From Herminiimonas sp. (GTDB lineage: Bacteria > Pseudomonadota > Gammaproteobacteria > Burkholderiales > Burkholderiaceae_D), in NCBI GenBank assembly GCA_027310305.1, contig DAIDBD010000007.1, positions 62,001 to 126,000 of the forward strand: a stretch of DNA of 64,000 nucleotides. Reading direction: 5' to 3'. Below are positions 1 through 64,000 of the stretch, one piece after another (the first letter of the stretch is position 1; each line of letters opens with the position of its first letter). Under the pieces are notes generated by a model. That model did not search any database, was not told the DNA's origin, and saw only the letters and a list, made by a program, of their open reading frames with translations. Position numbers and translations under genes: made by a program.

Positions 1-468
1 GGGCTGACCTTGCTGCTGACGCAGCGTACCGAGCATTTGACCGATCACGGCGGGCAGGTCAGTTTCCCGGGCGGGCGCGTAGAGCCTGCCGATACGTCGG
101 CAATCGAAACTGCTTTGCGCGAGACGGAGGAAGAGGTGGGTTTGGACCGGCGCCATGTGGAAGTAATCGGGACGCTGCCCGATTACTTTACCGGCACCGG
201 ATATCAAGTGACGCCTGTGGTGTCGATCGTGCATCCGCCGTTCGACCTGCGCGCCGATCCGTTTGAAGTCGCGGAAATTTTCGAAGTGCCGCTGGCATTC
301 CTGATGGATGGCATGAACCACCAGCGCCGTACCGCGGAATTTCCGAATGGGCTTGGCCGCCGCACGTTTTACGCGATGCCCTATGACCGGTTCTTCATCT
401 GGGGCGCCACGGCCGGCATGCTGCGCAATCTGTTCCATTTTCTGCGAACTGAGCCAGCCGGTCTGTGA
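1..468 (+). CDS. Nudix hydrolase, CoA pyrophosphatase-like (5' end outside window)
   Basis: The reading frame is open from base 1, so the true start lies upstream and about 155 residues of the C-terminal part are present. A Nudix box is visible: SFPGGRVE followed by RETEEEVGL, the GX5EX7REUXEEXGU pattern that binds the catalytic metal. The stretch LLTQRTEHLTDHGGQVSFPGG is typical of the CoA diphosphatase (NudL/YeaB) branch, which splits CoA into phosphopantetheine and 3',5'-ADP. The exact substrate is inferred from this branch, not proven. A CobD/CbiB-like gene follows 156 bases downstream on the same strand. Confidence 0.85.
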   Translation, partial: GLTLLLTQRTEHLTDHGGQVSFPGGRVEPADTSAIETALRETEEEVGLDRRHVEVIGTLPDYFTGTGYQVTPVVSIVHPPFDLRADPFEVAEIFEVPLAFLMDGMNHQRRTAEFPNGLGRRTFYAMPYDRFFIWGATAGMLRNLFHFLRTEPAGL

Positions 469-624
469 GCGATTGTTTGTTCGCTTGACGCATATTTCAC
501 GAAATTCAGTGGCGCGCCGAGCCATGGGACTGGCTGCGTTTCAGAGTCAAGTTTGATTCTCGCGGTAGGCTGCGTTATCGTACGGGTTACTGCTGGTGAA
601 ATGAATTCCTTATAAGGCGGTTCG

Positions 625-1581
625 ATGACATTTCTTTCTATTCTTTTTGCGCTGCTGATTGAACAACTCAAGCCGCTGCGCGCGGACAATCCGGTGTACG
701 CTGCGATCAAATCGTTTGCCGTGCGTGTCGAGGGATGGTTCAACGCGGGTCAGACGGATCACGGCCGGCTGGGCTGGGCAGTGATGATGATTGCGCTCAT
801 GATACCCACCACGCTGGTGTACTGGCTATGCGTCAGGATCGGTCCGTTTGCGGCGCTCGCATGGAATGTCCTGATCGTCTATCTCACCCTCGGCTTCCGC
901 CATTACAGCCATTACTTCACCTCCATTCAATTCGCACTCAATACCGGCGATGCCGCAACGGCACGCGCGCTGCTTGCGGAATGGACGCGGCAAGATACCG
1001 AGGCAATGGACGTCAATGAAATCGCGCGCATAGCCGTCGAAAAAGCGCTGGTGACGACCCATCGCCATGTATTCGGCGTGTTCTTCTGGTTCCTGATGCC
1101 GCTCGGTCCCGCCGGCGCCGTGCTGTATCGCATTGCCGAGTATCTGGCCCGCGCCTGGAATGAGCCGGATCATATGAGAAACGAAGCCTTCGGACGTTTT
1201 GCCGCGCAGGCGTTTTACTGGATCGACTGGATTCCGGCGCGGCTGACGGCGGCCGCTTTTGCCGTGGTCGGCAATTTTGAAGACGCGATCTATGCATGGA
1301 GGAATTTCGCGGACCGCTGGCAAAACGAAACCATCGGCATCATCCTGACCGCCGGCGGCGGTGCGATGGGCGTTCGGCTTGGCACACCCGTCGAAAACGC
1401 GGCGGATGTATTGCATGCCGATGCATCCGCCATCGATTCAGCGGATGCGGAAACGGATAGCCTGCCCGGCGAAGAGCCGACCCCACGGGCTTTGCAAAGC
1501 ACGGTAGGCCTGATTTGGCGCGCGCTGCTGTTATGGATGCTGCTCTTGTTGCTGTTGTCGGTTGCGGTATGGCTGGGTTAG
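625..1581 (+). CDS. CobD/CbiB-family inner-membrane protein
   Basis: A 318-residue membrane protein that begins with a hydrophobic segment (residues 1-12) and has further segments near residues 50-95 and 150-175 and at the extreme C-terminus. It resembles the CobD/CbiB family, whose classical members make adenosylcobinamide phosphate. In Burkholderiales this branch also occurs without other cobalamin genes, and no cob/cbi gene is seen here, so a cobalamin role is uncertain. The start is supported by an AAGGCGG ribosome-binding site a few bases upstream. Its partner in related genomes is usually the adjacent Nudix gene. Confidence 0.75.
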   Translation: MTFLSILFALLIEQLKPLRADNPVYAAIKSFAVRVEGWFNAGQTDHGRLGWAVMMIALMIPTTLVYWLCVRIGPFAALAWNVLIVYLTLGFRHYSHYFTSIQFALNTGDAATARALLAEWTRQDTEAMDVNEIARIAVEKALVTTHRHVFGVFFWFLMPLGPAGAVLYRIAEYLARAWNEPDHMRNEAFGRFAAQAFYWIDWIPARLTAAAFAVVGNFEDAIYAWRNFADRWQNETIGIILTAGGGAMGVRLGTPVENAADVLHADASAIDSADAETDSLPGEEPTPRALQSTVGLIWRALLLWMLLLLLLSVAVWLG

Positions 1582-1652
1582 GGAATGTGAATGAAATTCC
1601 GTTGATCGCTGACGAATGCGCTCGCGCCATAATTTCACATTGTGGCACTTTG

Positions 1653-1681
1653 TTTCACTGAACTCTTCTATAAGATATAAT
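1653..1681 (+). promoter_or_regulatory. possible sigma-70 promoter for the DUF3579 gene
   Basis: A perfect TATAAT lies at 1676-1681, with a weak -35-like TTTCAC at 1653-1658 and a 17-base spacer. It sits about 85 bases before the DUF3579 start codon in an AT-rich patch. Confidence 0.4.
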
Positions 1682-1765
1682 ATGCAAGAATTTTGAAAGC
1701 TTGTTGCTACATAATGGCGTCAAGCACACTCAGGCAGCTCTCGCTACACCATACAAGCCGCACAC

Positions 1766-2167
1766 ATGGCAGATCCCGTTCACTCTCCCAAGGCGCCCGC
1801 GCGCGAGTTTTTCATTCAAGGCATCACCAGCGACGGCAAACAGTTTCGTCCCAGCGACTGGGCCGAGCGCTTGTGCGGCGTAATGGCCTGCTTTCGTCCG
1901 GAAGGCGATGCAGGTCCCAACGCCCATCTGCAATATTCCCCTTATGTCCGACCGACGCTGCTGGAAGGCGTCAAGTCCGTGGTGGTCAACGAGGACTTGC
2001 GCACCATCGAGCCACTGGCTTATCACTTCGTTATCGATTTTGCCAAAGACAATGATTTGCAAGTGATCGCCGCATGCCTGTTGCCGGATCCGGCCGAAAA
2101 AAATACCGACCCTGTTTCCGCAGCAGGTTCGGCAAAACAAACAGCACCTGCCGGACGGCCGTCTTAA
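1766..2167 (+). CDS. DUF3579 domain protein
   Basis: A 133-residue soluble protein of unknown function. The core from about residue 13 to 110 (FFIQGITSDGKQFRPSDWAERL and the later VVNEDLR-TIEPLAYHFVIDFA) matches the DUF3579 family, which I know from beta-proteobacteria. No signal peptide or catalytic motif is evident, and the C-terminal 25 residues are low-complexity. A good ribosome-binding site is not visible before the chosen ATG, so the start is the weakest part of this call. It is followed by a 12-bp inverted repeat and then the c-di-GMP gene. Confidence 0.7.
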   Translation: MADPVHSPKAPAREFFIQGITSDGKQFRPSDWAERLCGVMACFRPEGDAGPNAHLQYSPYVRPTLLEGVKSVVVNEDLRTIEPLAYHFVIDFAKDNDLQVIAACLLPDPAEKNTDPVSAAGSAKQTAPAGRPS

Positions 2168-2203
2168 CTTCATGCAATAAATACGCTACGCTGTTGACTG
2201 GCT

Positions 2204-2234
2204 GCATTTCATTCACGGGCCATGAATGAAATGC
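2204..2234. repeat. 12-bp perfect inverted repeat
   Basis: Arms GCATTTCATTCA (2204-2215) and TGAATGAAATGC (2223-2234) with a 7-base loop, lying between the DUF3579 stop and the GGDEF/EAL start. There is no T-tract, so it could be a weak terminator or a protein-binding site. Confidence 0.6.
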
Positions 2235-2312
2235 GCTCTCCGACGTGCAATCAATGCCGGTTCCATTCAATCTCTGGCAAATGACTGATGGATTTTCGCA
2301 ACAGGAGCTGAA

Positions 2313-5207
2313 ATGTTTCGCCATCGTTTGCCTTTTTCTCCGTCTGCCGCGGCATTCCTGACGTTGCTGCTGGGGCTTGTCGCCACAGTCGCATCATTTA
2401 CTGCATTGCTCCGCCTCGAGCATGATGCACTGGCCACCGATTTCGAACGGCGCGCCGACACCAGGTTTATCATCATCAAGCAGGAAATGAATGAAGCCGT
2501 CGCAGCGCTTGAAATCGTCAACCAGCTGTTCGCGACTTTCAAATCCGTCAGCCGCGAGCAGTTCCATGCGATTACGCAGCCGATGCTGGCACGGCACCCT
2601 TATATACACGGATTCAATTTCCACAGGCTGGTGAGCGGCGCAGAACGGCCGGCGTATGAAGCCGGCGTGCGCCGCAATTACCCCAATTTCAGTATCACCG
2701 AATTTTCTGCCGATAGAAAAATAGTACCTGCCGCTAGCCGCGCGCATTACCGGGTAGTCGATTATCTCGAACCGATGAAGGGCAACGAAGCGGCTTTCGG
2801 GTTCGATGCCGATTCTTATGCGCTTCAACGCGACGCGATGCAGCGTGCAACAGACAGCGGACAGCCGTCCGCGACCGGGCTGTTGCGGCTGATGCAGGAA
2901 CGGCATGAGCAGCGCGGATTCATTGTGCTGATGCCGGTCTATCGCTATGGTGCGAAATTGACCGATGTTGCATCCCGCCGGCGCGCGCTTGTCGGCGATA
3001 CGGCGATGGTATTTCGGGCGGAAGATATGATCAGCAAGATACTGGCCATGCACGGGTTGCTGAATACCCCCGACATCGAGATTAAGGTATATGCCGGAAA
3101 TGCGCCGAACGATCTCGATCTGGTGTTTCACAGAAGGGATGAATTATCCGGGCGGGGTCACCATTTTCTGCTACCGCAATGGCTGTTTCATGACCGGCTT
3201 CGCAGCTTATCGTTGCCTTTCGACGTGGCCGACAGGCAGTGGCGCATGGTGTTATCGGCAACGTCGCAGTCTGTTACTGTCGACCATCGAGGATCGCTGA
3301 CGGCGTTGATAGCCGGAACGCTGCTGACCCTTCTGGCCGCGATTTACGTGCAGACGCTGGCGTCACGCTCGCAGCGCGTCCAGCGGCTGGTGAATGAACG
3401 CACGGCCGAAGTGCGCCGCGCCAATGAACTGCTGAACGCGGACATTGCCGCACGCATGCGTGCGGAACAGGCGCTGCAGTTGCGCCAGCGCGCAATCGAA
3501 GCCAGCGCCAATGCGATCATCATCACCAGCGCGGTTCCGCCCGATTATCCGATTGAATATGTGAATCCGGCATTCGAGCGGATGACCGGCTACCGGGCTG
3601 AGGAAGTCATCGGGCGCAGCATGCGCCTGCTGAACGGCGATGACCGCGATCAGCCCGGCATTCAGGACTTCAAGACGGCCACGCTCGAAAGGCGCGAAGG
3701 CCACGCCGTTGTGCGCAGCTACCGCAAGGACGGCACGATGTTCTGGAACGACCTGTATGTCACGCCGGTGAAAGATGCAGCGGGCGAGGTCACCCATTTC
3801 GTCGCGGCACAGTACGACATCACGGCAACCAAGAACTATCAGGCAGAACTCGAATTCCAGGCCGGCCACGACGCATTGACCGGGCTCGCCAATCGCAGCC
3901 TGTTGCGTGACCGGCTGGATCAGGCAATCGCCTATGCGTCGCGCTACCATCATCCGGTATGGGTCGTGTTCATTGATCTCGATCGTTTCAAATTCGTCAA
4001 CGACACGCTGGGCCACAAGGCAGGCGATCTTCTGTTGAAGACGATTTCCGAGCGGTTGCAATCGGTTGTCCGGGCTACCGATACCGTCGCCCGGCTCGGT
4101 GGCGACGAATTCATTTTGCTGTTGACGGAGCGCGCCGATGAAAAACTCGTCACTGTCGTAATACAGCGGATCATGGATGTTGTTGCGCGGCCGCTTCAAA
4201 TCGATGAACATGAATTTTTCCTGACCTGCAGCATCGGGATTGCGGTGTATCCGGCCGATGGCGAAGATCCGGAACTCCTGATACAGCATGCCGATATCGC
4301 CATGTATCGCGCCAAGCAAAGCGGGCACAGCAATTTTCAGTTCTATACCGCGGCCATGAATGAAGGCGCGCTGGAACGGCTGCGCATCGAGGGCAATTTG
4401 CGCACCGCGCTGGAACGCGGCGAATTCGTGCTGCACTATCAGCCGCAAGTCGATCTGTCCAGCGGCCGGATTGTCGGCATGGAAGCATTGATCCGCTGGC
4501 AGCATCCCGAGCTGGGCTTGGTTACGCCTGCCCGCTTCATTGCGCTCGCGGAAGAAACGGGATTGATCGTGCCGATCGGCGCCTGGGTGCTGCGCACCGC
4601 CTGTGCGCAAAACAAGGCATGGCAGCGCGCCGGATTCAATGATCTGCGCATCGCGGTCAATCTTTCAGCGCGCCAGTTTGCGAAGCAGGACCTGGTCAAG
4701 TCGATTGCATCTGTTCTCGAAGAGACCGGGCTCGATCCGGCATGCCTGGAAATCGAGCTGACCGAAAGCCTGGTGATGACCGATGTCGAACGCGCCATCG
4801 GCATCCTGCGCGATCTCAAGGAACTCGGCGTGAAATTGTCGATTGATGATTTCGGCACCGGCTATTCGAGCCTGTCCTATCTGAAGCGTTTTCCGATCGA
4901 CGTGCTCAAGATCGACCAATCGTTTGTGCGCGACATGACGCTCGATCCGGACGATGCGGCAATCGTCACGCTGATCATTTCGCTGGCGCACAGCCTGCGG
5001 CTGCAGGTGATTGCCGAAGGCGTCGAAACCGAAGAGCAGCTTGCCTATCTGTGGCAGCACGGTTGCGACCAGATGCAGGGCTATTGTTTCAGCCGTCCGG
5101 TTCCGGCGGCGGATTTCGAGTTGATGCTGCGGCAAGGGAAAAAGCTGCCCCAGCAGATTGATCGGGACTGGACGCCGCCGGTCTTGTCCGATGTACGGAC
5201 CCGGTGA
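2313..5207 (+). CDS. CHASE-PAS-GGDEF-EAL cyclic-di-GMP turnover protein
   Basis: A 964-residue membrane sensor. An N-terminal membrane segment (about 10-30) and a second one (about 325-345) bracket a periplasmic CHASE-type domain. A short linker helix and a PAS domain (about 390-510) follow, then a GGDEF domain with an intact GGDEF motif at residues 596-600 and an EAL domain starting with EAL at 724-726. Intact motifs suggest both diguanylate cyclase and phosphodiesterase potential, though which dominates cannot be told from sequence. The ATG has GGAG upstream. It lies just before the type IV pilus cluster, so control of pilus function is a reasonable inference but not shown. Confidence 0.92.
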   Translation: MFRHRLPFSPSAAAFLTLLLGLVATVASFTALLRLEHDALATDFERRADTRFIIIKQEMNEAVAALEIVNQLFATFKSVSREQFHAITQPMLARHPYIHGFNFHRLVSGAERPAYEAGVRRNYPNFSITEFSADRKIVPAASRAHYRVVDYLEPMKGNEAAFGFDADSYALQRDAMQRATDSGQPSATGLLRLMQERHEQRGFIVLMPVYRYGAKLTDVASRRRALVGDTAMVFRAEDMISKILAMHGLLNTPDIEIKVYAGNAPNDLDLVFHRRDELSGRGHHFLLPQWLFHDRLRSLSLPFDVADRQWRMVLSATSQSVTVDHRGSLTALIAGTLLTLLAAIYVQTLASRSQRVQRLVNERTAEVRRANELLNADIAARMRAEQALQLRQRAIEASANAIIITSAVPPDYPIEYVNPAFERMTGYRAEEVIGRSMRLLNGDDRDQPGIQDFKTATLERREGHAVVRSYRKDGTMFWNDLYVTPVKDAAGEVTHFVAAQYDITATKNYQAELEFQAGHDALTGLANRSLLRDRLDQAIAYASRYHHPVWVVFIDLDRFKFVNDTLGHKAGDLLLKTISERLQSVVRATDTVARLGGDEFILLLTERADEKLVTVVIQRIMDVVARPLQIDEHEFFLTCSIGIAVYPADGEDPELLIQHADIAMYRAKQSGHSNFQFYTAAMNEGALERLRIEGNLRTALERGEFVLHYQPQVDLSSGRIVGMEALIRWQHPELGLVTPARFIALAEETGLIVPIGAWVLRTACAQNKAWQRAGFNDLRIAVNLSARQFAKQDLVKSIASVLEETGLDPACLEIELTESLVMTDVERAIGILRDLKELGVKLSIDDFGTGYSSLSYLKRFPIDVLKIDQSFVRDMTLDPDDAAIVTLIISLAHSLRLQVIAEGVETEEQLAYLWQHGCDQMQGYCFSRPVPAADFELMLRQGKKLPQQIDRDWTPPVLSDVRTR

Positions 5208-5516
5208 CATCGCTGATCTTTAGTGCGCCGATCAAGTCGCGCTGCCCGCTAGAACGCTATCGCCTGAGGAAGTGTAAGGCATGTTGACTATGTTTTTACA
5301 TACTTCTTTTAGTTTGATCCTGTGCTCCATTGGGAATTGTTAATGACGCGCTGAACGAAACTTGGCGGCTCAACGTAAATCACGTTGGCATCATGAGTTT
5401 TTATCAAGGGCAGTCTTGATTTCCTGCCGTTGGTCGCAATAACCGGACCGCTTGTCCGATCCAGAATAAGTATTTCCCAAAATCAATTAATATAAAAATA
5501 TATGGGAGGTAACGTA
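5208..5516. other. intergenic region upstream of the pilus operon
   Basis: About 300 bases without a gene. The last 40 bases before pilE are very AT-rich (TATAAAAATATA just before the ribosome-binding site). I looked for a sigma-54 -24/-12 element, as used by some pilA genes, and found none with correct spacing. Confidence 0.5.
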
Positions 5517-5951
5517 ATGCGTCGATACAAAAATCTTGGGTTTACCTTAATCGAGCTGATGGTGACGGTAGCAATTGTCGCCATATTGGCAGCAGTGGCA
5601 TTACCTGCTTATAGCGATTACATCACCAGAGGGAAAATCCCGCAGGCCACCAACAACCTGTCGAGCATGCGCATCAAGTTAGAGCAGTTCTTTCAGGATA
5701 ACCGGACTTATGCGGGAGCCTGTGCGGCCGAGACTGCGGCACCTTTGCCTGCTGCCGATGACTTTACCTATACTTGCCCGACCCTCACGCAGTTCGCTTA
5801 TACGGTAGTAGCTACGGGCACTGGGTCAATGAATGGATTCATTTATACAATCGACCAAGCCGGCGCGAAGCAGACCACCGGCTTGCCGAGCGCAGCCTGG
5901 GGCACGGCTCCGGTGAACTGCTGGGTCGTCAAAAAGAGCGGCGGATGTTAG
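5517..5951 (+). CDS. pilE: type IV pilin, PilE-like
   Basis: A 144-residue pilin precursor. A short basic leader ends in Gly8, followed by FTLIELMVTVAIVAILAAVA, the classic prepilin peptidase site with Glu at +5 of the mature protein. The globular part carries Cys residues, including a C-terminal pair (NCW...GGC) that probably closes the D-region loop. I chose the ATG at 5517 over an in-frame ATG at 5502 because GGGAGGT (5504-5510) is then an ideal ribosome-binding site. It is the first gene of the minor-pilin operon and overlaps fimT by 7 bases. It could be a minor pilin rather than the main fibre subunit. Confidence 0.88.
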   Translation: MRRYKNLGFTLIELMVTVAIVAILAAVALPAYSDYITRGKIPQATNNLSSMRIKLEQFFQDNRTYAGACAAETAAPLPAADDFTYTCPTLTQFAYTVVATGTGSMNGFIYTIDQAGAKQTTGLPSAAWGTAPVNCWVVKKSGGC

Positions 5952-6538
5952 TCCGGCAACGACAACCTGGCGTCACATTGATCGAGCTGATGATCGGCAT
6001 AGCGATCATGGCGATCTTGCTGGCTGCAGGCATGCCATCGTTTACCGAATGGATTCAAAACACGCAAGTCCGCACCGCAGCTGAATCCCTTTTGAATGGG
6101 TTGCAGACGGCGCGCAACGAAGCGGTCAGGCGCAATACCAATGTGCGGTTTGATTTGACCGATACGGGCGGACTGGTCGTGTGGAAGGTTGGATGCGTAA
6201 CGGCCACTACGGATTGCCCGGCCACCATGCAAAGCCGCGTGGGAACAGAAGGCGGAGGCAATGCGCGCGTTGGCGTCAGCACGGCAGCACCGGTTCTTCC
6301 GGCGCCTGCCTATACTGCGGCAATTGCAAGCGGGAGCGGGTTGCCGGCCGGAGTTACTTTCAACGGGTTGGGCGCAATTCCGAGTTTGAATATCGGCACC
6401 GATATCACCCGCATCGATATCACCAACGTTGCGTATGCCTCCGCCCGCAGGCTGGTCATCATCGTCGGATCCGGCGGATTGATCCGGATGTGCGACCCCT
6501 TGCTTGCCTTGGCCGCCAATCCTCAGGGCTGTTCTTAA
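5945..6538 (+). CDS. fimT: FimT/GspH-type minor pseudopilin
   Basis: A 197-residue prepilin with a short leader (MLVRQRQPG) and VTLIELMIGIAIMAIL as the N-terminal helix, with Glu at mature position 5. The following QTARNEAVRRNTNV stretch is characteristic of the GspH/FimT family. FimT/FimU-type subunits help prime pilus assembly, and FimT proteins have been linked to DNA uptake in other bacteria. The start codon overlaps the pilE stop, which implies translational coupling. Two Cys near the end could form a disulfide. Confidence 0.88.
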   Translation: MLVRQRQPGVTLIELMIGIAIMAILLAAGMPSFTEWIQNTQVRTAAESLLNGLQTARNEAVRRNTNVRFDLTDTGGLVVWKVGCVTATTDCPATMQSRVGTEGGGNARVGVSTAAPVLPAPAYTAAIASGSGLPAGVTFNGLGAIPSLNIGTDITRIDITNVAYASARRLVIIVGSGGLIRMCDPLLALAANPQGCS

Positions 6539-6553
6539 TTCAAAGGGGCCATT

Positions 6554-6970
6554 TTGAAAACCATGACCGCCAGGCAGCAAGGCTCGATGATGCTGGAAAG
6601 CTTGATCGCCATCCTGATTTTTTCAATGGGGATTCTTTCGATCGTGGCATTGCTTGGCGCATCGGTAAAAAACACGTCCGATGCCACTTATCGGACCCAA
6701 GCCAGTTTGTTGACCAGTCAGATCATCGGACAAATGTGGACAGGGGACAGGGCGAACGCAACTCTCGTAGCCAACTATGGCAGCGCTACAGGTGCGCCGT
6801 TTATCGCTTGGAGCAATACGGTAGTACAAGCCTTGCCGGGCGTTACCGGCGCCAATCTGCCAACCATCGCAGTTGATGCAAGCAATGTCGTAACGATTAC
6901 CGTACGGTGGCAGGCGCCGGGTGAGGCTGTGTCACGTAATTACGTGGCCATTGCACGAATCAACGGATAA
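6554..6970 (+). CDS. pilV: type IV pilus minor pilin PilV
   Basis: A 138-residue prepilin-like protein with leader ending in QQG and mature start SMMLESLIAILIFSMGIL (Glu at +5), typical of PilV. Translation probably starts at TTG 6554, six bases after AAGGGG (6542-6547). An in-frame ATG at 6563 is the alternative but lies too far from that site. The gene sits between fimT and pilW with short gaps, as in the conserved minor-pilin operon whose products form the priming complex at the pilus tip. Confidence 0.87.
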   Translation: MKTMTARQQGSMMLESLIAILIFSMGILSIVALLGASVKNTSDATYRTQASLLTSQIIGQMWTGDRANATLVANYGSATGAPFIAWSNTVVQALPGVTGANLPTIAVDASNVVTITVRWQAPGEAVSRNYVAIARING

Positions 6971-6986
6971 GCGGAGGGAACCCGTC

Positions 6987-8180
6987 ATGTCTGCTTATAC
7001 AGCCAACCCATTTCGCAACAGCGGTTTCAGCTTAGTGGAAATCATGGTCGGCATTGCCATCGGCTTGCTTGGCGTGCTGGTCATGATGCAGGTGTCGGTG
7101 ATATTCGAGGGGCAAAAGCGCACCACCACCACCGGGTCGGATGCGCTGACCAATGGCATGACGACGCTCTATTCGGTCGAGCAGGATGTACGCCGGGCCG
7201 GGTATGGCTTGGGTGTGACAGGCGCCTTGGGTTGTGATGTGAAGAGATCAGCGAATGGGGCGGCTACAAGTTTTAAATTGACACCCATCACCATTACCGA
7301 TGGCGCAAACGGATTGCCGGATACCATCCGGATTCTTGCCAGTTCGAAGGGCGGCTGGAGCGTACCAAACACGATTACCACCAACCATCCATTGCAGGCC
7401 ACCAATATTTTCCTCAACACGACGCTCGGCGTCAATGTGGGCGACATGATGGTTTTGTATCAAGCCGGGGCGCCGAACTGTACATTGATTCAGGCCACCA
7501 GCATCCCTAATGGCAATGTGCAGATCCTACATCAACCGTTACCAGTTAGCCCGTCCATAATCAAGTGGAATCCGCCCAGCGGCGACGGCATTTACCCGCC
7601 AGGCGGCTTCAGCGTGGGTGCGACGGCAATCAACCTGGGGTCATTGATCGACCATACCTATTCGATAGGCACGGCAGGCCCCAGTTTCAATTTATTGCTT
7701 ACCGATTATTCGACATCGACCAATTCGCCTACTGATCAGATAGTCGCTTCCGATATCGTCAATCTGCAAGCGCAATACGGGTTCGATACCAGCAGTCCCC
7801 AAACCGATGCCCAGGTTACAAGATGGAGCGCAGCCATGCTTGATGCGGACGGTAACGGCATTGTGGGGGATAGCGGCGATCTCGCCAGGATTTATGCGGT
7901 ACGCATGGCCGTGGTGGCGCGCAGTACGTTGAAGGAAAAACCGAATCCTGCCACAGGGATCTGCGATATCACGATTGCCACCGCCACGGCCAACCCGGCG
8001 CGGGCGGCAAATAATCCTACCTGGACGGCAGCCAACCCGACTACGGGAGCCCTTGAAACGACTGCGATTGATGTGAGTAGAAACCCGGATGGAACGGCCA
8101 ACTCGGCTTGGCAATGTTATCGCTACAAAGTATTCGAAACCGTCATTCCGCTGCGGAATCTGCTTTGGAGAGAAGCATGA
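6987..8180 (+). CDS. pilW: type IV pilus minor pilin PilW
   Basis: A 397-residue prepilin with leader ending in RNSG and FSLVEIMVGIAIGLLGVLVM as the mature N-terminus. The long beta-rich C-terminal part, with several Cys and a conserved YSVEQDVRRAGYG segment after the helix, fits PilW. The ATG is preceded by GGAGGGAA. The stop overlaps the pilX start (ATGA). In the conserved order it acts with PilV, PilX and PilY1 in pilus assembly. Confidence 0.88.
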   Translation: MSAYTANPFRNSGFSLVEIMVGIAIGLLGVLVMMQVSVIFEGQKRTTTTGSDALTNGMTTLYSVEQDVRRAGYGLGVTGALGCDVKRSANGAATSFKLTPITITDGANGLPDTIRILASSKGGWSVPNTITTNHPLQATNIFLNTTLGVNVGDMMVLYQAGAPNCTLIQATSIPNGNVQILHQPLPVSPSIIKWNPPSGDGIYPPGGFSVGATAINLGSLIDHTYSIGTAGPSFNLLLTDYSTSTNSPTDQIVASDIVNLQAQYGFDTSSPQTDAQVTRWSAAMLDADGNGIVGDSGDLARIYAVRMAVVARSTLKEKPNPATGICDITIATATANPARAANNPTWTAANPTTGALETTAIDVSRNPDGTANSAWQCYRYKVFETVIPLRNLLWREA

Positions 8181-8881
8181 TGGACAATCCATTTTCCGGG
8201 CAAGTCGGAGTGGCGGGCAGGGCTGCCGGTATTTCTTTGAATGGCCGCAGTCTTCCGTTTTCAAAGCGACAGAACGGGGTGGTCCTGCTCATCGCGCTGA
8301 TCGTGCTGGTGGCCATGACGCTGGCCGGCATCGCTTTGGTGCGCTCGGTCGATACCGGCAATATGATAGCGGGCAATCTGGCCTTTAAACAAGGGACGAC
8401 CCTGGCGGCCGATGCCGGCACCAATGCTGCGATCACTTATCTGACGCCGCTTAACGGCACGGCGACTCCTTACACCGATCAGGTTTCAAGCGGTTACTAC
8501 GCCACCAGTCAGGATACCCTTGATCGGACCGGCTCCAGCAATGATCCGAACCGGGCAAGGGTTGATTGGGACAACAATAATTGTAATGGAGTTGTCGCGC
8601 CCGCCTGCATCAAACCGTCTGCGGCGGTCACGGATACCGCCACCGGCAATTCGGTGAACTACATTATTCATCGCTTGTGCCAGAGCACAGGTGACTCCAA
8701 TGCCGCGTCGAACACTTGCGTCACCTATAGAGCCACTGGTACTACCAGCCCCAACAGAAGCGGGCTGGTTTACGGCGGCGGACGAATCGAGCCTTTACCG
8801 ACGGTTTATTACCGGATCACGTCCCGGGCCAAGGGGCCGAGAAATACCATTAGTTTTATTGAAACGATGATTCACTTCTAG
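8177..8881 (+). CDS. pilX: type IV pilus minor pilin PilX
   Basis: A 234-residue protein. After an unusually long 35-residue N-terminal leader comes RQNGVVLLIALIVLVAMTLA, a hydrophobic helix that lacks the Glu5 of canonical pilins, as is usual for PilX. The next segment (GNMIAGNLAFKQGTTLAADA) is a PilX hallmark. GGAGAG at 8167-8172 and the ATGA overlap with pilW support the start. PilX connects the minor pilins with PilY1. Confidence 0.85.
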   Translation: MMDNPFSGQVGVAGRAAGISLNGRSLPFSKRQNGVVLLIALIVLVAMTLAGIALVRSVDTGNMIAGNLAFKQGTTLAADAGTNAAITYLTPLNGTATPYTDQVSSGYYATSQDTLDRTGSSNDPNRARVDWDNNNCNGVVAPACIKPSAAVTDTATGNSVNYIIHRLCQSTGDSNAASNTCVTYRATGTTSPNRSGLVYGGGRIEPLPTVYYRITSRAKGPRNTISFIETMIHF

Positions 8882-8950
8882 CCAGGATTGTTCTGCGAAG
8901 AGCATAACTGGCATAAACAGAGCACAACCGGATAGCAATATCAGGAGGCC

Positions 8951-11900
8951 ATGATGAAATACCGTTCCTTTAGCGCCCGACTAGTCTTGCTGATGTCGGT
9001 CGCGATATTGTGGTCCGGCGCGGCTGCCTATGCCGCACCAACTGACATTGCCCCTGCGCCGATGGCATCGTCGTCGTCTTCCATCGTCAAGCCGAACATC
9101 AAGTTCATTCTGGACGATTCAGGAAGCATGTCGTGGACATTTCTACCTGAAGGCGCTGGTAATTTTCTAGGCAGGTATGGTTACGTCAGCAGCCAGTGCA
9201 ACGGCGCTTACTATAATCCCAATATTTCCTATCAGCCGCCGGTGGATGCCACAGGCGCAAGTTTTCCCAATGCCAGCTTCACTGCGGCGAAGTCCGATGG
9301 CTTCGACACCGCTTCCGCCGCCACCGACCTTAGCAGCCAGTTCGTTGCCAACAGATATGTCCCAGAATCCGCCAACACGACGTACCGATATTCCGGATCG
9401 TATCGCTACTATTCGTTGGGGCCATCCGCCGCTTATTACTACGTCTACACTGGCACTCAAACCACGAAAAGCTACAGCAACACCAACTCGACTTTCTATC
9501 AAGAGTGCAGCAGCTCTATAGGCTCGAGACCTGGCAAGAACGTTTTTACCAAAGTAATGGTCAGTTCGACATCGGGACCCGGCGGAACAAGCGAGTTGCA
9601 GAATTTCGCCAACTGGTACAGCTACTACCGTACCCGCATGCTGACAATGAAAACGTCGGCTAGCCGGGCTTTCTCCTCCATCAGCAGCAATTACCGGGTC
9701 GGCTACCTGTCCATCAACAACAATACCGGCAGCGATTTTCTCAATATCAGCGATTTTGACAGCACGCAAAAAACAGGATGGTACGCCAAACTGTTCGCAG
9801 CCATACCGTATAACGGCACCCCGCTTCGTTCCGCCCTTTCCACGGCGGGCCTGATCTATGGCGGCAAGATGACGGGAAGTTCATTCAACGGCTCGACGGT
9901 CGCCGACCCGATCCAATACTCGTGTCAACAGAACTTTACCATTCTCTCTACAGACGGTTACTGGAACGAGGGAAACGACAGCGGCTGTTCTGACAGGAAC
10001 GGTGCCGGCTGCCAGCTGGACAAGACTTCGGCAGTGGGCAATCAGGACGGCGGCACAACGTCCAAACCGATGTTTGATGCCCTTAACAAGAGCGACACCT
10101 TGGCGGACGTGGCTGCCTATTATTACAATACCGACTTGCGCAACTCAACATTAGGAAACTGCACAGGCGTGCTGGGGACCGATATATGCAAGGACAATGT
10201 TCCCGGTTCCGGAGACGATACAAGCATCAAGCAGCATATGACAACCTTCACGCTGGGCCTGGGCGTCAATGGAACGCTGGCATACACTGAAAATTACATG
10301 TCGGCCTCATCGGGCGATTTTTACGACATCACGCAAGGCACAAAGAGTTGGCCGGACCCGATTGCCAACACGAGTGCGGAACGGATCGACGATCTGTGGC
10401 ATGCGGCAGTCAACGGCCGCGGCACCTATTTCAGCGCCCAGAATCCGGACTCTTTGGTAAGTGGTCTCACCAAAGCCTTGGCAGGAGTCAGTGCGCGCAC
10501 TGGCGCCGCCGCTGCTGCTGCAACCAGTAACCTGGAACCGGTGGCGGGAGATAACTTCGTCTATGTTGCCTTGTACCGCACAGTCAACTGGGATGGCGAC
10601 TTGCAGGCCAAGACAATCGATCCGGGTACCGGTGCGTTGTCTGCGACAAATAGCTGGACGGCTCAAGCGCCGCTCGACGCGAAGGTGGCGGGGACTACCG
10701 ATACGCGCACCATCTACAAGTTCGACGGCAGCACAGCCACCAAACTGAAAACCTTTGATTGGCTCAATCTGAGTACTGCGGAACAGGGTTACTTCAATGG
10801 CATGTGCTCGACTTCCACCAAGCTTTCGCAATGTGCAAATTTGACGGCGGCCCAACAGACCGCCGCTTCCGGAGAAAATTTATTGAATTTTATTCGTGGC
10901 CGGTACCAGTATGAAGACCGGGCAGGAAACGCCGACCCGCTCTATCGCAAACGGGAGCATGTACTGGGCGACATGATCAATTCGCAACCGGTCTATGTGA
11001 AGCAGCCGCCGTTCGCCTATGTCGATGCCAACTATCGAGACTTCAAGGCCAAACGTTCCAACAATGCAGACGCGCGGGTGTATGTCGCTGTCAACGATGG
11101 CATGCTGCATGCCTTCAACGGCGGAACGACAGAGACGTCCCCGGCCAATACCGGCGGCGTCGAGGAGTGGGCCTACATCCCTCCGGCGGTGATGCCGAAC
11201 CTCTACAAACTGGCGGACAAGAACTATGCATCGAACCATCAGTATTATGTGGATGGATCGCCCACGGTTGGCGACATCTGCCCCAATGCGCCTGCATCAA
11301 CCTGCACGGCCAACGAGTGGAAAACCATTCTGGTCGGCGGGCTCAACTCCGGCGGCAGGGGTTATTACGCGCTCGACATTACCGATCCCGCCAATCCCAA
11401 GGCGTTATGGAACTACACGGTAGCCGACGATGCCGATCTCGGTCTTTCTTACGGCAACCCGGTCATCACCAAGCGCGCGAACGGCACATGGGTCGTCGTA
11501 TTTACATCCGGCTACAACAATGTTTCGCCAGGCGACGGCAAGGGGCACTTGTATGTGCTCAATGCCAATACCGGCGTACGTCTTGAAAAAATCGACACCA
11601 CTGCCGGCGACACCGCCACACCGAGCGGATTGGCCAAAATCAATCCATGGATCGCTGCCACAACCGACAATACGGCCTTGCGCTTTTACGGCGGCGACTT
11701 GCTTGGCAATGTATGGCGCTTCGATATCGATGATGTTGTTCCACCGGTGGGGAAAGAAGCTTTCCTGCTGGCAGAGTTGGGTGATGCAAGTGCAAGTCCG
11801 CCATTAGTTCAGCCAATCACGATCAAGCCGGAACTGACTGAAATTAAGGCAGGTGGAGCCAAACACGTGGTCGTAAGTATCGCTACGGGCCGTTACCTGG

Positions 11901-12463
11901 GGGTCTCCGATCTGAGCGACCTCAGCCAGCAATCGGTTTATTCCTTCAAGGATACGCTGACGGGCACTGGTCTAGGCAAGGTACGCACCCCCGGTGTCCT
12001 GGTCAAACAGACGCTGACCACCAATGCTGCCGGCACCGGGCGCACCACCTCCACCAATACCGTCGACTGGGGCACAACGTCGGGGTGGTATGTCGATCTG
12101 AATCCGAACAACGAATCGCCTGGTGAGAGGGTCAATGTGGACATGCAGCAGCAACTGGGACTATTAACGGTGGCTGCCAACGTACCGGAAACCAATGCCT
12201 GTACTTTGGGGGGCTACGCCTGGTTATATTCCTTCGATTACAAGACCGGCCAGTATATCCAGTCTTCGTTCAATCAGATAGCAGGGAAAAGGCTTTCTCA
12301 AAATGCACTGGTTGCCGGATTGAAGACCATCAAGCTGAACACGGGAAAAACAGTGACCTTGGTCACCGACACTGGAGGAGGAATTACCGGCAATGACGAT
12401 CCCTCATCGAGTCCGAATATCAGCGGCGCACGGCGTGTTTCATGGCGCGAACTGATTGACTAA
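8951..12463 (+). CDS. pilY1: PilY1-type pilus tip adhesin
   Basis: A 1170-residue secreted protein with a signal peptide (cleavage near AYA-AP, residue 28). A von Willebrand A-like region begins with a MIDAS-type DDSGSMS at residues 55-61. The C-terminal third (from about residue 690) is the PilY1 beta-propeller, with blades such as VYVAVNDGMLHAFNG (about 711) and FYGGDLLGNVWRFD (about 911). PilY1 works at the pilus tip in adhesion, pilus extension and surface sensing. It is preceded by AGGAGG and is the last of the pilin genes. The very Ser/Tyr/Asn-rich stretch at about 95-190 is probably variable surface sequence. Confidence 0.92.
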   Translation: MMKYRSFSARLVLLMSVAILWSGAAAYAAPTDIAPAPMASSSSSIVKPNIKFILDDSGSMSWTFLPEGAGNFLGRYGYVSSQCNGAYYNPNISYQPPVDATGASFPNASFTAAKSDGFDTASAATDLSSQFVANRYVPESANTTYRYSGSYRYYSLGPSAAYYYVYTGTQTTKSYSNTNSTFYQECSSSIGSRPGKNVFTKVMVSSTSGPGGTSELQNFANWYSYYRTRMLTMKTSASRAFSSISSNYRVGYLSINNNTGSDFLNISDFDSTQKTGWYAKLFAAIPYNGTPLRSALSTAGLIYGGKMTGSSFNGSTVADPIQYSCQQNFTILSTDGYWNEGNDSGCSDRNGAGCQLDKTSAVGNQDGGTTSKPMFDALNKSDTLADVAAYYYNTDLRNSTLGNCTGVLGTDICKDNVPGSGDDTSIKQHMTTFTLGLGVNGTLAYTENYMSASSGDFYDITQGTKSWPDPIANTSAERIDDLWHAAVNGRGTYFSAQNPDSLVSGLTKALAGVSARTGAAAAAATSNLEPVAGDNFVYVALYRTVNWDGDLQAKTIDPGTGALSATNSWTAQAPLDAKVAGTTDTRTIYKFDGSTATKLKTFDWLNLSTAEQGYFNGMCSTSTKLSQCANLTAAQQTAASGENLLNFIRGRYQYEDRAGNADPLYRKREHVLGDMINSQPVYVKQPPFAYVDANYRDFKAKRSNNADARVYVAVNDGMLHAFNGGTTETSPANTGGVEEWAYIPPAVMPNLYKLADKNYASNHQYYVDGSPTVGDICPNAPASTCTANEWKTILVGGLNSGGRGYYALDITDPANPKALWNYTVADDADLGLSYGNPVITKRANGTWVVVFTSGYNNVSPGDGKGHLYVLNANTGVRLEKIDTTAGDTATPSGLAKINPWIAATTDNTALRFYGGDLLGNVWRFDIDDVVPPVGKEAFLLAELGDASASPPLVQPITIKPELTEIKAGGAKHVVVSIATGRYLGVSDLSDLSQQSVYSFKDTLTGTGLGKVRTPGVLVKQTLTTNAAGTGRTTSTNTVDWGTTSGWYVDLNPNNESPGERVNVDMQQQLGLLTVAANVPETNACTLGGYAWLYSFDYKTGQYIQSSFNQIAGKRLSQNALVAGLKTIKLNTGKTVTLVTDTGGGITGNDDPSSSPNISGARRVSWRELID

Positions 12464-12480
12464 GCAATTTATAGTACAGG

Positions 12481-12498
12481 CAGGGGGCAAGCCCCCTG
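12481..12498. repeat. 8-bp GC-rich hairpin just before the next start codon
   Basis: CAGGGGGC and GCCCCCTG are separated by AA. There is no T-tract. The element lies seven bases before the ATG at 12505 and would sequester any ribosome-binding site there. Confidence 0.5.
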
Positions 12499-12504
12499 AC
12501 ATGC

Positions 12505-13134
12505 ATGGCTTTATTGTCTGGACGATTGCAGCCTTACCAGTTGCTTGCGCTGATGCTGTCGGTAGCGGCACATTTCATATTAGGCATTGCTTTCGATCTC
12601 GGGAGAGGCCTGCAAAATGGGGCTGTAGTAGAGCAGCCGATATCGCTATTGACTGTAGAACTGAAAAAGCCAGAGCGCACACTCTTGCAGCCCGAGTCAA
12701 CAATTTTTCGAAACAAAAATCTCGACAAGCGCACGCCGGATCATTCACTAAATTCGTCGATAGCTGTCGCGCAGTCGATTGAAAAAAATCCCGCGATTAT
12801 CATTTCCAAAGAATCCGAGCCATATTATTTTCGAATTGATCAGCTAACTGACAAGCCTTTCGTTTTGCGAGACATTTCCCCCGATCTGGGGAGTGATGTA
12901 TTCGGCGTCCCGCCTCAGTCTACGGTATTGCGATTACTGATTAATGAATATGGAGACGTCGATCAGGTGATAGCCGAGAGGTCTGGCCTACCGGAGCAGG
13001 TGAAGACTTTGTTGATGCAAGCTTTTTCAAAGACTAAATTTTCCCCTGGAAAAATTAGTGGCGCGCCTGTCAAAAGCCAGTTGAAAATCCAGATTGCAAT
13101 AGAGAGTGCCATGCCGCAACCTGGGAACAGATAA
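12505..13134 (+). CDS. small membrane-anchored protein with TonB-C-like end
   Basis: A 209-residue protein with one N-terminal membrane helix (about 12-32), a polar middle region, and a C-terminal segment from about residue 140 (TVLRLLINEYGDVDQV ... FSPGKISGAPVKSQLKIQI) that looks like the TonB C-terminal fold. It may span the periplasm like an energy-transducing or anchoring protein. No ExbB/ExbD gene is nearby. It follows pilY1 by only 41 bases, so it may be a pilus-cluster accessory, but this is inference. The ribosome-binding site is poor and overlaps a hairpin. Confidence 0.6.
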   Translation: MALLSGRLQPYQLLALMLSVAAHFILGIAFDLGRGLQNGAVVEQPISLLTVELKKPERTLLQPESTIFRNKNLDKRTPDHSLNSSIAVAQSIEKNPAIIISKESEPYYFRIDQLTDKPFVLRDISPDLGSDVFGVPPQSTVLRLLINEYGDVDQVIAERSGLPEQVKTLLMQAFSKTKFSPGKISGAPVKSQLKIQIAIESAMPQPGNR

Positions 13135-13307
13135 CAGGGCATAGCCGCACAGATATTTAGCAGTTGAACTTGCAGCAAACGATATGTCCAACCACATCTA
13201 AGGTCTTTATTTTTCTTGAAAAGACGTTTATCAGCGTCATGGAATAACAATCAGTAAGTCTGCGATCCATTCTGGTAGATTGTTGAATCGTGTCATGGAG
13301 CGAATGC

Positions 13308-14702
<1,395 letters not shown>

Positions 14703-14733
14703 ATCATGCCGCCGCATTCCGGCCGCGATCCGG

Positions 14734-15645
14734 CTATTTGGCGACGCCCTGAAACGACGCCATCAACTGCTCGCGCAGCCAGCGGTTGGCCGGATCGCCA
14801 TCCACATTGGCATGCCAGTACATGTAGACGTCCCACGATGGCATATCGAGCGGCAACGGCAGCAATTGATTCTTGAACTGCCGGTTAGCGACGCGCGCAT
14901 AACGCTCCGGCATCGTCAGAATCAGATCGGTCTGGCTGACCACGCGGCACGCGGCGAAATAATGCTGGCAGCGCAAACGAATGCGGCGCTGCAAACCGAG
15001 CCGGCTCAGTTCGAAATCCTCCAGTCCCGGACCCTTGCGGCGCGAACTCGCCAAAATATGGTCCTGCTTCAAATAGGTTTCCAGATCGAGCGCGCCATGC
15101 ATCTGCGGATGGCCTTTTCGCGCCACCACCACCGTCTTATCCACCAGTATCCGTTTATGCAGGATGTCGGCGGAGAGCGGCAGCAATACATCGATCGCGC
15201 AATCAAGCGTGCCGGCGGCCAGTTCGCTTTCCAGTTCGCGACGATCGACCTGGATGGCGGCGATGTCCGCATGCGGCGCCTGCTGCCCGATCCGCACCAT
15301 CAGCGGCGGCAGCACGGTCGATTCGAGCACGTCGCGCAATGCCAGCGTGAATTGCTTTTGCGTGGTGGCGGGATCGAACCGGTCCAGTCCGTTCAGCGTC
15401 ACTTCAAAGCCGCGCAGCGAGCGGCGCACCGGCTCGATGATGCTGCGTGCCAGCGGCGTCGATACCATCGCATGGCCTTGCCGCTCGAACAGCGGATCGT
15501 CGAACAGTTGCCGCAGCCGGCCCAGCGCATGGCTGATGGCCGGCTGCGTCAGGTTCAGTTTCTGGCTGGCGCGCGTGACGCTGCCTTCCGCATAAATGGC
15601 TTCAAACACGATGAACAGGTTCAGATCGATTCGAGATATATGCAT
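14734..15645 (-). CDS. LysR-family transcriptional regulator
   Basis: A 303-residue LysR regulator. The winged helix-turn-helix occupies residues 1-65 (DLNLFIVFEAIYAEGSVTRA then LTQPAISHALGRLRQLFDDP), followed by the effector-binding domain. It is divergent from the histidine phosphatase/SDR/acyl-CoA dehydrogenase genes, the usual position of a LysR regulator relative to its targets. The likely ligand would be an acyl or CoA-related metabolite of that pathway, which is inference from context only. Confidence 0.9.
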   Translation of the reverse strand: MHISRIDLNLFIVFEAIYAEGSVTRASQKLNLTQPAISHALGRLRQLFDDPLFERQGHAMVSTPLARSIIEPVRRSLRGFEVTLNGLDRFDPATTQKQFTLALRDVLESTVLPPLMVRIGQQAPHADIAAIQVDRRELESELAAGTLDCAIDVLLPLSADILHKRILVDKTVVVARKGHPQMHGALDLETYLKQDHILASSRRKGPGLEDFELSRLGLQRRIRLRCQHYFAACRVVSQTDLILTMPERYARVANRQFKNQLLPLPLDMPSWDVYMYWHANVDGDPANRWLREQLMASFQGVAK

Positions 15646-15770
15646 GGAATTGATGGAAGTTAATTACAAGTATTCATTTGATGGATTCTAGCGTTGTCTG
15701 TAAGCTTTTACCATCCGTTCGCCAGCAGGCGCATTGTAAAAATTACAGCACTTCGGGAAACGAAAGCACC

Positions 15771-16478
15771 ATGGGACAAATCTTTCTGGTCCGGCACGGA
15801 CAGGCGTCGTTCGGCACGGCGAATTACGATCAACTGTCGGAGCTCGGCGTCGAGCAGGCGCGGCTGCTGGGCGAGTGGTTCGCCAATCGCGGTCAACAAT
15901 TCAACCGGATAATAACGGGCGGCATGAAGCGGCATCGGCAGACGGCGGACGCCTGCCTGAATGCACTGCCGAAATCATGGCTGAGCGAGACCGACTGGCA
16001 TACCGATGCGGGCTTCAATGAATACGATCACGATGAAGTGCTGATTCGTCATCGGCCGAGTTTTGCCGACCCGATCGCTGTCAAGGATTTTCTGGCGCAA
16101 ACCGATAACGCGAACCGCGCTTTCCAGAAAATTTTCCAGGAAGCGATGACGCGCTGGATGAGCGGCGAACATGATGAAGACTATAACGAGCCGTGGCCGG
16201 TCTTTCGCAGCCGCTGCATTGCCGCATTCGAGCGCGTGCTTGAAAACGCAGGGCAGTCGCAAAACATCATCGTGTTCACATCGGGCGGCACGATCGCAAC
16301 GTTGTGCCAGCATCTGCTGCAGTTCCCGGACCGGCAAATGGCTGAACTGAACTGGTCGCTGGTCAACAGTGCCGTGACCAAACTGTTTTACCAGCCGGGC
16401 AAGGTCACGCTCAGTACTCTGAATAATTACGCACACCTGGAATGGCTCGGCGAAAAAGATGCCGTGACCTACCGCTAA
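15771..16478 (+). CDS. histidine phosphatase family protein
   Basis: A 235-residue phosphoglycerate-mutase-like phosphatase. The catalytic RHG motif is at the very N-terminus (FLVRHGQASFG, His9 region) and a second conserved His-containing or substrate-binding segment follows (FTSGGTIATL). I start it at ATG 15771 because the family begins directly before this motif. The upstream 31 codons look non-coding. It precedes SDR and acyl-CoA dehydrogenase genes with a 31-base gap, an arrangement common in Burkholderiales acyl-CoA gene sets. The substrate is unknown. Confidence 0.85.
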   Translation: MGQIFLVRHGQASFGTANYDQLSELGVEQARLLGEWFANRGQQFNRIITGGMKRHRQTADACLNALPKSWLSETDWHTDAGFNEYDHDEVLIRHRPSFADPIAVKDFLAQTDNANRAFQKIFQEAMTRWMSGEHDEDYNEPWPVFRSRCIAAFERVLENAGQSQNIIVFTSGGTIATLCQHLLQFPDRQMAELNWSLVNSAVTKLFYQPGKVTLSTLNNYAHLEWLGEKDAVTYR

Positions 16479-16509
16479 CGCAACTAACGCAATCTGCAAG
16501 GAACCCGCC

Positions 16510-17280
16510 ATGACCACACCCGATTTATTCGACTTGACCGGCAAAATCGCGCTGGTGACCGGCGCCAGCCGCGGCATAGGCGAAGCGGTCGCCAAGACAC
16601 TGGCTGCTTACGGCGCCCATGTGATCGTGTCGAGTCGCAAGGCCGACGCATGCGAAGCGGTGGTCGCCGCGATCCGCGCCGCCGGCGGCAGCGCCGAAGC
16701 GCGCGCCTGCCACATCGGCGACATGGCGCAGATCGAAACGCTGTTTGCCGATATCGAAGCGGCCCACGGCAGGCTCGATATCCTGGTCAACAATGCGGCC
16801 ACCAATCCGCATTTCGGCTCGATCGTCGATACCGATCTGTCGGCATTCCAGAAAACGGTCGACGTCAATATTCGCGGCTACTTTTTCATGTCGGCGATGG
16901 GTGCAAAGCTGATGACGAAAAACGGCGGCGGCAGCATCGTCAATGTGGCATCGGTCAACGGCGTCACGCCCGGCGCGCTGCAGGGAATCTATTCGATCAC
17001 CAAGGCGGCGGTGATCTCGATGACCAAGGCGTTCGCCAGGGAATGCGCGCCGATGGGCGTGCGGGTCAATGCGCTGCTGCCGGGCGCGACCGATACCAAA
17101 TTTGCGTCGGCGCTGTTCCACAATCCCGTCATCATGGAAAAGGCATTGACGCGCATTCCGATGAATCGCATCGCCGAACCGGATGAAATGGCGGGCACGG
17201 TGCTGTATTTGGCGTCGGACGCAGCCAGCTATACCACCGGCGCGTGCATCAATGTCGATGGCGGTTATCTGGCTGGTTAA
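16510..17280 (+). CDS. SDR-family NAD(P)-dependent oxidoreductase
   Basis: A 256-residue short-chain dehydrogenase/reductase with the cofactor motif TGASRGIG (residues 18-25), NNAAT after strand 4, and the catalytic Tyr161-x3-Lys165 (YSITK). The C-terminus GACINVDGGYLAG is typical. It lies between the histidine phosphatase and the acyl-CoA dehydrogenase. A role in fatty-acid or branched acyl-CoA breakdown (3-hydroxyacyl dehydrogenase-like) is suggested by neighbours but not by specific residues. Confidence 0.9.
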   Translation: MTTPDLFDLTGKIALVTGASRGIGEAVAKTLAAYGAHVIVSSRKADACEAVVAAIRAAGGSAEARACHIGDMAQIETLFADIEAAHGRLDILVNNAATNPHFGSIVDTDLSAFQKTVDVNIRGYFFMSAMGAKLMTKNGGGSIVNVASVNGVTPGALQGIYSITKAAVISMTKAFARECAPMGVRVNALLPGATDTKFASALFHNPVIMEKALTRIPMNRIAEPDEMAGTVLYLASDAASYTTGACINVDGGYLAG

Positions 17281-17390
17281 GAGCGCGCCTGGCCCTGAAC
17301 ATTTTTTCCGGTGCTCTTTCTTATACGTATTCTTGTTTTTAAACCCGATCAACAGCGGTACGCGATGCGTGCCAAATACCGGAGTATCAA

Positions 17391-18623
17391 ATGGATTTCC
17401 AATACAGCCCCAAAGTAAGGCAACTGCAGGCACGCCTGATCGCGTTCATGGATGAACACATCTATCCGAACGAAGCCGTTTTCGCTGCCGAGATTGCGGC
17501 GAATCGCGCGCAAGGCAACGCGTGGATCCCGACCAGGATCATGGAAGAACTGAAGGCAAAGGCGAAGGCCGCCGAGCTATGGAATCTGTTCCTGCCGGAG
17601 TCGTCGCGCGGCGCCGGCCTGACCAATCTGGAATACGCGCCGCTGTGCGAAATCATGGGTCGCGTGCAATGGGCTCCCGAAGTGTTCAATTGCGCGGCGC
17701 CCGATACCGGCAATATGGAAACGCTGGAGCGCTATGCCAGCGAAGCGTTGAAAGAGCAATGGCTCAAGCCGCTGCTGGCCGGCGAAATCCGCTCCTGTTT
17801 CGGCATGACCGAGCCGGCGGTTGCCTCGTCGGATGCGACCAACATCGAAAGCCGCATCGAGCGCGATGGCGATCATTACGTGATCAACGGCCGCAAATGG
17901 TGGTCGTCCGGCGCCAACGATCCGCGCTGCAAGGTATTCATTTTCATGGGCAAGAGCGATCCCGCCAATTCGAACCGGCACCAGCAGCAATCGATGATCG
18001 TGGTGCCGCGCGACACGCCGGGCGTCAACATCCTGCGCCACCTGCCGGTACTCGGCTTCGACGACGCGCCGCATGGCCATGCCGAAGTCCTGTTCGAAAA
18101 CGTGCGCGTTCCGGCCGCCAACATGCTGCTGGGCGAAGGCCGCGGCTTCGAAATCGCGCAAGGCCGCCTGGGACCCGGCCGCATCCACCACTGCATGCGC
18201 CTGGTTGGCCTGGCCGAACGCGCATTGGAAAAAATGTGCCGGCGCACGCTGGGCCGCGTCGCGTTCGGCAAGCCGATCGCGGAGCAGACGGTGACGCTGG
18301 AGCGCATCGCCGAATCGCGCATCATGATCGACGAGGCACGCTTCCTGGTGCTGAATGCCGCATCGATGATGGATACCGTCGGCAACAAGGTCGCCGCCAA
18401 GGAAATCGCCATGATCAAGGTCGCAGCACCCAACATGGCATGCCAGGTGATCGACTGGTCGATCCAGGCGCACGGCGGCGGCGGCATGGCCGATCCCTTC
18501 CTGGCGCATGCGTATGCCAGCGCGCGTTCACTGCGCATCGCCGACGGCCCGGATGAAGTGCACCGCAATCAGATCGGCAAGATGGAATTAGCGAAATACA
18601 AGGCGGCCAGACCTGTGCATTGA
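17391..18623 (+). CDS. acyl-CoA dehydrogenase
   Basis: A 410-residue flavoprotein of the ACAD10/11-like branch. It has the FAD/substrate signature [17 protein letters not shown] (about 130-147), a middle beta-domain, and the C-terminal helical domain ending with [20 protein letters not shown]. It oxidises an acyl-CoA to the 2,3-enoyl-CoA with electron transfer flavoprotein as acceptor. It follows the SDR gene with a 110-base gap. Directly downstream is the remnant of an acyl-CoA ligase that probably supplied its substrate. Confidence 0.92.
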
Positions 18624-18661
18624 TTGGCAATGTAAAGAAAATTTCAGCTCAATGATGGCTT

Positions 18662-18882
18662 GTCCAGAACTATCCGTTGCACGATCTGAAGCAGGATATC
18701 GCGGTGCTCCAGTACACCGGCGGCACCACCGGTTTTCCGAAAGGCGCGATGCTGACGCATGCGAATCTGCCATCGATCAGCGCTTCCAGCGCCTGACCGG
18801 ATGCAGCCTGCTGGAAGGATGGGGCATGACGGAAGAGCTTTACGCCGAAGAAGCGGGCAAGCGCGAAAAGACTCCCGGTTAA
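18662..18882 (+). pseudogene. remnant of a long-chain acyl-CoA synthetase (AMP-binding enzyme)
   Basis: Two recognisable fragments in different frames remain. Frame of base 18662: [19 protein letters not shown] then [11 protein letters not shown], the ATP/AMP-binding P-loop signature of FadD-type ligases, ending at TGA 18794-18796. Frame of base 18778 onward: [18 protein letters not shown], the later GYGxTE motif, ending at TAA 18880-18882. In an intact ligase these motifs are over 100 residues apart; here they are about 20 codons apart, so at least one large internal deletion plus the loss of both ends has occurred. A hairpin terminator directly after the TAA suggests that the original 3' end is preserved. 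Confidence 0.8.
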
Positions 18883-18914
18883 TCGCCGGCAGCCGGAGGC
18901 CGCCGGCGATTTTC
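18881..18914 (+). terminator. hairpin terminator after the acyl-CoA gene group
   Basis: Arms AATCGCCGGC (18881-18890) and GCCGGCGATT (18902-18911), 10 bp perfect with an 11-base loop, followed by a short T-run. It lies between the ligase remnant and the convergent small membrane protein and may serve both. Confidence 0.65.
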
Positions 18915-18955
18915 AGAGTATCAACAATGCTGAATGAGATCAGCAGAATCGTTTA

Positions 18956-19225
18956 TCAGCGCGGTGTGCCGCGGCGGAACAGATTCACGATGGCCAGCAA
19001 TATCACCGCGCCCAGCAGCGAAACCAGCAATGAGCTGATGCTGAAGTCGTTCTGATTGATTGTGCCGGTACCGAATAAAGGCGCCAGCAGCCAACCGCCG
19101 AGCAATGCTCCGATAATACCCACAACGATATTGAGAAACATGCCTTGCTGTGCATCGGTTTTCATGATCATGCTTGCCACCCAGCCGAGTAAGCCGCCAA
19201 CAACGATCCAGATAATAAAGTTCAT
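18956..19225 (-). CDS. GlsB/YeaQ/YmgE-type stress membrane protein
   Basis: An 89-residue very hydrophobic protein with about three membrane helices and the glycine-rich pattern of the transglycosylase-associated/GlsB-YeaQ-YmgE family (IIWIVVGGLLGWVASMIM, GIIGALLGGWLLAPLFG). Members are general-stress-induced inner-membrane proteins of unclear function. A GGAG site precedes the ATG. It is transcribed convergently to the acyl-CoA cluster. Confidence 0.88.
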   Translation of the reverse strand: MNFIIWIVVGGLLGWVASMIMKTDAQQGMFLNIVVGIIGALLGGWLLAPLFGTGTINQNDFSISSLLVSLLGAVILLAIVNLFRRGTPR

Positions 19226-19519
19226 TTTTGATCTCCAAAGTTAGTCAAGGGAATCATCGCGCCTGGCGTTAGCCAATTGCGACGGGTTAAAGATTCAGAT
19301 TCAACAAGGTCGGCATGAAGCAGTGCATCGCAGCCTTTGCTTTCCCAAGTTTTCCATTACGCCTGCAACTGCCAGAACTGCTCCATCCGTTGGGCTTTTG
19401 TGCAAGGCATGCAGCATCGCCCGCAAAGCCCGTCCGGATACACCCATTGCCAAAGAGGCTTGTATTCAAAGCGACGGCAGCATCCGTTTCCCTTCGGTTA
19501 TTTCAATGAAGCGATGCTG

Positions 19520-19759
19520 CTATCTGCTTTGATTCCGCTGCTGGTCTTGTCGTGATTCCGATCCCGATCGAACCTCATCCATGACTTGAACCGTTGCCCC
19601 TTCCTTGGTCTCCGTTAACTTGCTGGCGTAGTCGCACGCATCCTGCTTGTCGTCAAACGTTGCCAGCGGATTGTCAAAATCATTTTCCGATACGTCCCAG
19701 CGATCGTTTTCGCCGCGCGACACGCGAAAGACGACCGGACCTTTTTGGTCAATTCCCAT
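19520..19759 (-). CDS. small DUF2188-like protein
   Basis: A 79-residue polar protein with pattern VVFRVSRGENDRWDVSE then a helix (TFDDKQDACDYASKLTE) and EGATVQVMD, resembling the DUF2188 fold seen in many small soil-bacterial proteins. The function is unknown. An excellent AGGAGG ribosome-binding site before the ATG argues that it is really translated. The last 15 residues are charged and probably disordered. The adjacent gene is also a small protein on the same strand. Confidence 0.65.
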   Translation of the reverse strand: MGIDQKGPVVFRVSRGENDRWDVSENDFDNPLATFDDKQDACDYASKLTETKEGATVQVMDEVRSGSESRQDQQRNQSR

Positions 19760-19847
19760 TTCAACCTCCTTTTCAAAACACTTTCACCCAGAGCATTGCC
19801 ACATCCATTAGGCAAGTTCACGCGCTGCAGGTTCACGATTGGATGGT

Positions 19848-20390
19848 TTATTTAGCCTTGGCCGAAGCGACGCATTTATCCTTGCGGTCGCCCGTTAACG
19901 CCTCGCATTTTTCAAGCGCAACGCCTTTTGCGGCTTCACGTTTTTCTTCGCGCGCTTCAGAGCGTGCTCCAGATACTTTCTTGCCGGCCTTGGCATCCGC
20001 TTCCGCAGATTCCCTGGCGGCCTTGGCCTCCTTGATGCAGACATCCTTTGCATTGCCGGCTTGATCGCCGCACTTCGCTTTCGCTACCGCATAGTTGGCA
20101 TCGGCGATGTCTTTTTTCGCTTTGGCAGCGGCTCTTGGCGTATTTTTATAGGCCGCCTCGGCTTCCGATTTGGTCCGGGTTTGCGCAGCCTTGGCTTCCG
20201 CAACGCAGACATTCTTCGCATTGCCCTTCATCGCATCGCATTGAGTGCGCGCCGCCTTGTAGTCGGCTGCGGCTTTATCCGATGTCGCCTTGTAAGCGGC
20301 TTTCGCTTCATTGGTCGCAGCCGTTGCATGCACACCAAGGCCGAGGGCGGCAGTGCTCAGCAGGAGACTTGCAAATATCTTTTTCATCAT
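19848..20390 (-). CDS. secreted Ala/Lys-rich protein with three Cys-x10-Cys repeats
   Basis: A 180-residue exported protein with a signal peptide ending near HATA-AT (residue 24). The mature part is almost all helical and rich in Ala, Lys and Glu. Three repeats of about 50 residues each carry a C-x10-C pair: CDAMKGNAKNVC, CGDQAGNAKDVC and CEALTGDRKDKC, the first two followed by (V/I)xEAKAA. Each pair probably closes a helical hairpin in the periplasm. The start at 20390 (ATG ATG) has GAGG six bases upstream. I know similar unnamed proteins from Oxalobacteraceae-like genomes, but no function. Confidence 0.75.
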   Translation of the reverse strand: MMKKIFASLLLSTAALGLGVHATAATNEAKAAYKATSDKAAADYKAARTQCDAMKGNAKNVCVAEAKAAQTRTKSEAEAAYKNTPRAAAKAKKDIADANYAVAKAKCGDQAGNAKDVCIKEAKAARESAEADAKAGKKVSGARSEAREEKREAAKGVALEKCEALTGDRKDKCVASAKAK

Positions 20391-20749
20391 TGGGTTCCTC
20401 ATGATCAAGTTGTTGATTGCGTGAAAAATTCAAACGGCATTGCCTGGACGGACTATTGGTCTAGACCCATGCCGGAAAAATCGCTATCAGGAATAGAGCA
20501 ATCCGTGGGCCAGCTTCCTGTCCCTTTAAAATCAATCACTTGCAGTTATTAAGTTATCCATTTGTAAATGTTTCAGGTATTGTTGAAAACAATACAAAAC
20601 ATGCATGACGATGCAGCCGTGGCCTGTCGATGCTCTTTTGGATATGCGTCAAATGTTTTGGAATCAACGAAAAACCGGCCGAGATTGCGGCGCCGCATTC
20701 ACGTCCGATGCCGCTATTCGCCCCGGTCATTGCGTCAGGCGCCTTAAGC
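20391..20749. other. intergenic region, no intact gene
   Basis: About 360 bases between two minus-strand genes. The only coding-like trace is a minus-strand peptide with TGANSGIGRE at about 20698-20727, which mimics an SDR cofactor motif but has no surrounding fold. No promoter or terminator stands out. Confidence 0.4.
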
Positions 20750-21877
20750 TCAATTGCCGGCATTCGGGCCAAAAGGCGAGGATTGAAGCGTCGGCTCATT
20801 CGTGAATATCCTGGTCTGATATTCGTTCAACCGGTTATATAAGGTTTTCAAACTCACGCCCAATACTTCCGCGGTCAATGTCTTGTTACCGCCGCAATAG
20901 CCGAGGGTGGCGAAGATCAGCCGCTGCTCTGCGTCGGCCAGCCGGCTGCCCAGCGGAAAGGTGACGCAATCGCTCTCGATATTCGCGACGCTCTGTTTCG
21001 ACGGCCCCAACATCTGCGTGATATCCAGTTCATGGTCCGCCAGGATGAATGCGCGCTGCACCATGTTTTTCAACTCCCGCACATTGCCGGGCCAATGATA
21101 TTCACGCATGAAGCGGCGCGACGATTTGGAAAATATCTTTTCCGCATTTTCTTCCTGATTCAGGCGGCTCAGGAAAAGTTGGGCCAGCAGTTCGATATCG
21201 TTCGCGCGTTCGCGCAGGGTCGGCACTTCGATCGGAAACACCGCGAGCCGATAGAACAAGTCGCTGCGCATCGATCCGGTATCGACCGCCTGCTGCGGAT
21301 CGCGATTGGTGGCGGCGATCACGCGCACCTTCACCTGCATTTCCTCGTCTGCGCCGACGCGGCAAAATCGTCCGGTTTCCAAAACGCGCAGCAGCTTGAC
21401 CTGCATTTCCATCGGCATTTCGGTCAATTCGTCGAGAAACAGCGTGCCGCCGCTGGCGCGTTCGAAGCAGCCCTTGTGCATCCGCACCGCGCCGGTAAAG
21501 CTGCCGCGTTCATGGCCGAACAGTTCGGCCTCGATCAGTTGCGGTGAGATCGCGCCGCAATTCAACGCGATCAAAGGCTTGTCCTTTTCCTTGCTCATCT
21601 GATGAATCGCGTTGGCCACCAATTCTTTTCCGGTGCCGCTTTCGCCGGTCAGCAGCACGTTCGCGCGCGTCGGCGCCACCTTGCCGATCAACTCGAAAAG
21701 ATGCTGCATCGGTTCCGACGCGCCATACAGATCGCAATAGCGCACCAGCCCCGGCGAAGATGGTGCCGGAGGACGGCTATCCGTCACCTCATGCTGCACC
21801 TGCAATGCCGTCAGGGTGTGCGAGTCGAGAATAGGCAACCCTACGATATTGGCGCGCCCATTTAGTCCGTTGCTCAT
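20750..21877 (-). CDS. sigma-54-dependent transcriptional activator (AAA+/Fis, no receiver domain)
   Basis: A 375-residue enhancer-binding protein. A 50-residue N-terminal tail has no recognisable sensor domain. The AAA+ domain follows, with Walker A GESGTGKE (78-85), the sigma-54 contact loop GSFTGA (125-130, Ser in place of the usual Ala), and Walker B GTLFLDE (144-150). The C-terminal Fis-type helix-turn-helix includes GNKTLTAEVLGVSLKTLYNR. The start at 21877 is chosen for its GGAG site; the longer open frame upstream looks non-coding. It is divergent from a TAXI-TRAP operon preceded by a -24/-12 promoter, so it very probably activates that operon. Without a receiver domain it may be controlled by expression level or by a separate partner. 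Confidence 0.92.
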   Translation of the reverse strand: MSNGLNGRANIVGLPILDSHTLTALQVQHEVTDSRPPAPSSPGLVRYCDLYGASEPMQHLFELIGKVAPTRANVLLTGESGTGKELVANAIHQMSKEKDKPLIALNCGAISPQLIEAELFGHERGSFTGAVRMHKGCFERASGGTLFLDELTEMPMEMQVKLLRVLETGRFCRVGADEEMQVKVRVIAATNRDPQQAVDTGSMRSDLFYRLAVFPIEVPTLRERANDIELLAQLFLSRLNQEENAEKIFSKSSRRFMREYHWPGNVRELKNMVQRAFILADHELDITQMLGPSKQSVANIESDCVTFPLGSRLADAEQRLIFATLGYCGGNKTLTAEVLGVSLKTLYNRLNEYQTRIFTNEPTLQSSPFGPNAGN

Positions 21878-21933
21878 GGGTTTCTCCGGTCTTGATCGTG
21901 CTCGCAAATTTTCCCTTGCTAAGCTTTGCGGAA

Positions 21934-21948
21934 TTGCAAAATTTGCAA
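21934..21948. promoter_or_regulatory. 7-bp inverted repeat near the activator start
   Basis: TTGCAAA-A-TTTGCAA lies 57 bases before the activator ATG. It could be an autoregulatory or accessory factor site. Confidence 0.35.
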
Positions 21949-22068
21949 CATCGTTGCCTCTCCGATTTCTGCAGGATTTTGCCGACAACATTCGTGCCGC
22001 AAAGCATTGTTCATCCTGTGAGCAACAAATAAATGGCAAGCCCTTAGCCTGCATTTGATATTGGCACG

Positions 22069-22097
22069 GTTGAACTACAATGCGTTTGTAGTTCAAC
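22069..22097. promoter_or_regulatory. 12-bp perfect inverted repeat, candidate enhancer of the TRAP operon
   Basis: Arms GTTGAACTACAA (22069-22080) and TTGTAGTTCAAC (22086-22097) with a 5-base spacer. It lies in the divergent intergenic region about 180 bases upstream of the -24/-12 element. This fits the dyad-symmetric upstream activator sites bound by Fis-type enhancer-binding proteins. It is not at a gene end, so a terminator is unlikely. Confidence 0.65.
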
Positions 22098-22274
22098 AAT
22101 GTCTGGTGATTCTGCGCGATGAAATCCCCCCAATTGATGAGCGTTGATTGATGTCGCGTTTTCCAGAATGGAATAGGTTGCCAGTGCGGATTTCCATCCA
22201 TTTCTCCAAATTGCTCCGGATTTTTTGAAATAAAAATATTAGCGATTTCAAATACTTAACAATTTTCATGCACA

Positions 22275-22290
22275 TGGCATGGCCTCTGCT
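22275..22290 (+). promoter_or_regulatory. sigma-54 (-24/-12) promoter of the TAXI-TRAP operon
   Basis: TGGCATGGCCTCTGCT matches the TGGCACG-N4-TTGCW consensus, with GG at 22276-22277 and GC at 22288-22289 in exact register. Transcription would start near 22301, about 45 bases before the ATG of the binding-protein gene. Confidence 0.8.
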
Positions 22291-22345
22291 AATAGAATGG
22301 ACGGGCATTTACTGTTCGATCAACAATCTCAAAGGAGACAAGACA

Positions 22346-23305
22346 ATGAAGTTCAAATTTTTGCGTGGGCTGTTATCGCTTGCCGGCGTGGCGCTTGTCG
22401 CGACCGCGCCAGCGCATGCGCAACAGAAATTCATCAATGTTCTGACCGGCGGCACCAGCGGCGTGTATTACCCGATGGGCGTGGCTTTGTCCCAGATTTA
22501 CGGCAAGGCTTTGCCGGATACAAAATCGACGGTGCAGGCCACCAAAGCCTCGGCGGAAAATCTGAACCTGCTGCAAGCCGGCCGCGGCGAAATCGCTTTC
22601 ACACTGGGCGATGCGTTGTCGGATGCGTGGAAGGGGAACGAAGAAGCCGGTTTCAAGACACCGCTGAAAAAGCTGCGCGGCGTCGCGGCGATCTATCCGA
22701 ACTATATCCAGATCGTCGCCTCGGCCGATTCCGGCATCAAAACCATGGCTGACCTGAAGGGCAAGCGGCTGGCGGTCGGCGCACCGAAATCCGGTACCGA
22801 ACTCAATGCGCGTGCCGTGTTGAAAGGTGCGGGGATGAGCTACAAGGATCTGGGCAAGGTGGAATATCTGCCGTTCGGCGAGTCGGTGGAATTGATGAAA
22901 AACCGTCAGCTCGATGCGACCCTGATCTCGGCCGGCCTGGGCGTCGCGGCACTGCGCGATTTGTCGAGCTCGGTGAAGATCGTCGTTGTTTCCGTGCCTG
23001 CCGATGTGATAGCCAAGATCGGCGATCCGGCTTATCAGGCTGCCGTCATCCCGGCCAAGACGTATGAAGGCCAGGACCAGGAAGTGGCGACGGTAGCCGT
23101 CCAGAATTTCCTCGTCACCCATGAAGGCGTGTCCACCGACACCGTCTACAAGATGACCAAGAGCATGTGGGAAAACCTGGATCATCTGGTTGCCGCGCAT
23201 TCTGCCGCCAAGGCCATCAAAAGGGAAAATGCCGCCAAAGGCATGCCGGTTCCGCTGCATCCCGGCGCAGAGAAGTACTATCGTGAAATCAAGCTGATCA
23301 AATAA
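22346..23305 (+). CDS. TAXI-family TRAP transporter solute-binding protein
   Basis: A 319-residue periplasmic binding protein with a signal peptide cut at AHA-QQ (residue 24). The mature N-terminus FINVLTGGTSGVYYPMGVAL is the hallmark of the TAXI (TRAP-associated extracytoplasmic immunogenic) family, as is LAVGAPKSGTELNARAVL. It delivers an unknown, probably organic-acid, ligand to the fused TRAP permease encoded next. AAAGGAGA precedes the ATG by seven bases. Expression is expected to depend on sigma-54. Confidence 0.93.
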   Translation: MKFKFLRGLLSLAGVALVATAPAHAQQKFINVLTGGTSGVYYPMGVALSQIYGKALPDTKSTVQATKASAENLNLLQAGRGEIAFTLGDALSDAWKGNEEAGFKTPLKKLRGVAAIYPNYIQIVASADSGIKTMADLKGKRLAVGAPKSGTELNARAVLKGAGMSYKDLGKVEYLPFGESVELMKNRQLDATLISAGLGVAALRDLSSSVKIVVVSVPADVIAKIGDPAYQAAVIPAKTYEGQDQEVATVAVQNFLVTHEGVSTDTVYKMTKSMWENLDHLVAAHSAAKAIKRENAAKGMPVPLHPGAEKYYREIKLIK

Positions 23306-23321
23306 TAAATAAAATCGCCAT

Positions 23322-23357
23322 GGCAAAAGAGGACGCCGCAAGGCGTTTTCTTTTGCC
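23322..23357 (+). promoter_or_regulatory. intercistronic 16-bp hairpin with a GCAA tetraloop
   Basis: GGCAAAAGA-GG-ACGCC pairs with GGCGT-TT-TCTTTTGCC around a GCAA (GNRA) loop; the two central G-T pairs are wobbles in RNA. It lies between the binding protein and permease genes with no T-tract after it. Such hairpins often stabilise the upstream mRNA segment, giving more binding protein than permease. Confidence 0.7.
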
Positions 23358-23374
23358 CGGCGCAGGAGACCACA

Positions 23375-25453
23375 ATGTCCGACCTTCTTCACCACATTCC
23401 CGGCCAGGCACCTGCTGAAGAATTCCAGGAACACGGCCAGCAGCGCAAGCTCGCCGGCATTGCGCTGAAAATATTGATTGCCGCGACGCTGTGTTTCTCG
23501 ACCTATCAACTGATCGTCGCTGCCTTTCACCCGCTTTCCAGCCTGGTGATCCGTTCGCTGCATGTCGGCTTTCTGTTGATGATCACGTTTCTGCTTTATC
23601 CCGCAATCAAGCACGGCAAGCTCAACAGCATTCCGTGGTACGACTGGCTGTTGTCCGGCACCGCTTTCGTACTGGGAACCTATCAATGGATTTTTGAGGC
23701 GGACCTGATTCAGCGTGCGGGCGATCCCAGCATGGCGGATTTGGTGGTAGGCACCGTCATGGTAATCATGCTGTTCGAAGCGGCCCGCCGCATTCTCGGC
23801 CTGGCGCTGCCGATCGTCTGCGGCACGTTCTTGCTATACGGTTTTTTCGGCCAGTACCTGCCGGGCGCGCTGGCGCATCGCGGCTTCGGTTTCGATCAGG
23901 TCATCGGCCAGCTTTATACCGGCACCGAAGGCATCTTCGGCATCCCGACCATGGTGTCGGCGACTTACATTTTCCTGTTCATCCTGTTCGGTGCCTTCCT
24001 CGAGCATGCCGGGATGATCAGCCTGTTCAACGCAGTCGCGCTCGGCCTGGTCGGACGCGCCAAGGGCGGCCCGGCCAAAGTCGCGGTGATCTCGTCCGGC
24101 TTCATGGGCACCATTTCCGGTTCGGGTGTGGCGAACGTGCTGACTGTCGGCCAGTTCACGATTCCGCTGATGAAGCGTTTCGGTTATTCCGGCGTTTTTG
24201 CCGGCGCAGTCGAAGCCACCGCGTCGATGGGCGGGCAGATCATGCCGCCGGTAATGGGTGCGGTCGCCTTCATCATGGCCGAAACGCTCAACGTGCCGTA
24301 TGTCGAAATCGTCAAGGCGGCGGTGATTCCCGCCGTGCTTTACTACGTCACCGCATTCTGGATGGTGCATCTGGAAGCAGGGCGCGCAGGCCTGGAAGGG
24401 TTGCCGAAAGAGCAGTGCCCGAGCCCGTTGAAAGCGCTCAAGGAAAGTTGGTATCTGGTATTGCCGCTGGCCGCGCTGGTGGCAATGCTGTTCCACGGCT
24501 TCACGCCGATGTTCGCCGGCCTGACCGGCCTTGCGCTGACCGCCATTCTGATTCTGGGTGCCGCGGTTGCCGCCAGCATGTCGAAGACGGCGTTCCGCTA
24601 TGTGTTCTGGGTCGGCCTGGGCCTGGCTGCTTCCGCTTTCCTGGAATGGGGAATTTATCCGATCATTGCAATCATTTTCGTGCTGAGCCTGGTCTGCCTC
24701 AGGATCAAGGGCGGCGCCAAGACGCTGCACGCGATCAGATCGAGCCTGGTCGATGGCGCCAAGCAGGCGCTGCCGGTCGGCCTGGCCTGTTCCATCGTCG
24801 GCGTGATCATCGGCGTGCTGACGTTGACCGGCGCGGCCTCGAGCTTCGCCGGCTTCATTCTGGAAGTCGGCAAGACCAGCCTGTTTTTCTCGTTGTTCCT
24901 GACAATGATCGTTTGCCTGATTCTCGGCATGGGGATCCCGACGATTCCGAATTACATCATCACCAGTTCGATCGCCGCGCCCGCGTTGCTCAGCCTGGGC
25001 GTGCCGCTGATCGTCAGCCACATGTTCGTGTTCTATTTCGGCATCATGGCCGACCTGACGCCGCCGGTGGCGCTGGCGGCGTTCGCGGCGGCGTCGATCG
25101 CCAAGGAATCGCCGATGAAAATCGGTTTCAAGGCAACCCAGATCGCGATCGCCGGTTTCGTCATTCCGTACATGGCGGTCTATACGCCGGCATTGATGCT
25201 GCAGGGAAAATGGACGATTCCGGCGGTAATTTATATCGTCGGCAAGGCAGTGCTGGCAATCGTGCTGTGGGGTTCGGCGGCGGTCGGATTCCTGTGGTCG
25301 CCGCTCAAATGGTCGGAACGCATCTTCGTCGCGGTTGCCGCGCTGATGCTGGTGACCGCGCTGCCGATCACCGACGAGGTCGGCTTTGCGATGGCGGCTG
25401 CGTTCTTTGCCTGGCATTTCTGGCAAAAGCGCCGGCTCGTGGCAGCGGCGTGA
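23375..25453 (+). CDS. TRAP transporter fused DctQM permease
   Basis: A 692-residue inner-membrane protein with roughly 17 or more hydrophobic segments. The N-terminal 200 residues correspond to the small DctQ subunit, fused to the large DctM permease, as is normal for TAXI-type systems. Conserved DctM segments such as FGAFLEHAGMISLFNAVALG and GMGIPTIPNYIITSSIAAPA are present. It uses an ion gradient (usually sodium) for solute uptake. The stop overlaps the DUF1850 start (TGATG), so the two are translationally coupled. Confidence 0.93.
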   Translation: MSDLLHHIPGQAPAEEFQEHGQQRKLAGIALKILIAATLCFSTYQLIVAAFHPLSSLVIRSLHVGFLLMITFLLYPAIKHGKLNSIPWYDWLLSGTAFVLGTYQWIFEADLIQRAGDPSMADLVVGTVMVIMLFEAARRILGLALPIVCGTFLLYGFFGQYLPGALAHRGFGFDQVIGQLYTGTEGIFGIPTMVSATYIFLFILFGAFLEHAGMISLFNAVALGLVGRAKGGPAKVAVISSGFMGTISGSGVANVLTVGQFTIPLMKRFGYSGVFAGAVEATASMGGQIMPPVMGAVAFIMAETLNVPYVEIVKAAVIPAVLYYVTAFWMVHLEAGRAGLEGLPKEQCPSPLKALKESWYLVLPLAALVAMLFHGFTPMFAGLTGLALTAILILGAAVAASMSKTAFRYVFWVGLGLAASAFLEWGIYPIIAIIFVLSLVCLRIKGGAKTLHAIRSSLVDGAKQALPVGLACSIVGVIIGVLTLTGAASSFAGFILEVGKTSLFFSLFLTMIVCLILGMGIPTIPNYIITSSIAAPALLSLGVPLIVSHMFVFYFGIMADLTPPVALAAFAAASIAKESPMKIGFKATQIAIAGFVIPYMAVYTPALMLQGKWTIPAVIYIVGKAVLAIVLWGSAAVGFLWSPLKWSERIFVAVAALMLVTALPITDEVGFAMAAAFFAWHFWQKRRLVAAA

Positions 25454-25827
25454 TGCTGTGTCTGGCAGCGGTGGGCCTGGCAGTCAGCCTGCCGCTCCAG
25501 TCATTTACATTAGCCTGGACCCATTCGATCGAAAAGATCCGGTGGGAAGAGGATTACCGGATTGTCGATCGGCATCTGGTGCTGACCGAAGCGCGTATCC
25601 TCGGCACCGGCGCCGGCATGGAGCCGCCTGAAGGCGCAGTGCTGAAGAACGGCGTCTGGCATTACAAACCTGCGCTGGCGCCGCTCGAACGCGTGCGGCT
25701 GGCGCGTTCGCCGTATGTCGCCGACTACAGCATTTGCTGGGGAGGCGCCTGCCGGCCGATGGCGGAGATCGCCGGTCCGGTGGAAGCCGTTCCCGCACTT
25801 GAGCTGTTTGCGTGCGGCGCAAGCTGA
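25453..25827 (+). CDS. DUF1850 protein of the TRAP operon
   Basis: A 124-residue protein with an N-terminal signal or anchor (MLCLAAVGLAVSLPL) and the DUF1850 pattern FTLAWTHSIEKIRWEEDYRI, then LTEARILGTGAGMEPPEGA. DUF1850 genes commonly sit after TAXI-TRAP permeases, and I infer an accessory role in that transporter. The start overlaps the permease stop; a GTG at 25450 is an equally placed alternative. Two Cys occur in the C-terminal half (CWGGAC). Confidence 0.82.
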   Translation: MLCLAAVGLAVSLPLQSFTLAWTHSIEKIRWEEDYRIVDRHLVLTEARILGTGAGMEPPEGAVLKNGVWHYKPALAPLERVRLARSPYVADYSICWGGACRPMAEIAGPVEAVPALELFACGAS

Positions 25828-25906
25828 TTTCAGCAAGCGCCGCCAACCTGCGGTCGGGACCAGGGATTTTCGAATATGCAATCGTGATCGTCCGCGCGGC
25901 TTGTTT

Positions 25907-26722
25907 TTAGCGGATTGCCTTTGCCGACGGGAAAAAGAGCTGCTGTCCATCGACCTTGAACCCGGCGATTTTCTTCTGTCCTTCTTCCGAGGTGATCCAT
26001 TCGATCAGTTGCATCGCGCCCTTGTAGTTGATGTCCTTGTACTTGGCGGGATTGACCGCGATGATGCCATACGGGTTGAACATTTTCGGATCGCCTTCGA
26101 CGGCGATCATCAGGCCGGTCTTGGCGCGATAGGCGCCATATGTCGCGCGATCGGTCAGCGTGTAGGCCTGCAGTTCCGCCGCCATGTTCAGCACTTCCCC
26201 CATGCCCAGGCCAGCCGAAACGTAAGCAGTGCCTTGCGGTTTTTCCCCGACTTGTTTCCAGTATCTTTTTTCCATCTGGTCGGTGCCGGAATTGTCGCCG
26301 CGCGAAATGAATTTCACCTTGCTGTCGGCGATTTTCTTCATCGCGGCGATCACATCCCTGCTGCCCTTGATGCCTGCGGGATCGCTCGCCGGGCCGACGA
26401 TGATGAAGTCGTTATACATGACATCGCGGCGATCGACGCCATGACCGGCGGCGACGAACTTGTCTTCGGACGGGCGGGCATGCACCAGCGTCACATCCAC
26501 ATCGCCGTTCTTTGCCAGTTCCAGCGCCTTGCCGGTGCCGACGGAAATGACATTCACCTTGGTATGCGTTTTCGCTTCGAACGCGGGCAACAGATATTGA
26601 AGCAGCCCCGAGTTGTCGGTACTCGTCGTGGTTGACAGCTTGATGACCTGCTGTGCGAACGCAGGAACGGCCGATGCCAGCAACAAGCTTAGCAAGGCCA
26701 GGTTTTTTTTCAGGTTCAGCAT
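25907..26722 (-). CDS. tupA: tungstate ABC transporter substrate-binding protein TupA
   Basis: A 271-residue periplasmic binding protein, signal peptide cut at AFA-QQ (residue 23). The mature start VIKLSTTTSTDNSGLLQYLL is the TupA signature; its TTSTxxSG loop binds the oxyanion, and SRGDNSGTD later supplies further contacts. TupA has very high affinity for tungstate. The ATG at 26722 has AAGGAG seven bases upstream. The usual partners tupB (permease) and tupC (ATPase) are missing: the next gene downstream is the convergent DUF1850 gene. It is divergent from a ModE-like regulator. Confidence 0.9.
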   Translation of the reverse strand: MLNLKKNLALLSLLLASAVPAFAQQVIKLSTTTSTDNSGLLQYLLPAFEAKTHTKVNVISVGTGKALELAKNGDVDVTLVHARPSEDKFVAAGHGVDRRDVMYNDFIIVGPASDPAGIKGSRDVIAAMKKIADSKVKFISRGDNSGTDQMEKRYWKQVGEKPQGTAYVSAGLGMGEVLNMAAELQAYTLTDRATYGAYRAKTGLMIAVEGDPKMFNPYGIIAVNPAKYKDINYKGAMQLIEWITSEEGQKKIAGFKVDGQQLFFPSAKAIR

Positions 26723-26933
26723 GGTGGTACTCCTTTTCATGAAATCCGTATTTGTGAAAATTCTTGTCCGGCGGCGCCAGATATTCAACGGATGAAAACG
26801 GATGGATCGCGTCCGTTCGTATCGAAGGCTTTTCAATCGCACGGCGAACGACTCGCCATGCCTTGCCGTATCCGAATATCGATGTGCTATCGTACCCGTC
26901 GCCCCGAAACTTTCAATATGAAGAAGTGTGCAT

Positions 26934-28028
26934 ATGCTGCATGTGAAGCTCGGCTATACCTTTACCCAGGCCTCAGGCAAAAGGCAGCAACTGGACAACC
27001 CGTTGTTCGACCTGCTGTCCGCCATTCACAGCACCGGTTCGGTCGCACAGACCGCCCGGCACCTGGGCCTGTCTTACCGGCATGTGTGGGGGGCCTTGAA
27101 AAAATGGGAAGAGACCCTCGGCGCAGAGCTCATCGTGTGGGAACGCGGCAAGCGGGCCCGCTTGTCCGGTTTCGGTGAAAAGCTGCTGTTCGCGGAGCAG
27201 CGCGCCAGAACGCGCGTGCTGCCCCAGATCGACAATCTTGTCGCCGATATGGAGCGCGAGTTCGCGCTTGCATTCGATCCCAATGCGTATGTGATTTCCC
27301 TGTTTGCCAGCCACGATCTCGCGCTGCCACGCCTGAAGGATTTCATGGCGCAGCAGGCGAAATTGCATCTGGACCTGCAATTTCGCGGAAGCATGGAGTG
27401 TGTGGCGGCGTTATCCCGCGGCGAGTGCCTGCTGGCCGGATTCCATGTAAGCGAAGACCGGGCACGCGGAACGTTGACCCAGCAAACCTTCAAGAAACTG
27501 CTTAAACCGGGAAAGCATAAACTCATCAATTTTCTGGGCCGTCAACAAGGGTTGATGGTGCGTCATGGAAATCCGAAAAATATCCGCACCCTGCAAGACC
27601 TGAAGCGTCCCGAGGTTCGCTTCGTCAACCGTCAACCCGGCTCCGGCACCCGGCTGGAAATTGAACAGCTGCTGGCGAAAGAAAACATCGCTCCGGCCAG
27701 CATCAATGGCTTTGACGTCGTCGAACCAACCCATCTGTCGGTGGCCGCCGCCATCACTTCCGGCCAAGCCGATGCCGGGTTCGGCATCAGTGCGGCGGCA
27801 GCGGAGTTCGGGCTGGACTTCATTCCTTTATTGCGGGAACAGTATTACCTGGTCTGCCTGAAGGAGACGCTGAACGAACCGGCCATCATCAAGCTCAGGG
27901 AACTGCTGCAGCACAGTGAATGGCACGGTGTCATCAATGGCTTGCCGGGCTACGATACGGCAGCGGCGGGCGAAGTGATATCGCTTCGGCAGGCAATGCC
28001 CTGGTATTCGTTCAAGACGGCGAAGTAA
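26934..28028 (+). CDS. ModE-like HTH regulator with a PBP-like ligand domain
   Basis: A 364-residue regulator. Residues 1-110 form a ModE/LysR-type winged helix (LLSAIHSTGSVAQTARHLGL then SYRHVWGALKKWEETLG), as in molybdate and tungstate regulators. In place of a molbindin domain, residues from about 120 to 350 resemble a periplasmic-binding-protein-like domain, with RFVNRQPGSGTRLEIEQLL as the best landmark. This architecture is known for oxyanion-linked regulators. Divergence from tupA suggests that it senses tungstate or molybdate and controls tupA. ATG 26934 is chosen over upstream GTGs; the ribosome-binding site is weak. Confidence 0.85.
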   Translation: MLHVKLGYTFTQASGKRQQLDNPLFDLLSAIHSTGSVAQTARHLGLSYRHVWGALKKWEETLGAELIVWERGKRARLSGFGEKLLFAEQRARTRVLPQIDNLVADMEREFALAFDPNAYVISLFASHDLALPRLKDFMAQQAKLHLDLQFRGSMECVAALSRGECLLAGFHVSEDRARGTLTQQTFKKLLKPGKHKLINFLGRQQGLMVRHGNPKNIRTLQDLKRPEVRFVNRQPGSGTRLEIEQLLAKENIAPASINGFDVVEPTHLSVAAAITSGQADAGFGISAAAAEFGLDFIPLLREQYYLVCLKETLNEPAIIKLRELLQHSEWHGVINGLPGYDTAAAGEVISLRQAMPWYSFKTAK

Positions 28029-28106
28029 TTTTTTCTTCTGTAAACGTCTTATCCCGCGCTCGGTTTATCGATGACGCATTCCACGCCTGCTCTGCGCAGG
28101 CCTGCT

Positions 28107-31100
28107 TCAATCGAACGCAAAGTTATAGAACAGCGACAGCGCGCTGCGGGCGCCGGCTGCGACCTCGACCGTCAGCCGCGGCGTCAGCGTATAGCGCAGC
28201 AGCAGCGCACTGTTCGCGGCTTCCAGCCCTTGCTGATAACTCACATAAAGCCGCGACGATATCTGCTTGCCGAGCCTGACGATGCGTTGCTGCAAATTAT
28301 CATTGCTGGTGCCGAAGCTCACGCTGTCCAGTCCGAACGCGGTGGCGAGCTGGGATTGCACGCCGGCCGCCGCGCCTTGCGACAGCAGTGCGCCGGCCGC
28401 GGCCTGCAGCGCACCGGCATCGCCGCCGCCGGCGGTATCGAGCCCGTGGCCCAGCACCAGCCATGACAGTTTTTCGGCGTCAGGCACCGATGGTTCGGAA
28501 ACCAGCGCGATGCGCGGCGCGAGCACCGTGCCGAGCACCGTGACACCGGCTTCCACCTGCTGGCCGCGCCGCATCGCCAGGATGTCGAGCGCCGGATTAG
28601 CGATGGCGCCGCTGAATCGCAGCAAGCCCCGTTCAATATCAAGCGCGCGTCCGTACGCGGTGTAGGTGCCTTTGACGATGCGCAGCGTGCCTCGGGCTTG
28701 CAGCGGCTCGCCGGCCGCATTCAGCAACCGGATTTGCCCGGCCAGCAGCGCATCCAGTCCGCGTCCCTTGAGGCTGATGCCGCCGCCGAGCGCGACGCTG
28801 ACATCGAGCGCGGCGGCAAGCTGGCCCGCCGGCTTTTTGGCGCTGCCGACAATCACGACGTCATCCGACAATTCCGGCGCGCCCTGCCGGCCGAGATCGA
28901 AAAATCCGGAATCGACGGTGAAGGCGCCGGTGACCGCGGCGCGTCCGTTGGCCAGGCCGATCACGCTGTTGCCGCTGATGACCAGCCGGCGATCGGAACG
29001 ATTCAGCAGCCGGAAGCGCTCGGCATTGAGCGACAGTTGCGCAGATGGTTTTCCACTCGCCAGATCGATCGGGCCGGACAGGGCCAGCATGCCGTTATCG
29101 CTTTGAAAGCGCAACGACTTGAGCAGCAAGGAGGGGCCCTGAAATTCGCCTTCCAGCGTGCCTTGCCGCAAATCGACGCCGCTATCGGTAAAAGACAGCC
29201 GCAGCCCGCTGCCGGCAAGCTGCCCAGCCAGACGCGGTTCGGCGAAGGTGCCGCCGATCGACATCGCGCTTTGCAGACGGCCCTCGGCAATCAGCGTCGG
29301 CGACAGCAGCGGACCGGCCCAGCCCAGCGTCGGAATATCGATGCGGGCGCGGCCCGATACCGGTGCATCCGACGCGATCGCAAACCGGTCGGCGCCGCTT
29401 CCCATCGCGGTGCCGGCCTCGAGTTCGATCTGTCCCAGTTGCTGGCCGTCGGCCGTCAATCGCAGGTTGATCCGGCCGTCGGTTGCGGTAGCGGTTGCTT
29501 CCAGCTTGCGCAAACCGAGCGTCACCGGCGTGTTGCCGCGGATGACGATATCGCCGCGCCGGCGCTGCAATTTGATGCCACCGTTTACCGAGCCGGCAAT
29601 TTGCAGATTCCATTCGCCGTCGATTTGCAGATCGGTCGTGACCGGCGGAGTGGGTTTCGCCAATTGAAGCAGCGGTGCAATCTGCAACTGCTCGACGCGG
29701 CCGCGCGTGGCGATGCCGCGCGCATCGCGCCTGAATTGTTCGATCGCGATCGTCGCGGTATCGGCATCGAGCCGGAACCGGTCGAGTTGCACCTGTTGCT
29801 GCGACAGCATCAGCGGCGCCGGCGCGGCCAGGCGCGCGGTGAATGTGCCTGCCGCATCCAGCCGGTCGATGCTGCCTTGCCATTGCGGCGCGCGCGCCAG
29901 ATCGCGCAGGCTGCCGTTGGCGGTCAGCGTCCAGTCTTGCTTCGGCTGGTGGACCGATGCATTGATCGCATGCTGCGCCGTTGTGCCGTTCGCGGCGACT
30001 CTGAAACGGTCGGCGCGCACTGTGCCGGCGGACAAGCCTTGTCCGCGGAGCTCCAATGTCAGCGGTGCATCCGGCTGCGGTGCGAAACGAACCTGCGCCG
30101 ACAGCGAGGCAAGCTGCCGGGCGGCGGTTTTCAATTGGCGGGCGGTCGCGTCCAGTGTCATCGCGCCGATGAAGAACGGCTTGGCGGAATCGACGTCCAC
30201 TTCCGTCTTGCCTTGCAGCGCACCGATTTGCACGTTGCCCGGCATCCGCACGTTGTTCGCATTCCACTTGGCGCTGATGTGCGGCGCCTTCAGGCTGCCG
30301 CGGGCATTGCCGCTCGCATCGATCGCACCGCCGAAGCCCGGCCCGAGCTGTTCCAGTTTCGGCGCGGCCAATGCAAACGTCAGCCGCGCGTTGCGCTCCG
30401 ACAGTTCGCCTTGCATGCTTAGCCGATTGGCGCCGGCGATCAGCAACAGATTCGGCACGATGATTTTGTCGGCGCGCAGTTGCATGTTGCCATCGCCTCG
30501 CAGCGGCTGGCCGGCGAGACGGCTGTCGGCGATCCTGAAGGCGAGATCGGCCTGAAGCTGCGGCGCTCGCATGCCGCTCAATAAGAAATCGCCGTTCAGA
30601 ACAAGACCGGGAAACTGCGCAAAGTTGCCGAATTCGTGCAGCCGGAACCGGCGCAGTTTTCCTTGCGCGCTGAAACTTTGCCGGCGCGCCAGATCGAGAT
30701 GGCCGGATGCATTCAGCGTGCCGCCGCCCGCGCGCAACTCGGCCCGGTCGATCGTCAGCGCTGCCTTCGCCAGCGTTGCATGCGCGGAAAGCGCAAGCTT
30801 GTTTTTTTTCAGCGGCTCGGTGAGCGACACGGTAAATTCCTGCTTGCCTGCCGCATGGCGCAGATCGATATTGCCGGCCAGTCTTGTCGGCCGAAGGCGC
30901 TGATCGAGTCTCTGTAAATCCAGTGCCTTGGTGGTCAATGCAAGCGTCAATGCGCCGTTTGCATATCGGCCGCTGCCATTCACTTCGCCGGCGGAACCGA
31001 GCGTGGCGGCGATGCGATTGAAATCGAAGCGTCCGCCGTCCTGTTGAAATGCAATGCGCAAGCCGCTCAGCGGAACTTTTTTTTCGTTGTACAGGCCTGC

Positions 31101-32075
31101 CGCCGCATTGGTCAGCGTCAGCTTGCCGGCGCCGCGTTCGGTTGCAGACAAATCGATGTCCAGCAGGGTATGCGGCAGCGCCGGATCGAATGCGGAAAGA
31201 TCGACTGCGCTTGCCGTGACGTGCGCATTGCCGAGCGGCTGCGCGGCAAACGGCCGCACTACGGCGCGGCCGTTTATTTTCGCGGCGCTTCCTTGCGCTT
31301 TTCCAATCGCGAGATCCGCCGTGGCCGCCAGTTCCGCCAGCGATCCATTGAGCCCGACATGGCCGGTGGTGCCGACCGGACGGTTCTGGATGACGGTTTC
31401 GGCAGCGCTTGAAAAACGCGCATCCAGCGCATACGGCTTGACGGCCGACAGCGTGGCCCGGCCGCTGAAATTTCCGCTGACCGGATTGGCATCGGCGGCC
31501 GAACGGACAGCAAACCGATCCAGCCCGAGACGGTAACGGACGCCATCGAAGCCGGCATTGAAAGCAAATCCGCCAAGGCGGATGAGCGTGATCGGCCCCA
31601 CGCCGATTTCGCCGCCATCGATTTGCGCGTTGTCGATTTGCAGCTTGAACGGCAGCGCAATATTCTCCGGCATGCGCAACGGTTCGGACGGTTGCGCGGC
31701 TTTGCCGGCGACGGCCAGATGGCCGATGCGCAAGGAATCGATATGCAAGGTGCGCCGCAACAGCGCTGACGGCTGCCAGTCGAGCCGGATGTTTTTCAGC
31801 GTGACCAGCCGCGCCGCGCTGTCCAGCGCCAGCCGGTCGATCTGCAATGATCCGGCGAGACGGCCGTGGATGCCGTCGGCCTGCACAGCGCCGGACGACA
31901 GCGCGTCCAATGCGGAAAAAGCGCTGCGCGCGCCGCGCTCGGTGCCGAGCAGCCAGCCGCCGGCCGCGAGCGGCAGCAGGATGCATGCGGCGATGAGCGC
32001 CGGCCCGATGCGCCGGTGCGCGCCGCGTTTCGATTCGGGCGGCGTATCGACAGGTTCGGCACGATCAGAAGCCAT
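28107..32075 (-). CDS. tamB: TamB translocation and assembly module subunit
   Basis: A 1322-residue protein with one N-terminal membrane anchor (about 24-45) followed by a very long beta-rich AsmA/TamB-type repeat domain that would span the periplasm as a hydrophobic groove. The DUF490 C-terminal domain ends in YNFAFD with an aromatic terminus typical of TamB. It works with TamA in outer-membrane protein insertion and in lipid transport between membranes. The start overlaps the end of tamA by 11 bases, so the two are coupled. Confidence 0.92.
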   Translation of the reverse strand: MASDRAEPVDTPPESKRGAHRRIGPALIAACILLPLAAGGWLLGTERGARSAFSALDALSSGAVQADGIHGRLAGSLQIDRLALDSAARLVTLKNIRLDWQPSALLRRTLHIDSLRIGHLAVAGKAAQPSEPLRMPENIALPFKLQIDNAQIDGGEIGVGPITLIRLGGFAFNAGFDGVRYRLGLDRFAVRSAADANPVSGNFSGRATLSAVKPYALDARFSSAAETVIQNRPVGTTGHVGLNGSLAELAATADLAIGKAQGSAAKINGRAVVRPFAAQPLGNAHVTASAVDLSAFDPALPHTLLDIDLSATERGAGKLTLTNAAAGLYNEKKVPLSGLRIAFQQDGGRFDFNRIAATLGSAGEVNGSGRYANGALTLALTTKALDLQRLDQRLRPTRLAGNIDLRHAAGKQEFTVSLTEPLKKNKLALSAHATLAKAALTIDRAELRAGGGTLNASGHLDLARRQSFSAQGKLRRFRLHEFGNFAQFPGLVLNGDFLLSGMRAPQLQADLAFRIADSRLAGQPLRGDGNMQLRADKIIVPNLLLIAGANRLSMQGELSERNARLTFALAAPKLEQLGPGFGGAIDASGNARGSLKAPHISAKWNANNVRMPGNVQIGALQGKTEVDVDSAKPFFIGAMTLDATARQLKTAARQLASLSAQVRFAPQPDAPLTLELRGQGLSAGTVRADRFRVAANGTTAQHAINASVHQPKQDWTLTANGSLRDLARAPQWQGSIDRLDAAGTFTARLAAPAPLMLSQQQVQLDRFRLDADTATIAIEQFRRDARGIATRGRVEQLQIAPLLQLAKPTPPVTTDLQIDGEWNLQIAGSVNGGIKLQRRRGDIVIRGNTPVTLGLRKLEATATATDGRINLRLTADGQQLGQIELEAGTAMGSGADRFAIASDAPVSGRARIDIPTLGWAGPLLSPTLIAEGRLQSAMSIGGTFAEPRLAGQLAGSGLRLSFTDSGVDLRQGTLEGEFQGPSLLLKSLRFQSDNGMLALSGPIDLASGKPSAQLSLNAERFRLLNRSDRRLVISGNSVIGLANGRAAVTGAFTVDSGFFDLGRQGAPELSDDVVIVGSAKKPAGQLAAALDVSVALGGGISLKGRGLDALLAGQIRLLNAAGEPLQARGTLRIVKGTYTAYGRALDIERGLLRFSGAIANPALDILAMRRGQQVEAGVTVLGTVLAPRIALVSEPSVPDAEKLSWLVLGHGLDTAGGGDAGALQAAAGALLSQGAAAGVQSQLATAFGLDSVSFGTSNDNLQQRIVRLGKQISSRLYVSYQQGLEAANSALLLRYTLTPRLTVEVAAGARSALSLFYNFAFD

Positions 32076-33855
32076 AGCCTACCGAGAAATGAAGCCGCGG
32101 CTGGCGGGTCTCATGGCCGAACGCCAGATCGATGTTGACCGGGCCGATCGGGCTGCGCCAGCGCGCGCCGAATCCGCTGCCTTGCCGCAGACGAAAATCG
32201 CGCCACGAGTCGGCGGCATTGCCGGCATCGGTAAACACGGCTGCGCCCCATTGCGGCGTGATCTGGTACACCAGTTCGGCGCTCAGCACCGCGAGTACCG
32301 TGCCGCCGACCACTGCGCCGTTTTGCAGCACGCCGAGGCTGTTGTATGCATAGCCGCGCACGGTCTGATTGCCGCCGGTACGGAACAGCAGATCGGCCGG
32401 AACGGTTTCGCGGCCGGCGCCGACCACCTGGCCGATCTGGCCGCGCAACACCGTATGCCAGCGCCGGCTCACCGGCGACAGCCAGGTCACATGGCCCAGC
32501 ACGCGGCCGATGTTTTGTTCATTCAGCATTCCGCGCGGGCCGGCGTTCAATTCAATCGATGCGACATAGCCGCGCCGCGGTCTGAGCGGATTATCCAACC
32601 GGCGCATCGTGTAGCCGTAGGTCGCGACCAGCGCCTGGCGATTGTTGGAAGGAACGCCTGCAATCCGCTGCCTATCCGCCAGATAGGAGACGCCCCACAC
32701 CTGCTCATCCGATTTGACCGGGCCGGTCAGGCGGGCGCCGGCGCGCACCTTGTCGTTGATTTCGCCGGCGATGTCGGTACGTTCATAGCGCGCGCCGACG
32801 CTCGGAATCCATCCGTTGCGCAGCGCGGGCAGATACAGGTCGGTGCCGAGCAGGGGCGTTTTGCGGTTGATGCGCAGTTCCGATTCCAGCCGCCAGTCGC
32901 GCCCCAGAAAAAGGCGATTGAGCCATTTCACCTGCAACTGCGCGCCGGTGTCGGTGGAAAAACCGACGCCCAGCGCCAGCCGCTTGCTCTCGTTTTCGGA
33001 CAGATCCAGCCGGACCGGCACCCGTTGCGGATGCGCGGGATCGACTTCAACGGTGGCGAACGCCGAGCGGAAATAGCCGGTGTCCTGCAGGCGGGCCTGC
33101 AACTCATTGAGTTTTTCCTGCGAAAAAGGATCGCCGGGCCGGATCGGATTGACCGTATCGATCATGTCGCGCGAATAGCGCTGCAAGCCCTCGATCCGCA
33201 GTTCGCCGAATGTGAACGCGGGCCCGGAGTCGAGCTCGACGCGCAACTGCGCAGAGCGCTTTTCGGGATCGATGCGCGCTTCGCTGCCGGTAATGCGGGC
33301 CGCCGGATAATTCCGGTTCAGCAGATTTTTCAGCAGCGCGCCCTTGGCATCGTCCCAGGCTTTTTGCCGGAATATTGCGCCGGGCTTGAGCGCCCATCTG
33401 TTGCGCAGCCGATCGATGCGCTGTGCATCCGAAGCGTCGGTAGCGATTTGGCCGCTGAAACGGATATCGACGGCATCGATGATGACCGGCGCGCCCGGCA
33501 CGACATCGAAGCGCGCGATCCAGCGGCCGGCCTCCTGGGCGACCGCATACTCGATGGCCGGAGAAAAATAACCTTCGGTTGCCAGCAATTCGCGAATCTG
33601 CTGCGGCGTAATGCCGGCCAGGCGCCGCAACTCTTCCACGCTCAAGCCGGCGTCCTTGGCGTGGCGGCGTATTTCCAGGTGCTCGTTGAGCAGCGGCGTC
33701 AACGCGCCGGCGCCGCTGATCTCGACGGCATAACCGCCCGTCGCTTGCGCCAAAGCCTGAAACGGCAGCATCAGCAGGCACAGCACGGCAAGCCAATGCG
33801 ATGTCCGGCACGGCGCACGGTACGCCGCAGGCTTGCTGTCGGAATTTTCTGTCAA
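32065..33855 (-). CDS. tamA: TamA outer-membrane assembly factor
   Basis: A 596-residue outer-membrane protein of the Omp85 family. A signal peptide (ending near ALAQA, about residue 37) is followed by three POTRA-like modules (about 45-280) and a 16-strand barrel ending in the aromatic VGYGF. The barrel has the conserved RGY (VRGYAYNSLG) lid-loop motif. It partners TamB, encoded directly after it. Translation seems to begin at TTG 33855, since no ATG lies upstream in frame; this start is uncertain. Confidence 0.9.
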   Translation of the reverse strand: MTENSDSKPAAYRAPCRTSHWLAVLCLLMLPFQALAQATGGYAVEISGAGALTPLLNEHLEIRRHAKDAGLSVEELRRLAGITPQQIRELLATEGYFSPAIEYAVAQEAGRWIARFDVVPGAPVIIDAVDIRFSGQIATDASDAQRIDRLRNRWALKPGAIFRQKAWDDAKGALLKNLLNRNYPAARITGSEARIDPEKRSAQLRVELDSGPAFTFGELRIEGLQRYSRDMIDTVNPIRPGDPFSQEKLNELQARLQDTGYFRSAFATVEVDPAHPQRVPVRLDLSENESKRLALGVGFSTDTGAQLQVKWLNRLFLGRDWRLESELRINRKTPLLGTDLYLPALRNGWIPSVGARYERTDIAGEINDKVRAGARLTGPVKSDEQVWGVSYLADRQRIAGVPSNNRQALVATYGYTMRRLDNPLRPRRGYVASIELNAGPRGMLNEQNIGRVLGHVTWLSPVSRRWHTVLRGQIGQVVGAGRETVPADLLFRTGGNQTVRGYAYNSLGVLQNGAVVGGTVLAVLSAELVYQITPQWGAAVFTDAGNAADSWRDFRLRQGSGFGARWRSPIGPVNIDLAFGHETRQPRLHFSVGYGF

Positions 33856-34007
33856 ATTATGCGTTCGGCTCTCAGCGAATTTATGGAAGAAATGAATTCT
33901 GTAAATTCATATTTTTACATGTCGCTGTTTGACGTGCTTGCGTTGAATCAACCAAGCAGAGGGAGGGCTGGTGCGGATGGCCGCACCGCCGATGCTGTCA
34001 GCCGCCG

Positions 34008-35021
34008 TTAATGATATCCCTCGCCGGGACGCAGTTTGCCGCGGAACAACCAGAACATCAGGACCGTGTAGCCGAGCACCATCGGCAACAGAATGACGGT
34101 GCCGATCAGCATGAAAACCTGCGATGACGGATCCGCCGCCGCTTGCCAGATCGTGATCGACGGCGGCACCAGGTACGGCGCGTTCGAAATGACCAGCCCG
34201 GCATAGGCCAGCAGGAACAAGCCGACCGCCGATGCAAAAGGCTGGATGTCGTTGCCTTGCCGCATGCCGCGCCAGCACCACCATGCCAGCAGCAGAGTGG
34301 CCAGCGGCACCGGCGCGAAGAAATAAAGATTGGGCAGCGTGAACCAGCGCTCGGCGATGCGTTCGATTTGCAGCGGCGTCCACAGGCTGACCAGCGCGAT
34401 GAAACCAAGCAGCGCAAACAGCAACGGTACGCCGATCTTGCGGGCGCGCTGCTCCACTTCTCCCTCGGTTTTCATCATCAGCCAGGTTGCGCCCAGCAAT
34501 GCATAGCCGGCGACCAATGCCGTGCCGCACATCAGGCTGAACGGCGTCAGGAAATCGAGCATGCCGCCGGCGAATTGGCCGTTCTCGGCGCGTATGCCTT
34601 GCAGCAGGCCGCCCAGCACAACGCCTTGCGAAAATGCCGCGACGATCGAACCGGCGGTAAACGCAATATCCCATTTGCGGTGATGCGGCTTGCCTACCCA
34701 GCGAAATTCGAACGACACGCCGCGAAAGATCAGCGCCAGCAGCATCAGGATCACCGGCAGATACAAGGCCGGCAGAATCACCGCATAGGCCATCGGAAAC
34801 GCGACCAGCAAGCCGACGCCGCCTAGCACCAGCCAGGTTTCATTGCCGTCCCAGAACGGCGCAACCGAATTCATCATCAGGTCGCGGTCGGCTTCTTCGG
34901 GGAAAAACGGGAACAGGATGCCGATCCCGAGATCGAAACCGTCCAGCACGACATACAGCGCGACGGCCAGGCCGATGATCAGCGCCCAGATGACGGGCAG
35001 CGTGTAATGCAGGTTGCTCAT
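34008..35021 (-). CDS. cydB: cytochrome bd-type quinol oxidase subunit II (CioB/CydB)
   Basis: A 337-residue integral membrane protein with about eight helices, beginning MSNLHYTLPVIWALIIGLAV and carrying VLDGFDLGIGILFPF, typical of subunit II. It supports the heme-bearing subunit I in reducing oxygen to water with quinol. The start overlaps the subunit I stop by four bases (ATGA). No small CydX-like gene is evident in the 152 bases downstream, which agrees with the cyanide-insensitive subtype. Confidence 0.93.
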   Translation of the reverse strand: MSNLHYTLPVIWALIIGLAVALYVVLDGFDLGIGILFPFFPEEADRDLMMNSVAPFWDGNETWLVLGGVGLLVAFPMAYAVILPALYLPVILMLLALIFRGVSFEFRWVGKPHHRKWDIAFTAGSIVAAFSQGVVLGGLLQGIRAENGQFAGGMLDFLTPFSLMCGTALVAGYALLGATWLMMKTEGEVEQRARKIGVPLLFALLGFIALVSLWTPLQIERIAERWFTLPNLYFFAPVPLATLLLAWWCWRGMRQGNDIQPFASAVGLFLLAYAGLVISNAPYLVPPSITIWQAAADPSSQVFMLIGTVILLPMVLGYTVLMFWLFRGKLRPGEGYH

Positions 35022-36418
35022 GCGGCCCCCCTGGTTGCATTTTGCGCCGCAGACAGCGGCCGGTTCGGCAGCCCTTCGTCGTGTTCCGGCGCCGGCGCAA
35101 CCGACGGCCCCTTGCGGATCATCTTGCGGATATACAGAATACCGATCGAAAACACCACGCAATACACCAGCACGAACAACGCCAGCGATACGGCAACCGT
35201 GGCTGCCGTGATCGGAGAACTGGCGTCGGCGGTGCGCAGGATGCCATAGGCGATCCACGGCTGCCGCCCGATTTCGGTCACCATCCAGCCCGCCAGAATC
35301 GCGATGAAGCCGAGCGGCCAGCAGTACCGGACCGGCTTCAGGAACCAGCCGGTCTGAAACAGCCGCTTGCGCCACCACAGTACCGCGCCGGTTGCGCCGA
35401 TCGCGATCAGCAGCAGGCCGATGCCGACCATCGCGCGGAACATGAAGAACACCGGCACCACCGGCGGACGGTCTTCCGGCTTGAAGTCCTTCAATCCGGG
35501 GAACAACCCGTTCGGGTGATGGGTAATCACCAGGCTGCCGAGGTTGGGAATCGCGATCTCGGCCAGATTGCGTTCCGCCCTGGCATCGGGCCACGCAAAC
35601 AGCACCAGGCCGGCGGGATGCGAGCCGTCCCAATGCGCTTCCATCGCGGCGATCTTTACCGGCTGGTGCTCGGCCGTATTCAAGCCGTGCATGTCGCCGA
35701 TGATCATTTGCAGCGGCGCCAGCAATGCCACCATGCCGAGGCCCATGCGGATCATGGTTTTCGCCTCGGTTTCGAAACGCCCGGCAACCAGATAGCGCGC
35801 GCCGACCGCCAGCACCACCAGCGACGTGGTCAGATAAGCGGCGGTCATCATGTGCACGAAACGGTATGGAAAGCTGGGATTGAAAATGATGTTGAACCAG
35901 TCGACCGGAAACGCGACGCCGTTGCGCAGCTCGAATCCGGCCGGCGTATGCATCCAGCTATTGGCCGCCAGGATCCAGAAGCCCGACAGCGCGGTGCCGA
36001 CCGCGACGATGATGCAGGCCAGCGTATGCACCCATGGCGGCACGCGATCCCAGCCGAACAGCATGACGCCGAGAAAGCTCGCTTCCAGAAAAAACGCGGT
36101 CAGCACTTCATAGCCCATCAACGGTCCGATGACGTTGCCGATCACTTCCGAAAAGCGGCTCCAGTTGGTGCCGAACTGGTACGACAGCACGATGCCGGAC
36201 ACCACGCCCATCGCAAACGATACCGCGAATATCTTGGTCCAGAACCGGGCCAGCAGATGGTAATGCGGCTGCTTGCTGCGCAGCCACAGCACTTCGAGAG
36301 TGGCGATGAAGGCCGACAGGCCGATCGTGAAGGCCGGAAAGATGATATGGAAACTGATCGTGAATGCGAACTGGATGCGTGAGAGTAGCGTCGCGTCCAC
36401 ACCTGCAAAAGTTTCCAT
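35018..36418 (-). CDS. cydA: cytochrome bd-type quinol oxidase subunit I (CioA/CydA)
   Basis: A 466-residue heme-binding oxidase subunit. The conserved GWMVTEIGRQPW motif is present, as are the N-terminal FTISFHIIFPAF with the heme His, and the WAxLAF-like early helices. The quinol-binding Q-loop is short, which with the sequence style points to the cyanide-insensitive CioA branch, not the E. coli long-loop CydA. Start at 36418, supported by GGAG. The oxidase helps respiration at low oxygen or in the presence of inhibitors such as sulfide. I saw no FNR box upstream. Confidence 0.93.
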   Translation of the reverse strand: METFAGVDATLLSRIQFAFTISFHIIFPAFTIGLSAFIATLEVLWLRSKQPHYHLLARFWTKIFAVSFAMGVVSGIVLSYQFGTNWSRFSEVIGNVIGPLMGYEVLTAFFLEASFLGVMLFGWDRVPPWVHTLACIIVAVGTALSGFWILAANSWMHTPAGFELRNGVAFPVDWFNIIFNPSFPYRFVHMMTAAYLTTSLVVLAVGARYLVAGRFETEAKTMIRMGLGMVALLAPLQMIIGDMHGLNTAEHQPVKIAAMEAHWDGSHPAGLVLFAWPDARAERNLAEIAIPNLGSLVITHHPNGLFPGLKDFKPEDRPPVVPVFFMFRAMVGIGLLLIAIGATGAVLWWRKRLFQTGWFLKPVRYCWPLGFIAILAGWMVTEIGRQPWIAYGILRTADASSPITAATVAVSLALFVLVYCVVFSIGILYIRKMIRKGPSVAPAPEHDEGLPNRPLSAAQNATRGAA

Positions 36419-36567
36419 TGAGCTCTCCGGAAGCATGTAGGGAAAATACCGCGGCCTATCGTACCTTAAATCCAGCCGGTTGCAGGTGCAGTGAGGAATC
36501 GCAAACAGGCAAGGATCTTTATCGGTTGCAATGCAAGTTCGGCTCGTTTGCAAAGGAGGTCTTCATT

Positions 36568-36834
36568 TTGAATAAATCAGAACAACCGCTGGATTGCCTG
36601 ATTGTCGGCGCAGGGCCGGCCGGGTTGATTGCCGCGATTTACCTGGCGCGCGAGCTGGGCGCGGATTGCGATGAACAAGGCGATCTGCTGGTCGATCAGC
36701 GGCGTCTTCAAACCTCCATTTCCGGCTTCTATGCCGCCGGCGATGTCGTCGACGGACTCAATCAGATCAGCGCGGCAGCCGGCCATGCGGCCATTGCAGC
36801 AACGACGATTCATCACAGATTGAACAGACGGTAA
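36568..36834 (+). pseudogene. thioredoxin-reductase-like gene with a large internal deletion
   Basis: An 88-codon frame with a perfect AAAGGAGGT site before TTG 36568. Residues 1-27 are the N-terminal FAD-binding start of a TrxB-like oxidoreductase (DCLIVGAGPAGLIAAIYLAR). They run directly into the C-terminal FAD segment (LGADCDEQGDLLVD ... GFYAAGDVVDGLNQISAAAG). In intact relatives of about 300 residues these two parts flank the NADPH domain and most of the FAD domain. Roughly 200 codons are therefore missing, in frame. The remaining protein cannot bind NADPH. It might still be translated, but a catalytic role is unlikely. Confidence 0.85.
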
Positions 36835-36918
36835 CAGGTTGAAAAAATAGATTCTTCAGCCTTTTGTGCGGATGAATGGCGCTATCGCGCAGTGCTTGCA
36901 TGGAAAGATGAAATGAAC

Positions 36919-36949
36919 GCTGTCATTCTTCCCGCGCGGGAACGACAGC
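36919..36949. repeat. palindromic repeat resembling a dispersed intergenic element
   Basis: GCTGTC at 36919-36924 pairs with GACAGC at 36944-36949, and a central TTCCCGCGCGGGAA palindrome lies inside. The TCATTC..CCCGCG style recalls small dispersed repeats of beta-proteobacteria. Apart from this, the 36835-37058 gap shows nothing. Confidence 0.45.
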
Positions 36950-37058
36950 ACCCGCGGTAATCCCGGATGAATCAAAAATATTGCAGTCATTATGCGTGTT
37001 CGCGGATGAACGCAATGAACATTTACAGCCCGCTATTTGAACAGATTACCTGACCGGA

Positions 37059-38456
37059 TCAAAAAGCAGTAATGCCAATGAAACCGGTGCCGGTCCTGCC
37101 GGTTCCAAATCCCGCCGTGCCTGTAATGCCGGTGGTTCCAGTTGTTCCAAACCCGGTTGTGCCGGTCGTTCCAGTCGTACCGATTCCTGTAAAGCCGGCG
37201 GTTCCGGTCGTGCCGATCCCGGTAAAGCCTGTATTTCCGGTCGTACCGAATCCGGTTGCGCCCGTAATGCCATTCGTTCCGATGATGCCGGTACCGATTG
37301 TGTCTGTAATTCCCGTCGTACCGATGCCGGTGGCGCCCGTAATGCCGGTCGTCCCGGTCGTGCCGATTCCAGTGGCGCCCGTAATACCTGTAATACCTGT
37401 AATACCTGTCGCGCCTGTTCCGATCGCGCCTGTAGCGCCGGTCATGTTCGTCGCGCCAATTCCAGTTGTACCGGTGATACCGGTAGTGCCGGGATTCGTC
37501 ATGCCGGTCGTACCCGTACCGGTCACGCCGGTTCCGGTGCCGGTGGTTTTATTCGATTGCACAATCTGTCCGCGAATTTCGCCATTGGCAAACGCGGCGC
37601 TGGCGACATCAAAGTAAAAATTGCCGGCTTGCAGCGCGTTCAACTGTGCATCGGAAACGGCAGCTTTTGCAGTCCAGATGCCGCTGCCTGCAAATGTTTC
37701 GATCATCGGGAAAGCCAGCGTCCCGGTTATTCCTGGCGCACCTTGATTGATACGGGCAGCGCTGCCGGTAATGCCTGATGTGATGACAGTAGCCGTCAAC
37801 GTCTTCGCGGCGGCGTTAACCAGGGCGATGCCAATAGCCGTACCGGCGCTTGAATTGGATGGCACCTGCTGCGTACCGGTTAGCACATTTGCATAGGCGG
37901 TGACCGCCGTATTGCCGGTTACGGTCGTGCCCGGCAATTGCTGCAATGCCTGCGCGCGAACCTCGCCGTTTGGAAAAGCGGCGCTATGCACGTCAAAGTA
38001 ATAACTGCCTGCCTTGAAACCGTTGAACTGCGCCTCGGTCAGCGTTGCCTGCGTGCTCCAGATTCCGCTGCCCGCAACAGGTTCGATCATCGGGAAAATG
38101 ATCGGGCCGGCAATGCCAGGCGGCGCAATATGAATATGCGCTTCCGTCCCGAGAATGCCTGCCATGACTATGGTTGCCTTCATTATTCTCGTCGCAGGAT
38201 CGATGACAGCCACGCCGGTGCCGGTAGCGCTGCTCGTATTGGCAGGCGCTACCTGCGCACCCGTCAGCGTCCCGGAAAATGCGTTCGCCCGCGCCGTGTT
38301 GCCGGCGTTCGTGAAAGCGCCGTTGGGCGAACCGGTAGCGGCGCCGCTGCTGCCGGCCCGATTATCATTGTTACTGCCGCCACACGATGCGAGGAACAAC
38401 ACCGCGGCAGCGGCAAGCTGCCAGCGCATCAACGATTTGATAGAAAGCGATTTCAT
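37059..38456 (-). CDS. CHRD-domain lipoprotein with a Gly/Thr-rich repeat tail
   Basis: A 465-residue lipoprotein: the lipobox LASC places the lipidated Cys at residue 25. Two CHRD domains follow (about 55-175 and 180-300), each with the landmarks HIHIAPPG or ARINQGAPG, then FPMIE, then [18 protein letters not shown]. From about residue 300 to the end the protein is a low-complexity tail of G-x-T and T-G-x units ([13 protein letters not shown] style), with a Gly about every third residue. The DNA under it has short tandem units, e.g. three 9-base copies at 37381-37407. The repeat length could therefore vary by slippage. CHRD domains occur in surface proteins, and the function here is unknown. 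Start at 38456, with GAGG upstream. Confidence 0.82.
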
Positions 38457-38929
38457 GACATACCTCTTCACTAAATTGAATAGATGAAAGATACGCAACG
38501 GTTTTAATAGAGAAAAAGATCAGTCATGCAGACTTCGTGCCTGCATTGCCATGCAACCATTCGCAGGAAAATAACGGCATGAATAACATCTCTACCGGCG
38601 ATTGTTTTGTCATTTTTCAGCTTGCGTGAAAAACCGGGGTTATTGTTATTTGCAAAGTGCAATTTTAATCCGGCACGAAGCAGGTAATTAATACCGGAAA
38701 GAGGTAAAAATAATCGATGTACTCGCATCAATAAATCCAGGGCGTTTTGGCAACCAGGAAAATAGGCTATTCTGAATTCGTGCGACGCTTCGTCAAGCGA
38801 ATGCCGAAGCGCGATAATACCGATCAATGCGTGCCCTCGATTTGCTATCATTCGGCATAGCCATTGTGACGCCGCCATCGACAATTTTGCGCTGGCCGCC
38901 AGCGTTTATCCTTCACTCAGATAGAAAAC
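38457..38929. other. intergenic region, no gene recognised
   Basis: About 470 AT-rich bases between divergent genes. A 126-codon minus-strand frame (38504-38884) exists but has no ribosome-binding site, no family resemblance and unusual composition, so I do not call it. The area must hold promoters for both flanking genes, but none is clear. Confidence 0.4.
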
Positions 38930-39751
38930 ATGCACGACATAAAGCCGGGACAATCGATTGATCTGCTCAAAGAGTTGCATATCCTGACGCGCGACGGGAA
39001 GATGAATCAGGATAGCCGGCGCAAGCTCAAGCAGGTGTATCACCTCTATCAGTTCATCGAGCCGTTGTTGCTGGAAATCCAGCGCGACCACCAGGACATC
39101 CAACTGGTCGATCACGGCGCGGGAAAGTCCTATCTGGGTTTCATCATTTACGACCTGTTTTTCAAGAATTTGAACAATGCATCGCGCATCTACGGCATAG
39201 AAACGCGCGACGAACTGGTCAGGAAATCGGAAGAACTAGCAGCGAAACTGAATTTTCCCGGCATGAAATTCCTGAATCTTTCCGTTGCGGAATCGATCGA
39301 CTCCGATCGCTTGCCGGAACGGATCGATATGGTGACGGCGCTCCACGCATGCAATACCGCCACTGACGATGCGATTCGCTTCGCGTTGAAAAAGCAGGCG
39401 AAATTCATGGTGCTGGTGCCGTGTTGCCAGGCCGAAGTGGCATCGGTGCTTAAAAAGAACAAGGGCAAATCGCTGGCCAGGGAAGCGTTGACCGAAATCT
39501 GGCGCCATCCGCTGCATACGCGGGAATTCGGCAGCCAGGTTACCAATGTGCTGCGCTGCCTGCAGCTCGAAGCGCATGGCTATCAGGTGAACGTGACGGA
39601 ACTGGTAGGCTGGGAGCATTCGATGAAGAATGAACTGATCATCGCAACCTATAAAAATCTGCCGCGCCGGCGTCCGGTCGAGCGGTTGAACGAAGTACTG
39701 GAGACACTGGGCCTGGAAGAGATGCGGGAACGATTTTTCACGCCGCCGTAA
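38930..39751 (+). CDS. class I SAM-dependent methyltransferase (METTL25/RRNAD-like)
   Basis: A 273-residue protein. The SAM-binding motif I appears as LVDHGAGKSYLGFIIYDLF (about 60-78), followed by YGIETRDELV and a motif IV-like ALHACNTATDDAI with VLVPCCQAEV. The D-H-G-A-G-K-S form and the PCCQ segment are typical of the methyltransferase family that includes eukaryotic METTL25/RRNAD1. The substrate (RNA or protein) is unknown. It stands alone on the plus strand and is convergent with the DUF2721 gene. Confidence 0.8.
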   Translation: MHDIKPGQSIDLLKELHILTRDGKMNQDSRRKLKQVYHLYQFIEPLLLEIQRDHQDIQLVDHGAGKSYLGFIIYDLFFKNLNNASRIYGIETRDELVRKSEELAAKLNFPGMKFLNLSVAESIDSDRLPERIDMVTALHACNTATDDAIRFALKKQAKFMVLVPCCQAEVASVLKKNKGKSLAREALTEIWRHPLHTREFGSQVTNVLRCLQLEAHGYQVNVTELVGWEHSMKNELIIATYKNLPRRRPVERLNEVLETLGLEEMRERFFTPP

Positions 39752-39766
39752 TGCCGCCGCCGGCCG

Positions 39767-40219
39767 TTATCCGGATCGGTCGCTGCGGCGCATGAAAATC
39801 GAAAGCGTCTTGGCGGCGATGAAAATTTCGCGCAAAAAGAAAACGAAGCTGCAGATCAGCGACAGCATGCTGCCGATAAAAAGCAATGCGATGGATCTGG
39901 CGATTCCGGCATCGAAAACGTCGTTGACAAACATCGCGACGATTACTGCGCAGACCAGCAGTGCGCAGCAGATGCTCAGGGTGATTGCGCCATGGATCAG
40001 ATCAATTCGCTGATACAGAAAATCGAGTTCGGTCCGGCTTTTTTGCAACGATGCCGCATCGGCGTCAGTCGGACGGCTTTCGAGAATGCGGCTGCGGTTG
40101 ATGATCCGCGCCAGGCGATTGGTCAGCACGCGCAACTGCGTACCCACTCCCGCCAGTAATAAAGCCGGTGCAATGGATAACTGGATGATGTCGCCGACGT
40201 TTCCGAGCTGGATATTCAT
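39767..40219 (-). CDS. DUF2721 membrane protein
   Basis: A 150-residue protein with an N-terminal helix (IIQLSIAPALLLAGVGTQLR), a charged coiled segment (RIINRSRILES...), and two membrane helices (about 85-110 and 120-145). This is the DUF2721 layout, of unknown function. The start at ATG 40219 is preferred by family length. A GTG at 40270 in the same frame is possible, and neither has a clear ribosome-binding site. Confidence 0.75.
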   Translation of the reverse strand: MNIQLGNVGDIIQLSIAPALLLAGVGTQLRVLTNRLARIINRSRILESRPTDADAASLQKSRTELDFLYQRIDLIHGAITLSICCALLVCAVIVAMFVNDVFDAGIARSIALLFIGSMLSLICSFVFFLREIFIAAKTLSIFMRRSDRSG

Positions 40220-40401
40220 GTTGACGGGATTGGCAGGTCGCGCAGCAGTGCTGCCCGGGCTTGTCCGCACATTATGCCTGTTGCGGAATAATTTTCAATG
40301 ATGATGCTTCGCCGTCGCGCGTGCCTGGCGATGGAAACGGCTCTGTCGCGTTAACGAAGAAAATACAAATTGATTCGAATAAAAGAAAGAGCAGCCCGAA
40401 A

Positions 40402-41583
40402 ATGATTTTGAAAAAGTGCCTCTATGGACTTGGACTGGCATCGACGATCGTTCTCAATTCGTATGCTGCGCCTTATACGCCGTCAAACGGTTCCGAGGTT
40501 CTGGAGAAGCTGCCGAGTCGAAATGACCCTGCCCAACAAGAGTTCCGGCGGTTGCGGACAGCGCTGGCGCGCGATCCAAAAAATCTTCGGGTTGCGGTCG
40601 ATCTCGGGCGTCGTTATATCGAGACGTGGCGAGACGGGGGCGATCCGCGGTATTTAGGGTATGCACAGGCGGCTCTGGCGCCATGGTGGGATATGCCGGA
40701 CCCGCCGATTGCCGCCAGAGTTATGCGTGCGACGCTGCTGCAAAGTACGCATCGCTTTACCGCTGCGCTGGCCGATCTGGATGCCGTATTGCGCGATGAC
40801 CGCAATAACGCGCAAGCGTGGCTTACGCGCGGGACGGTGCTGACAGTTCTCGGCGACTATCCCGAAGCAAGAAAAAGTTGCATGCAACTATCTTCATTGG
40901 CTCCGGCAGTGATAACGCAGACATGCTTATATCAAGTCGAAAATTTGAGCGGCAACGCGGAAAAAAGCTATAACGAATTAAATCAGGCATTCAAAAATAA
41001 TCCGGACGCAGATCCCGGCATCAAGCTTTGGATACTGACGCTTTTGGCGGAAATGTCACTGCGGCTGGGCGATACAACTGCAGCGCAAACTCATTTTCAA
41101 CAAGCGCTGGCGCTCGGCAATCCCGATAATTATTTGCTGGCTGCGTATACCGATTTTTTACTGGAGCAGCATGATCCGGCGAAAGTAGTGTCTTTGCTGA
41201 AGGACAAGATTCAGGTGGATGCATTACTGTTGCGCTATGCACTGGCGCTTCAGGCGTTGAACGCTCCCGACGCCGAAAAATTCACCGACATGCTGCGGCA
41301 GCGTTTCGAGGCGGCCAGGATGCGCGGCGATACGATTCATCAGCGTGAGCAGGCGCGCTTTGAATTGGAGTTGATGCACAATCCAGCCGCCGCGCTGAAA
41401 GTCGCGCAGGAAAACTGGAACACCCAGAAGGAGCCTGCCGATACGTTTTTATTGCTTAGCGCCGCTGTCGCCGCCAACGATAAAAATGCGGCCCGACCGG
41501 TATTGGATTGGATAAAAAAAACCGGCTTTCAAGATCATGCGCTGGCGCCGCTCATCGTCAAATTGAATGCACCGTCCAAATGA
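40402..41583 (+). CDS. exported TPR-repeat protein
   Basis: A 393-residue protein with a signal peptide (cut near SYA-AP, residue 23) followed by tetratricopeptide-type helix pairs: ALARDPKNLRVAVDLGRRYI, AQAWLTRGTVLTVLGDYPEA, and AEMSLRLGDTTAAQTHFQQA. It is presumably a periplasmic scaffold. The stop overlaps the start of the HupE-like gene (ATGA), so the two are co-translated and may act together. No ligand can be inferred. Confidence 0.82.
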   Translation: MILKKCLYGLGLASTIVLNSYAAPYTPSNGSEVLEKLPSRNDPAQQEFRRLRTALARDPKNLRVAVDLGRRYIETWRDGGDPRYLGYAQAALAPWWDMPDPPIAARVMRATLLQSTHRFTAALADLDAVLRDDRNNAQAWLTRGTVLTVLGDYPEARKSCMQLSSLAPAVITQTCLYQVENLSGNAEKSYNELNQAFKNNPDADPGIKLWILTLLAEMSLRLGDTTAAQTHFQQALALGNPDNYLLAAYTDFLLEQHDPAKVVSLLKDKIQVDALLLRYALALQALNAPDAEKFTDMLRQRFEAARMRGDTIHQREQARFELELMHNPAAALKVAQENWNTQKEPADTFLLLSAAVAANDKNAARPVLDWIKKTGFQDHALAPLIVKLNAPSK

Positions 41584-42719
41584 TGAAAAAACGCTTCTTG
41601 CGAGGCTTGATTGCCGGTCTCATTCTATGCTGGAGTTCTTTTGCTTTTGCAGACAAATTCAGCGACAGCTATCTTTCAATCAACGTCGCTGGCAGCCAAA
41701 TCGATGGGCAATGGGACATCGCATTGCGCGATCTGGACGTTGCGATCGGCCTGGATCAAAACGGCAACGGTGAAATCACCTGGGACGAAGTGCGGGCAAA
41801 ACATGCCGACATTGCAGCCTATGCCCTTTCTCGATTGGCGTTAACAGCGGACGGTCGAACATGCCGGAAGCACGTATCCCGACAACTGATAGATCGTCAT
41901 ACCGACGGCGCTTATTCAATTCTTCGTTTTAGTGCAACTTGCCCTTCCGCAATCAAGCAATTGAGCATTCAGTACAACTTGTTGTTCGATATCGATCCGC
42001 AGCACAAAGGATTGTTGAAACTGGCAAGCAACGGCATTACATCGACTGCCATTTTTAGCCCGGACAAGCCAAAGCAGCTATTCAAACTCGAAACGACGAG
42101 CAAGTTCAGCCAGTTCAGCGAATATGTCGAAACCGGGATCTGGCATATCTGGATCGGTTTCGACCATCTTCTTTTTTTGCTCTCGTTGCTATTGCCTGCC
42201 GTGCTTGTAATAACGGGACGGAACTGGGAACCGGCAGAGCGTTTCAGAACGTCGCTGGTCGATGTATTGAAAATCGTCACCGCATTTACCCTGGCGCATT
42301 CCATTACCCTCACGTTGGCAACGCTGCAAATTATCGCGCTGCCATCGCGCCTGGTTGAATCCGCCATCGCCGCATCGGTAGTCATCGCTGCGCTGAATAA
42401 TCTTTTTCCCATTGTTCGCGGCAGACGCTGGGCCGTTGCGTTCGGATTCGGATTGATCCACGGCTTCGGCTTTGCCAGCGTCCTGTCCGGCCTTGGATTG
42501 CCGCAATCGGCATTATTGCTTGCGTTGGTGGGTTTCAATATCGGCGTCGAGATCGGGCAGCTTGCGATCGTTGCTGTTTTTTTGCCGGTTGCGTACGCGT
42601 TACGGCGCACCTGGTTCTATCGCAAGCTGATACTGATCGCCGGGTCTGTCGGCATTGTTATCATTGCGTCGGCATGGCTCATCGAGCGTGCGTTCAATCT
42701 GGTGCTGTTTTCTATTTGA
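41580..42719 (+). CDS. HupE/UreJ-family membrane protein with an exported domain and EF-hand loop
   Basis: A 379-residue protein. The signal peptide ends near FA-DKF (residue 24). The exported part (25-195) contains DQNGNGEITWDE at 59-70, a perfect EF-hand loop spacing (D-x-N-x-N-G-x-I-x-x-x-E). Residues 200-379 form six or so membrane helices of the HupE/UreJ_2 family: GIWHIWIGFDHLLFLLSLLL and HGFGFASVLSGLGL carry the conserved His/Asp residues. HupE/UreJ relatives are linked to nickel or other metal handling, and this larger subfamily is poorly understood. It is translationally coupled to the upstream TPR protein. Confidence 0.83.
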   Translation: MMKKRFLRGLIAGLILCWSSFAFADKFSDSYLSINVAGSQIDGQWDIALRDLDVAIGLDQNGNGEITWDEVRAKHADIAAYALSRLALTADGRTCRKHVSRQLIDRHTDGAYSILRFSATCPSAIKQLSIQYNLLFDIDPQHKGLLKLASNGITSTAIFSPDKPKQLFKLETTSKFSQFSEYVETGIWHIWIGFDHLLFLLSLLLPAVLVITGRNWEPAERFRTSLVDVLKIVTAFTLAHSITLTLATLQIIALPSRLVESAIAASVVIAALNNLFPIVRGRRWAVAFGFGLIHGFGFASVLSGLGLPQSALLLALVGFNIGVEIGQLAIVAVFLPVAYALRRTWFYRKLILIAGSVGIVIIASAWLIERAFNLVLFSI

Positions 42720-43061
42720 AAGCTACGATGTCAGCGTCTACTGAATATGGCTTTGCCGCATGAACCATCGCGCAGCGGATCCGGTTATTTTAAGCGCCTT
42801 TCAAAAACCGGCGCGAACCGAAATAATGGGTATCCGAAAGACGCTTTTTCGACCAGACTGCCGGGCGATCAAACGTGTTGCCAGACCAATGCGGAGGTGC
42901 GGCGCAGCCAGTGAATCGATGCGCGACGGAGCCATAGATGCCGCTCCCGGAACCATGCTTTCGCCATCGCAGTGAGAGTAAAATCCGGAGAGGAACCAGT
43001 CAGGATGAAATCAGTAAATCGACAAAAACTTTTCGGGACAAGGCAATGGACAAAGGACGTA
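42720..43061. other. intergenic region, no gene recognised
   Basis: About 340 bases with no convincing frame, hairpin or promoter. Confidence 0.35.
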
Positions 43062-43523
43062 ATGGACGATACAACCGAACTTGAATATGTAGGATTCTGG
43101 TTAAGGGTATGGGCCAGCATCATTGATTCGGTGCTCGTCATGCTGATTCTGATTCCGCTGACGGCGGCGGTGTACGGTTGGGATTATTTCATGGTGATCA
43201 CGCATGCTTCCGGCGCGGCCGAATTCTTCATCTCATGGGTTTTGCCGGCCGTCGCCGTGCTGGCTTTCTGGATGGCAAAAAACGCGACGCCGGGGAAGAT
43301 GGCGATATCGGCCACGATTGTCGATGAAAGAACCGGCGGACCGCCCGGCACAGCGCAGCATCTCGGCCGGTATTTCGGTTATTTTCTTGCAGCGATTCCG
43401 TTGGGTCTCGGCCTGATCTGGGTCGCGTTCGATCCCAAGAAGCAGGGCTGGCACGACAAGCTCGCCGGAACGGTCGTTGTCCGTCCCCGAAAAAAATCCG
43501 GCGTCGTGCACTTCGAGCGCTGA
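43062..43523 (+). CDS. RDD-family membrane protein
   Basis: A 153-residue membrane protein with the RDD pattern: YVGFWLRVWASIIDSVLVML in helix 1 (R and D of the family name), a second helix pair, then NATPGKMAISATIVDERTG and QGWHDKLAGTVVV at the end. RDD proteins are small transport-linked or uncharacterised membrane proteins. AAAGGACG precedes ATG 43062. It is followed 51 bases later by the GIY-YIG gene. Confidence 0.85.
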   Translation: MDDTTELEYVGFWLRVWASIIDSVLVMLILIPLTAAVYGWDYFMVITHASGAAEFFISWVLPAVAVLAFWMAKNATPGKMAISATIVDERTGGPPGTAQHLGRYFGYFLAAIPLGLGLIWVAFDPKKQGWHDKLAGTVVVRPRKKSGVVHFER

Positions 43524-43574
43524 ACGCGGATCGAAACCGCAAGCCGGATCGCAATACCAAAACACGAAGCGGAC

Positions 43575-43835
43575 ATGGCCTGGTTTCTTTATCTGATCGA
43601 ATGCAAGGACGGCAGCATCTATACCGGCATTACCGTCAATGTCGAGGCGCGCTACGCAGCGCATGCAAGCGGCAAGGGCGCGCGGTATACCCGCTCGCAC
43701 CCGCCGCAACGGCTGCTGGCAACGGTCGAATATGCGGATCGGTCGTCCGCTTCCAAAGCCGAGCATCAAATGAAGCTGCTGTCGGCCGGCGCCAAGCGCG
43801 CATTCTGCATATTGCATGGCGCGAAAGGAACATGA
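43575..43835 (+). CDS. GIY-YIG nuclease-like protein (UPF0213/YhbQ type)
   Basis: An 86-residue single-domain GIY-YIG protein: FLYLIECKDGSIYTGITVNV holds the Y-x(8+)-YTG core, then EARYAAHASGKGARYTRSHP supplies the conserved Arg, and a late Glu (AEHQMK) completes the site. Small YhbQ-type proteins have nuclease activity and are linked to DNA repair or stress. The stop overlaps the next start (ATGA). Confidence 0.88.
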   Translation: MAWFLYLIECKDGSIYTGITVNVEARYAAHASGKGARYTRSHPPQRLLATVEYADRSSASKAEHQMKLLSAGAKRAFCILHGAKGT

Positions 43836-44848
43836 TGGAAAAACAGTTTTCAGCAGCTTGCGAGCGCAACCGGCATCCGATTCTCGCCGTGCTGCGCGAG
43901 GTATTGGCCGACCGCAGGCAGGTGCTTGAAATCGGCAGCGGCACCGGCCAGCATGCGGTGTTCTTCGGTGCACAAATGCCGCACCTGATCTGGCAGACCA
44001 GCGATTTGCCGGACAACCATCCGAGCATCATCGCGTGGCAGCAGGAGGCGCAACTGCCCAATGTGCGGCCGCCGCTGGCGCTCGACGCCGCCGCTGCCGA
44101 TTGGCCGCAAGGCCCGTTCGATGCGGTGTTCAGCGCCAATACCTGCCACATCATGGCGTGGCGCGAAGTGGAGGCGATGTTCGCGGGAATCGGGCGCGTG
44201 TTGCAGCCCGGCGGCGTGCTCTGCATTTACGGGCCGTTCAATTACAACGGCAATTTCACCAGCGCCAGCAACGCGCAGTTCGATGCTTCGCTGCGGGCGC
44301 ACGCGCCGCACAGGGGAATCCGGGATTTCGACGCGGTCGATCGACTTGCCGCTGCCCACGGACTGGCGCTGCAGGCGGACTATGCGATGCCGGCAAACAA
44401 TCGCCTGCTGGTATGGCAACGTGCCGGATTCCGCGACAGACCGTCAACCAACCGGGAGAAGACGATGGACCAGCAATTCGAGGATGGCTTGCGGAAACGC
44501 AGGCAGGTAATGGGTGAAGATTTTGTGGAAAAAGCGTTCGCCGGCGCCGATGATTTCACTCAGCCGTTGCAGGAATACATCACCCGCAATGCATGGGGTA
44601 CGGTCTGGTGCCGCGACGGCCTGGATTTCAAGACCCGCAGCCTAGTCACGCTGGCGATGCTGACCGCGCTCGGCCGCACGCAAGAACTCAAGGGCCATGT
44701 GCGCGGCGCGCTCAACAATGGCGCAACCATCGATGAAATCCGCGAAGTGCTGCTGCATTCGACCGTGTATTGCGGCGTGCCGCTCGCGGTCGATGCATTC
44801 CGCGCGGCGCAGGAAGTGCTGAAGGAATTGGCAGCGGTAGAGAAGTAA
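43832..44848 (+). CDS. fusion of a DUF938 methyltransferase and a PcaC-like carboxymuconolactone decarboxylase
   Basis: A 338-residue open frame. Residues 1-205 are a DUF938 SAM-methyltransferase-like protein (VLEIGSGTGQHAVFFGAQMP, then FSANTCHIMAW, ending NRLLVWQRAG). Residues 212-338 are a complete carboxymuconolactone decarboxylase-type protein (EYITRNAWGTVWCRDGLDF, GHVRGALNNGATIDEI, HSTVYCGVPLAVDAF). No stop separates them. GGGAG at 44454-44458 sits six bases before ATG 44465, the natural start of the second protein, so it may also be made alone (127 residues). The original arrangement was probably two genes; loss of one stop codon (for example TGA to GGA at the AGF codons) would explain the fusion. 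The two activities are not an obvious pair. A sequencing error is possible. Confidence 0.82.
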   Translation: MMEKQFSAACERNRHPILAVLREVLADRRQVLEIGSGTGQHAVFFGAQMPHLIWQTSDLPDNHPSIIAWQQEAQLPNVRPPLALDAAAADWPQGPFDAVFSANTCHIMAWREVEAMFAGIGRVLQPGGVLCIYGPFNYNGNFTSASNAQFDASLRAHAPHRGIRDFDAVDRLAAAHGLALQADYAMPANNRLLVWQRAGFRDRPSTNREKTMDQQFEDGLRKRRQVMGEDFVEKAFAGADDFTQPLQEYITRNAWGTVWCRDGLDFKTRSLVTLAMLTALGRTQELKGHVRGALNNGATIDEIREVLLHSTVYCGVPLAVDAFRAAQEVLKELAAVEK

Positions 44849-44895
44849 CTGATACGCATGCCCAACGTCAGATAGTAACTTGCGGCCGCAAAAAA

Positions 44896-46110
44896 TCAGT
44901 TCACGCCCGCCAGATTCTGCGCAGGCGGTTCCGACGGCGTATCGGTCCAGACCACGTAATCATCGACCGCATACAGCTTGCAGGGCTGCCGGCTGCTGTT
45001 CTGGCAATTGGCAAGCACGCGTGCTGTCGGATCATCGCCTTCCTCGGCCCAGCTCCATGCGCCGCTGGAAGAAACCGCGAACGCTTTGGGCGAAGACTTG
45101 CTCAGGAAAACACGATACGCTTCGCGTCCCTTGTCTTTCAGATATGGAATCGCATCGACATTGTCGATCTCGGCAAAATCGCTTTTGGCGATCGGCGCAT
45201 CCTCGGCAAGCGCAATGACTTCTGCCGTCGGCATGCCGACCTGCTGCAAAAATTTTTCCGTTTCAGGCCACCATATTTTCACGCCGTCGCGGCTGCCGGC
45301 CATGCCATGCGCATCGCGCTTGAACGGGCCATAAGCAACCAGTTTCGCCTTGCCGCCGGAGGCCACATACGCGTTATACATTCTGGAGGCGATGGCCGGG
45401 TTGAAGTAGGTATCGTTCGCGCCGTAAAACCACAGGCTCGGCACGCTGCTCCTGCTGCCGTAATTGGCGAATGCATCGACAAGCGATGCCTGCCACTGAC
45501 AGGTGCCGCCATCCGTCCGCAGGCCGCCTGCAAAATTGATCAATCCTTTCACGCCGGGAAAATGGCGCGTGCCGAATGCCATCGTGGCCAATCCGCCGTA
45601 CGACTGGCCGGCGATAATGATGCGATCCTTGTCAACCCAGTCCTGCTTGAGAAAATATTCGAGAGCGCCCTGCAAGTCGTCCGCCTGAAGCTGGCCGTTA
45701 CCTTGCATGTCGCATCTGTCTTCCACATACTGTCCTGTCGACTTCGCAAAACCCTTTCGCATCGGAATCACAACGGCATAGCCGCGCTTGACGAATTCCT
45801 TGCTGATGGCCAGGAAGCGGTCGCGTCTCTGGAGATGCGGATTGCCCGGCTCTTTTCCATGATTCATGATCACCAGCGGAAACGGGCCCGGGCCGGGCGG
45901 TCTGAAAATGGTTGTCTGGAGTTCCACGCTCGCATTGCCGGAGAAGGTCGGCACCATCATGACTTGTTCGTCCAGTTTTGCGCTGACCATCGCTTCCTGT
46001 GCAAAACATATGCCGCTCAGCAAGCTCAATCCGATGAGTGCCGCATTGAAAACGTTGCGAACATTCCGGTTTTTTGCTGCGTTGCGTTGCTGCATTAAAA
46101 AATTTGACAT
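44896..46110 (-). CDS. exported alpha/beta hydrolase (dienelactone hydrolase/CocE-like)
   Basis: A 404-residue periplasmic protein. The signal peptide follows a 15-residue basic stretch and ends near CFA-QEA (about residue 40). The alpha/beta fold shows GPFPLVIMNHGKEPG (oxyanion region), the nucleophile elbow GQSYGG, and a late Asp (FYGANDTYFNP) and His (KRDAHGM). It looks like a serine esterase or peptidase of the DLH/BAAT-like group. Start at 46110; a longer open frame upstream lacks coding character. It is convergent with the DUF938-PcaC fusion. The substrate is unknown. Confidence 0.82.
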   Translation of the reverse strand: MSNFLMQQRNAAKNRNVRNVFNAALIGLSLLSGICFAQEAMVSAKLDEQVMMVPTFSGNASVELQTTIFRPPGPGPFPLVIMNHGKEPGNPHLQRRDRFLAISKEFVKRGYAVVIPMRKGFAKSTGQYVEDRCDMQGNGQLQADDLQGALEYFLKQDWVDKDRIIIAGQSYGGLATMAFGTRHFPGVKGLINFAGGLRTDGGTCQWQASLVDAFANYGSRSSVPSLWFYGANDTYFNPAIASRMYNAYVASGGKAKLVAYGPFKRDAHGMAGSRDGVKIWWPETEKFLQQVGMPTAEVIALAEDAPIAKSDFAEIDNVDAIPYLKDKGREAYRVFLSKSSPKAFAVSSSGAWSWAEEGDDPTARVLANCQNSSRQPCKLYAVDDYVVWTDTPSEPPAQNLAGVN

Positions 46111-46717
46111 ACACCTGCCATGCATTCGGATCATGGAAAACGGCCGCTGCGGCGGTCCGGACAAAGCGTTGCCTGTCTGCGTTGAATGCCGACATCCGGA
46201 ATGCAATCGAAACGGAATTTCTTCGGGGAAGGAAAACTGATGCTGCGAAGAAAAGATTCGTTGAAAATGCACAACCGCTGATGTTTTTACGAGGGGCAAC
46301 GTTGCCCATTCTAAACACCGGGTTGCTCAAGTTCAAGACGAATTTATGGATTCAGGGAATTATTTTCTGAAGAGTTTGCGATTAAAACAAGAGATGCAGC
46401 GACTGGTTATGCAAGCTGCAACGGAAAGGATTGCAAAGCGTTAATAACATTGATCAATGCGTAATGAACCGCGCCGATCGCATCGGTAACGCAAGATTTC
46501 TCAAGCGGAGCGCACGTTTGACTCCGATTGAATAAGGAAGAGGACCAATCATGGATAGGCTGGCGCAGTTTTATCGCACCTACGTACCGGTCTGATCATG
46601 CCGTTGATTGAAGGAAATTCTATTTTTGAAAAAGTTGCTCATTGAACTATTGACCGTTGCCCGGCAAATCCTATAATGATTTACCACAGGAAATTGCAGT
46701 AACTCAATGAGGACGCC
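46111..46717. other. 600-base gap with a promoter and a possible 14-codon frame
   Basis: Mostly empty. AGGAAGAGGA precedes ATG 46551, which opens a 14-codon frame ending at TGA 46593; it may be a leader or a remnant. The promoter described separately lies at 46650-46677. Confidence 0.35.
46650..46677 (+). promoter_or_regulatory. sigma-70 promoter of the 46-residue membrane peptide
   Basis: TTGACC at 46650-46655 and a perfect TATAAT at 46672-46677, with a 16-base spacer. Transcription would start near 46685, about 33 bases before the small gene. Confidence 0.65.
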
Positions 46718-46858
46718 ATGCAAAAAACAACGCAGTTCCATGCAGAGCAAAAGAAAACGGCGTTTAACATCAACAAGCTGCAGGCGGTTGCCTGCATGGC
46801 GGTATCGGCAGCGGTCAGCATCGGCTTGATCGCATGGGTCGCCAACGCGTTTTTCTGA
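46718..46858 (+). CDS. 46-residue single-helix membrane peptide
   Basis: A short gene with a polar, Lys/Gln-rich N-terminal half (residues 1-20) and one membrane helix (VACMAVSAAVSIGLIAWVA, about 23-42). GAGGA lies eight bases before the ATG and a good sigma-70 promoter lies just upstream, which argues for a real gene despite its size. I do not recognise a family. It is followed by a long inverted repeat that may act as its terminator. Confidence 0.55.
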   Translation: MQKTTQFHAEQKKTAFNINKLQAVACMAVSAAVSIGLIAWVANAFF

Positions 46859-46884
46859 TAATTCTCTACGGGTATCAGCTACGA

Positions 46885-46969
46885 TCCACGAAAAACACGA
46901 CAGGCACGAAAAGGCTTCCCGGCATCATTCTCCGGTCCTCTTTTTCGTGCCTGTCGTGTTTTTCGTGGA
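46885..46969. repeat. 28-bp perfect inverted repeat (dispersed element or bidirectional terminator)
   Basis: Arms at 46885-46912 and 46942-46969 are exact reverse complements over 28 bases, starting TCCACGAAAAACACG and ending with ...TTTTTCGTGGA, with a 29-base loop that contains CCGG/CCGG. It lies between two convergent genes. CACGAAAA-type long palindromes occur in many unrelated genomes as dispersed repeats, so it could be both a mobile-like repeat and a terminator. Confidence 0.8.
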
Positions 46970-46995
46970 CCATGCCCTCAATCATCAAGGGCATT

Positions 46996-47544
46996 TCAGC
47001 GCAGCGCGTTTTTATCCGCAATTGCCTTTTTGAGCGCCGCTTCCGCATAGGCGACATCTTTCGCCAGCAATCTTTGCCGAGCCTGATATTCCTCGTTTAA
47101 CCGCGATTTTCCGGAAACGGTGCCGGTACGTTCGCCCGGCAATGGCTCGACACCCGCTGCCTGCCGCTTTTTGGCATCTTCCAGAAACATTTCCGCGCGA
47201 ATCACATCGGACGTCGCTTGATCGAGCGTTTTTTTATTGCCTGATGCAGGGGCTTTGCTGATTGGCGTGCGTTCGACTTGCGGCGCAATGGCAGGCTTCC
47301 TGCCGGACTCCGTGGTCCAGGAATTGCCCTTGATCGGCGGGTCGACCGTGATCGTGTGATCGATCTTTCCGCCCTTGATGACGTGGTCCGAATAAACGAT
47401 CCGGCCATCGGGCATGACTTGCCGATAAACAGTCGCAGCGCCTTGGTCCGATGGCGCCGGCGCGACCATGTTTTGCGCGGACGCAGCGGCGGCGAAAGCA
47501 AGCCCGGTAATTGCGCCGATGCTGAATGAACAATATGTTTTCAT
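46996..47544 (-). CDS. DUF4124-type periplasmic protein
   Basis: A 182-residue exported protein with a signal peptide (cut near ASA-QN, residue 23). VYRQVMPDGRIVYSDHVIKG is the DUF4124 core, a short beta-hairpin domain common in beta- and gamma-proteobacterial envelope proteins. The C-terminal half is a charged helix (DATSDVIRAEMF... RLLAKDVAYAEAALKKAIAD), possibly a coiled coil. The function is unknown. Confidence 0.78.
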   Translation of the reverse strand: MKTYCSFSIGAITGLAFAAAASAQNMVAPAPSDQGAATVYRQVMPDGRIVYSDHVIKGGKIDHTITVDPPIKGNSWTTESGRKPAIAPQVERTPISKAPASGNKKTLDQATSDVIRAEMFLEDAKKRQAAGVEPLPGERTGTVSGKSRLNEEYQARQRLLAKDVAYAEAALKKAIADKNALR

Positions 47545-47756
47545 GGCTTCAATTGTTTGCTCTGGTTAGCCAACGATATTTGCGAGACATCAATTCCCGG
47601 TCGTTTTTCCGGATGGAGGTTAATCTCCAAGTCCGAATTCCGTCAACCGATAGGCTGTCCGGTAGTGCTCGTCATTGGCGGCGGTTCGCCACCATCCCTG
47701 TATTTTATTCAACATGATTTTGCCGCGGTCAGGTTGATGCCCATTGCGATTATGCC

Positions 47757-47770
47757 TTGATTTAAATCAA
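47757..47770. promoter_or_regulatory. perfect FNR/ANR-type box
   Basis: TTGATTTAAATCAA, an exact TTGAT-N4-ATCAA palindrome. It lies about 195 bases before the GH1 gene and 213 bases before the divergent DUF4124 gene, and could place either under anaerobic control. The rest of the 47545-47964 gap shows no gene. Confidence 0.6.
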
Positions 47771-47964
47771 AGAAACATTTTTATCGGCAACCTTATCGCT
47801 GCAACCCTGGCGGCAATTTGAAAATGCATAGGCGGAACAGGAACAGACGGCGATAAGGATAGTCAAAACAAACACCTGTCGCTGCCTGCCGTTCCATTCG
47901 TCTTCGGCGTACCAAAAGCGCGGACCAGCTCCGATTCGCAAGCTTTTCTACCCTTTCAAAATTC

Positions 47965-49167
47965 GTGAATAGCTTTCTTTTCGCTACCGGAATAGAAAAC
48001 AGTTATCCCGTTATCCGGCTGCCGAATGGCGCGTTGCAACGAGTGGATGAAATGGAAAAGACCGGGCATTACCGGCGCTGGAAAGAAGATCTGGCGCTGG
48101 TCAAGGAATTGGGTATCGATGTGTTGCGCTACGGACCGCCGTATTACCGGGTTCATCTCGCTCCGCAGCGTTACGATTGGGAGTTCACCGATCTGGCGTT
48201 CGCGGAAATACGGCGGCTTGGCATCACGCCGATTGCCGATCTGTGCCATTTCGGCATTCCCGACTGGCTCGGCGATTTTCAAAATCCCGAGTTTCCGCAT
48301 TACTTCGCCGAATACGCGCAGGCGTTTGCCAGGCGCTTTCCGTGGGTGACTTTTTATACGCCGATCAATGAAATGTATGTGACGGCAAAATTTTCCGCTC
48401 GTCTGGGTTTATGGAATGAACGTCTATCGGGCGACCGTGCATTCGTGACCGCGACCAAGCATCTCGCCAAGGCGAATATCCTGGCGACCGAAGCCATTCT
48501 GGCGGTACAGCCGGTCGCGAAATTCATCCAGAGCGAATCGTCCGAATTTTTTCATCCGGTCAGCCCGGAGGCTTCAAGGATTGCGCAGCATCTGAATGAA
48601 ATGCGCTTCCTTTCGTTCGATCTGAATTATGGATTCGACGTCTGCGCAACGATGTACGAATACCTGATGGACAATGGCATGACGCGCGGCGAATATCATT
48701 TTTTTCTCGATCGCAACGTGAAGGCCGTCTGCATCATGGGCAACGATTATTACGCGACCAACGAGCATATCGTCTATCCGGACGGACAGAGCTACGTGTG
48801 CGAAATGTTCGGCTATTACGTCATCACCAGACAGTACTACGACCGCTACCGTCTTCCGGTCATGCATACCGAAACCAATAATCGCGATAGCGGACAAAAT
48901 GAAAAGGATGCGCGCATGTGGCTGGAACGGCAATGGGCAAATCTGCTCAGACTGAAACAGGATGGCGTGCCCATCATCGGCTTTACCTGGTACAGCCTGA
49001 TCGACCAGATCGATTGGGACACCTTGCTTGCCGAAGACAACGGCACAGTGAATCGGTACGGCCTGTTCGACCTGGAGCGGCGCATCCGTCCGGTCGGAGA
49101 AGCGTATCGCGATCTGATCGGCACCTGGCGCGGCAAGATTTCAACCGATGTTCTTTGTCTGGATTGA
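47965..49167 (+). CDS. glycoside hydrolase family 1 protein
   Basis: A 400-residue TIM-barrel enzyme of the GH1 type. The acid/base Glu is at about residue 136 in TPINEM, and the nucleophile Glu at about 303 in HTETNN. The C-terminal GFTWYSLIDQIDWDT and YGLFDLERR agree with the family. It is shorter than classical beta-glucosidases (about 450), mostly in loop regions. No signal peptide is seen, so it is probably cytoplasmic. Translation appears to start at GTG 47965; the ribosome-binding site is poor and no ATG is available upstream in frame. It is followed by an SDR gene that may act on a sugar. Confidence 0.85.
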   Translation: MNSFLFATGIENSYPVIRLPNGALQRVDEMEKTGHYRRWKEDLALVKELGIDVLRYGPPYYRVHLAPQRYDWEFTDLAFAEIRRLGITPIADLCHFGIPDWLGDFQNPEFPHYFAEYAQAFARRFPWVTFYTPINEMYVTAKFSARLGLWNERLSGDRAFVTATKHLAKANILATEAILAVQPVAKFIQSESSEFFHPVSPEASRIAQHLNEMRFLSFDLNYGFDVCATMYEYLMDNGMTRGEYHFFLDRNVKAVCIMGNDYYATNEHIVYPDGQSYVCEMFGYYVITRQYYDRYRLPVMHTETNNRDSGQNEKDARMWLERQWANLLRLKQDGVPIIGFTWYSLIDQIDWDTLLAEDNGTVNRYGLFDLERRIRPVGEAYRDLIGTWRGKISTDVLCLD

Positions 49168-49210
49168 AAGGGAAGCGTGATGATTCAATTCGGAGTCAGG
49201 CAATCCCGAC

Positions 49211-49305
49211 AGACCGTTCGACCTGAGCGTAGCGTATCGAAGCCTGTCCTGATCTCGTCGAAGGGGTTGCGGAGCCTTCGATACGCTACCCAGGTCGAAC
49301 GGTCT
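49211..49305. repeat. 30-bp imperfect inverted repeat (dispersed intergenic element)
   Basis: AGACCGTTCGACCTG and GTAGCGTATCGAAG (49211-49242) are mirrored by CTTCGATACGCTAC and CAGGTCGAACGGTCT (49276-49305), with small central differences and a 33-base loop. The TTCGA..GTATCGAAG style matches a repeat type I know from many beta- and gamma-proteobacterial genomes. It lies between the GH1 and SDR genes. Confidence 0.75.
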
Positions 49306-49335
49306 CTTGTGCACTAATCATTCCGGGAAAAAATA

Positions 49336-50100
49336 ATGGAACTGCAGGATAGAGTGGCGATCGTGACCGGCGGAACATCAGGCATCGGCGAAGCAATCGC
49401 GCGGCGCTTCGTTGAGGAAGGCGCATCGGTTGCCGTCATTGGCCGTTCCGACGAAGAAGGCGCGCGCGTCGAATCGGCGTTGCGCGGGATCGCAAAAAAA
49501 CATGGTATCGCGGACTGCGTTTATTTTCATGCGGATATGGCCAATGCGGATCAGGTGCGTGCTGCGGTGGCCGCCGTCAAGGACCGCTGGCACCAGATCC
49601 ATATTCTCGTCAACAACGCCGCCATCATGAAATCGGTGCCGCTGACAGAGATGGAAGAGGACGATTGGGACAAGACATTCGCGGTCAATTTGCGCGGCCC
49701 GTTCCTGCTCGCGAAATACGCGATTCCGTCGATGCCGCCGCGCAGCGCCATCGTCAATATATCGTCGGTGCATGCGATTGCGACCGATGCGCAGAGCGCC
49801 GCCTATTCGGCCAGCAAGGGCGGCCTGGAAACGCTGACCCGGGCGCTGGCGCTGGAATGCCACGGCAAGCAGATACGCGTGAATGCGTTACGGCTGGGCG
49901 CCGTCGACACCGGCATGCTTTGGGATAACCCGGCGGTGAAATCCGGCAAGGAAAAGATCGATCCGAAAGAAGTCGGAACGCCGAACGAAGTCGCCGAAGC
50001 GGCGCTGTTTCTGGCCGGCGACAGAGCTTCGTTCATCTCCGGCGCCATCCTGAATGTAGATGGCGGCCGCTTGCCGATTCTGGGCAGCCATGCAGGTTGA
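49336..50100 (+). CDS. SDR-family oxidoreductase (glucose-dehydrogenase-like)
   Basis: A 254-residue short-chain dehydrogenase with TGGTSGIG (12-19), NNAA in the middle, Ser-Tyr157-Lys161 (YSASK), and a C-terminal GAILNVDGGRLP. It resembles glucose-1-dehydrogenase or 3-oxoacyl-ACP reductase-type SDRs, and the substrate cannot be set from sequence. Its position between a glycosidase and an FAD-disulfide oxidoreductase suggests a carbohydrate or redox role. A 29-base gap separates it from the next gene. Confidence 0.9.
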   Translation: MELQDRVAIVTGGTSGIGEAIARRFVEEGASVAVIGRSDEEGARVESALRGIAKKHGIADCVYFHADMANADQVRAAVAAVKDRWHQIHILVNNAAIMKSVPLTEMEEDDWDKTFAVNLRGPFLLAKYAIPSMPPRSAIVNISSVHAIATDAQSAAYSASKGGLETLTRALALECHGKQIRVNALRLGAVDTGMLWDNPAVKSGKEKIDPKEVGTPNEVAEAALFLAGDRASFISGAILNVDGGRLPILGSHAG

Positions 50101-50129
50101 TGCGACGATTCAACAAGAGGAAAAATATC

Positions 50130-51476
50130 ATGGCAAAGCAATATGATCTGGTGGTGATCGGTACCGGAACCGCGGCAACGGCGACTGCGATGCAGGTCCG
50201 CGCCGCCGGCCGGCAAGTGGCGGTCGTCGATTTCCGCCGTTTCGGCGGCACCTGCGCGTTGCGCGGCTGCGACCCCAAAAAAGTGCTGGTCGGAGGCGCC
50301 ATCGCGATCGATCATGCGCGCCGCATGAAGGGCAAAGGCGTTGCCGGCGAGCTGCATGTCGACTGGCCCGAACTGATGGCCTTCAAGCGCGCCTTCACCG
50401 ATCCGGTGCCGGAGAAAAAGGAACAGGCTTATGCCGACAAGGGCATCGATGCTTATCATGGGCAAGCACGCTTCACCGGCAACAACACGCTGGACATCGA
50501 CGGCCAGGCGCTCGAAGCAAAGCACATCGTGATCGCATCCGGCGCGGAGCCGGTACCGCTGAATATTCCCGGCGAAAAATATCTGGCGACCAATGAAGGG
50601 TTTCTTGCGCTCGATGCGCTGCCGCGCCGCATCGTGCTGGTTGGCGGCGGTTATATCGCCGCCGAGTTTTCCCATGTTGCCGCGAGGGCCGGCGCGCAGG
50701 TGACGGTTCTGCAGCACGGCGAGCGCATGCTGGATCAATTCGATGCCGAACTGGTCGGCTGGCTGATGGAATCGTTCCGCGCGGCCGGCATCGACGTGCA
50801 GACGCAGACGTCGGTGGAAGCGATTGAGACGACGGGCAACGGTTACATGGTGCATGCCTCTTCACAAGGCAAGAGCGTCGGCATCGAAGCGGACCTGGTG
50901 GTGCATGCCGCCGGGCGCAAGCCCAACTTCGATGCGCTTGATCTGGAAGCCGCCGGCATTGCGCTAGAGAAGGGGAGGCTGAAGCTCAACGAATATCTGC
51001 AAAGCGTTTCCAACCCGGCCGTGTATGCGGCGGGCGATGCGGCGCAAATGGGGCCGCCTTTGACGCCCGTATCGAGCCACGACGCCAAGGTTGTCGCAGG
51101 CAACCTGCTTGAAGGCAATCACCTGAAGCCGGATTACAACGGCGTTCCGAGCGTCGCCTTCACCGTTCCGCCGATTGCGGCCGTCGGCCTGACCGAAGCG
51201 CAGGCGCAAAAAAAAGGCATCAAGTTTCGCCTGAAAAGCCAGCATGCATCCGACTGGTTTACCGCGCGCCAATCGGCGCAACCGGTCTATGGATTCAAGA
51301 CGCTGGTCGATGAAAAAACCGGCCTGGTGCTCGGCGCGCATCTGGTCGGCCCGCATGCGGATGAAGTGATCAATCTGTTTGCGCTGGCGATTCGCCATGG
51401 AATCACCGCCGAAAATCTCAAGGCGACGATGTTCGCCTACCCGACCGGCGCTTCGGATATCGGGTCGATGATGTAA
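50130..51476 (+). CDS. FAD-dependent pyridine nucleotide-disulfide oxidoreductase lacking the C-terminal His-Glu pair
   Basis: A 448-residue flavoprotein related to glutathione and mercuric reductases. FAD motif VVIGTGTAATATAMQVRAAG (9-28), redox-active Cys42-x4-Cys47 (CALRGC), the NAD(P) motif VLVGGGYIAAEFSHVAARAG, and the AGDAA motif near 325 are all present. In classical reductases the C-terminal interface carries HPTxxE, which activates the thiol across the dimer; here the equivalent reads FAYPTGASDIGSMM, so the catalytic His is Tyr and the Glu is absent. This variant occurs in a known side branch of unclear substrate. It is encoded right after the SDR. Confidence 0.88.
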   Translation: MAKQYDLVVIGTGTAATATAMQVRAAGRQVAVVDFRRFGGTCALRGCDPKKVLVGGAIAIDHARRMKGKGVAGELHVDWPELMAFKRAFTDPVPEKKEQAYADKGIDAYHGQARFTGNNTLDIDGQALEAKHIVIASGAEPVPLNIPGEKYLATNEGFLALDALPRRIVLVGGGYIAAEFSHVAARAGAQVTVLQHGERMLDQFDAELVGWLMESFRAAGIDVQTQTSVEAIETTGNGYMVHASSQGKSVGIEADLVVHAAGRKPNFDALDLEAAGIALEKGRLKLNEYLQSVSNPAVYAAGDAAQMGPPLTPVSSHDAKVVAGNLLEGNHLKPDYNGVPSVAFTVPPIAAVGLTEAQAQKKGIKFRLKSQHASDWFTARQSAQPVYGFKTLVDEKTGLVLGAHLVGPHADEVINLFALAIRHGITAENLKATMFAYPTGASDIGSMM

Positions 51477-51567
51477 CACGCATTGCGCTTCAGCGAATCG
51501 GCTTGACCCAGCCTGACCGCATGCACAATGTCCGCAACATGCCATACAATTTCGGTCGGCACAACCA

Positions 51568-52164
51568 ATGAAAGACAATATGGGCATGATCGGACCGGAT
51601 GTCGTTCTGCACGACGCCGCGTATGTGCATGACACGGCGCATCTTTACGGGAAAATATCGATCGGAGAAAATTCATCGGTCTGGATCAATGTCGTGGCGC
51701 GCGCCGAGCACAAGGAGATCGTCATCGGCCGCTACACCAATATCCAGGACTTCGTGATGCTGCACATCGGCGACACGACCGGCACCTATATCGGCAGCCA
51801 TTGCTCGATCACCCACCATTGCACCATTCATGGCTGCACGATAGGCGACAACTGCCTGATCGGCATCAATTCCACGATCATGGACGGTTGCCTGATCGGC
51901 GATAACTGCATCATTGCCGGCCACACTTTTTTGAAAGAAGGCACAATCGTTCCGCCGAATTCGATCGTCATGGGCGCGCCGGGAACAGTAACCAGAACGC
52001 AAAACAACTTCGTGCGCAACCGGCTCAATGCCTATCTCTATTATCGGAACGCGCTGGCCTACGCCAACGAGCAATATCGCGAATGGGGCAGCGCGAATTT
52101 TCCTGCCGGGATGATGGCCGAGATGGACAGGCTGAAAGCCGAACCGGCAAAGACGGCGGAGTAG
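51568..52164 (+). CDS. gamma-class carbonic-anhydrase-like protein
   Basis: A 198-residue left-handed beta-helix protein with regular hexapeptide repeats (IGENSSVWINVVARAEHKEI, IGDNCLIGINSTIMDGCLIG). The zinc-ligand His residues are visible in ITHHCTIHG and the later AGHTF. Such proteins hydrate CO2 or serve as acyltransferase-like folds (PaaY/YrdA). A C-terminal helix of about 40 residues follows. Start at 51568 by position; an in-frame ATG at 51580 is nearly as likely. Confidence 0.88.
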   Translation: MKDNMGMIGPDVVLHDAAYVHDTAHLYGKISIGENSSVWINVVARAEHKEIVIGRYTNIQDFVMLHIGDTTGTYIGSHCSITHHCTIHGCTIGDNCLIGINSTIMDGCLIGDNCIIAGHTFLKEGTIVPPNSIVMGAPGTVTRTQNNFVRNRLNAYLYYRNALAYANEQYREWGSANFPAGMMAEMDRLKAEPAKTAE

Positions 52165-52445
52165 CCGGACGAGGTCTGGTTCGGGCGACGGTAATCGCCA
52201 TCGATTCAATCGTGAAACCGAGCGGCGCGCATGGCGCCCGCTTTTCCGTCAATCTTCCGCTTTCTCTTTTTTACGACACATCCGTATTCTCTTTATCAAG
52301 GTGCCGTCAACGGTTCAAGGACCTTTGACCAAACTCAATCCATACCGCCAATTCAAACGCAAACTGATAACCAATAAGTTCGACTCGGACTGCATTGATC
52401 CGACGCCAAAGCCCGGCCTGGCTTTTTCATTGAGAGGAATCCGTC

Positions 52446-54102
52446 ATGAAAAAAATCAATTTGCTGCTGCCGGGCGAGTGGGCGAAACTGCTGTTAAATG
52501 TACTCAGCGTTCTGTACTTGGCTCTGTTTGCGGTCATGCAAGCTGAAGCGGCAAGCGTGCCGGTCGGCTTTACCGACAAACAGGTTGCCGGCGGCCTCAC
52601 CAGTCCGAGCGCGATGACGGCCATGCCCGACGGCCGGGTTCTGGTGGCGCAACAGAATGGCGTGATCAAAATGATCAAGGCCGACACCTTGCTGGGCGCT
52701 GATTTCTATACCGTTCCAAATGTCGATTCGTTTGCCGAACGCGGCTGTCTCGGTATCACGACCGATCCGAACTTCGCCAGCAATGGCTTCGTCTATCTTT
52801 ACTGCACAATAACGGACGGCATCAACAGCCACAACCGGATCTTGCGCGTGACCGAAGCAGGCGACGTCGCGGTGGGCGGCAGCGAGCGGACGATCCTGGA
52901 TTTGCCCGACATTCCCGCGGGAACACGGTTTTTCATGGGCGGCGCGCTGCGCTTCGGCGCCGACGGAAAACTGTATGTCGCCGTCGGAAAACATGCCGAC
53001 CCCGCAAGCAGCATGAATTCGCAGGACATTACAAATCCGTTCGGCAAAGTCCTGCGCATCAATCCCGACGGCACCGTGCCGAGCGACAATCCCTTTTTCA
53101 ACACGCCCGGCGCCTACCAGGTCAATTTCAGCACTGGGCTGCGCAACCATTTTTCCATCGACGTCCAGTCCGGCACCGGCCTGATGTACATCAGCGATGT
53201 CGGCGAGTCGAGCTGGGAAGAAATCAACAAGGGAATAGCCGGCGCCAACTACGGCTGGCCGATAGCGGAAGGCAATTCGAGCGACAGCCGCTTTATCAAT
53301 CCGGAATACGCCTATTCGCACAGCTTGTGATGCGCCATTACCGGCGGCACATTTTACAATCCGCAAACCGGGCAGTTTCCGGCTTCCTATGTGGGCAAGT
53401 ATCTGTTTGCGGATTTCTGCAATGGCTGGATCAAGGTTCTCGATCCGGCGAACCCCGTCGCTCCCGACGACTTTGTTGCCGGCATCGAAAATCCGATCAG
53501 TCTTTCCATCGGGCCGGACGGCAGCCTCTATTACCTGGCGAGAAACCAGGGGACCGGCACGCCGACCGTTGGCGCCGGAACGGTTGGAAAAATCAATTTC
53601 ACCAGTACCCAGGTGCCGCGCATCACCACCAATCCGCAAAGCCAAACCGTGCTGCTCGGCAGCCCGGCCACATTTACCGTAAGCGCCGATGGCGCGACCA
53701 GCTATCAGTGGCAGCGCAATGGAGTGAATATCGCGGGTGCGACTGCGGCCAGTTACACGACTCCGAATCACGCTCAGGGGCATTCCGTATGCGAAAGGGC
53801 TGGACGTGCACGCCGCTTCCGACGTGCGGTACAACCTGGGCGCAGCATGTTCCGGCTACTTCGTTTCCGACGTCGGCGTGGACGACGAAGTAGACGGTCA
53901 GGGTTCGGTCGTGTTCCAGGTGTTTCTCGATGGCGTGAAGGCATACGACAGCGGTGTCGTGAGCGGAATCGACCCGCGCAAATCGGTCAACGTCAGCGTG
54001 GCGGGAAAAAATGAGCTCCAGCTGGTGGTGACGGATGGCGGCGACGGGAAGTCATACGATCACGCCGACTGGGCGAACGCGCAGGTCACGAATTGCAAGT
54101 GA
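52446..54102 (+). pseudogene. broken PQQ-type sugar dehydrogenase with Ig-like and NPCBM domains
   Basis: Signal peptide (to about residue 35), then a GSDH/PQQ-dependent glucose/sorbosone-dehydrogenase beta-propeller. The frame is cut by an in-frame TGA at 53328-53330 and then resumes in the same frame (CAITGGTFYNPQTGQFPASY), continuing through the propeller end and an Ig-like domain (VLLGSPATFTVSADGATSYQ) to about 53770. From about 53775 the coding sense moves to another frame, which encodes the second half of an NPCBM domain (GLDVHAASDVRYNLGAACSG ... SYDHADWANAQVTNC). The first 40 or so residues of NPCBM are missing, so a deletion caused the shift. A product of 294 residues could still be made from the first part, but it would lack the last propeller blades. 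Confidence 0.87.
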
Positions 54103-54151
54103 GGAGCAGGCTGGGCGGTCGCCGGCCGAATCGGCTTTGAGCGCCTGCTCC
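54103..54151 (+). terminator. hairpin after the broken dehydrogenase gene
   Basis: GGAGCAGGC (54103-54111) pairs with GCCTGCTCC (54143-54151) directly after the TGA stop, with an inner GCCG/CGGC stem. There is no clear T-tract, so termination is likely but not certain. The rest of the gap up to 54450 holds nothing recognisable. Confidence 0.5.
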
Positions 54152-54450
54152 AACGCGGCGTCAATTGCAGTGCGTTTGCCTGGCTCAGGGTCTCCGCGAT
54201 AGGTTGGTGAAGCCGCTTCTTCAGATGTTCTTATCCATCAGGGTCGCAGAAAAAACGACCCATCGTAACGGGTGGCATTGCAAGGCGGGCGCATGACGCC
54301 ATTCAATGCGTAGCGAGCGCGATCGACCCGAATGCGCGGTCGCTTTCGCCGGGATGTCCGCCATCCACGGTATCATTCGGTTTCAGCCGCGCCGGAAGCT
54401 TGCCGCGCCGTTGTGCACCTCAATATCTGTTCCGAACCTGGAGTTTCCCA

Positions 54451-55578
54451 ATGAATGCCGTTTCCCTTTTGTTGCTTGCGGTCTTTTCCGTCGCCCTTGT
54501 TTTGGGCGCGGCGGCGCAAGCCTCGCGCTTTTGCCTCCACGGAGGCTTGCGTGACGCCTTGTTCAACCGCGACGGCCGCCGTCTGGCCGCTTATGTGTTC
54601 GCCATCGCCATCGCCATCGCGTTTGTGGCGCTGCTGCAGGTTATCCTTGGACATGCCGTCAATCCTTCCCGGCCGCCTCACACCAGCCCCAATATGGCTT
54701 GGGGCCGCTATCTGGTGGGTGGCTTGCTGTTCGGCGTGGGCATGATCCTGGCGCGCGGTTGCCCGCTGCGCAACCTGGTGCGCGTGGGCCAGGGCAGCGT
54801 GCAGGCGCTGGTGGTGGTCATCGTCATGGCCTTGTCGGCCTATGCAATGACGCGCACGTCCTTGTATGCGAACGCTTTTGCGCCCTGGCTTGGCACATGG
54901 TCGATCGATTTGCAAAAGTGGGGATTCGACCATCAGGACCTGGGCACGCTGCTCGGGCTGTCCTCGCCGGGTGCCCGCCTGATGTTTTCGCTGGTTGTGG
55001 CCGCGGTCCTGTTCGCAGCTGCACGGCGTCATCTGTCCCTTCGCTCCGGCAAGGTGCTTGCATTGGGTGCGGCAATGATCGGCGCCGCCGTGGCGGCAGG
55101 TTACGCGCTCACTGCCGGCCCCCTAGGCACCAAGGCCATGGATGATGCGTCCTTCATGACCTTGCCGCCCGACGGCATGGGAGTGCAGTCGTTCACCTTC
55201 AGCGGGCCGCTCGCCGATGTGGTGTATTTTCTGTTGCATCCCTCGGCCGAAACCCTGACTTTCGGCGTCGTGGCAGTGGCGGGCGTGCTCCTCGGGGTGA
55301 TGGCGAGTGCGGCGGCGCGACGCGAGTTTCGCTGGGAGGCCGGCTTCGACCTTCGCGTGCTGGTGCGCCAGTGCATTGGTGCGGTCCTGGCGGGCGGCGG
55401 CGCCGTGCTCGCGCTCGGATGCACGATCGGCAATGGACTGAGCGGCATCGCTGTCCTGTCCGCAGGCTCAATGCTCGGGTTAGCCTCGGTGGTGACGGGC
55501 GCCTGGGTCACTCTGAAGGTAGAGGCGTTGCTCGCCGGACGCCCGGTGATGGTCGGCGTGGCTGATTCCACGGCTTGA
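54451..55578 (+). CDS. YeeE/YedE-family (TsuA-like) sulfur-compound transporter
   Basis: A 375-residue membrane protein with about nine or more helices. The three conserved Cys segments of this family are visible: SRFCLHGGLRD (about 30), ARGCPLRNLVRVGQGS (about 105), and LGCTIGNGLSGIAVLS (about 330). TsuA (YeeE) imports thiosulfate by relaying sulfur along such Cys residues. The ATG at 54451 has GGAG eight bases before it. No TusA-like TsuB gene follows. Its GC-rich codon style resembles the sulfur island 2 kb further right more than the genes to the left. Confidence 0.87.
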   Translation: MNAVSLLLLAVFSVALVLGAAAQASRFCLHGGLRDALFNRDGRRLAAYVFAIAIAIAFVALLQVILGHAVNPSRPPHTSPNMAWGRYLVGGLLFGVGMILARGCPLRNLVRVGQGSVQALVVVIVMALSAYAMTRTSLYANAFAPWLGTWSIDLQKWGFDHQDLGTLLGLSSPGARLMFSLVVAAVLFAAARRHLSLRSGKVLALGAAMIGAAVAAGYALTAGPLGTKAMDDASFMTLPPDGMGVQSFTFSGPLADVVYFLLHPSAETLTFGVVAVAGVLLGVMASAAARREFRWEAGFDLRVLVRQCIGAVLAGGGAVLALGCTIGNGLSGIAVLSAGSMLGLASVVTGAWVTLKVEALLAGRPVMVGVADSTA

Positions 55579-55589
55579 TTCCACGGCTT
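55564..55589. repeat. 13-base tandem duplication at the end of the YedE gene
   Basis: GATTCCACGGCTT occurs twice in a row (55564-55576, 55577-55589). The TGA stop of the gene lies across the junction, so the duplication itself creates the present C-terminus. Confidence 0.7.
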
Positions 55590-55600
55590 CGGACGAACAA

Positions 55601-55624
55601 CCATGCCGTGCACTTTCGGCATGG
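55601..55624 (+). terminator. 8-bp hairpin downstream of the YedE gene
   Basis: CCATGCCG and CGGCATGG around an 8-base loop, 22 bases after the stop. No T-tract. It lies between the convergent YedE and trmB genes. Confidence 0.45.
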
Positions 55625-55706
55625 CTGCTCGTGCTTCAAGCGCGTTTCAGAGGTCCGCCACCTCTCTCTGAATTTTGCCGGCCGGCGGAAAACCTCTTGC
55701 CGGCGT

Positions 55707-56429
55707 TCACGCTGTTTTCAAAAACACCAGATCCCACACGCCATGCCCTAGCCGCAGGCCGCGGTTTTCAAACTTGGTCACGGGCCGATAATCCGGTCGC
55801 GGCGCATAGTCCGCGGCAGTGTTTTGCAACGCAGGTTCCGCCTTCAGCACGGCGAGCATCTGTTCCGCATATTCCTGCCAATCGGTAGTGCAATGCAGAT
55901 AACCGCCCGGTGCGATTCTCGACGCCAGAAGATCCACCAGCGGCGGCTGGATCAGCCGCCGCTTGTTGTGGCGGGCCTTGTGCCAAGGATCGGGGAAAAA
56001 AACATGCACGCCGGCCAGCGATGCCGGCGCGATCATGTGATTCAGCACCTCGACCGCATCATGCTGAATCAACCGCACGTTATCCAATTGCTGTTCGCCG
56101 ATCAGCTTCAGCAGGCCGCCGATGCCGGGCGTGTGCACTTCCACGCCCAGAAAATTCTTGTCCGGCATGGTTGCGGCAATTTTTGCGGTCGAATCACCCA
56201 TGCCGAAACCGATTTCCAGAACGGTCGGCGCGTTGCGTGCAAATGCCTGCGTCAAGTCGAGCGGCGCCTTGCTGTAAGGGATGCAAAATTGCGGCCCGAG
56301 CACTTCGATTGCCCGCGCCTGCGCCGCCGACAAGCGTCCCGCCCGCGTGACGAAACTGCGAATCCGGTGTTCGGTCGGGTCATAGAAAAGGGGCTTGCCG
56401 GACCCGTCTGCGGAATGATTGTCGGACAT
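55707..56429 (-). CDS. trmB: tRNA (guanine-N7)-methyltransferase
   Basis: A 240-residue SAM-dependent enzyme that methylates G46 of tRNA. Motif [21 protein letters not shown], the [17 protein letters not shown] segment with the catalytic Asp-Pro-Trp, and the C-terminal [19 protein letters not shown] are all diagnostic. The gene begins about 30 bases after an intrinsic terminator on the same strand and has little room for its own promoter, so its expression may depend on read-through of the structured region upstream. Confidence 0.95.
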
Positions 56430-56458
56430 GCTCGGATGATGGTTTTAACTGTGTGAAT

Positions 56459-56493
56459 GAAAACAAAAAAGGCACCGGATGGTAGGGTGCCTT
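56459..56493 (-). terminator. intrinsic terminator just upstream of trmB
   Basis: Read on the minus strand: AAGGCACC, a 9-base loop, GGTGCCTT and then TTTTTGTTT. Stem 8 bp with a long T-tract, the clearest rho-independent terminator in the window. It ends 30 bases before the trmB ATG. Confidence 0.88.
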
Positions 56494-56720
56494 GGTGCGG
56501 CCTGGAGCGGGTGAAGGAAACAGAACACCGCACCCAACCCATTGATTGAAAATAGATTCTTTCTATTCGCCCAATGGGACAAGACCGTATTATGTACCGC
56601 CTAGTCATCCTACGGCAAGTAAAGCTGTCTGCTGGCGTCTTTTGACGTCCACCTACAGCCACCAATGCATGGGCACCGTGCGACTTTCCCTCGGCACTTG
56701 ACTGTGCCAGATAGGCAGAG
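56459..56720 (-). ncRNA. putative structured RNA or leader ending in the terminator before trmB
   Basis: A run of six local hairpins covers about 250 bases and ends with the intrinsic terminator. In plus coordinates the stems are 56693-56708 (GGCAC/GTGCC), 56624-56659 (GCTGT/ACAGC enclosing a TGGCGTC stem with a TTTT loop), 56585-56615 (CCGTA/TACGG), 56538-56578 (CCCATTG/CAATGGG enclosing AATAGA/TCTATT), 56494-56534 (GGTGCGG/CCGCACC), and the terminator. No frame in this region is coding-like. It does not match what I know of RNase P RNA, tmRNA, SRP RNA or 6S RNA. It could be an unidentified small RNA gene or an attenuator/riboswitch controlling trmB. The 5' end is not defined. Confidence 0.55.
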
Positions 56721-56797
56721 CCATGGTCCGCTCGTTCAGGGACGATCCCCCACTGAAATTCACGGTGAAGTTCCCGCATGGCAGCATGCATTGTGCA

Positions 56798-57106
56798 TCA
56801 CTGTTCCTGAATCAGCTCTCCAAAAAGCTCTCGCACCTTAGTCTTTGCGTCGGTCAAGGCGACCCGCCCTTGAGCGGTGATTTCATATACGCGACGGTCT
56901 CGCCGACCCGAGCGCTCGTGGCGGGAGATGAGATAGCCCTTCTTTTCCATGCCGTGCAACATGGGGTACAGCGTCCCTGCGCTCAGCTCATAGCCGTGGT
57001 GGCGCAGCTCTTCGATGATGCCAAGGCCGAAGATGGGCTCCTCGGCCGCGTGGTGCAGAATGTGCAGGCGGATCAATCCGCCATAGAGGTCTTTGTCCGT
57101 CATCAT
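56798..57106 (-). CDS. PadR-family transcriptional regulator
   Basis: A 102-residue winged-helix regulator: DLYGGLIRLHILHHAAEEP, GLGIIEELRHHGYELSAGTL, YPMLHGMEKKGYLISRHE, then RRVYEITAQGRVALTDAK, the standard PadR order. It has only a short C-terminal helix for dimerisation. It is the last gene of the cytochrome-ChrA-PAP2 run (32-base gap) and may regulate that run. Start at the first of two ATG codons (57106). Confidence 0.9.
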   Translation of the reverse strand: MMTDKDLYGGLIRLHILHHAAEEPIFGLGIIEELRHHGYELSAGTLYPMLHGMEKKGYLISRHERSGRRDRRVYEITAQGRVALTDAKTKVRELFGELIQEQ

Positions 57107-57138
57107 TACGTTCTCTGGCGGTTGATCGGTGCTCTGAT

Positions 57139-57741
57139 TCAGCGACGCAACCAGCCCGCAGCGATTGGCCGCGCCAGAAGCGTGCGGTAGAGCATTTCGG
57201 TGAGGTTCGTGCATGGGGTGGCCACTTTTCGCCAGATCGGCGACACAGCCGCATAGACGACACCGGCAACGACGACTGCACCGGCCATGTCCAATGGAAA
57301 GTGCACGCCCAAAAACACTCGCGCCCAAGCCACGCATAGCCCGATCAGCAAGGTGGCTACTCCCCACCCGGCGGTCCCGTCGAAAAGCAGGGTCAATCCG
57401 ACTCCCGCAAACACGGTCATGTGATCGCTCGGGAACGACGAGTCGGCGACATGTGTCATCAGGGCCTGCCCCAACCCGATCATGAAAGGCCTTGGATGGG
57501 GCCAGAGTGCGCAGATAGCTTGGTTGGCGGCTAAGCTGACCAGCGTGACCAAAGACGCCTTTAGCGCGATGCTGCGGCGGGCGTGGTTTCCCCACAACCA
57601 GAAACCCAGCAGCAATAGCGGAATCAGGTAGATCAGGTCGTCAGCGATGCCGATGGCAACCTGCACAAGCCATGCCGGCGTGTCTGCGCCACCGTTGATT
57701 TGAAGGAACCAGATTCGGTTGAGTGTTTCGATTTCGTTCAT
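57139..57741 (-). CDS. PAP2-type phosphatase (undecaprenyl-diphosphatase BcrC-like)
   Basis: A 200-residue membrane phosphatase with five or so helices. The three PAP2 motifs are present: PHPRPF (81-86), SFPSDHMTV (102-110, PSDH as in BcrC rather than PSGH), and ARVFLGVHFPLD (140-151). BcrC-type enzymes recycle undecaprenyl diphosphate for wall synthesis. Why it is placed between ChrA and PadR is not clear from sequence. Start at 57741, 23 bases after the ChrA stop. Confidence 0.88.
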   Translation of the reverse strand: MNEIETLNRIWFLQINGGADTPAWLVQVAIGIADDLIYLIPLLLLGFWLWGNHARRSIALKASLVTLVSLAANQAICALWPHPRPFMIGLGQALMTHVADSSFPSDHMTVFAGVGLTLLFDGTAGWGVATLLIGLCVAWARVFLGVHFPLDMAGAVVVAGVVYAAVSPIWRKVATPCTNLTEMLYRTLLARPIAAGWLRR

Positions 57742-57764
57742 CGTTTCGTGTATCCGTAGATTTC

Positions 57765-58997
57765 TCAAGTAAAACTCACCAGCCACCCAGCCACACCGCA
57801 GCCCACCACCACCAGCCAGGGCGGCAATTTCCAGAACATCAGGGCGACAAAAGCGACGACTGCGATGCCGAAGTCTCGCGGGGCGTGAATGGCGCTCGTG
57901 CATACCGGGTGATAGAGCGCAGCCAATAGCAGGCCGACCACTGCTGCGTTCACGCCCATCAAAGCAGCTTGCGTGCGCACGTTGCGGCGCAGCCGTTCCC
58001 AGAACGGCAAGGCACCCGTTACCAGCAGGAAGGACGGCGCAAATATCGCCAGCAAGCAGACCATGCCACCGATCCAGCCGGACGGAGCGACGTTCATTGA
58101 GGCCCCCAGGAAGGCAGCGAATGTGAACAACGGCCCGGGAACGGCTTGCGCCGCACCGTACCCGGCAAGGAAGGCATCATTGCTGACCCAGCCCGGAGGC
58201 ACGACGGCAGCTTGCAGCAGGGGCAGCACGACATGGCCGCCACCGAAGACCAGCGCGCCCGACCGGAAGAATGCGCTTACGTCTGCGATGGTTTGGTAAG
58301 GCAGCAGCGCGGCCAGCATGGGCAGGCCGATCAGCAGGCCGAAGAACAGCGTCAGCCATAGCACCCCGGCACGGTGGCTGACGGTGACGGGCAGGGGATC
58401 ATTGTCTTTAGCCGGTTCCGGTTTGAACAGGAGAAGTCCCGCGCCGCCAGCAGCAGCGATGATGCCAACCTGACCAAGTGCAGATGGCACAAGCAGGGCG
58501 ACGCAGGCCGCCACGGCCATGACCGTGACCCGAGCTGTGTCCGTGCACAGGCTTCTTGCCATGCCCCAAACCGCCTGCGCAACCACGGCGACCGCCACCA
58601 CCTTGAGGCCGTGCAGCGCACCCGCAGGGATCGCGGTAGCGTGGCTTGAAAGGCCGAGCGCGAAGAGGATCAGGGCAATCGCCGAAGGCAGAGTGAATCC
58701 GGCCCATGCGGCGAACGCACCGCCGTAGCCGTGACGCGAAAGGCCCAAGGCCATGCCGACCTGGCTGCTGGCTGGCCCCGGCAAAAATTGGCAGAGCGCG
58801 ACCAGATCGGCATAGCTTCGCTCGCTCAGCCAGCGGCGTCGATTGACGAACTCATCGCGGAAGTAGCCGAGGTGCGCAATCGGCCCGCCGAAGGAGGTCA
58901 GACCGAGTCGCAGAAATACCAGAAACACGCCCCACACGCTTTCCCGCTGATCGCGGACCTCGGCGACTGCTTGGGTTGATTTGCGAGGTACTGTCAT
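57765..58997 (-). CDS. chrA: chromate efflux transporter ChrA (long-chain type)
   Basis: A 410-residue membrane protein made of two homologous CHR domains, each with a FGGPIAHLGYF- or FGGGHVVLPLL-type signature (about 37 and 250) and CQFLPGPASSQVGMALG or AQAVPGPLFTFAAFLG after it. ChrA expels chromate, and some relatives are linked to sulfate or oxyanion traffic. No ChrB regulator is present. The start overlaps the end of the cytochrome gene by four bases, so these are one unit. Confidence 0.93.
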   Translation of the reverse strand: MTVPRKSTQAVAEVRDQRESVWGVFLVFLRLGLTSFGGPIAHLGYFRDEFVNRRRWLSERSYADLVALCQFLPGPASSQVGMALGLSRHGYGGAFAAWAGFTLPSAIALILFALGLSSHATAIPAGALHGLKVVAVAVVAQAVWGMARSLCTDTARVTVMAVAACVALLVPSALGQVGIIAAAGGAGLLLFKPEPAKDNDPLPVTVSHRAGVLWLTLFFGLLIGLPMLAALLPYQTIADVSAFFRSGALVFGGGHVVLPLLQAAVVPPGWVSNDAFLAGYGAAQAVPGPLFTFAAFLGASMNVAPSGWIGGMVCLLAIFAPSFLLVTGALPFWERLRRNVRTQAALMGVNAAVVGLLLAALYHPVCTSAIHAPRDFGIAVVAFVALMFWKLPPWLVVVGCGVAGWLVSFT

Positions 58998-59482
58998 GGC
59001 TGGCGACCGAGGCTGAATCGCTGGTTGGTCAGCGGTGGGAATGTCGGGCGTTGGATCGAAATGAAACCGTGATCAGTGGCCTGGTGGCAGGTCGTGCAGG
59101 CATGGGAGAGGCTGTCGTAGGCTCGCATGAAGCGGACTGAATCCTTCGCCTCAATCGCCTTTTCGAGTTGCGCGACAGGCTCGGCCGTCATCGGCTCGAT
59201 GATCTTGGCGATGGGCTTGCCCTTGAATTCCGGCTGATACTTCGCCGCATCCTCGAAAGCTTCTTTCAGTTCGTCCAGCTCGAAGGCGGCGAGCGGCCAG
59301 TTCTTGCCCTTCCCGGCGAACCACAGCTTGGCGTGCCGCACCTGAATGGCACTCATGAACTCGCCGAGCCCCGGTGTGTAGGCTTGTACCAGCGGGGTTG
59401 ATGTTTCCAGCTCGGCGGCCGTTGAAACGCTACAGATCAGGGCGGCCAAGATACAAGCTGCTGACGCAAACAACGACTTCAT
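58994..59482 (-). CDS. exported monoheme c-type cytochrome
   Basis: A 162-residue periplasmic protein with a signal peptide (cut near STA-AEL, residue 23). A single heme motif C129-T-T-C132-H133 lies near the C-terminus, preceded by helices (AAFELDELKEAFEDAAKY and similar), a layout recalling class II (cytochrome c'-like) proteins. GGAG precedes the ATG. It is translationally coupled to chrA, which suggests a redox step tied to the transported oxyanion, but this is inference. A large palindrome sits in front of it. Confidence 0.82.
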   Translation of the reverse strand: MKSLFASAACILAALICSVSTAAELETSTPLVQAYTPGLGEFMSAIQVRHAKLWFAGKGKNWPLAAFELDELKEAFEDAAKYQPEFKGKPIAKIIEPMTAEPVAQLEKAIEAKDSVRFMRAYDSLSHACTTCHQATDHGFISIQRPTFPPLTNQRFSLGRQP

Positions 59483-59512
59483 GGAGACTCCATACACGGG
59501 AGGAGCCTCTAT

Positions 59513-59544
59513 ATTATCGTATTTCGTTATCGAAATTCGATAAT
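59513..59544. promoter_or_regulatory. nested palindrome, candidate operator of the cytochrome-chrA unit
   Basis: ATTATCG-TA-TTTCG-TTAT-CGAAA-TT-CGATAAT: a 7-bp outer and a 5-bp inner perfect dyad over 32 bases, AT-rich, ending 31 bases before the cytochrome ATG. There is no T-tract and little GC, so an operator is more likely than a terminator. The binding protein could be the ArsR-rhodanese or the PadR regulator. Confidence 0.65.
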
Positions 59545-59546
59545 TA

Positions 59547-60137
59547 TTAGCCCCACCGCTTGACCGCTCGACCAACCAATCCGAAGTGATAGGGGCAGCA
59601 GCCCCCGAGATCGACGGACTCGACACGGATAAAGCCGGTCTCAACCATCCAGGCTCGGCATTGTTCAGGCGAGGGGCGGATCGACAAAGAAGGGCCGCGA
59701 GGTGTCGGGACATCGCTACGCCAATGCATCACCGATAGGCTGCCGCCGTCTCCCAATATGCGCCACGCCTCGCTCAACAGCGCGACAGGCTCTTCAAGAT
59801 GCAGCAGATTGAAGATCATGGCGTGACGTTGGGAGCCACTATCCAATCCGGTGCCGTCAGCCACAAAATCACGCAGCCCGACGTGGATGTTCGCCAGCCG
59901 GGAGTTTTCCGCTTTCCTTGCAACGGCCTCCACCATCTCCGGCTCGATGTCGAGCGCAGTGACGATGCCCGACACCCTGCGGGCGACCGGTAGCGTGAAA
60001 GTGCCGTAACCGCAGCCGAACTCGATGACGCAGCCAGTTGCTCCATCGCAGGGCATCAAGCGGTCGAGCGCCGCTTCCGGTTCAAAGAACGACGACCAAT
60101 ATGCCTCGTCGGGCATGCCGCTTTCACGTCCTTTCAT
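59547..60137 (-). CDS. class I SAM-dependent methyltransferase
   Basis: A 196-residue methyltransferase with motif I CVIEFGCGYGTFTLPVARRV, then VTALDIEPEMVEAV, and a motif IV-like HAMIFNLLHLEEPVALLSEA. It resembles small-molecule methyltransferases of the UbiE/ArsM style but has no arsenic-type Cys set. The start overlaps the MFS stop by four bases, so it belongs to the ArsR-rhodanese operon. A methyl-sulfur or metalloid product would fit the neighbours but is not shown. Confidence 0.83.
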   Translation of the reverse strand: MKGRESGMPDEAYWSSFFEPEAALDRLMPCDGATGCVIEFGCGYGTFTLPVARRVSGIVTALDIEPEMVEAVARKAENSRLANIHVGLRDFVADGTGLDSGSQRHAMIFNLLHLEEPVALLSEAWRILGDGGSLSVMHWRSDVPTPRGPSLSIRPSPEQCRAWMVETGFIRVESVDLGGCCPYHFGLVGRAVKRWG

Positions 60138-61402
60138 AGCCGCTCGTCCGTGTTTTGTTCTGTTGTTTGTCTGACCAAGGTTTCGTTCATCCGCGCGACA
60201 ACGACCACGCCGGACAGGAAGGTGAGTCCCGCGATCAGCCACACGGCGGCCGCCAGCCCAAACAGGTCGGCGGTGACACCGGCCAAGAGTGCGCCGACCG
60301 CGTAACCGAGGTCGCGCCAGAGCCGGTACATGCCCACGGCCGAGGCCCGCCAGGCGGGATGCGCCACGTCGCCGATGGCGGCCAGCAAGGTCGGATAGAC
60401 CATCGCCGTGCCAACTCCGAGGAAAACGGCACCCGCACCGAAGCCCAGGAAGCCTTTGCTCAATGCCGTGACTGCGATGCCTGTCGCCTGCGTCCACATC
60501 CCCCAAGCGATCAACTGCTTGCGGCCCACGCGGTCGGACAGGGCTCCCGTGAAAATCTGCGTCAACCCCCAAACAGCCGGGTAGATCGCGGCAAGCGTGC
60601 CGATCTGAGCCAAGGACATGCCGGCGGTAGCGAAGACCAGCGGGAATAGCCCCCACGCCATGCCATCGTTGAGATTGTTGACCAGCCCCGCCTGGCTGAT
60701 GCTGGACAGATTGCGGTCAGTGAGCGAGGTGCGACGGAAGATTTCGCCCTGGCTGGGCAACGCATCCTCGTCCCCAGCATGGTGCGTCTGTACTTCATGC
60801 GTCACGTAGTGCCGGGTTTCGCGCACCGCCATGACCGAGAGCGTCAAGCCGAAGGCAACATAGGCGACCCCCAGGTAAAACGGTTCCGGTCGCAGCCCAT
60901 AGCGAGCCGCCAGCCAGCCGGTGGCGAGCGCGCTGCCCGCCACGGCAAAGTAACCGGAAAATTCGTTGAGCCCCATCGCCAGGCCGCGCTGCTTGGGGCC
61001 AACCAGGTCGATCTTCATGATGACCGTGGTCGACCAGGTCAGGCCCTGACTGGCGCCCAGCAAGACGTTGGCGGCGACGATCCAGTTCCAATCGGGTGCC
61101 CACATCAGCACGAAAGGCACCGGCACGGCGATCAGCCATCCAGCAACCAGGACATGCTTGCGACCATAGCGGTCGGATAGCCGGCCTGCGAAATAGTTGG
61201 TCAGCGCCTTGGTGACGCCGAAGACGACGATGAAGGAAAGGATGGCCGCCCGCGCCGCGATGTGGAATTCGTGCTCGGCGATGGCAGGCAGAATGCTGCG
61301 CTCAAGCCCCACCATCGCCCCGACAAAGGCATTCACCAGCACGAGCAGCGAGAACTGGCCCAGGTTCTCGCGCAGCCCAAGGCGGATAGCGACCGTATTC
61401 AC
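60134..61402 (-). CDS. MFS-family transporter
   Basis: A 422-residue protein with twelve predicted membrane helices and the MFS loop motif GRLSDRYGRKHVLVAG (about 73-88), repeated in the second half as GALSDRVGRKQLIAWG. The central loop is charged (about 205-235). It is an exporter or importer of unknown small solute. It stands between the MBL and methyltransferase genes with 3-4 base contacts, so it is co-transcribed with the sulfur genes. Confidence 0.9.
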   Translation of the reverse strand: MNTVAIRLGLRENLGQFSLLVLVNAFVGAMVGLERSILPAIAEHEFHIAARAAILSFIVVFGVTKALTNYFAGRLSDRYGRKHVLVAGWLIAVPVPFVLMWAPDWNWIVAANVLLGASQGLTWSTTVIMKIDLVGPKQRGLAMGLNEFSGYFAVAGSALATGWLAARYGLRPEPFYLGVAYVAFGLTLSVMAVRETRHYVTHEVQTHHAGDEDALPSQGEIFRRTSLTDRNLSSISQAGLVNNLNDGMAWGLFPLVFATAGMSLAQIGTLAAIYPAVWGLTQIFTGALSDRVGRKQLIAWGMWTQATGIAVTALSKGFLGFGAGAVFLGVGTAMVYPTLLAAIGDVAHPAWRASAVGMYRLWRDLGYAVGALLAGVTADLFGLAAAVWLIAGLTFLSGVVVVARMNETLVRQTTEQNTDERL

Positions 61403-61405
61403 GGC

Positions 61406-62143
61406 TTAGATCTCCAATCCGAGATTGAAGCGCACCATGGCATCCATCCCGGCCGGACGCGGCGGAATCTCCCGCGTCAGTTGCTCGATGAAGGCCGCTC
61501 GCGTCATCGTGAGGGCCGGATTCCAGCGCTTCTCGAAACCGAGCGTCGAAGCAGGCTTGCCCGACAGGCCCGCTCCGCAGGCGCTGCCCGCCTGATGTCC
61601 AGGATAGATTTCGATCTCGTCGGGCAACGGCAGCAGCTTGGCGTGCAAGCTGTCAAAGAGCGTGCCAGCCATCTCACGTTCTTGCCCGGCCAGGTCGGGA
61701 CGCCCCACGGCACCGACAAACAGCGTGTCGCCGGTCACGACGAACCAGGGCGCTTCGCCACGCCGCTGGTCCGTCACCAGCAGGCACAGGCTGTCCGGTG
61801 TATGTCCTGGCGTATGCAGCACTTTGATCTTGACGTTGCCGATATCGAGCACCTGACCGTCCTGCAACGGCAGAAAGGCGTGCTTCACGCGGCCGACATT
61901 GGATTCGTGCAGGCAATACGGGGCTTGGATTCGTCGGACCAGATCAGGGCCACCGGAGTAGTGGTCGGCGTGCACATGGGTGTCGATGACATGGGTGATT
62001 TCGACCTTGGCCTCTCGGGCCGCCTCGATGAACCAGTCCTCGTCACCTGCCACCACGTCCACGGCGACGGCCTTGCCTAATCCACCGCAACCGAAGAAGT
62101 ATGACAGGGTTGATTCCTTGGTCGGAAATTGCTTGAAAAACAT
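61406..62143 (-). CDS. MBL-fold hydrolase, persulfide-dioxygenase-like
   Basis: A 245-residue metallo-beta-lactamase-fold protein. Metal ligands are clear: THVHADH (His56, His58, Asp60, His61), HTPGHTPDS and VTGDTLFVGAVGRPDLAG, plus IYPGHQAGSACG. The GRPDL and CGAGLSGKPAST segments recall ETHE1/Blh-type persulfide dioxygenases, which oxidise glutathione persulfide to sulfite, more than glyoxalase II. It lies between DsrE and MFS genes under an ArsR-rhodanese regulator, the typical place of such enzymes. Confidence 0.87.
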   Translation of the reverse strand: MFFKQFPTKESTLSYFFGCGGLGKAVAVDVVAGDEDWFIEAAREAKVEITHVIDTHVHADHYSGGPDLVRRIQAPYCLHESNVGRVKHAFLPLQDGQVLDIGNVKIKVLHTPGHTPDSLCLLVTDQRRGEAPWFVVTGDTLFVGAVGRPDLAGQEREMAGTLFDSLHAKLLPLPDEIEIYPGHQAGSACGAGLSGKPASTLGFEKRWNPALTMTRAAFIEQLTREIPPRPAGMDAMVRFNLGLEI

Positions 62144-62157
62144 CGTCAGTCCTCCCG

Positions 62158-62499
62158 TCAGAACACCAGAACCTTGTCGGCCTCGGCCGTCCAGGCGGTC
62201 AACTCGCTCAAGGTGCTGCGGCGGGTTCCCTCGATAAGTTCATCCGCGTTGATCCCACGGGCATCGAGGCAGGTGCCGCACAATCCCACTTCACCGCCGA
62301 CCATGCGCAGCATGTCGCCCGCGTTGTAATAGCCCTCGGGGACGTGCTGGCCGGTCTTGGCGCAGGCAACGGCGTCTCCCATCAAGAACAGTCGAACCGT
62401 CTCACCTTCACGCTTGGCCAGCGCTTTGGCGAGGCGCAGAGCGTTGTAGCTGCGCTCGCTCCCGTAGGGGGCATCATTGAGGATGAACAGAGTTTGCAT
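62158..62499 (-). CDS. DsrE-family sulfur-relay protein
   Basis: A 113-residue DsrE/F-like protein: TLFILNDAPYGSERSYNALR at the N-terminus, RLFLMGDAVACAK in the middle, and a C74-x2-C77 pair (GLCGTCLDARG) near the loop that carries the sulfur in this family. Such proteins accept or pass on persulfide sulfur. Fourteen bases separate it from the MBL gene. Its start has GGAG upstream. Confidence 0.88.
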   Translation of the reverse strand: MQTLFILNDAPYGSERSYNALRLAKALAKREGETVRLFLMGDAVACAKTGQHVPEGYYNAGDMLRMVGGEVGLCGTCLDARGINADELIEGTRRSTLSELTAWTAEADKVLVF

Positions 62500-62546
62500 G
62501 GCGGTCTCCGGGATCGTTTAGGTCGATGTTTGCTTCGCGCCGTGGC

Positions 62547-63215
62547 TTACTCTGTCGAGGTTTCGATGGGCAAGCCACCGGCGGCCCATTCGCTGACGCC
62601 ATCGCTGATCTTCGTGGCATTGAAGCCGCGAGCGCGAAGTAGCTGCACCGCCTCATCGGACATGAGGCAGAACGGCCCACGGCAGTAGGCGACGATGGCA
62701 CGGTCCGCAGGCAGATCGGCCAAGCGCTTTTCCAGTTCGTCCAGGGGCAACGAGCGGGCGAAAGGCAGATGGCCAGCGTTGAACTCGCTGGTGGGGCGCA
62801 CGTCGATGACGACGATTTCCCCTTGCCGCGCCTTTTCGAGCAGGGTCTCTCGGCGTTCCGAAACCAGGGTGTCCGGCTGTGCCGTCATCTGCGCAAGGGC
62901 GACTTGAAGCTCGACCAGATGCTCTTCGGCCGTTTCCCGCAGCGCTACCCATAGCTGCGACACGTCCCGGCCGCTCAGGCGGTAGTAGATGTATTTGCCA
63001 TCGCGCCGGGTCTCGACCAGCCGCGCCTCCCGCAGCGCCTTAAGATGGGCGCTGGCGAGCCGCATATCGATGCCGGCTTGGGAGGCTAAAGTCTCGACGC
63101 TCTTCTCGCCTTGCGCCAACAACTCAACCAATTCCAGTCGCTTCGGGCTGGCAAGGGATTTGCCGATTCGGGCGACCTGCTCGTAGAGCAGATCCTTCAA
63201 TGATCGTTTATTCAT
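62547..63215 (-). CDS. ArsR-type regulator fused to a rhodanese domain
   Basis: A 222-residue two-domain protein. Residues 1-100 are an ArsR winged helix (RIGKSLASPKRLELVELLAQ, then MRLASAHLKALREARLVETR). Residues 120-220 are a rhodanese domain with catalytic Cys178 in the loop CRGPFC (178-183). Fusions of this kind are thought to sense sulfane sulfur: the rhodanese Cys takes up sulfur and DNA binding changes. It heads the minus-strand operon, and an inverted repeat lies just before its start, consistent with autoregulation. Confidence 0.92.
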   Translation of the reverse strand: MNKRSLKDLLYEQVARIGKSLASPKRLELVELLAQGEKSVETLASQAGIDMRLASAHLKALREARLVETRRDGKYIYYRLSGRDVSQLWVALRETAEEHLVELQVALAQMTAQPDTLVSERRETLLEKARQGEIVVIDVRPTSEFNAGHLPFARSLPLDELEKRLADLPADRAIVAYCRGPFCLMSDEAVQLLRARGFNATKISDGVSEWAAGGLPIETSTE

Positions 63216-63224
63216 ATTAACCCT

Positions 63225-63246
63225 CTAACGATTATTTGATTGTTAG
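63225..63246. promoter_or_regulatory. operator candidate of the ArsR-rhodanese operon
   Basis: CTAACGAT-N6-ATTGTTAG, an 8-bp dyad with one mismatch, ten bases upstream of the regulator start codon. Its size and position fit an ArsR-type operator. Confidence 0.6.
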
Positions 63247-63787
63247 TCAACCCGCAGACTCGGCGAAGTAACGGAGCGGCCGAGGCACCAGAACCTCGGC
63301 CGCTCCCATACTCTTGGGGGTATGGTAAGCGCCGTTATCCACGAGACGCCTGCTTCTATTTCAGTCTGACAGCATTTCCCACCGGTCTCAGCGCGTGTGC
63401 GGACCGGTCGGAACGTACCCAGCCATGCAACATGGCGGCGATCTGCGAACTTGTGGCGAGCACGCTGATAGACCGCATGCACGCCAGCATATGTCAATCG
63501 GGTCTTGCCGAATTCCGGCAACGCAACAACGCTCTCTCCGGTACGCACGTGGCATGCGGAAAGGTTGTTGTTGCGAGATTCCACCGGCCCCGCCCTTGCA
63601 GTCAAGAGCGGATCGGCCCAGACATCTAACTTCCAGCATGGATGGCCCGCGACGATCAGGCCGAGGCAACGCTTGGTGCGCGTGAATGAGCATGGGCATC
63701 GACTCATTCGCTGTTGTTGCGTACGCCCGGAACGCTCAGGTCTTGAGGAGCTTTTGATGTAGAGATTCCTTGTGGGGAGATGGATGC
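63247..63787. other. 540-base gap, no gene recognised
   Basis: Several open frames exist on both strands but none has a ribosome-binding site, a family resemblance or coding-like composition. A small CCATAC/GTATGG hairpin lies at 63306-63325. It may be a degenerate segment of the mobile element. Confidence 0.4.
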
Positions 63788-64000
63788 ATGCACGACAGTC
63801 CACCAGTGTCCAAGGTCTACTATCGACCGATCGAAGCCGCCATACGCTGGGCGGGTTTGTTGAAACACAAGAAAGACATCTTGCGCTTGATAACGTCACC
63901 GAGGCAGATGCCCACGACGCTCAACTTCCCTGGATGGGGCGAGCTACGCCTATGCACCGAGCGTATCTACGATGCCATCTTCAACGGCGAACTCCCGTAC
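63788..64000 (+). CDS. N-terminal part of a conserved mobile-element protein (3' end outside window)
   Basis: Seventy-one codons are open to the window edge. GGGGAG (63775-63780) lies seven bases before ATG 63788. The protein starts MHDSPPVSKVYYRPIEAAIR and continues with a WAGLL helix and GWGELRLCTERIYDAIFNGE. From memory this resembles an unnamed protein common in integrative conjugative elements of Pseudomonas and beta-proteobacteria; I cannot name a function. It suggests that the region to the right is a mobile element. Confidence 0.6.
   Translation, partial: MHDSPPVSKVYYRPIEAAIRWAGLLKHKKDILRLITSPRQMPTTLNFPGWGELRLCTERIYDAIFNGELPY

Follow-up and report, generated by a model that had tools for sequence, protein, structure and literature searches.

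We place the probability at about 0.92 that the segment at 56459-56720 of the window (the whole stretch of 64,000 nucleotides of Herminiimonas sp. DNA that was analysed) forms the junction, on the trmB side, between host DNA and an integrative and conjugative element (ICE) of ~92 kb and of the ICEclc/PFGI-1 class, whose target was the 3' end of a tRNA-Gly(CCC) gene and which carries a putative outward promoter that would drive the integrase once excision has brought the two element ends together in a circle. Read from its sequence, the segment is most likely a composite of the 3' end of the host tRNA-Gly gene, the terminator of that tRNA and the end of the inserted element, and the junction is a fresh instance of an arrangement that is already understood. 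In 5' to 3' order on the minus strand it comprises the PadR gene (ending at 56798), ~270 bp without a convincing gene, the att (56503-56520) and a terminator (56464-56493) whose end lies ~34 nt ahead of the trmB ATG (56429). The presence of an element is indicated by a tRNA 3' fragment and a displaced terminator beside trmB, a complete tRNA-Gly(CCC) and an integrase at the opposite end, conjugation genes between the two, and an element end that is common to other genomes up to att but not past it. The preliminary description had taken the segment to mark the edge of an acquired island, and it was right to do so. The part of the ~92-kb element inside the window spans 56503-64000, and the element continues past the window to position 210412 of C64, the contig that carries the window.

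The att corresponds to the final 18 bp of tRNA-Gly(CCC) (56503-56520, minus strand), and a second copy of its 15-bp core (56503-56517) lies at the opposite, or far, end of the element. In C64:118000-249231 this core, CCTTCACCCGCTCCA, occurs exactly twice, at 118503 and 210339 and both times on the minus strand, and the element length is therefore ~92 kb. The two att copies are identical over the 15 bp and different just before them. The far end carries a complete tRNA-Gly(CCC) (C64:210339-210412), followed at a distance of 237 nt by a 641-aa integrase (C64:208176-210101), both on the same strand as the fragment. The integrase contains the domains PF13356, PF22022 and PF00589, all over cut-off, but with 207.7 bits it falls short of the 434-bit cut-off of its best-fitting NCBIfam model. 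It is matched by 778 records in a plasmid collection, the closest of which, from Pseudomonas veronii, shows 63.8% identity over 94%. Both the insertion in a tRNA-Gly 3' end with short direct repeats and the tyrosine integrase beside the target tRNA are as in ICEs of the ICEclc/PFGI-1 class. The leader between the far tRNA and the integrase is foldable (z -3.59), and the same stretch (L042:12103-12339) contains possible arm-type integrase sites in the form of TCCA repeats spaced by 10 bp and of three copies of GGTACA.

When the element was removed in silico and the host flanks were joined, the resulting tRNA-terminator-trmB site could be aligned over the junction without a break to 6/8 relatives, including locus L010 as the best (277 columns, 85%) and L009 (274 columns, 78%), and in two pieces with 2/8 (L140 and L149). 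Further tRNA-Gly sequence was observed elsewhere. Positions 1-51 of a tRNA-Gly(CCC), its 5' half, stand alone on another contig of the same genome, at C25:6226-6276 (L047, L116), with an upstream flank of host type, like that of the relatives, and C64:211430-211810 (L042, L048) holds an inverted copy of the upstream flank of the far tRNA (C64:211.4-211.6 kb) with the first 52 tRNA bases, after which comes another tRNA-Gly, with the anticodon ccc by ARAGORN. Because of the lone 5' half on C25 and the inverted partial copy beside the far tRNA, the history of the site is more complex than a single insertion. A search for what originally lay upstream of the tRNA, using frames of three relatives on C25 and past C64:210 kb, returned one weak partial match only.

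The host gene beside the insertion is trmB (55707-56429, minus strand; PF02390, 191.6 bits against a cut-off of 24), which is present in 39/40 genomes of the family, our own included. For 29 of the 38 relatives with trmB a locus was obtained (L121-L149), while nine matches were not turned into loci; trmB identity is 71-84% in 28/29 of these loci and falls in the 70-75% band in the remaining one. Considering the available bases, tRNA-Gly(CCC) lies upstream of trmB on the same strand in 20/29 loci, at a distance of <=300 bp in 18/29, and no tRNA was called upstream of trmB in 9/29, one of which (L122) has just 198 upstream bases and a degenerate tRNA end. The terminator motif precedes trmB in six of the 29 loci, five of these also having tRNA-Gly(CCC) upstream. 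Relatives L009, L010, L012, L013 and L031 display the order tRNA-Gly(CCC), GGCACC-loop-GGTGCC-T terminator, trmB, and no sequence resembling the segment was found between tRNA and trmB in these five. ARAGORN, run on 15 loci, called tRNA-Gly in 11 and tRNA-Gly(CCC) in seven. In L135 (G014), another of the nine loci without a called tRNA, a tRNA-Gly 3' fragment stands alone before trmB and by eye represents a separate insertion at the tRNA-Gly(CCC)-trmB site.

The intrinsic terminator at 56464-56493 (minus strand) is that of the tRNA-Gly(CCC) gene, parted from its tRNA by the insertion, and carries the GGCACC-loop-GGTGCC-T motif also seen in the relatives. Its stem AAGGCACC/GGTGCCTT (56486-56493 paired with 56469-56476), 9-nt loop and subsequent T run bear out the strong canonical terminator that had been described on the minus strand shortly before trmB; an automatic terminator scan of the segment reported none, probably since it allows only loops of 3-8 nt. 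As relatives with tRNA-Gly(CCC)-terminator-trmB show a similar gap between terminator and trmB, the short gap is ancestral, and read-through into trmB is possible and requires no new RNA class. Our literature search yielded no paper linking a genomic island, tRNA-Gly and trmB.

Inside the element, matches over curated cut-offs include a MobH/TraI relaxase (TIGR03760, NF041494), TraD (TIGR03754), TraC (TIGR03744), ParB (TIGR03764) and topoisomerase III. The class-specific conjugation and maintenance genes of the ICEclc/PFGI-1 class are thus represented among the core genes scanned, and from its predicted genes we file the element as an ICE of that class. The first gene, on the minus strand like the two that follow, encodes a PadR-family regulator (56798-57103, scanned as frame 56798-57595; PF03551, 67.8 bits, cut-off 27), and the cargo includes a PAP2-superfamily protein (57139-57903; PF01569, 40.9 bits, cut-off 27.2) and a chromate transporter (57765-58997; PF02417, 268.5 bits, cut-off 28.6). 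Further along, a BREX-like cluster at C64:192.2-205.8 kb (L041:14243-19811, L042:2671-7816) comprises matches to BrxA, PglZ, BrxHI, BrxC and BrxF as well as a WYL-domain protein, with a 928-aa frame between BrxC and BrxHI, and a 751-aa protein at C64:186936-189191 (L041:8937-11192) matches the PADLOC E1-E2 and JAB models, possibly as a bacterial ubiquitin-like conjugation fusion.

The end of the element recurs in other genomes. By DNA similarity (E <=0.001) it was found in 15/399 genomes of the order, including our own, and an att pattern built from the window and genome G040 identified 38 loci. In a BLAST comparison of the 110 bp that precede att, 28/38 loci group with the window, further groups have five and three members, and L102 and L104 are single; by eye, L102 resembles other element ends and L104 does not. 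The 100 bp after att, in contrast, fall into 32 groups among 39 sequences, and the right flank of the window matches 0/38. A flank that is shared before att and gives way to unrelated DNA after it has the appearance of a mobile-element boundary. The group of the window includes L114, on tig0000001 of P. bharatica CSV86, with its att at ~274,100. In Castellaniella sp. S9 (L078:1061-1790), an element end, att and an integrase homologue follow each other directly, with no intervening tRNA, the order found in tandem elements or in a circle with joined ends; this homologue (69% over 155 aa) starts ~240 nt after att, compared with the 237 nt from tRNA to integrase in the element of the window.

Several characterised elements share these features. 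The passages on ICEclc of Pseudomonas knackmussii B13 in PMC2892462 and PMC9286271 describe an element of ~103 kb, against ~92 kb here, that likewise has the 18 bp at the 3' end of a tRNA-Gly gene as its insertion site, encodes an unusually long P4-type integrase and has an outward promoter at one end (Pcirc), which in PMC9286271 is a constitutive outward-facing promoter. The cargo is unlike that of ICEclc, with a chromate transporter and BREX genes in the element of the window. ICEnahCSV86 of Pseudomonas bharatica CSV86, as presented in PMC9298801, belongs to the ICEclc family and resembles our element in its tRNA-Gly(CCC) target and 18-bp direct repeat, but differs in its naphthalene cargo and Pseudomonas host. 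Its published border at 274,076 coincides with the att of L114, and the att letters printed in PMC9298801 are one or two bases off those of L114. For ICEKp1 of Klebsiella pneumoniae, PMC13023037 shows that the tRNA terminator is shifted to the 3' end of the element upon insertion, that the tRNA promoter then transcribes into the integrase, and that integrase expression comes from a 3'-end promoter in the excised state; a similar layout and reporter results are given there for ICEclc. The displaced tRNA terminator at the end away from the integrase and the integrase adjoining the tRNA on the same strand are common to ICEKp1 and the element of the window, whereas the target is tRNA-Asn in the former and tRNA-Gly(CCC) in the latter, and the stem-loops tested in ICEKp1 are on the integrase side while the conserved dyad described below is on the promoter side (PMC13023037).

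A candidate outward sigma-70-like promoter, TTGCCG-18-CATAAT, possibly of the Pcirc or P3'end kind, is located at 56589-56618 (minus strand). Of the element ends, 34 were long enough for a promoter survey, 15 were kept after 90% clustering and 14 after leaving out L104. In 12/14 ends, the -10 of the top-scoring sigma-70-like match facing outward stops 65-66 bp short of the att motif; the outward match reaches 9/12 consensus positions in nine ends (shuffle P <=0.05) and is no better than shuffles in five, and the inward strand outscores the outward one in two (L078, L110). Between the promoter and att lies a dyad (56538-56578, minus strand) with outer arms CCCATTG/CAATGGG and inner arms AATAGA/TCTATT in the plus-strand reading. 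The 55 nt before att have a mean fold z of -2.15 over the 14 ends, which are related and hence not independent, and reach z <=-2 in 10/14, versus 1/14, 0/14 and 1/14 ends in three control zones further in; L104, with no shared flank, is outside these counts and has a z of -0.8. One helix was further scored on 16 ends (L095, a near-copy of L093, and L104 excluded; L101, L067 and L077 added; L114 not included). It is paired in 88.4% of 112 cells against a shuffled mean of 80.9 and has a covariation of 0.336, values equalled in 0/500 shuffles each; slid versions reach <=0.142, a comparison biased in favour of the helix, which was picked by inspecting one of the tested ends. Other measures were matched by more shuffles, namely 147/500 for the count of pairs changed on both sides and 48/500 for the pair-type count. 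RNAalifold kept five pairs on the 16-end alignment (-1.64 kcal/mol), and the longest perfect inverted repeat, measured in 13 ends, was at P <=0.05 in five, the window alone being not significant (P 0.13).

Dyads are common in arm-type integrase and excisionase sites, and the conserved promoter-like hexamer and the dyad could mainly be such binding sites in the DNA, resembling a promoter by chance. We consider this somewhat less probable than a promoter, yet a serious alternative: the integrase carries the arm-type DNA-binding domain PF13356, and GGTACA-type repeats flank both sides, with one at the trmB side, ~75 bp inward of att and overlapping the -10, and three between the tRNA and the integrase. 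Arguing for the promoter, a -35-like TTG hexamer at 17-18 bp spacing accompanies the -10 in 9/14 ends, and the dyad arms vary together instead of staying fixed. The binding-site interpretation rivals the promoter step alone, and both roles may coexist.

The preliminary description had interpreted the segment as an RNA gene or riboswitch-like attenuator. The corresponding rival to the junction is a self-standing structured RNA gene or attenuator of 230-270 nt which ends at the terminator and controls trmB. The folding of the segment initially speaks for such an RNA, as the minus-strand fold of 56459-56720 has a z of -3.59 with 1/200 shuffles as good, and only 3/148 random 262-nt windows of the 64 kb are equally extreme, placing it in the top 2%; the structure is thus beyond plain chance. 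Over a 361-nt span the z is -2.83 on the minus and -1.56 on the plus strand. The strong terminator is a further point in favour, as is the lack of a convincing coding frame, on which we agree with the preliminary description. The global fold, nevertheless, is lost in homologues. Its long-range helix (28 pairs) keeps 21/28, 18/27, 19/27 and 18/27 pairs in the four homologues tested (L063, with its att unmatched by the pattern, is absent) and shows compensating changes, two in number, in just one of the four, while local pairs are kept at 36/42, 31/36, 30/36 and 25/40. The failure to match RNase P, tmRNA, SRP or 6S RNA holds for Rfam as well, with no matches in the window at gathering scores and two chance-level matches (E 4.8 and 6.8) around the segment at E up to 10. 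The part internal to the element (56595-56797) has by itself a z of -1.85 with 9/200 shuffles as good, and the terminator and tRNA end occur in the host locus of relatives without the remainder of the segment. Since every other copy of the element end is followed by a different sequence past att, terminator and element never co-evolved. The terminator of the preliminary description and the above-chance folding stand, but the hairpins are not confirmed as one unit; the terminator belongs to the tRNA gene of the host and the rest of the structured part to the element end. For a chimera of host and element sequence, with Rfam negative and the global fold not kept, an RNA gene or attenuator is very improbable. 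We give even less credence to a decayed tRNA gene with its terminator and no insertion involved: the fragment does depart from the tRNA consensus immediately before the last 18 bp, but the differing bases (TGTT) are the element-end bases of other genomes, and the exact repeat at the far end comes alongside a complete tRNA and an integrase.

Taking the segment as the junction of an ICE, all sequence parts of the ICEKp1 scheme are present: the displaced terminator, an outward promoter-like site, att, and an integrase 237 nt past the far tRNA with a foldable leader. By analogy, the outward promoter ~65 bp inside att would drive the integrase once the ends join in the excised circle, probably as Pcirc of ICEclc and P3'end of ICEKp1 do. 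In the integrated state, the same promoter would give a hairpin-rich RNA of ~120 nt, stopped before trmB by the displaced tRNA terminator, and at the far end the tRNA-Gly, without its terminator, would be transcribed towards the integrase. For ICEKp1 the mechanism was measured (PMC13023037), whereas for the element of the window we infer it. The stretch that begins at the predicted start and runs through the terminator (56464-56584) folds with a z of -3.55 into a dyad hairpin, a second hairpin spanning att, and the terminator; the att-spanning hairpin, in which element letters pair with host letters, is probably due to chance. It is conceivable, though we think it doubtful, that the covarying hairpin between promoter and att is an RNA state switch, leading the integrase mRNA in the circle, and that in the integrated state the promoter leaks through the displaced terminator and replaces the lost tRNA-Gly promoter for trmB. 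If this were true, the element would take over the transcription of a host tRNA-modification gene.

What looked like an orphan RNA thereby becomes the exact border of a large conjugative element whose cargo concerns chromate and phage defence. A displaced tRNA terminator can mimic the end of a new RNA gene, and scans for new RNAs should look for remnants of tRNA 3' ends. The layout of promoter, dyad and att is common to many element ends, so that state-dependent integrase expression would be testable across hosts.
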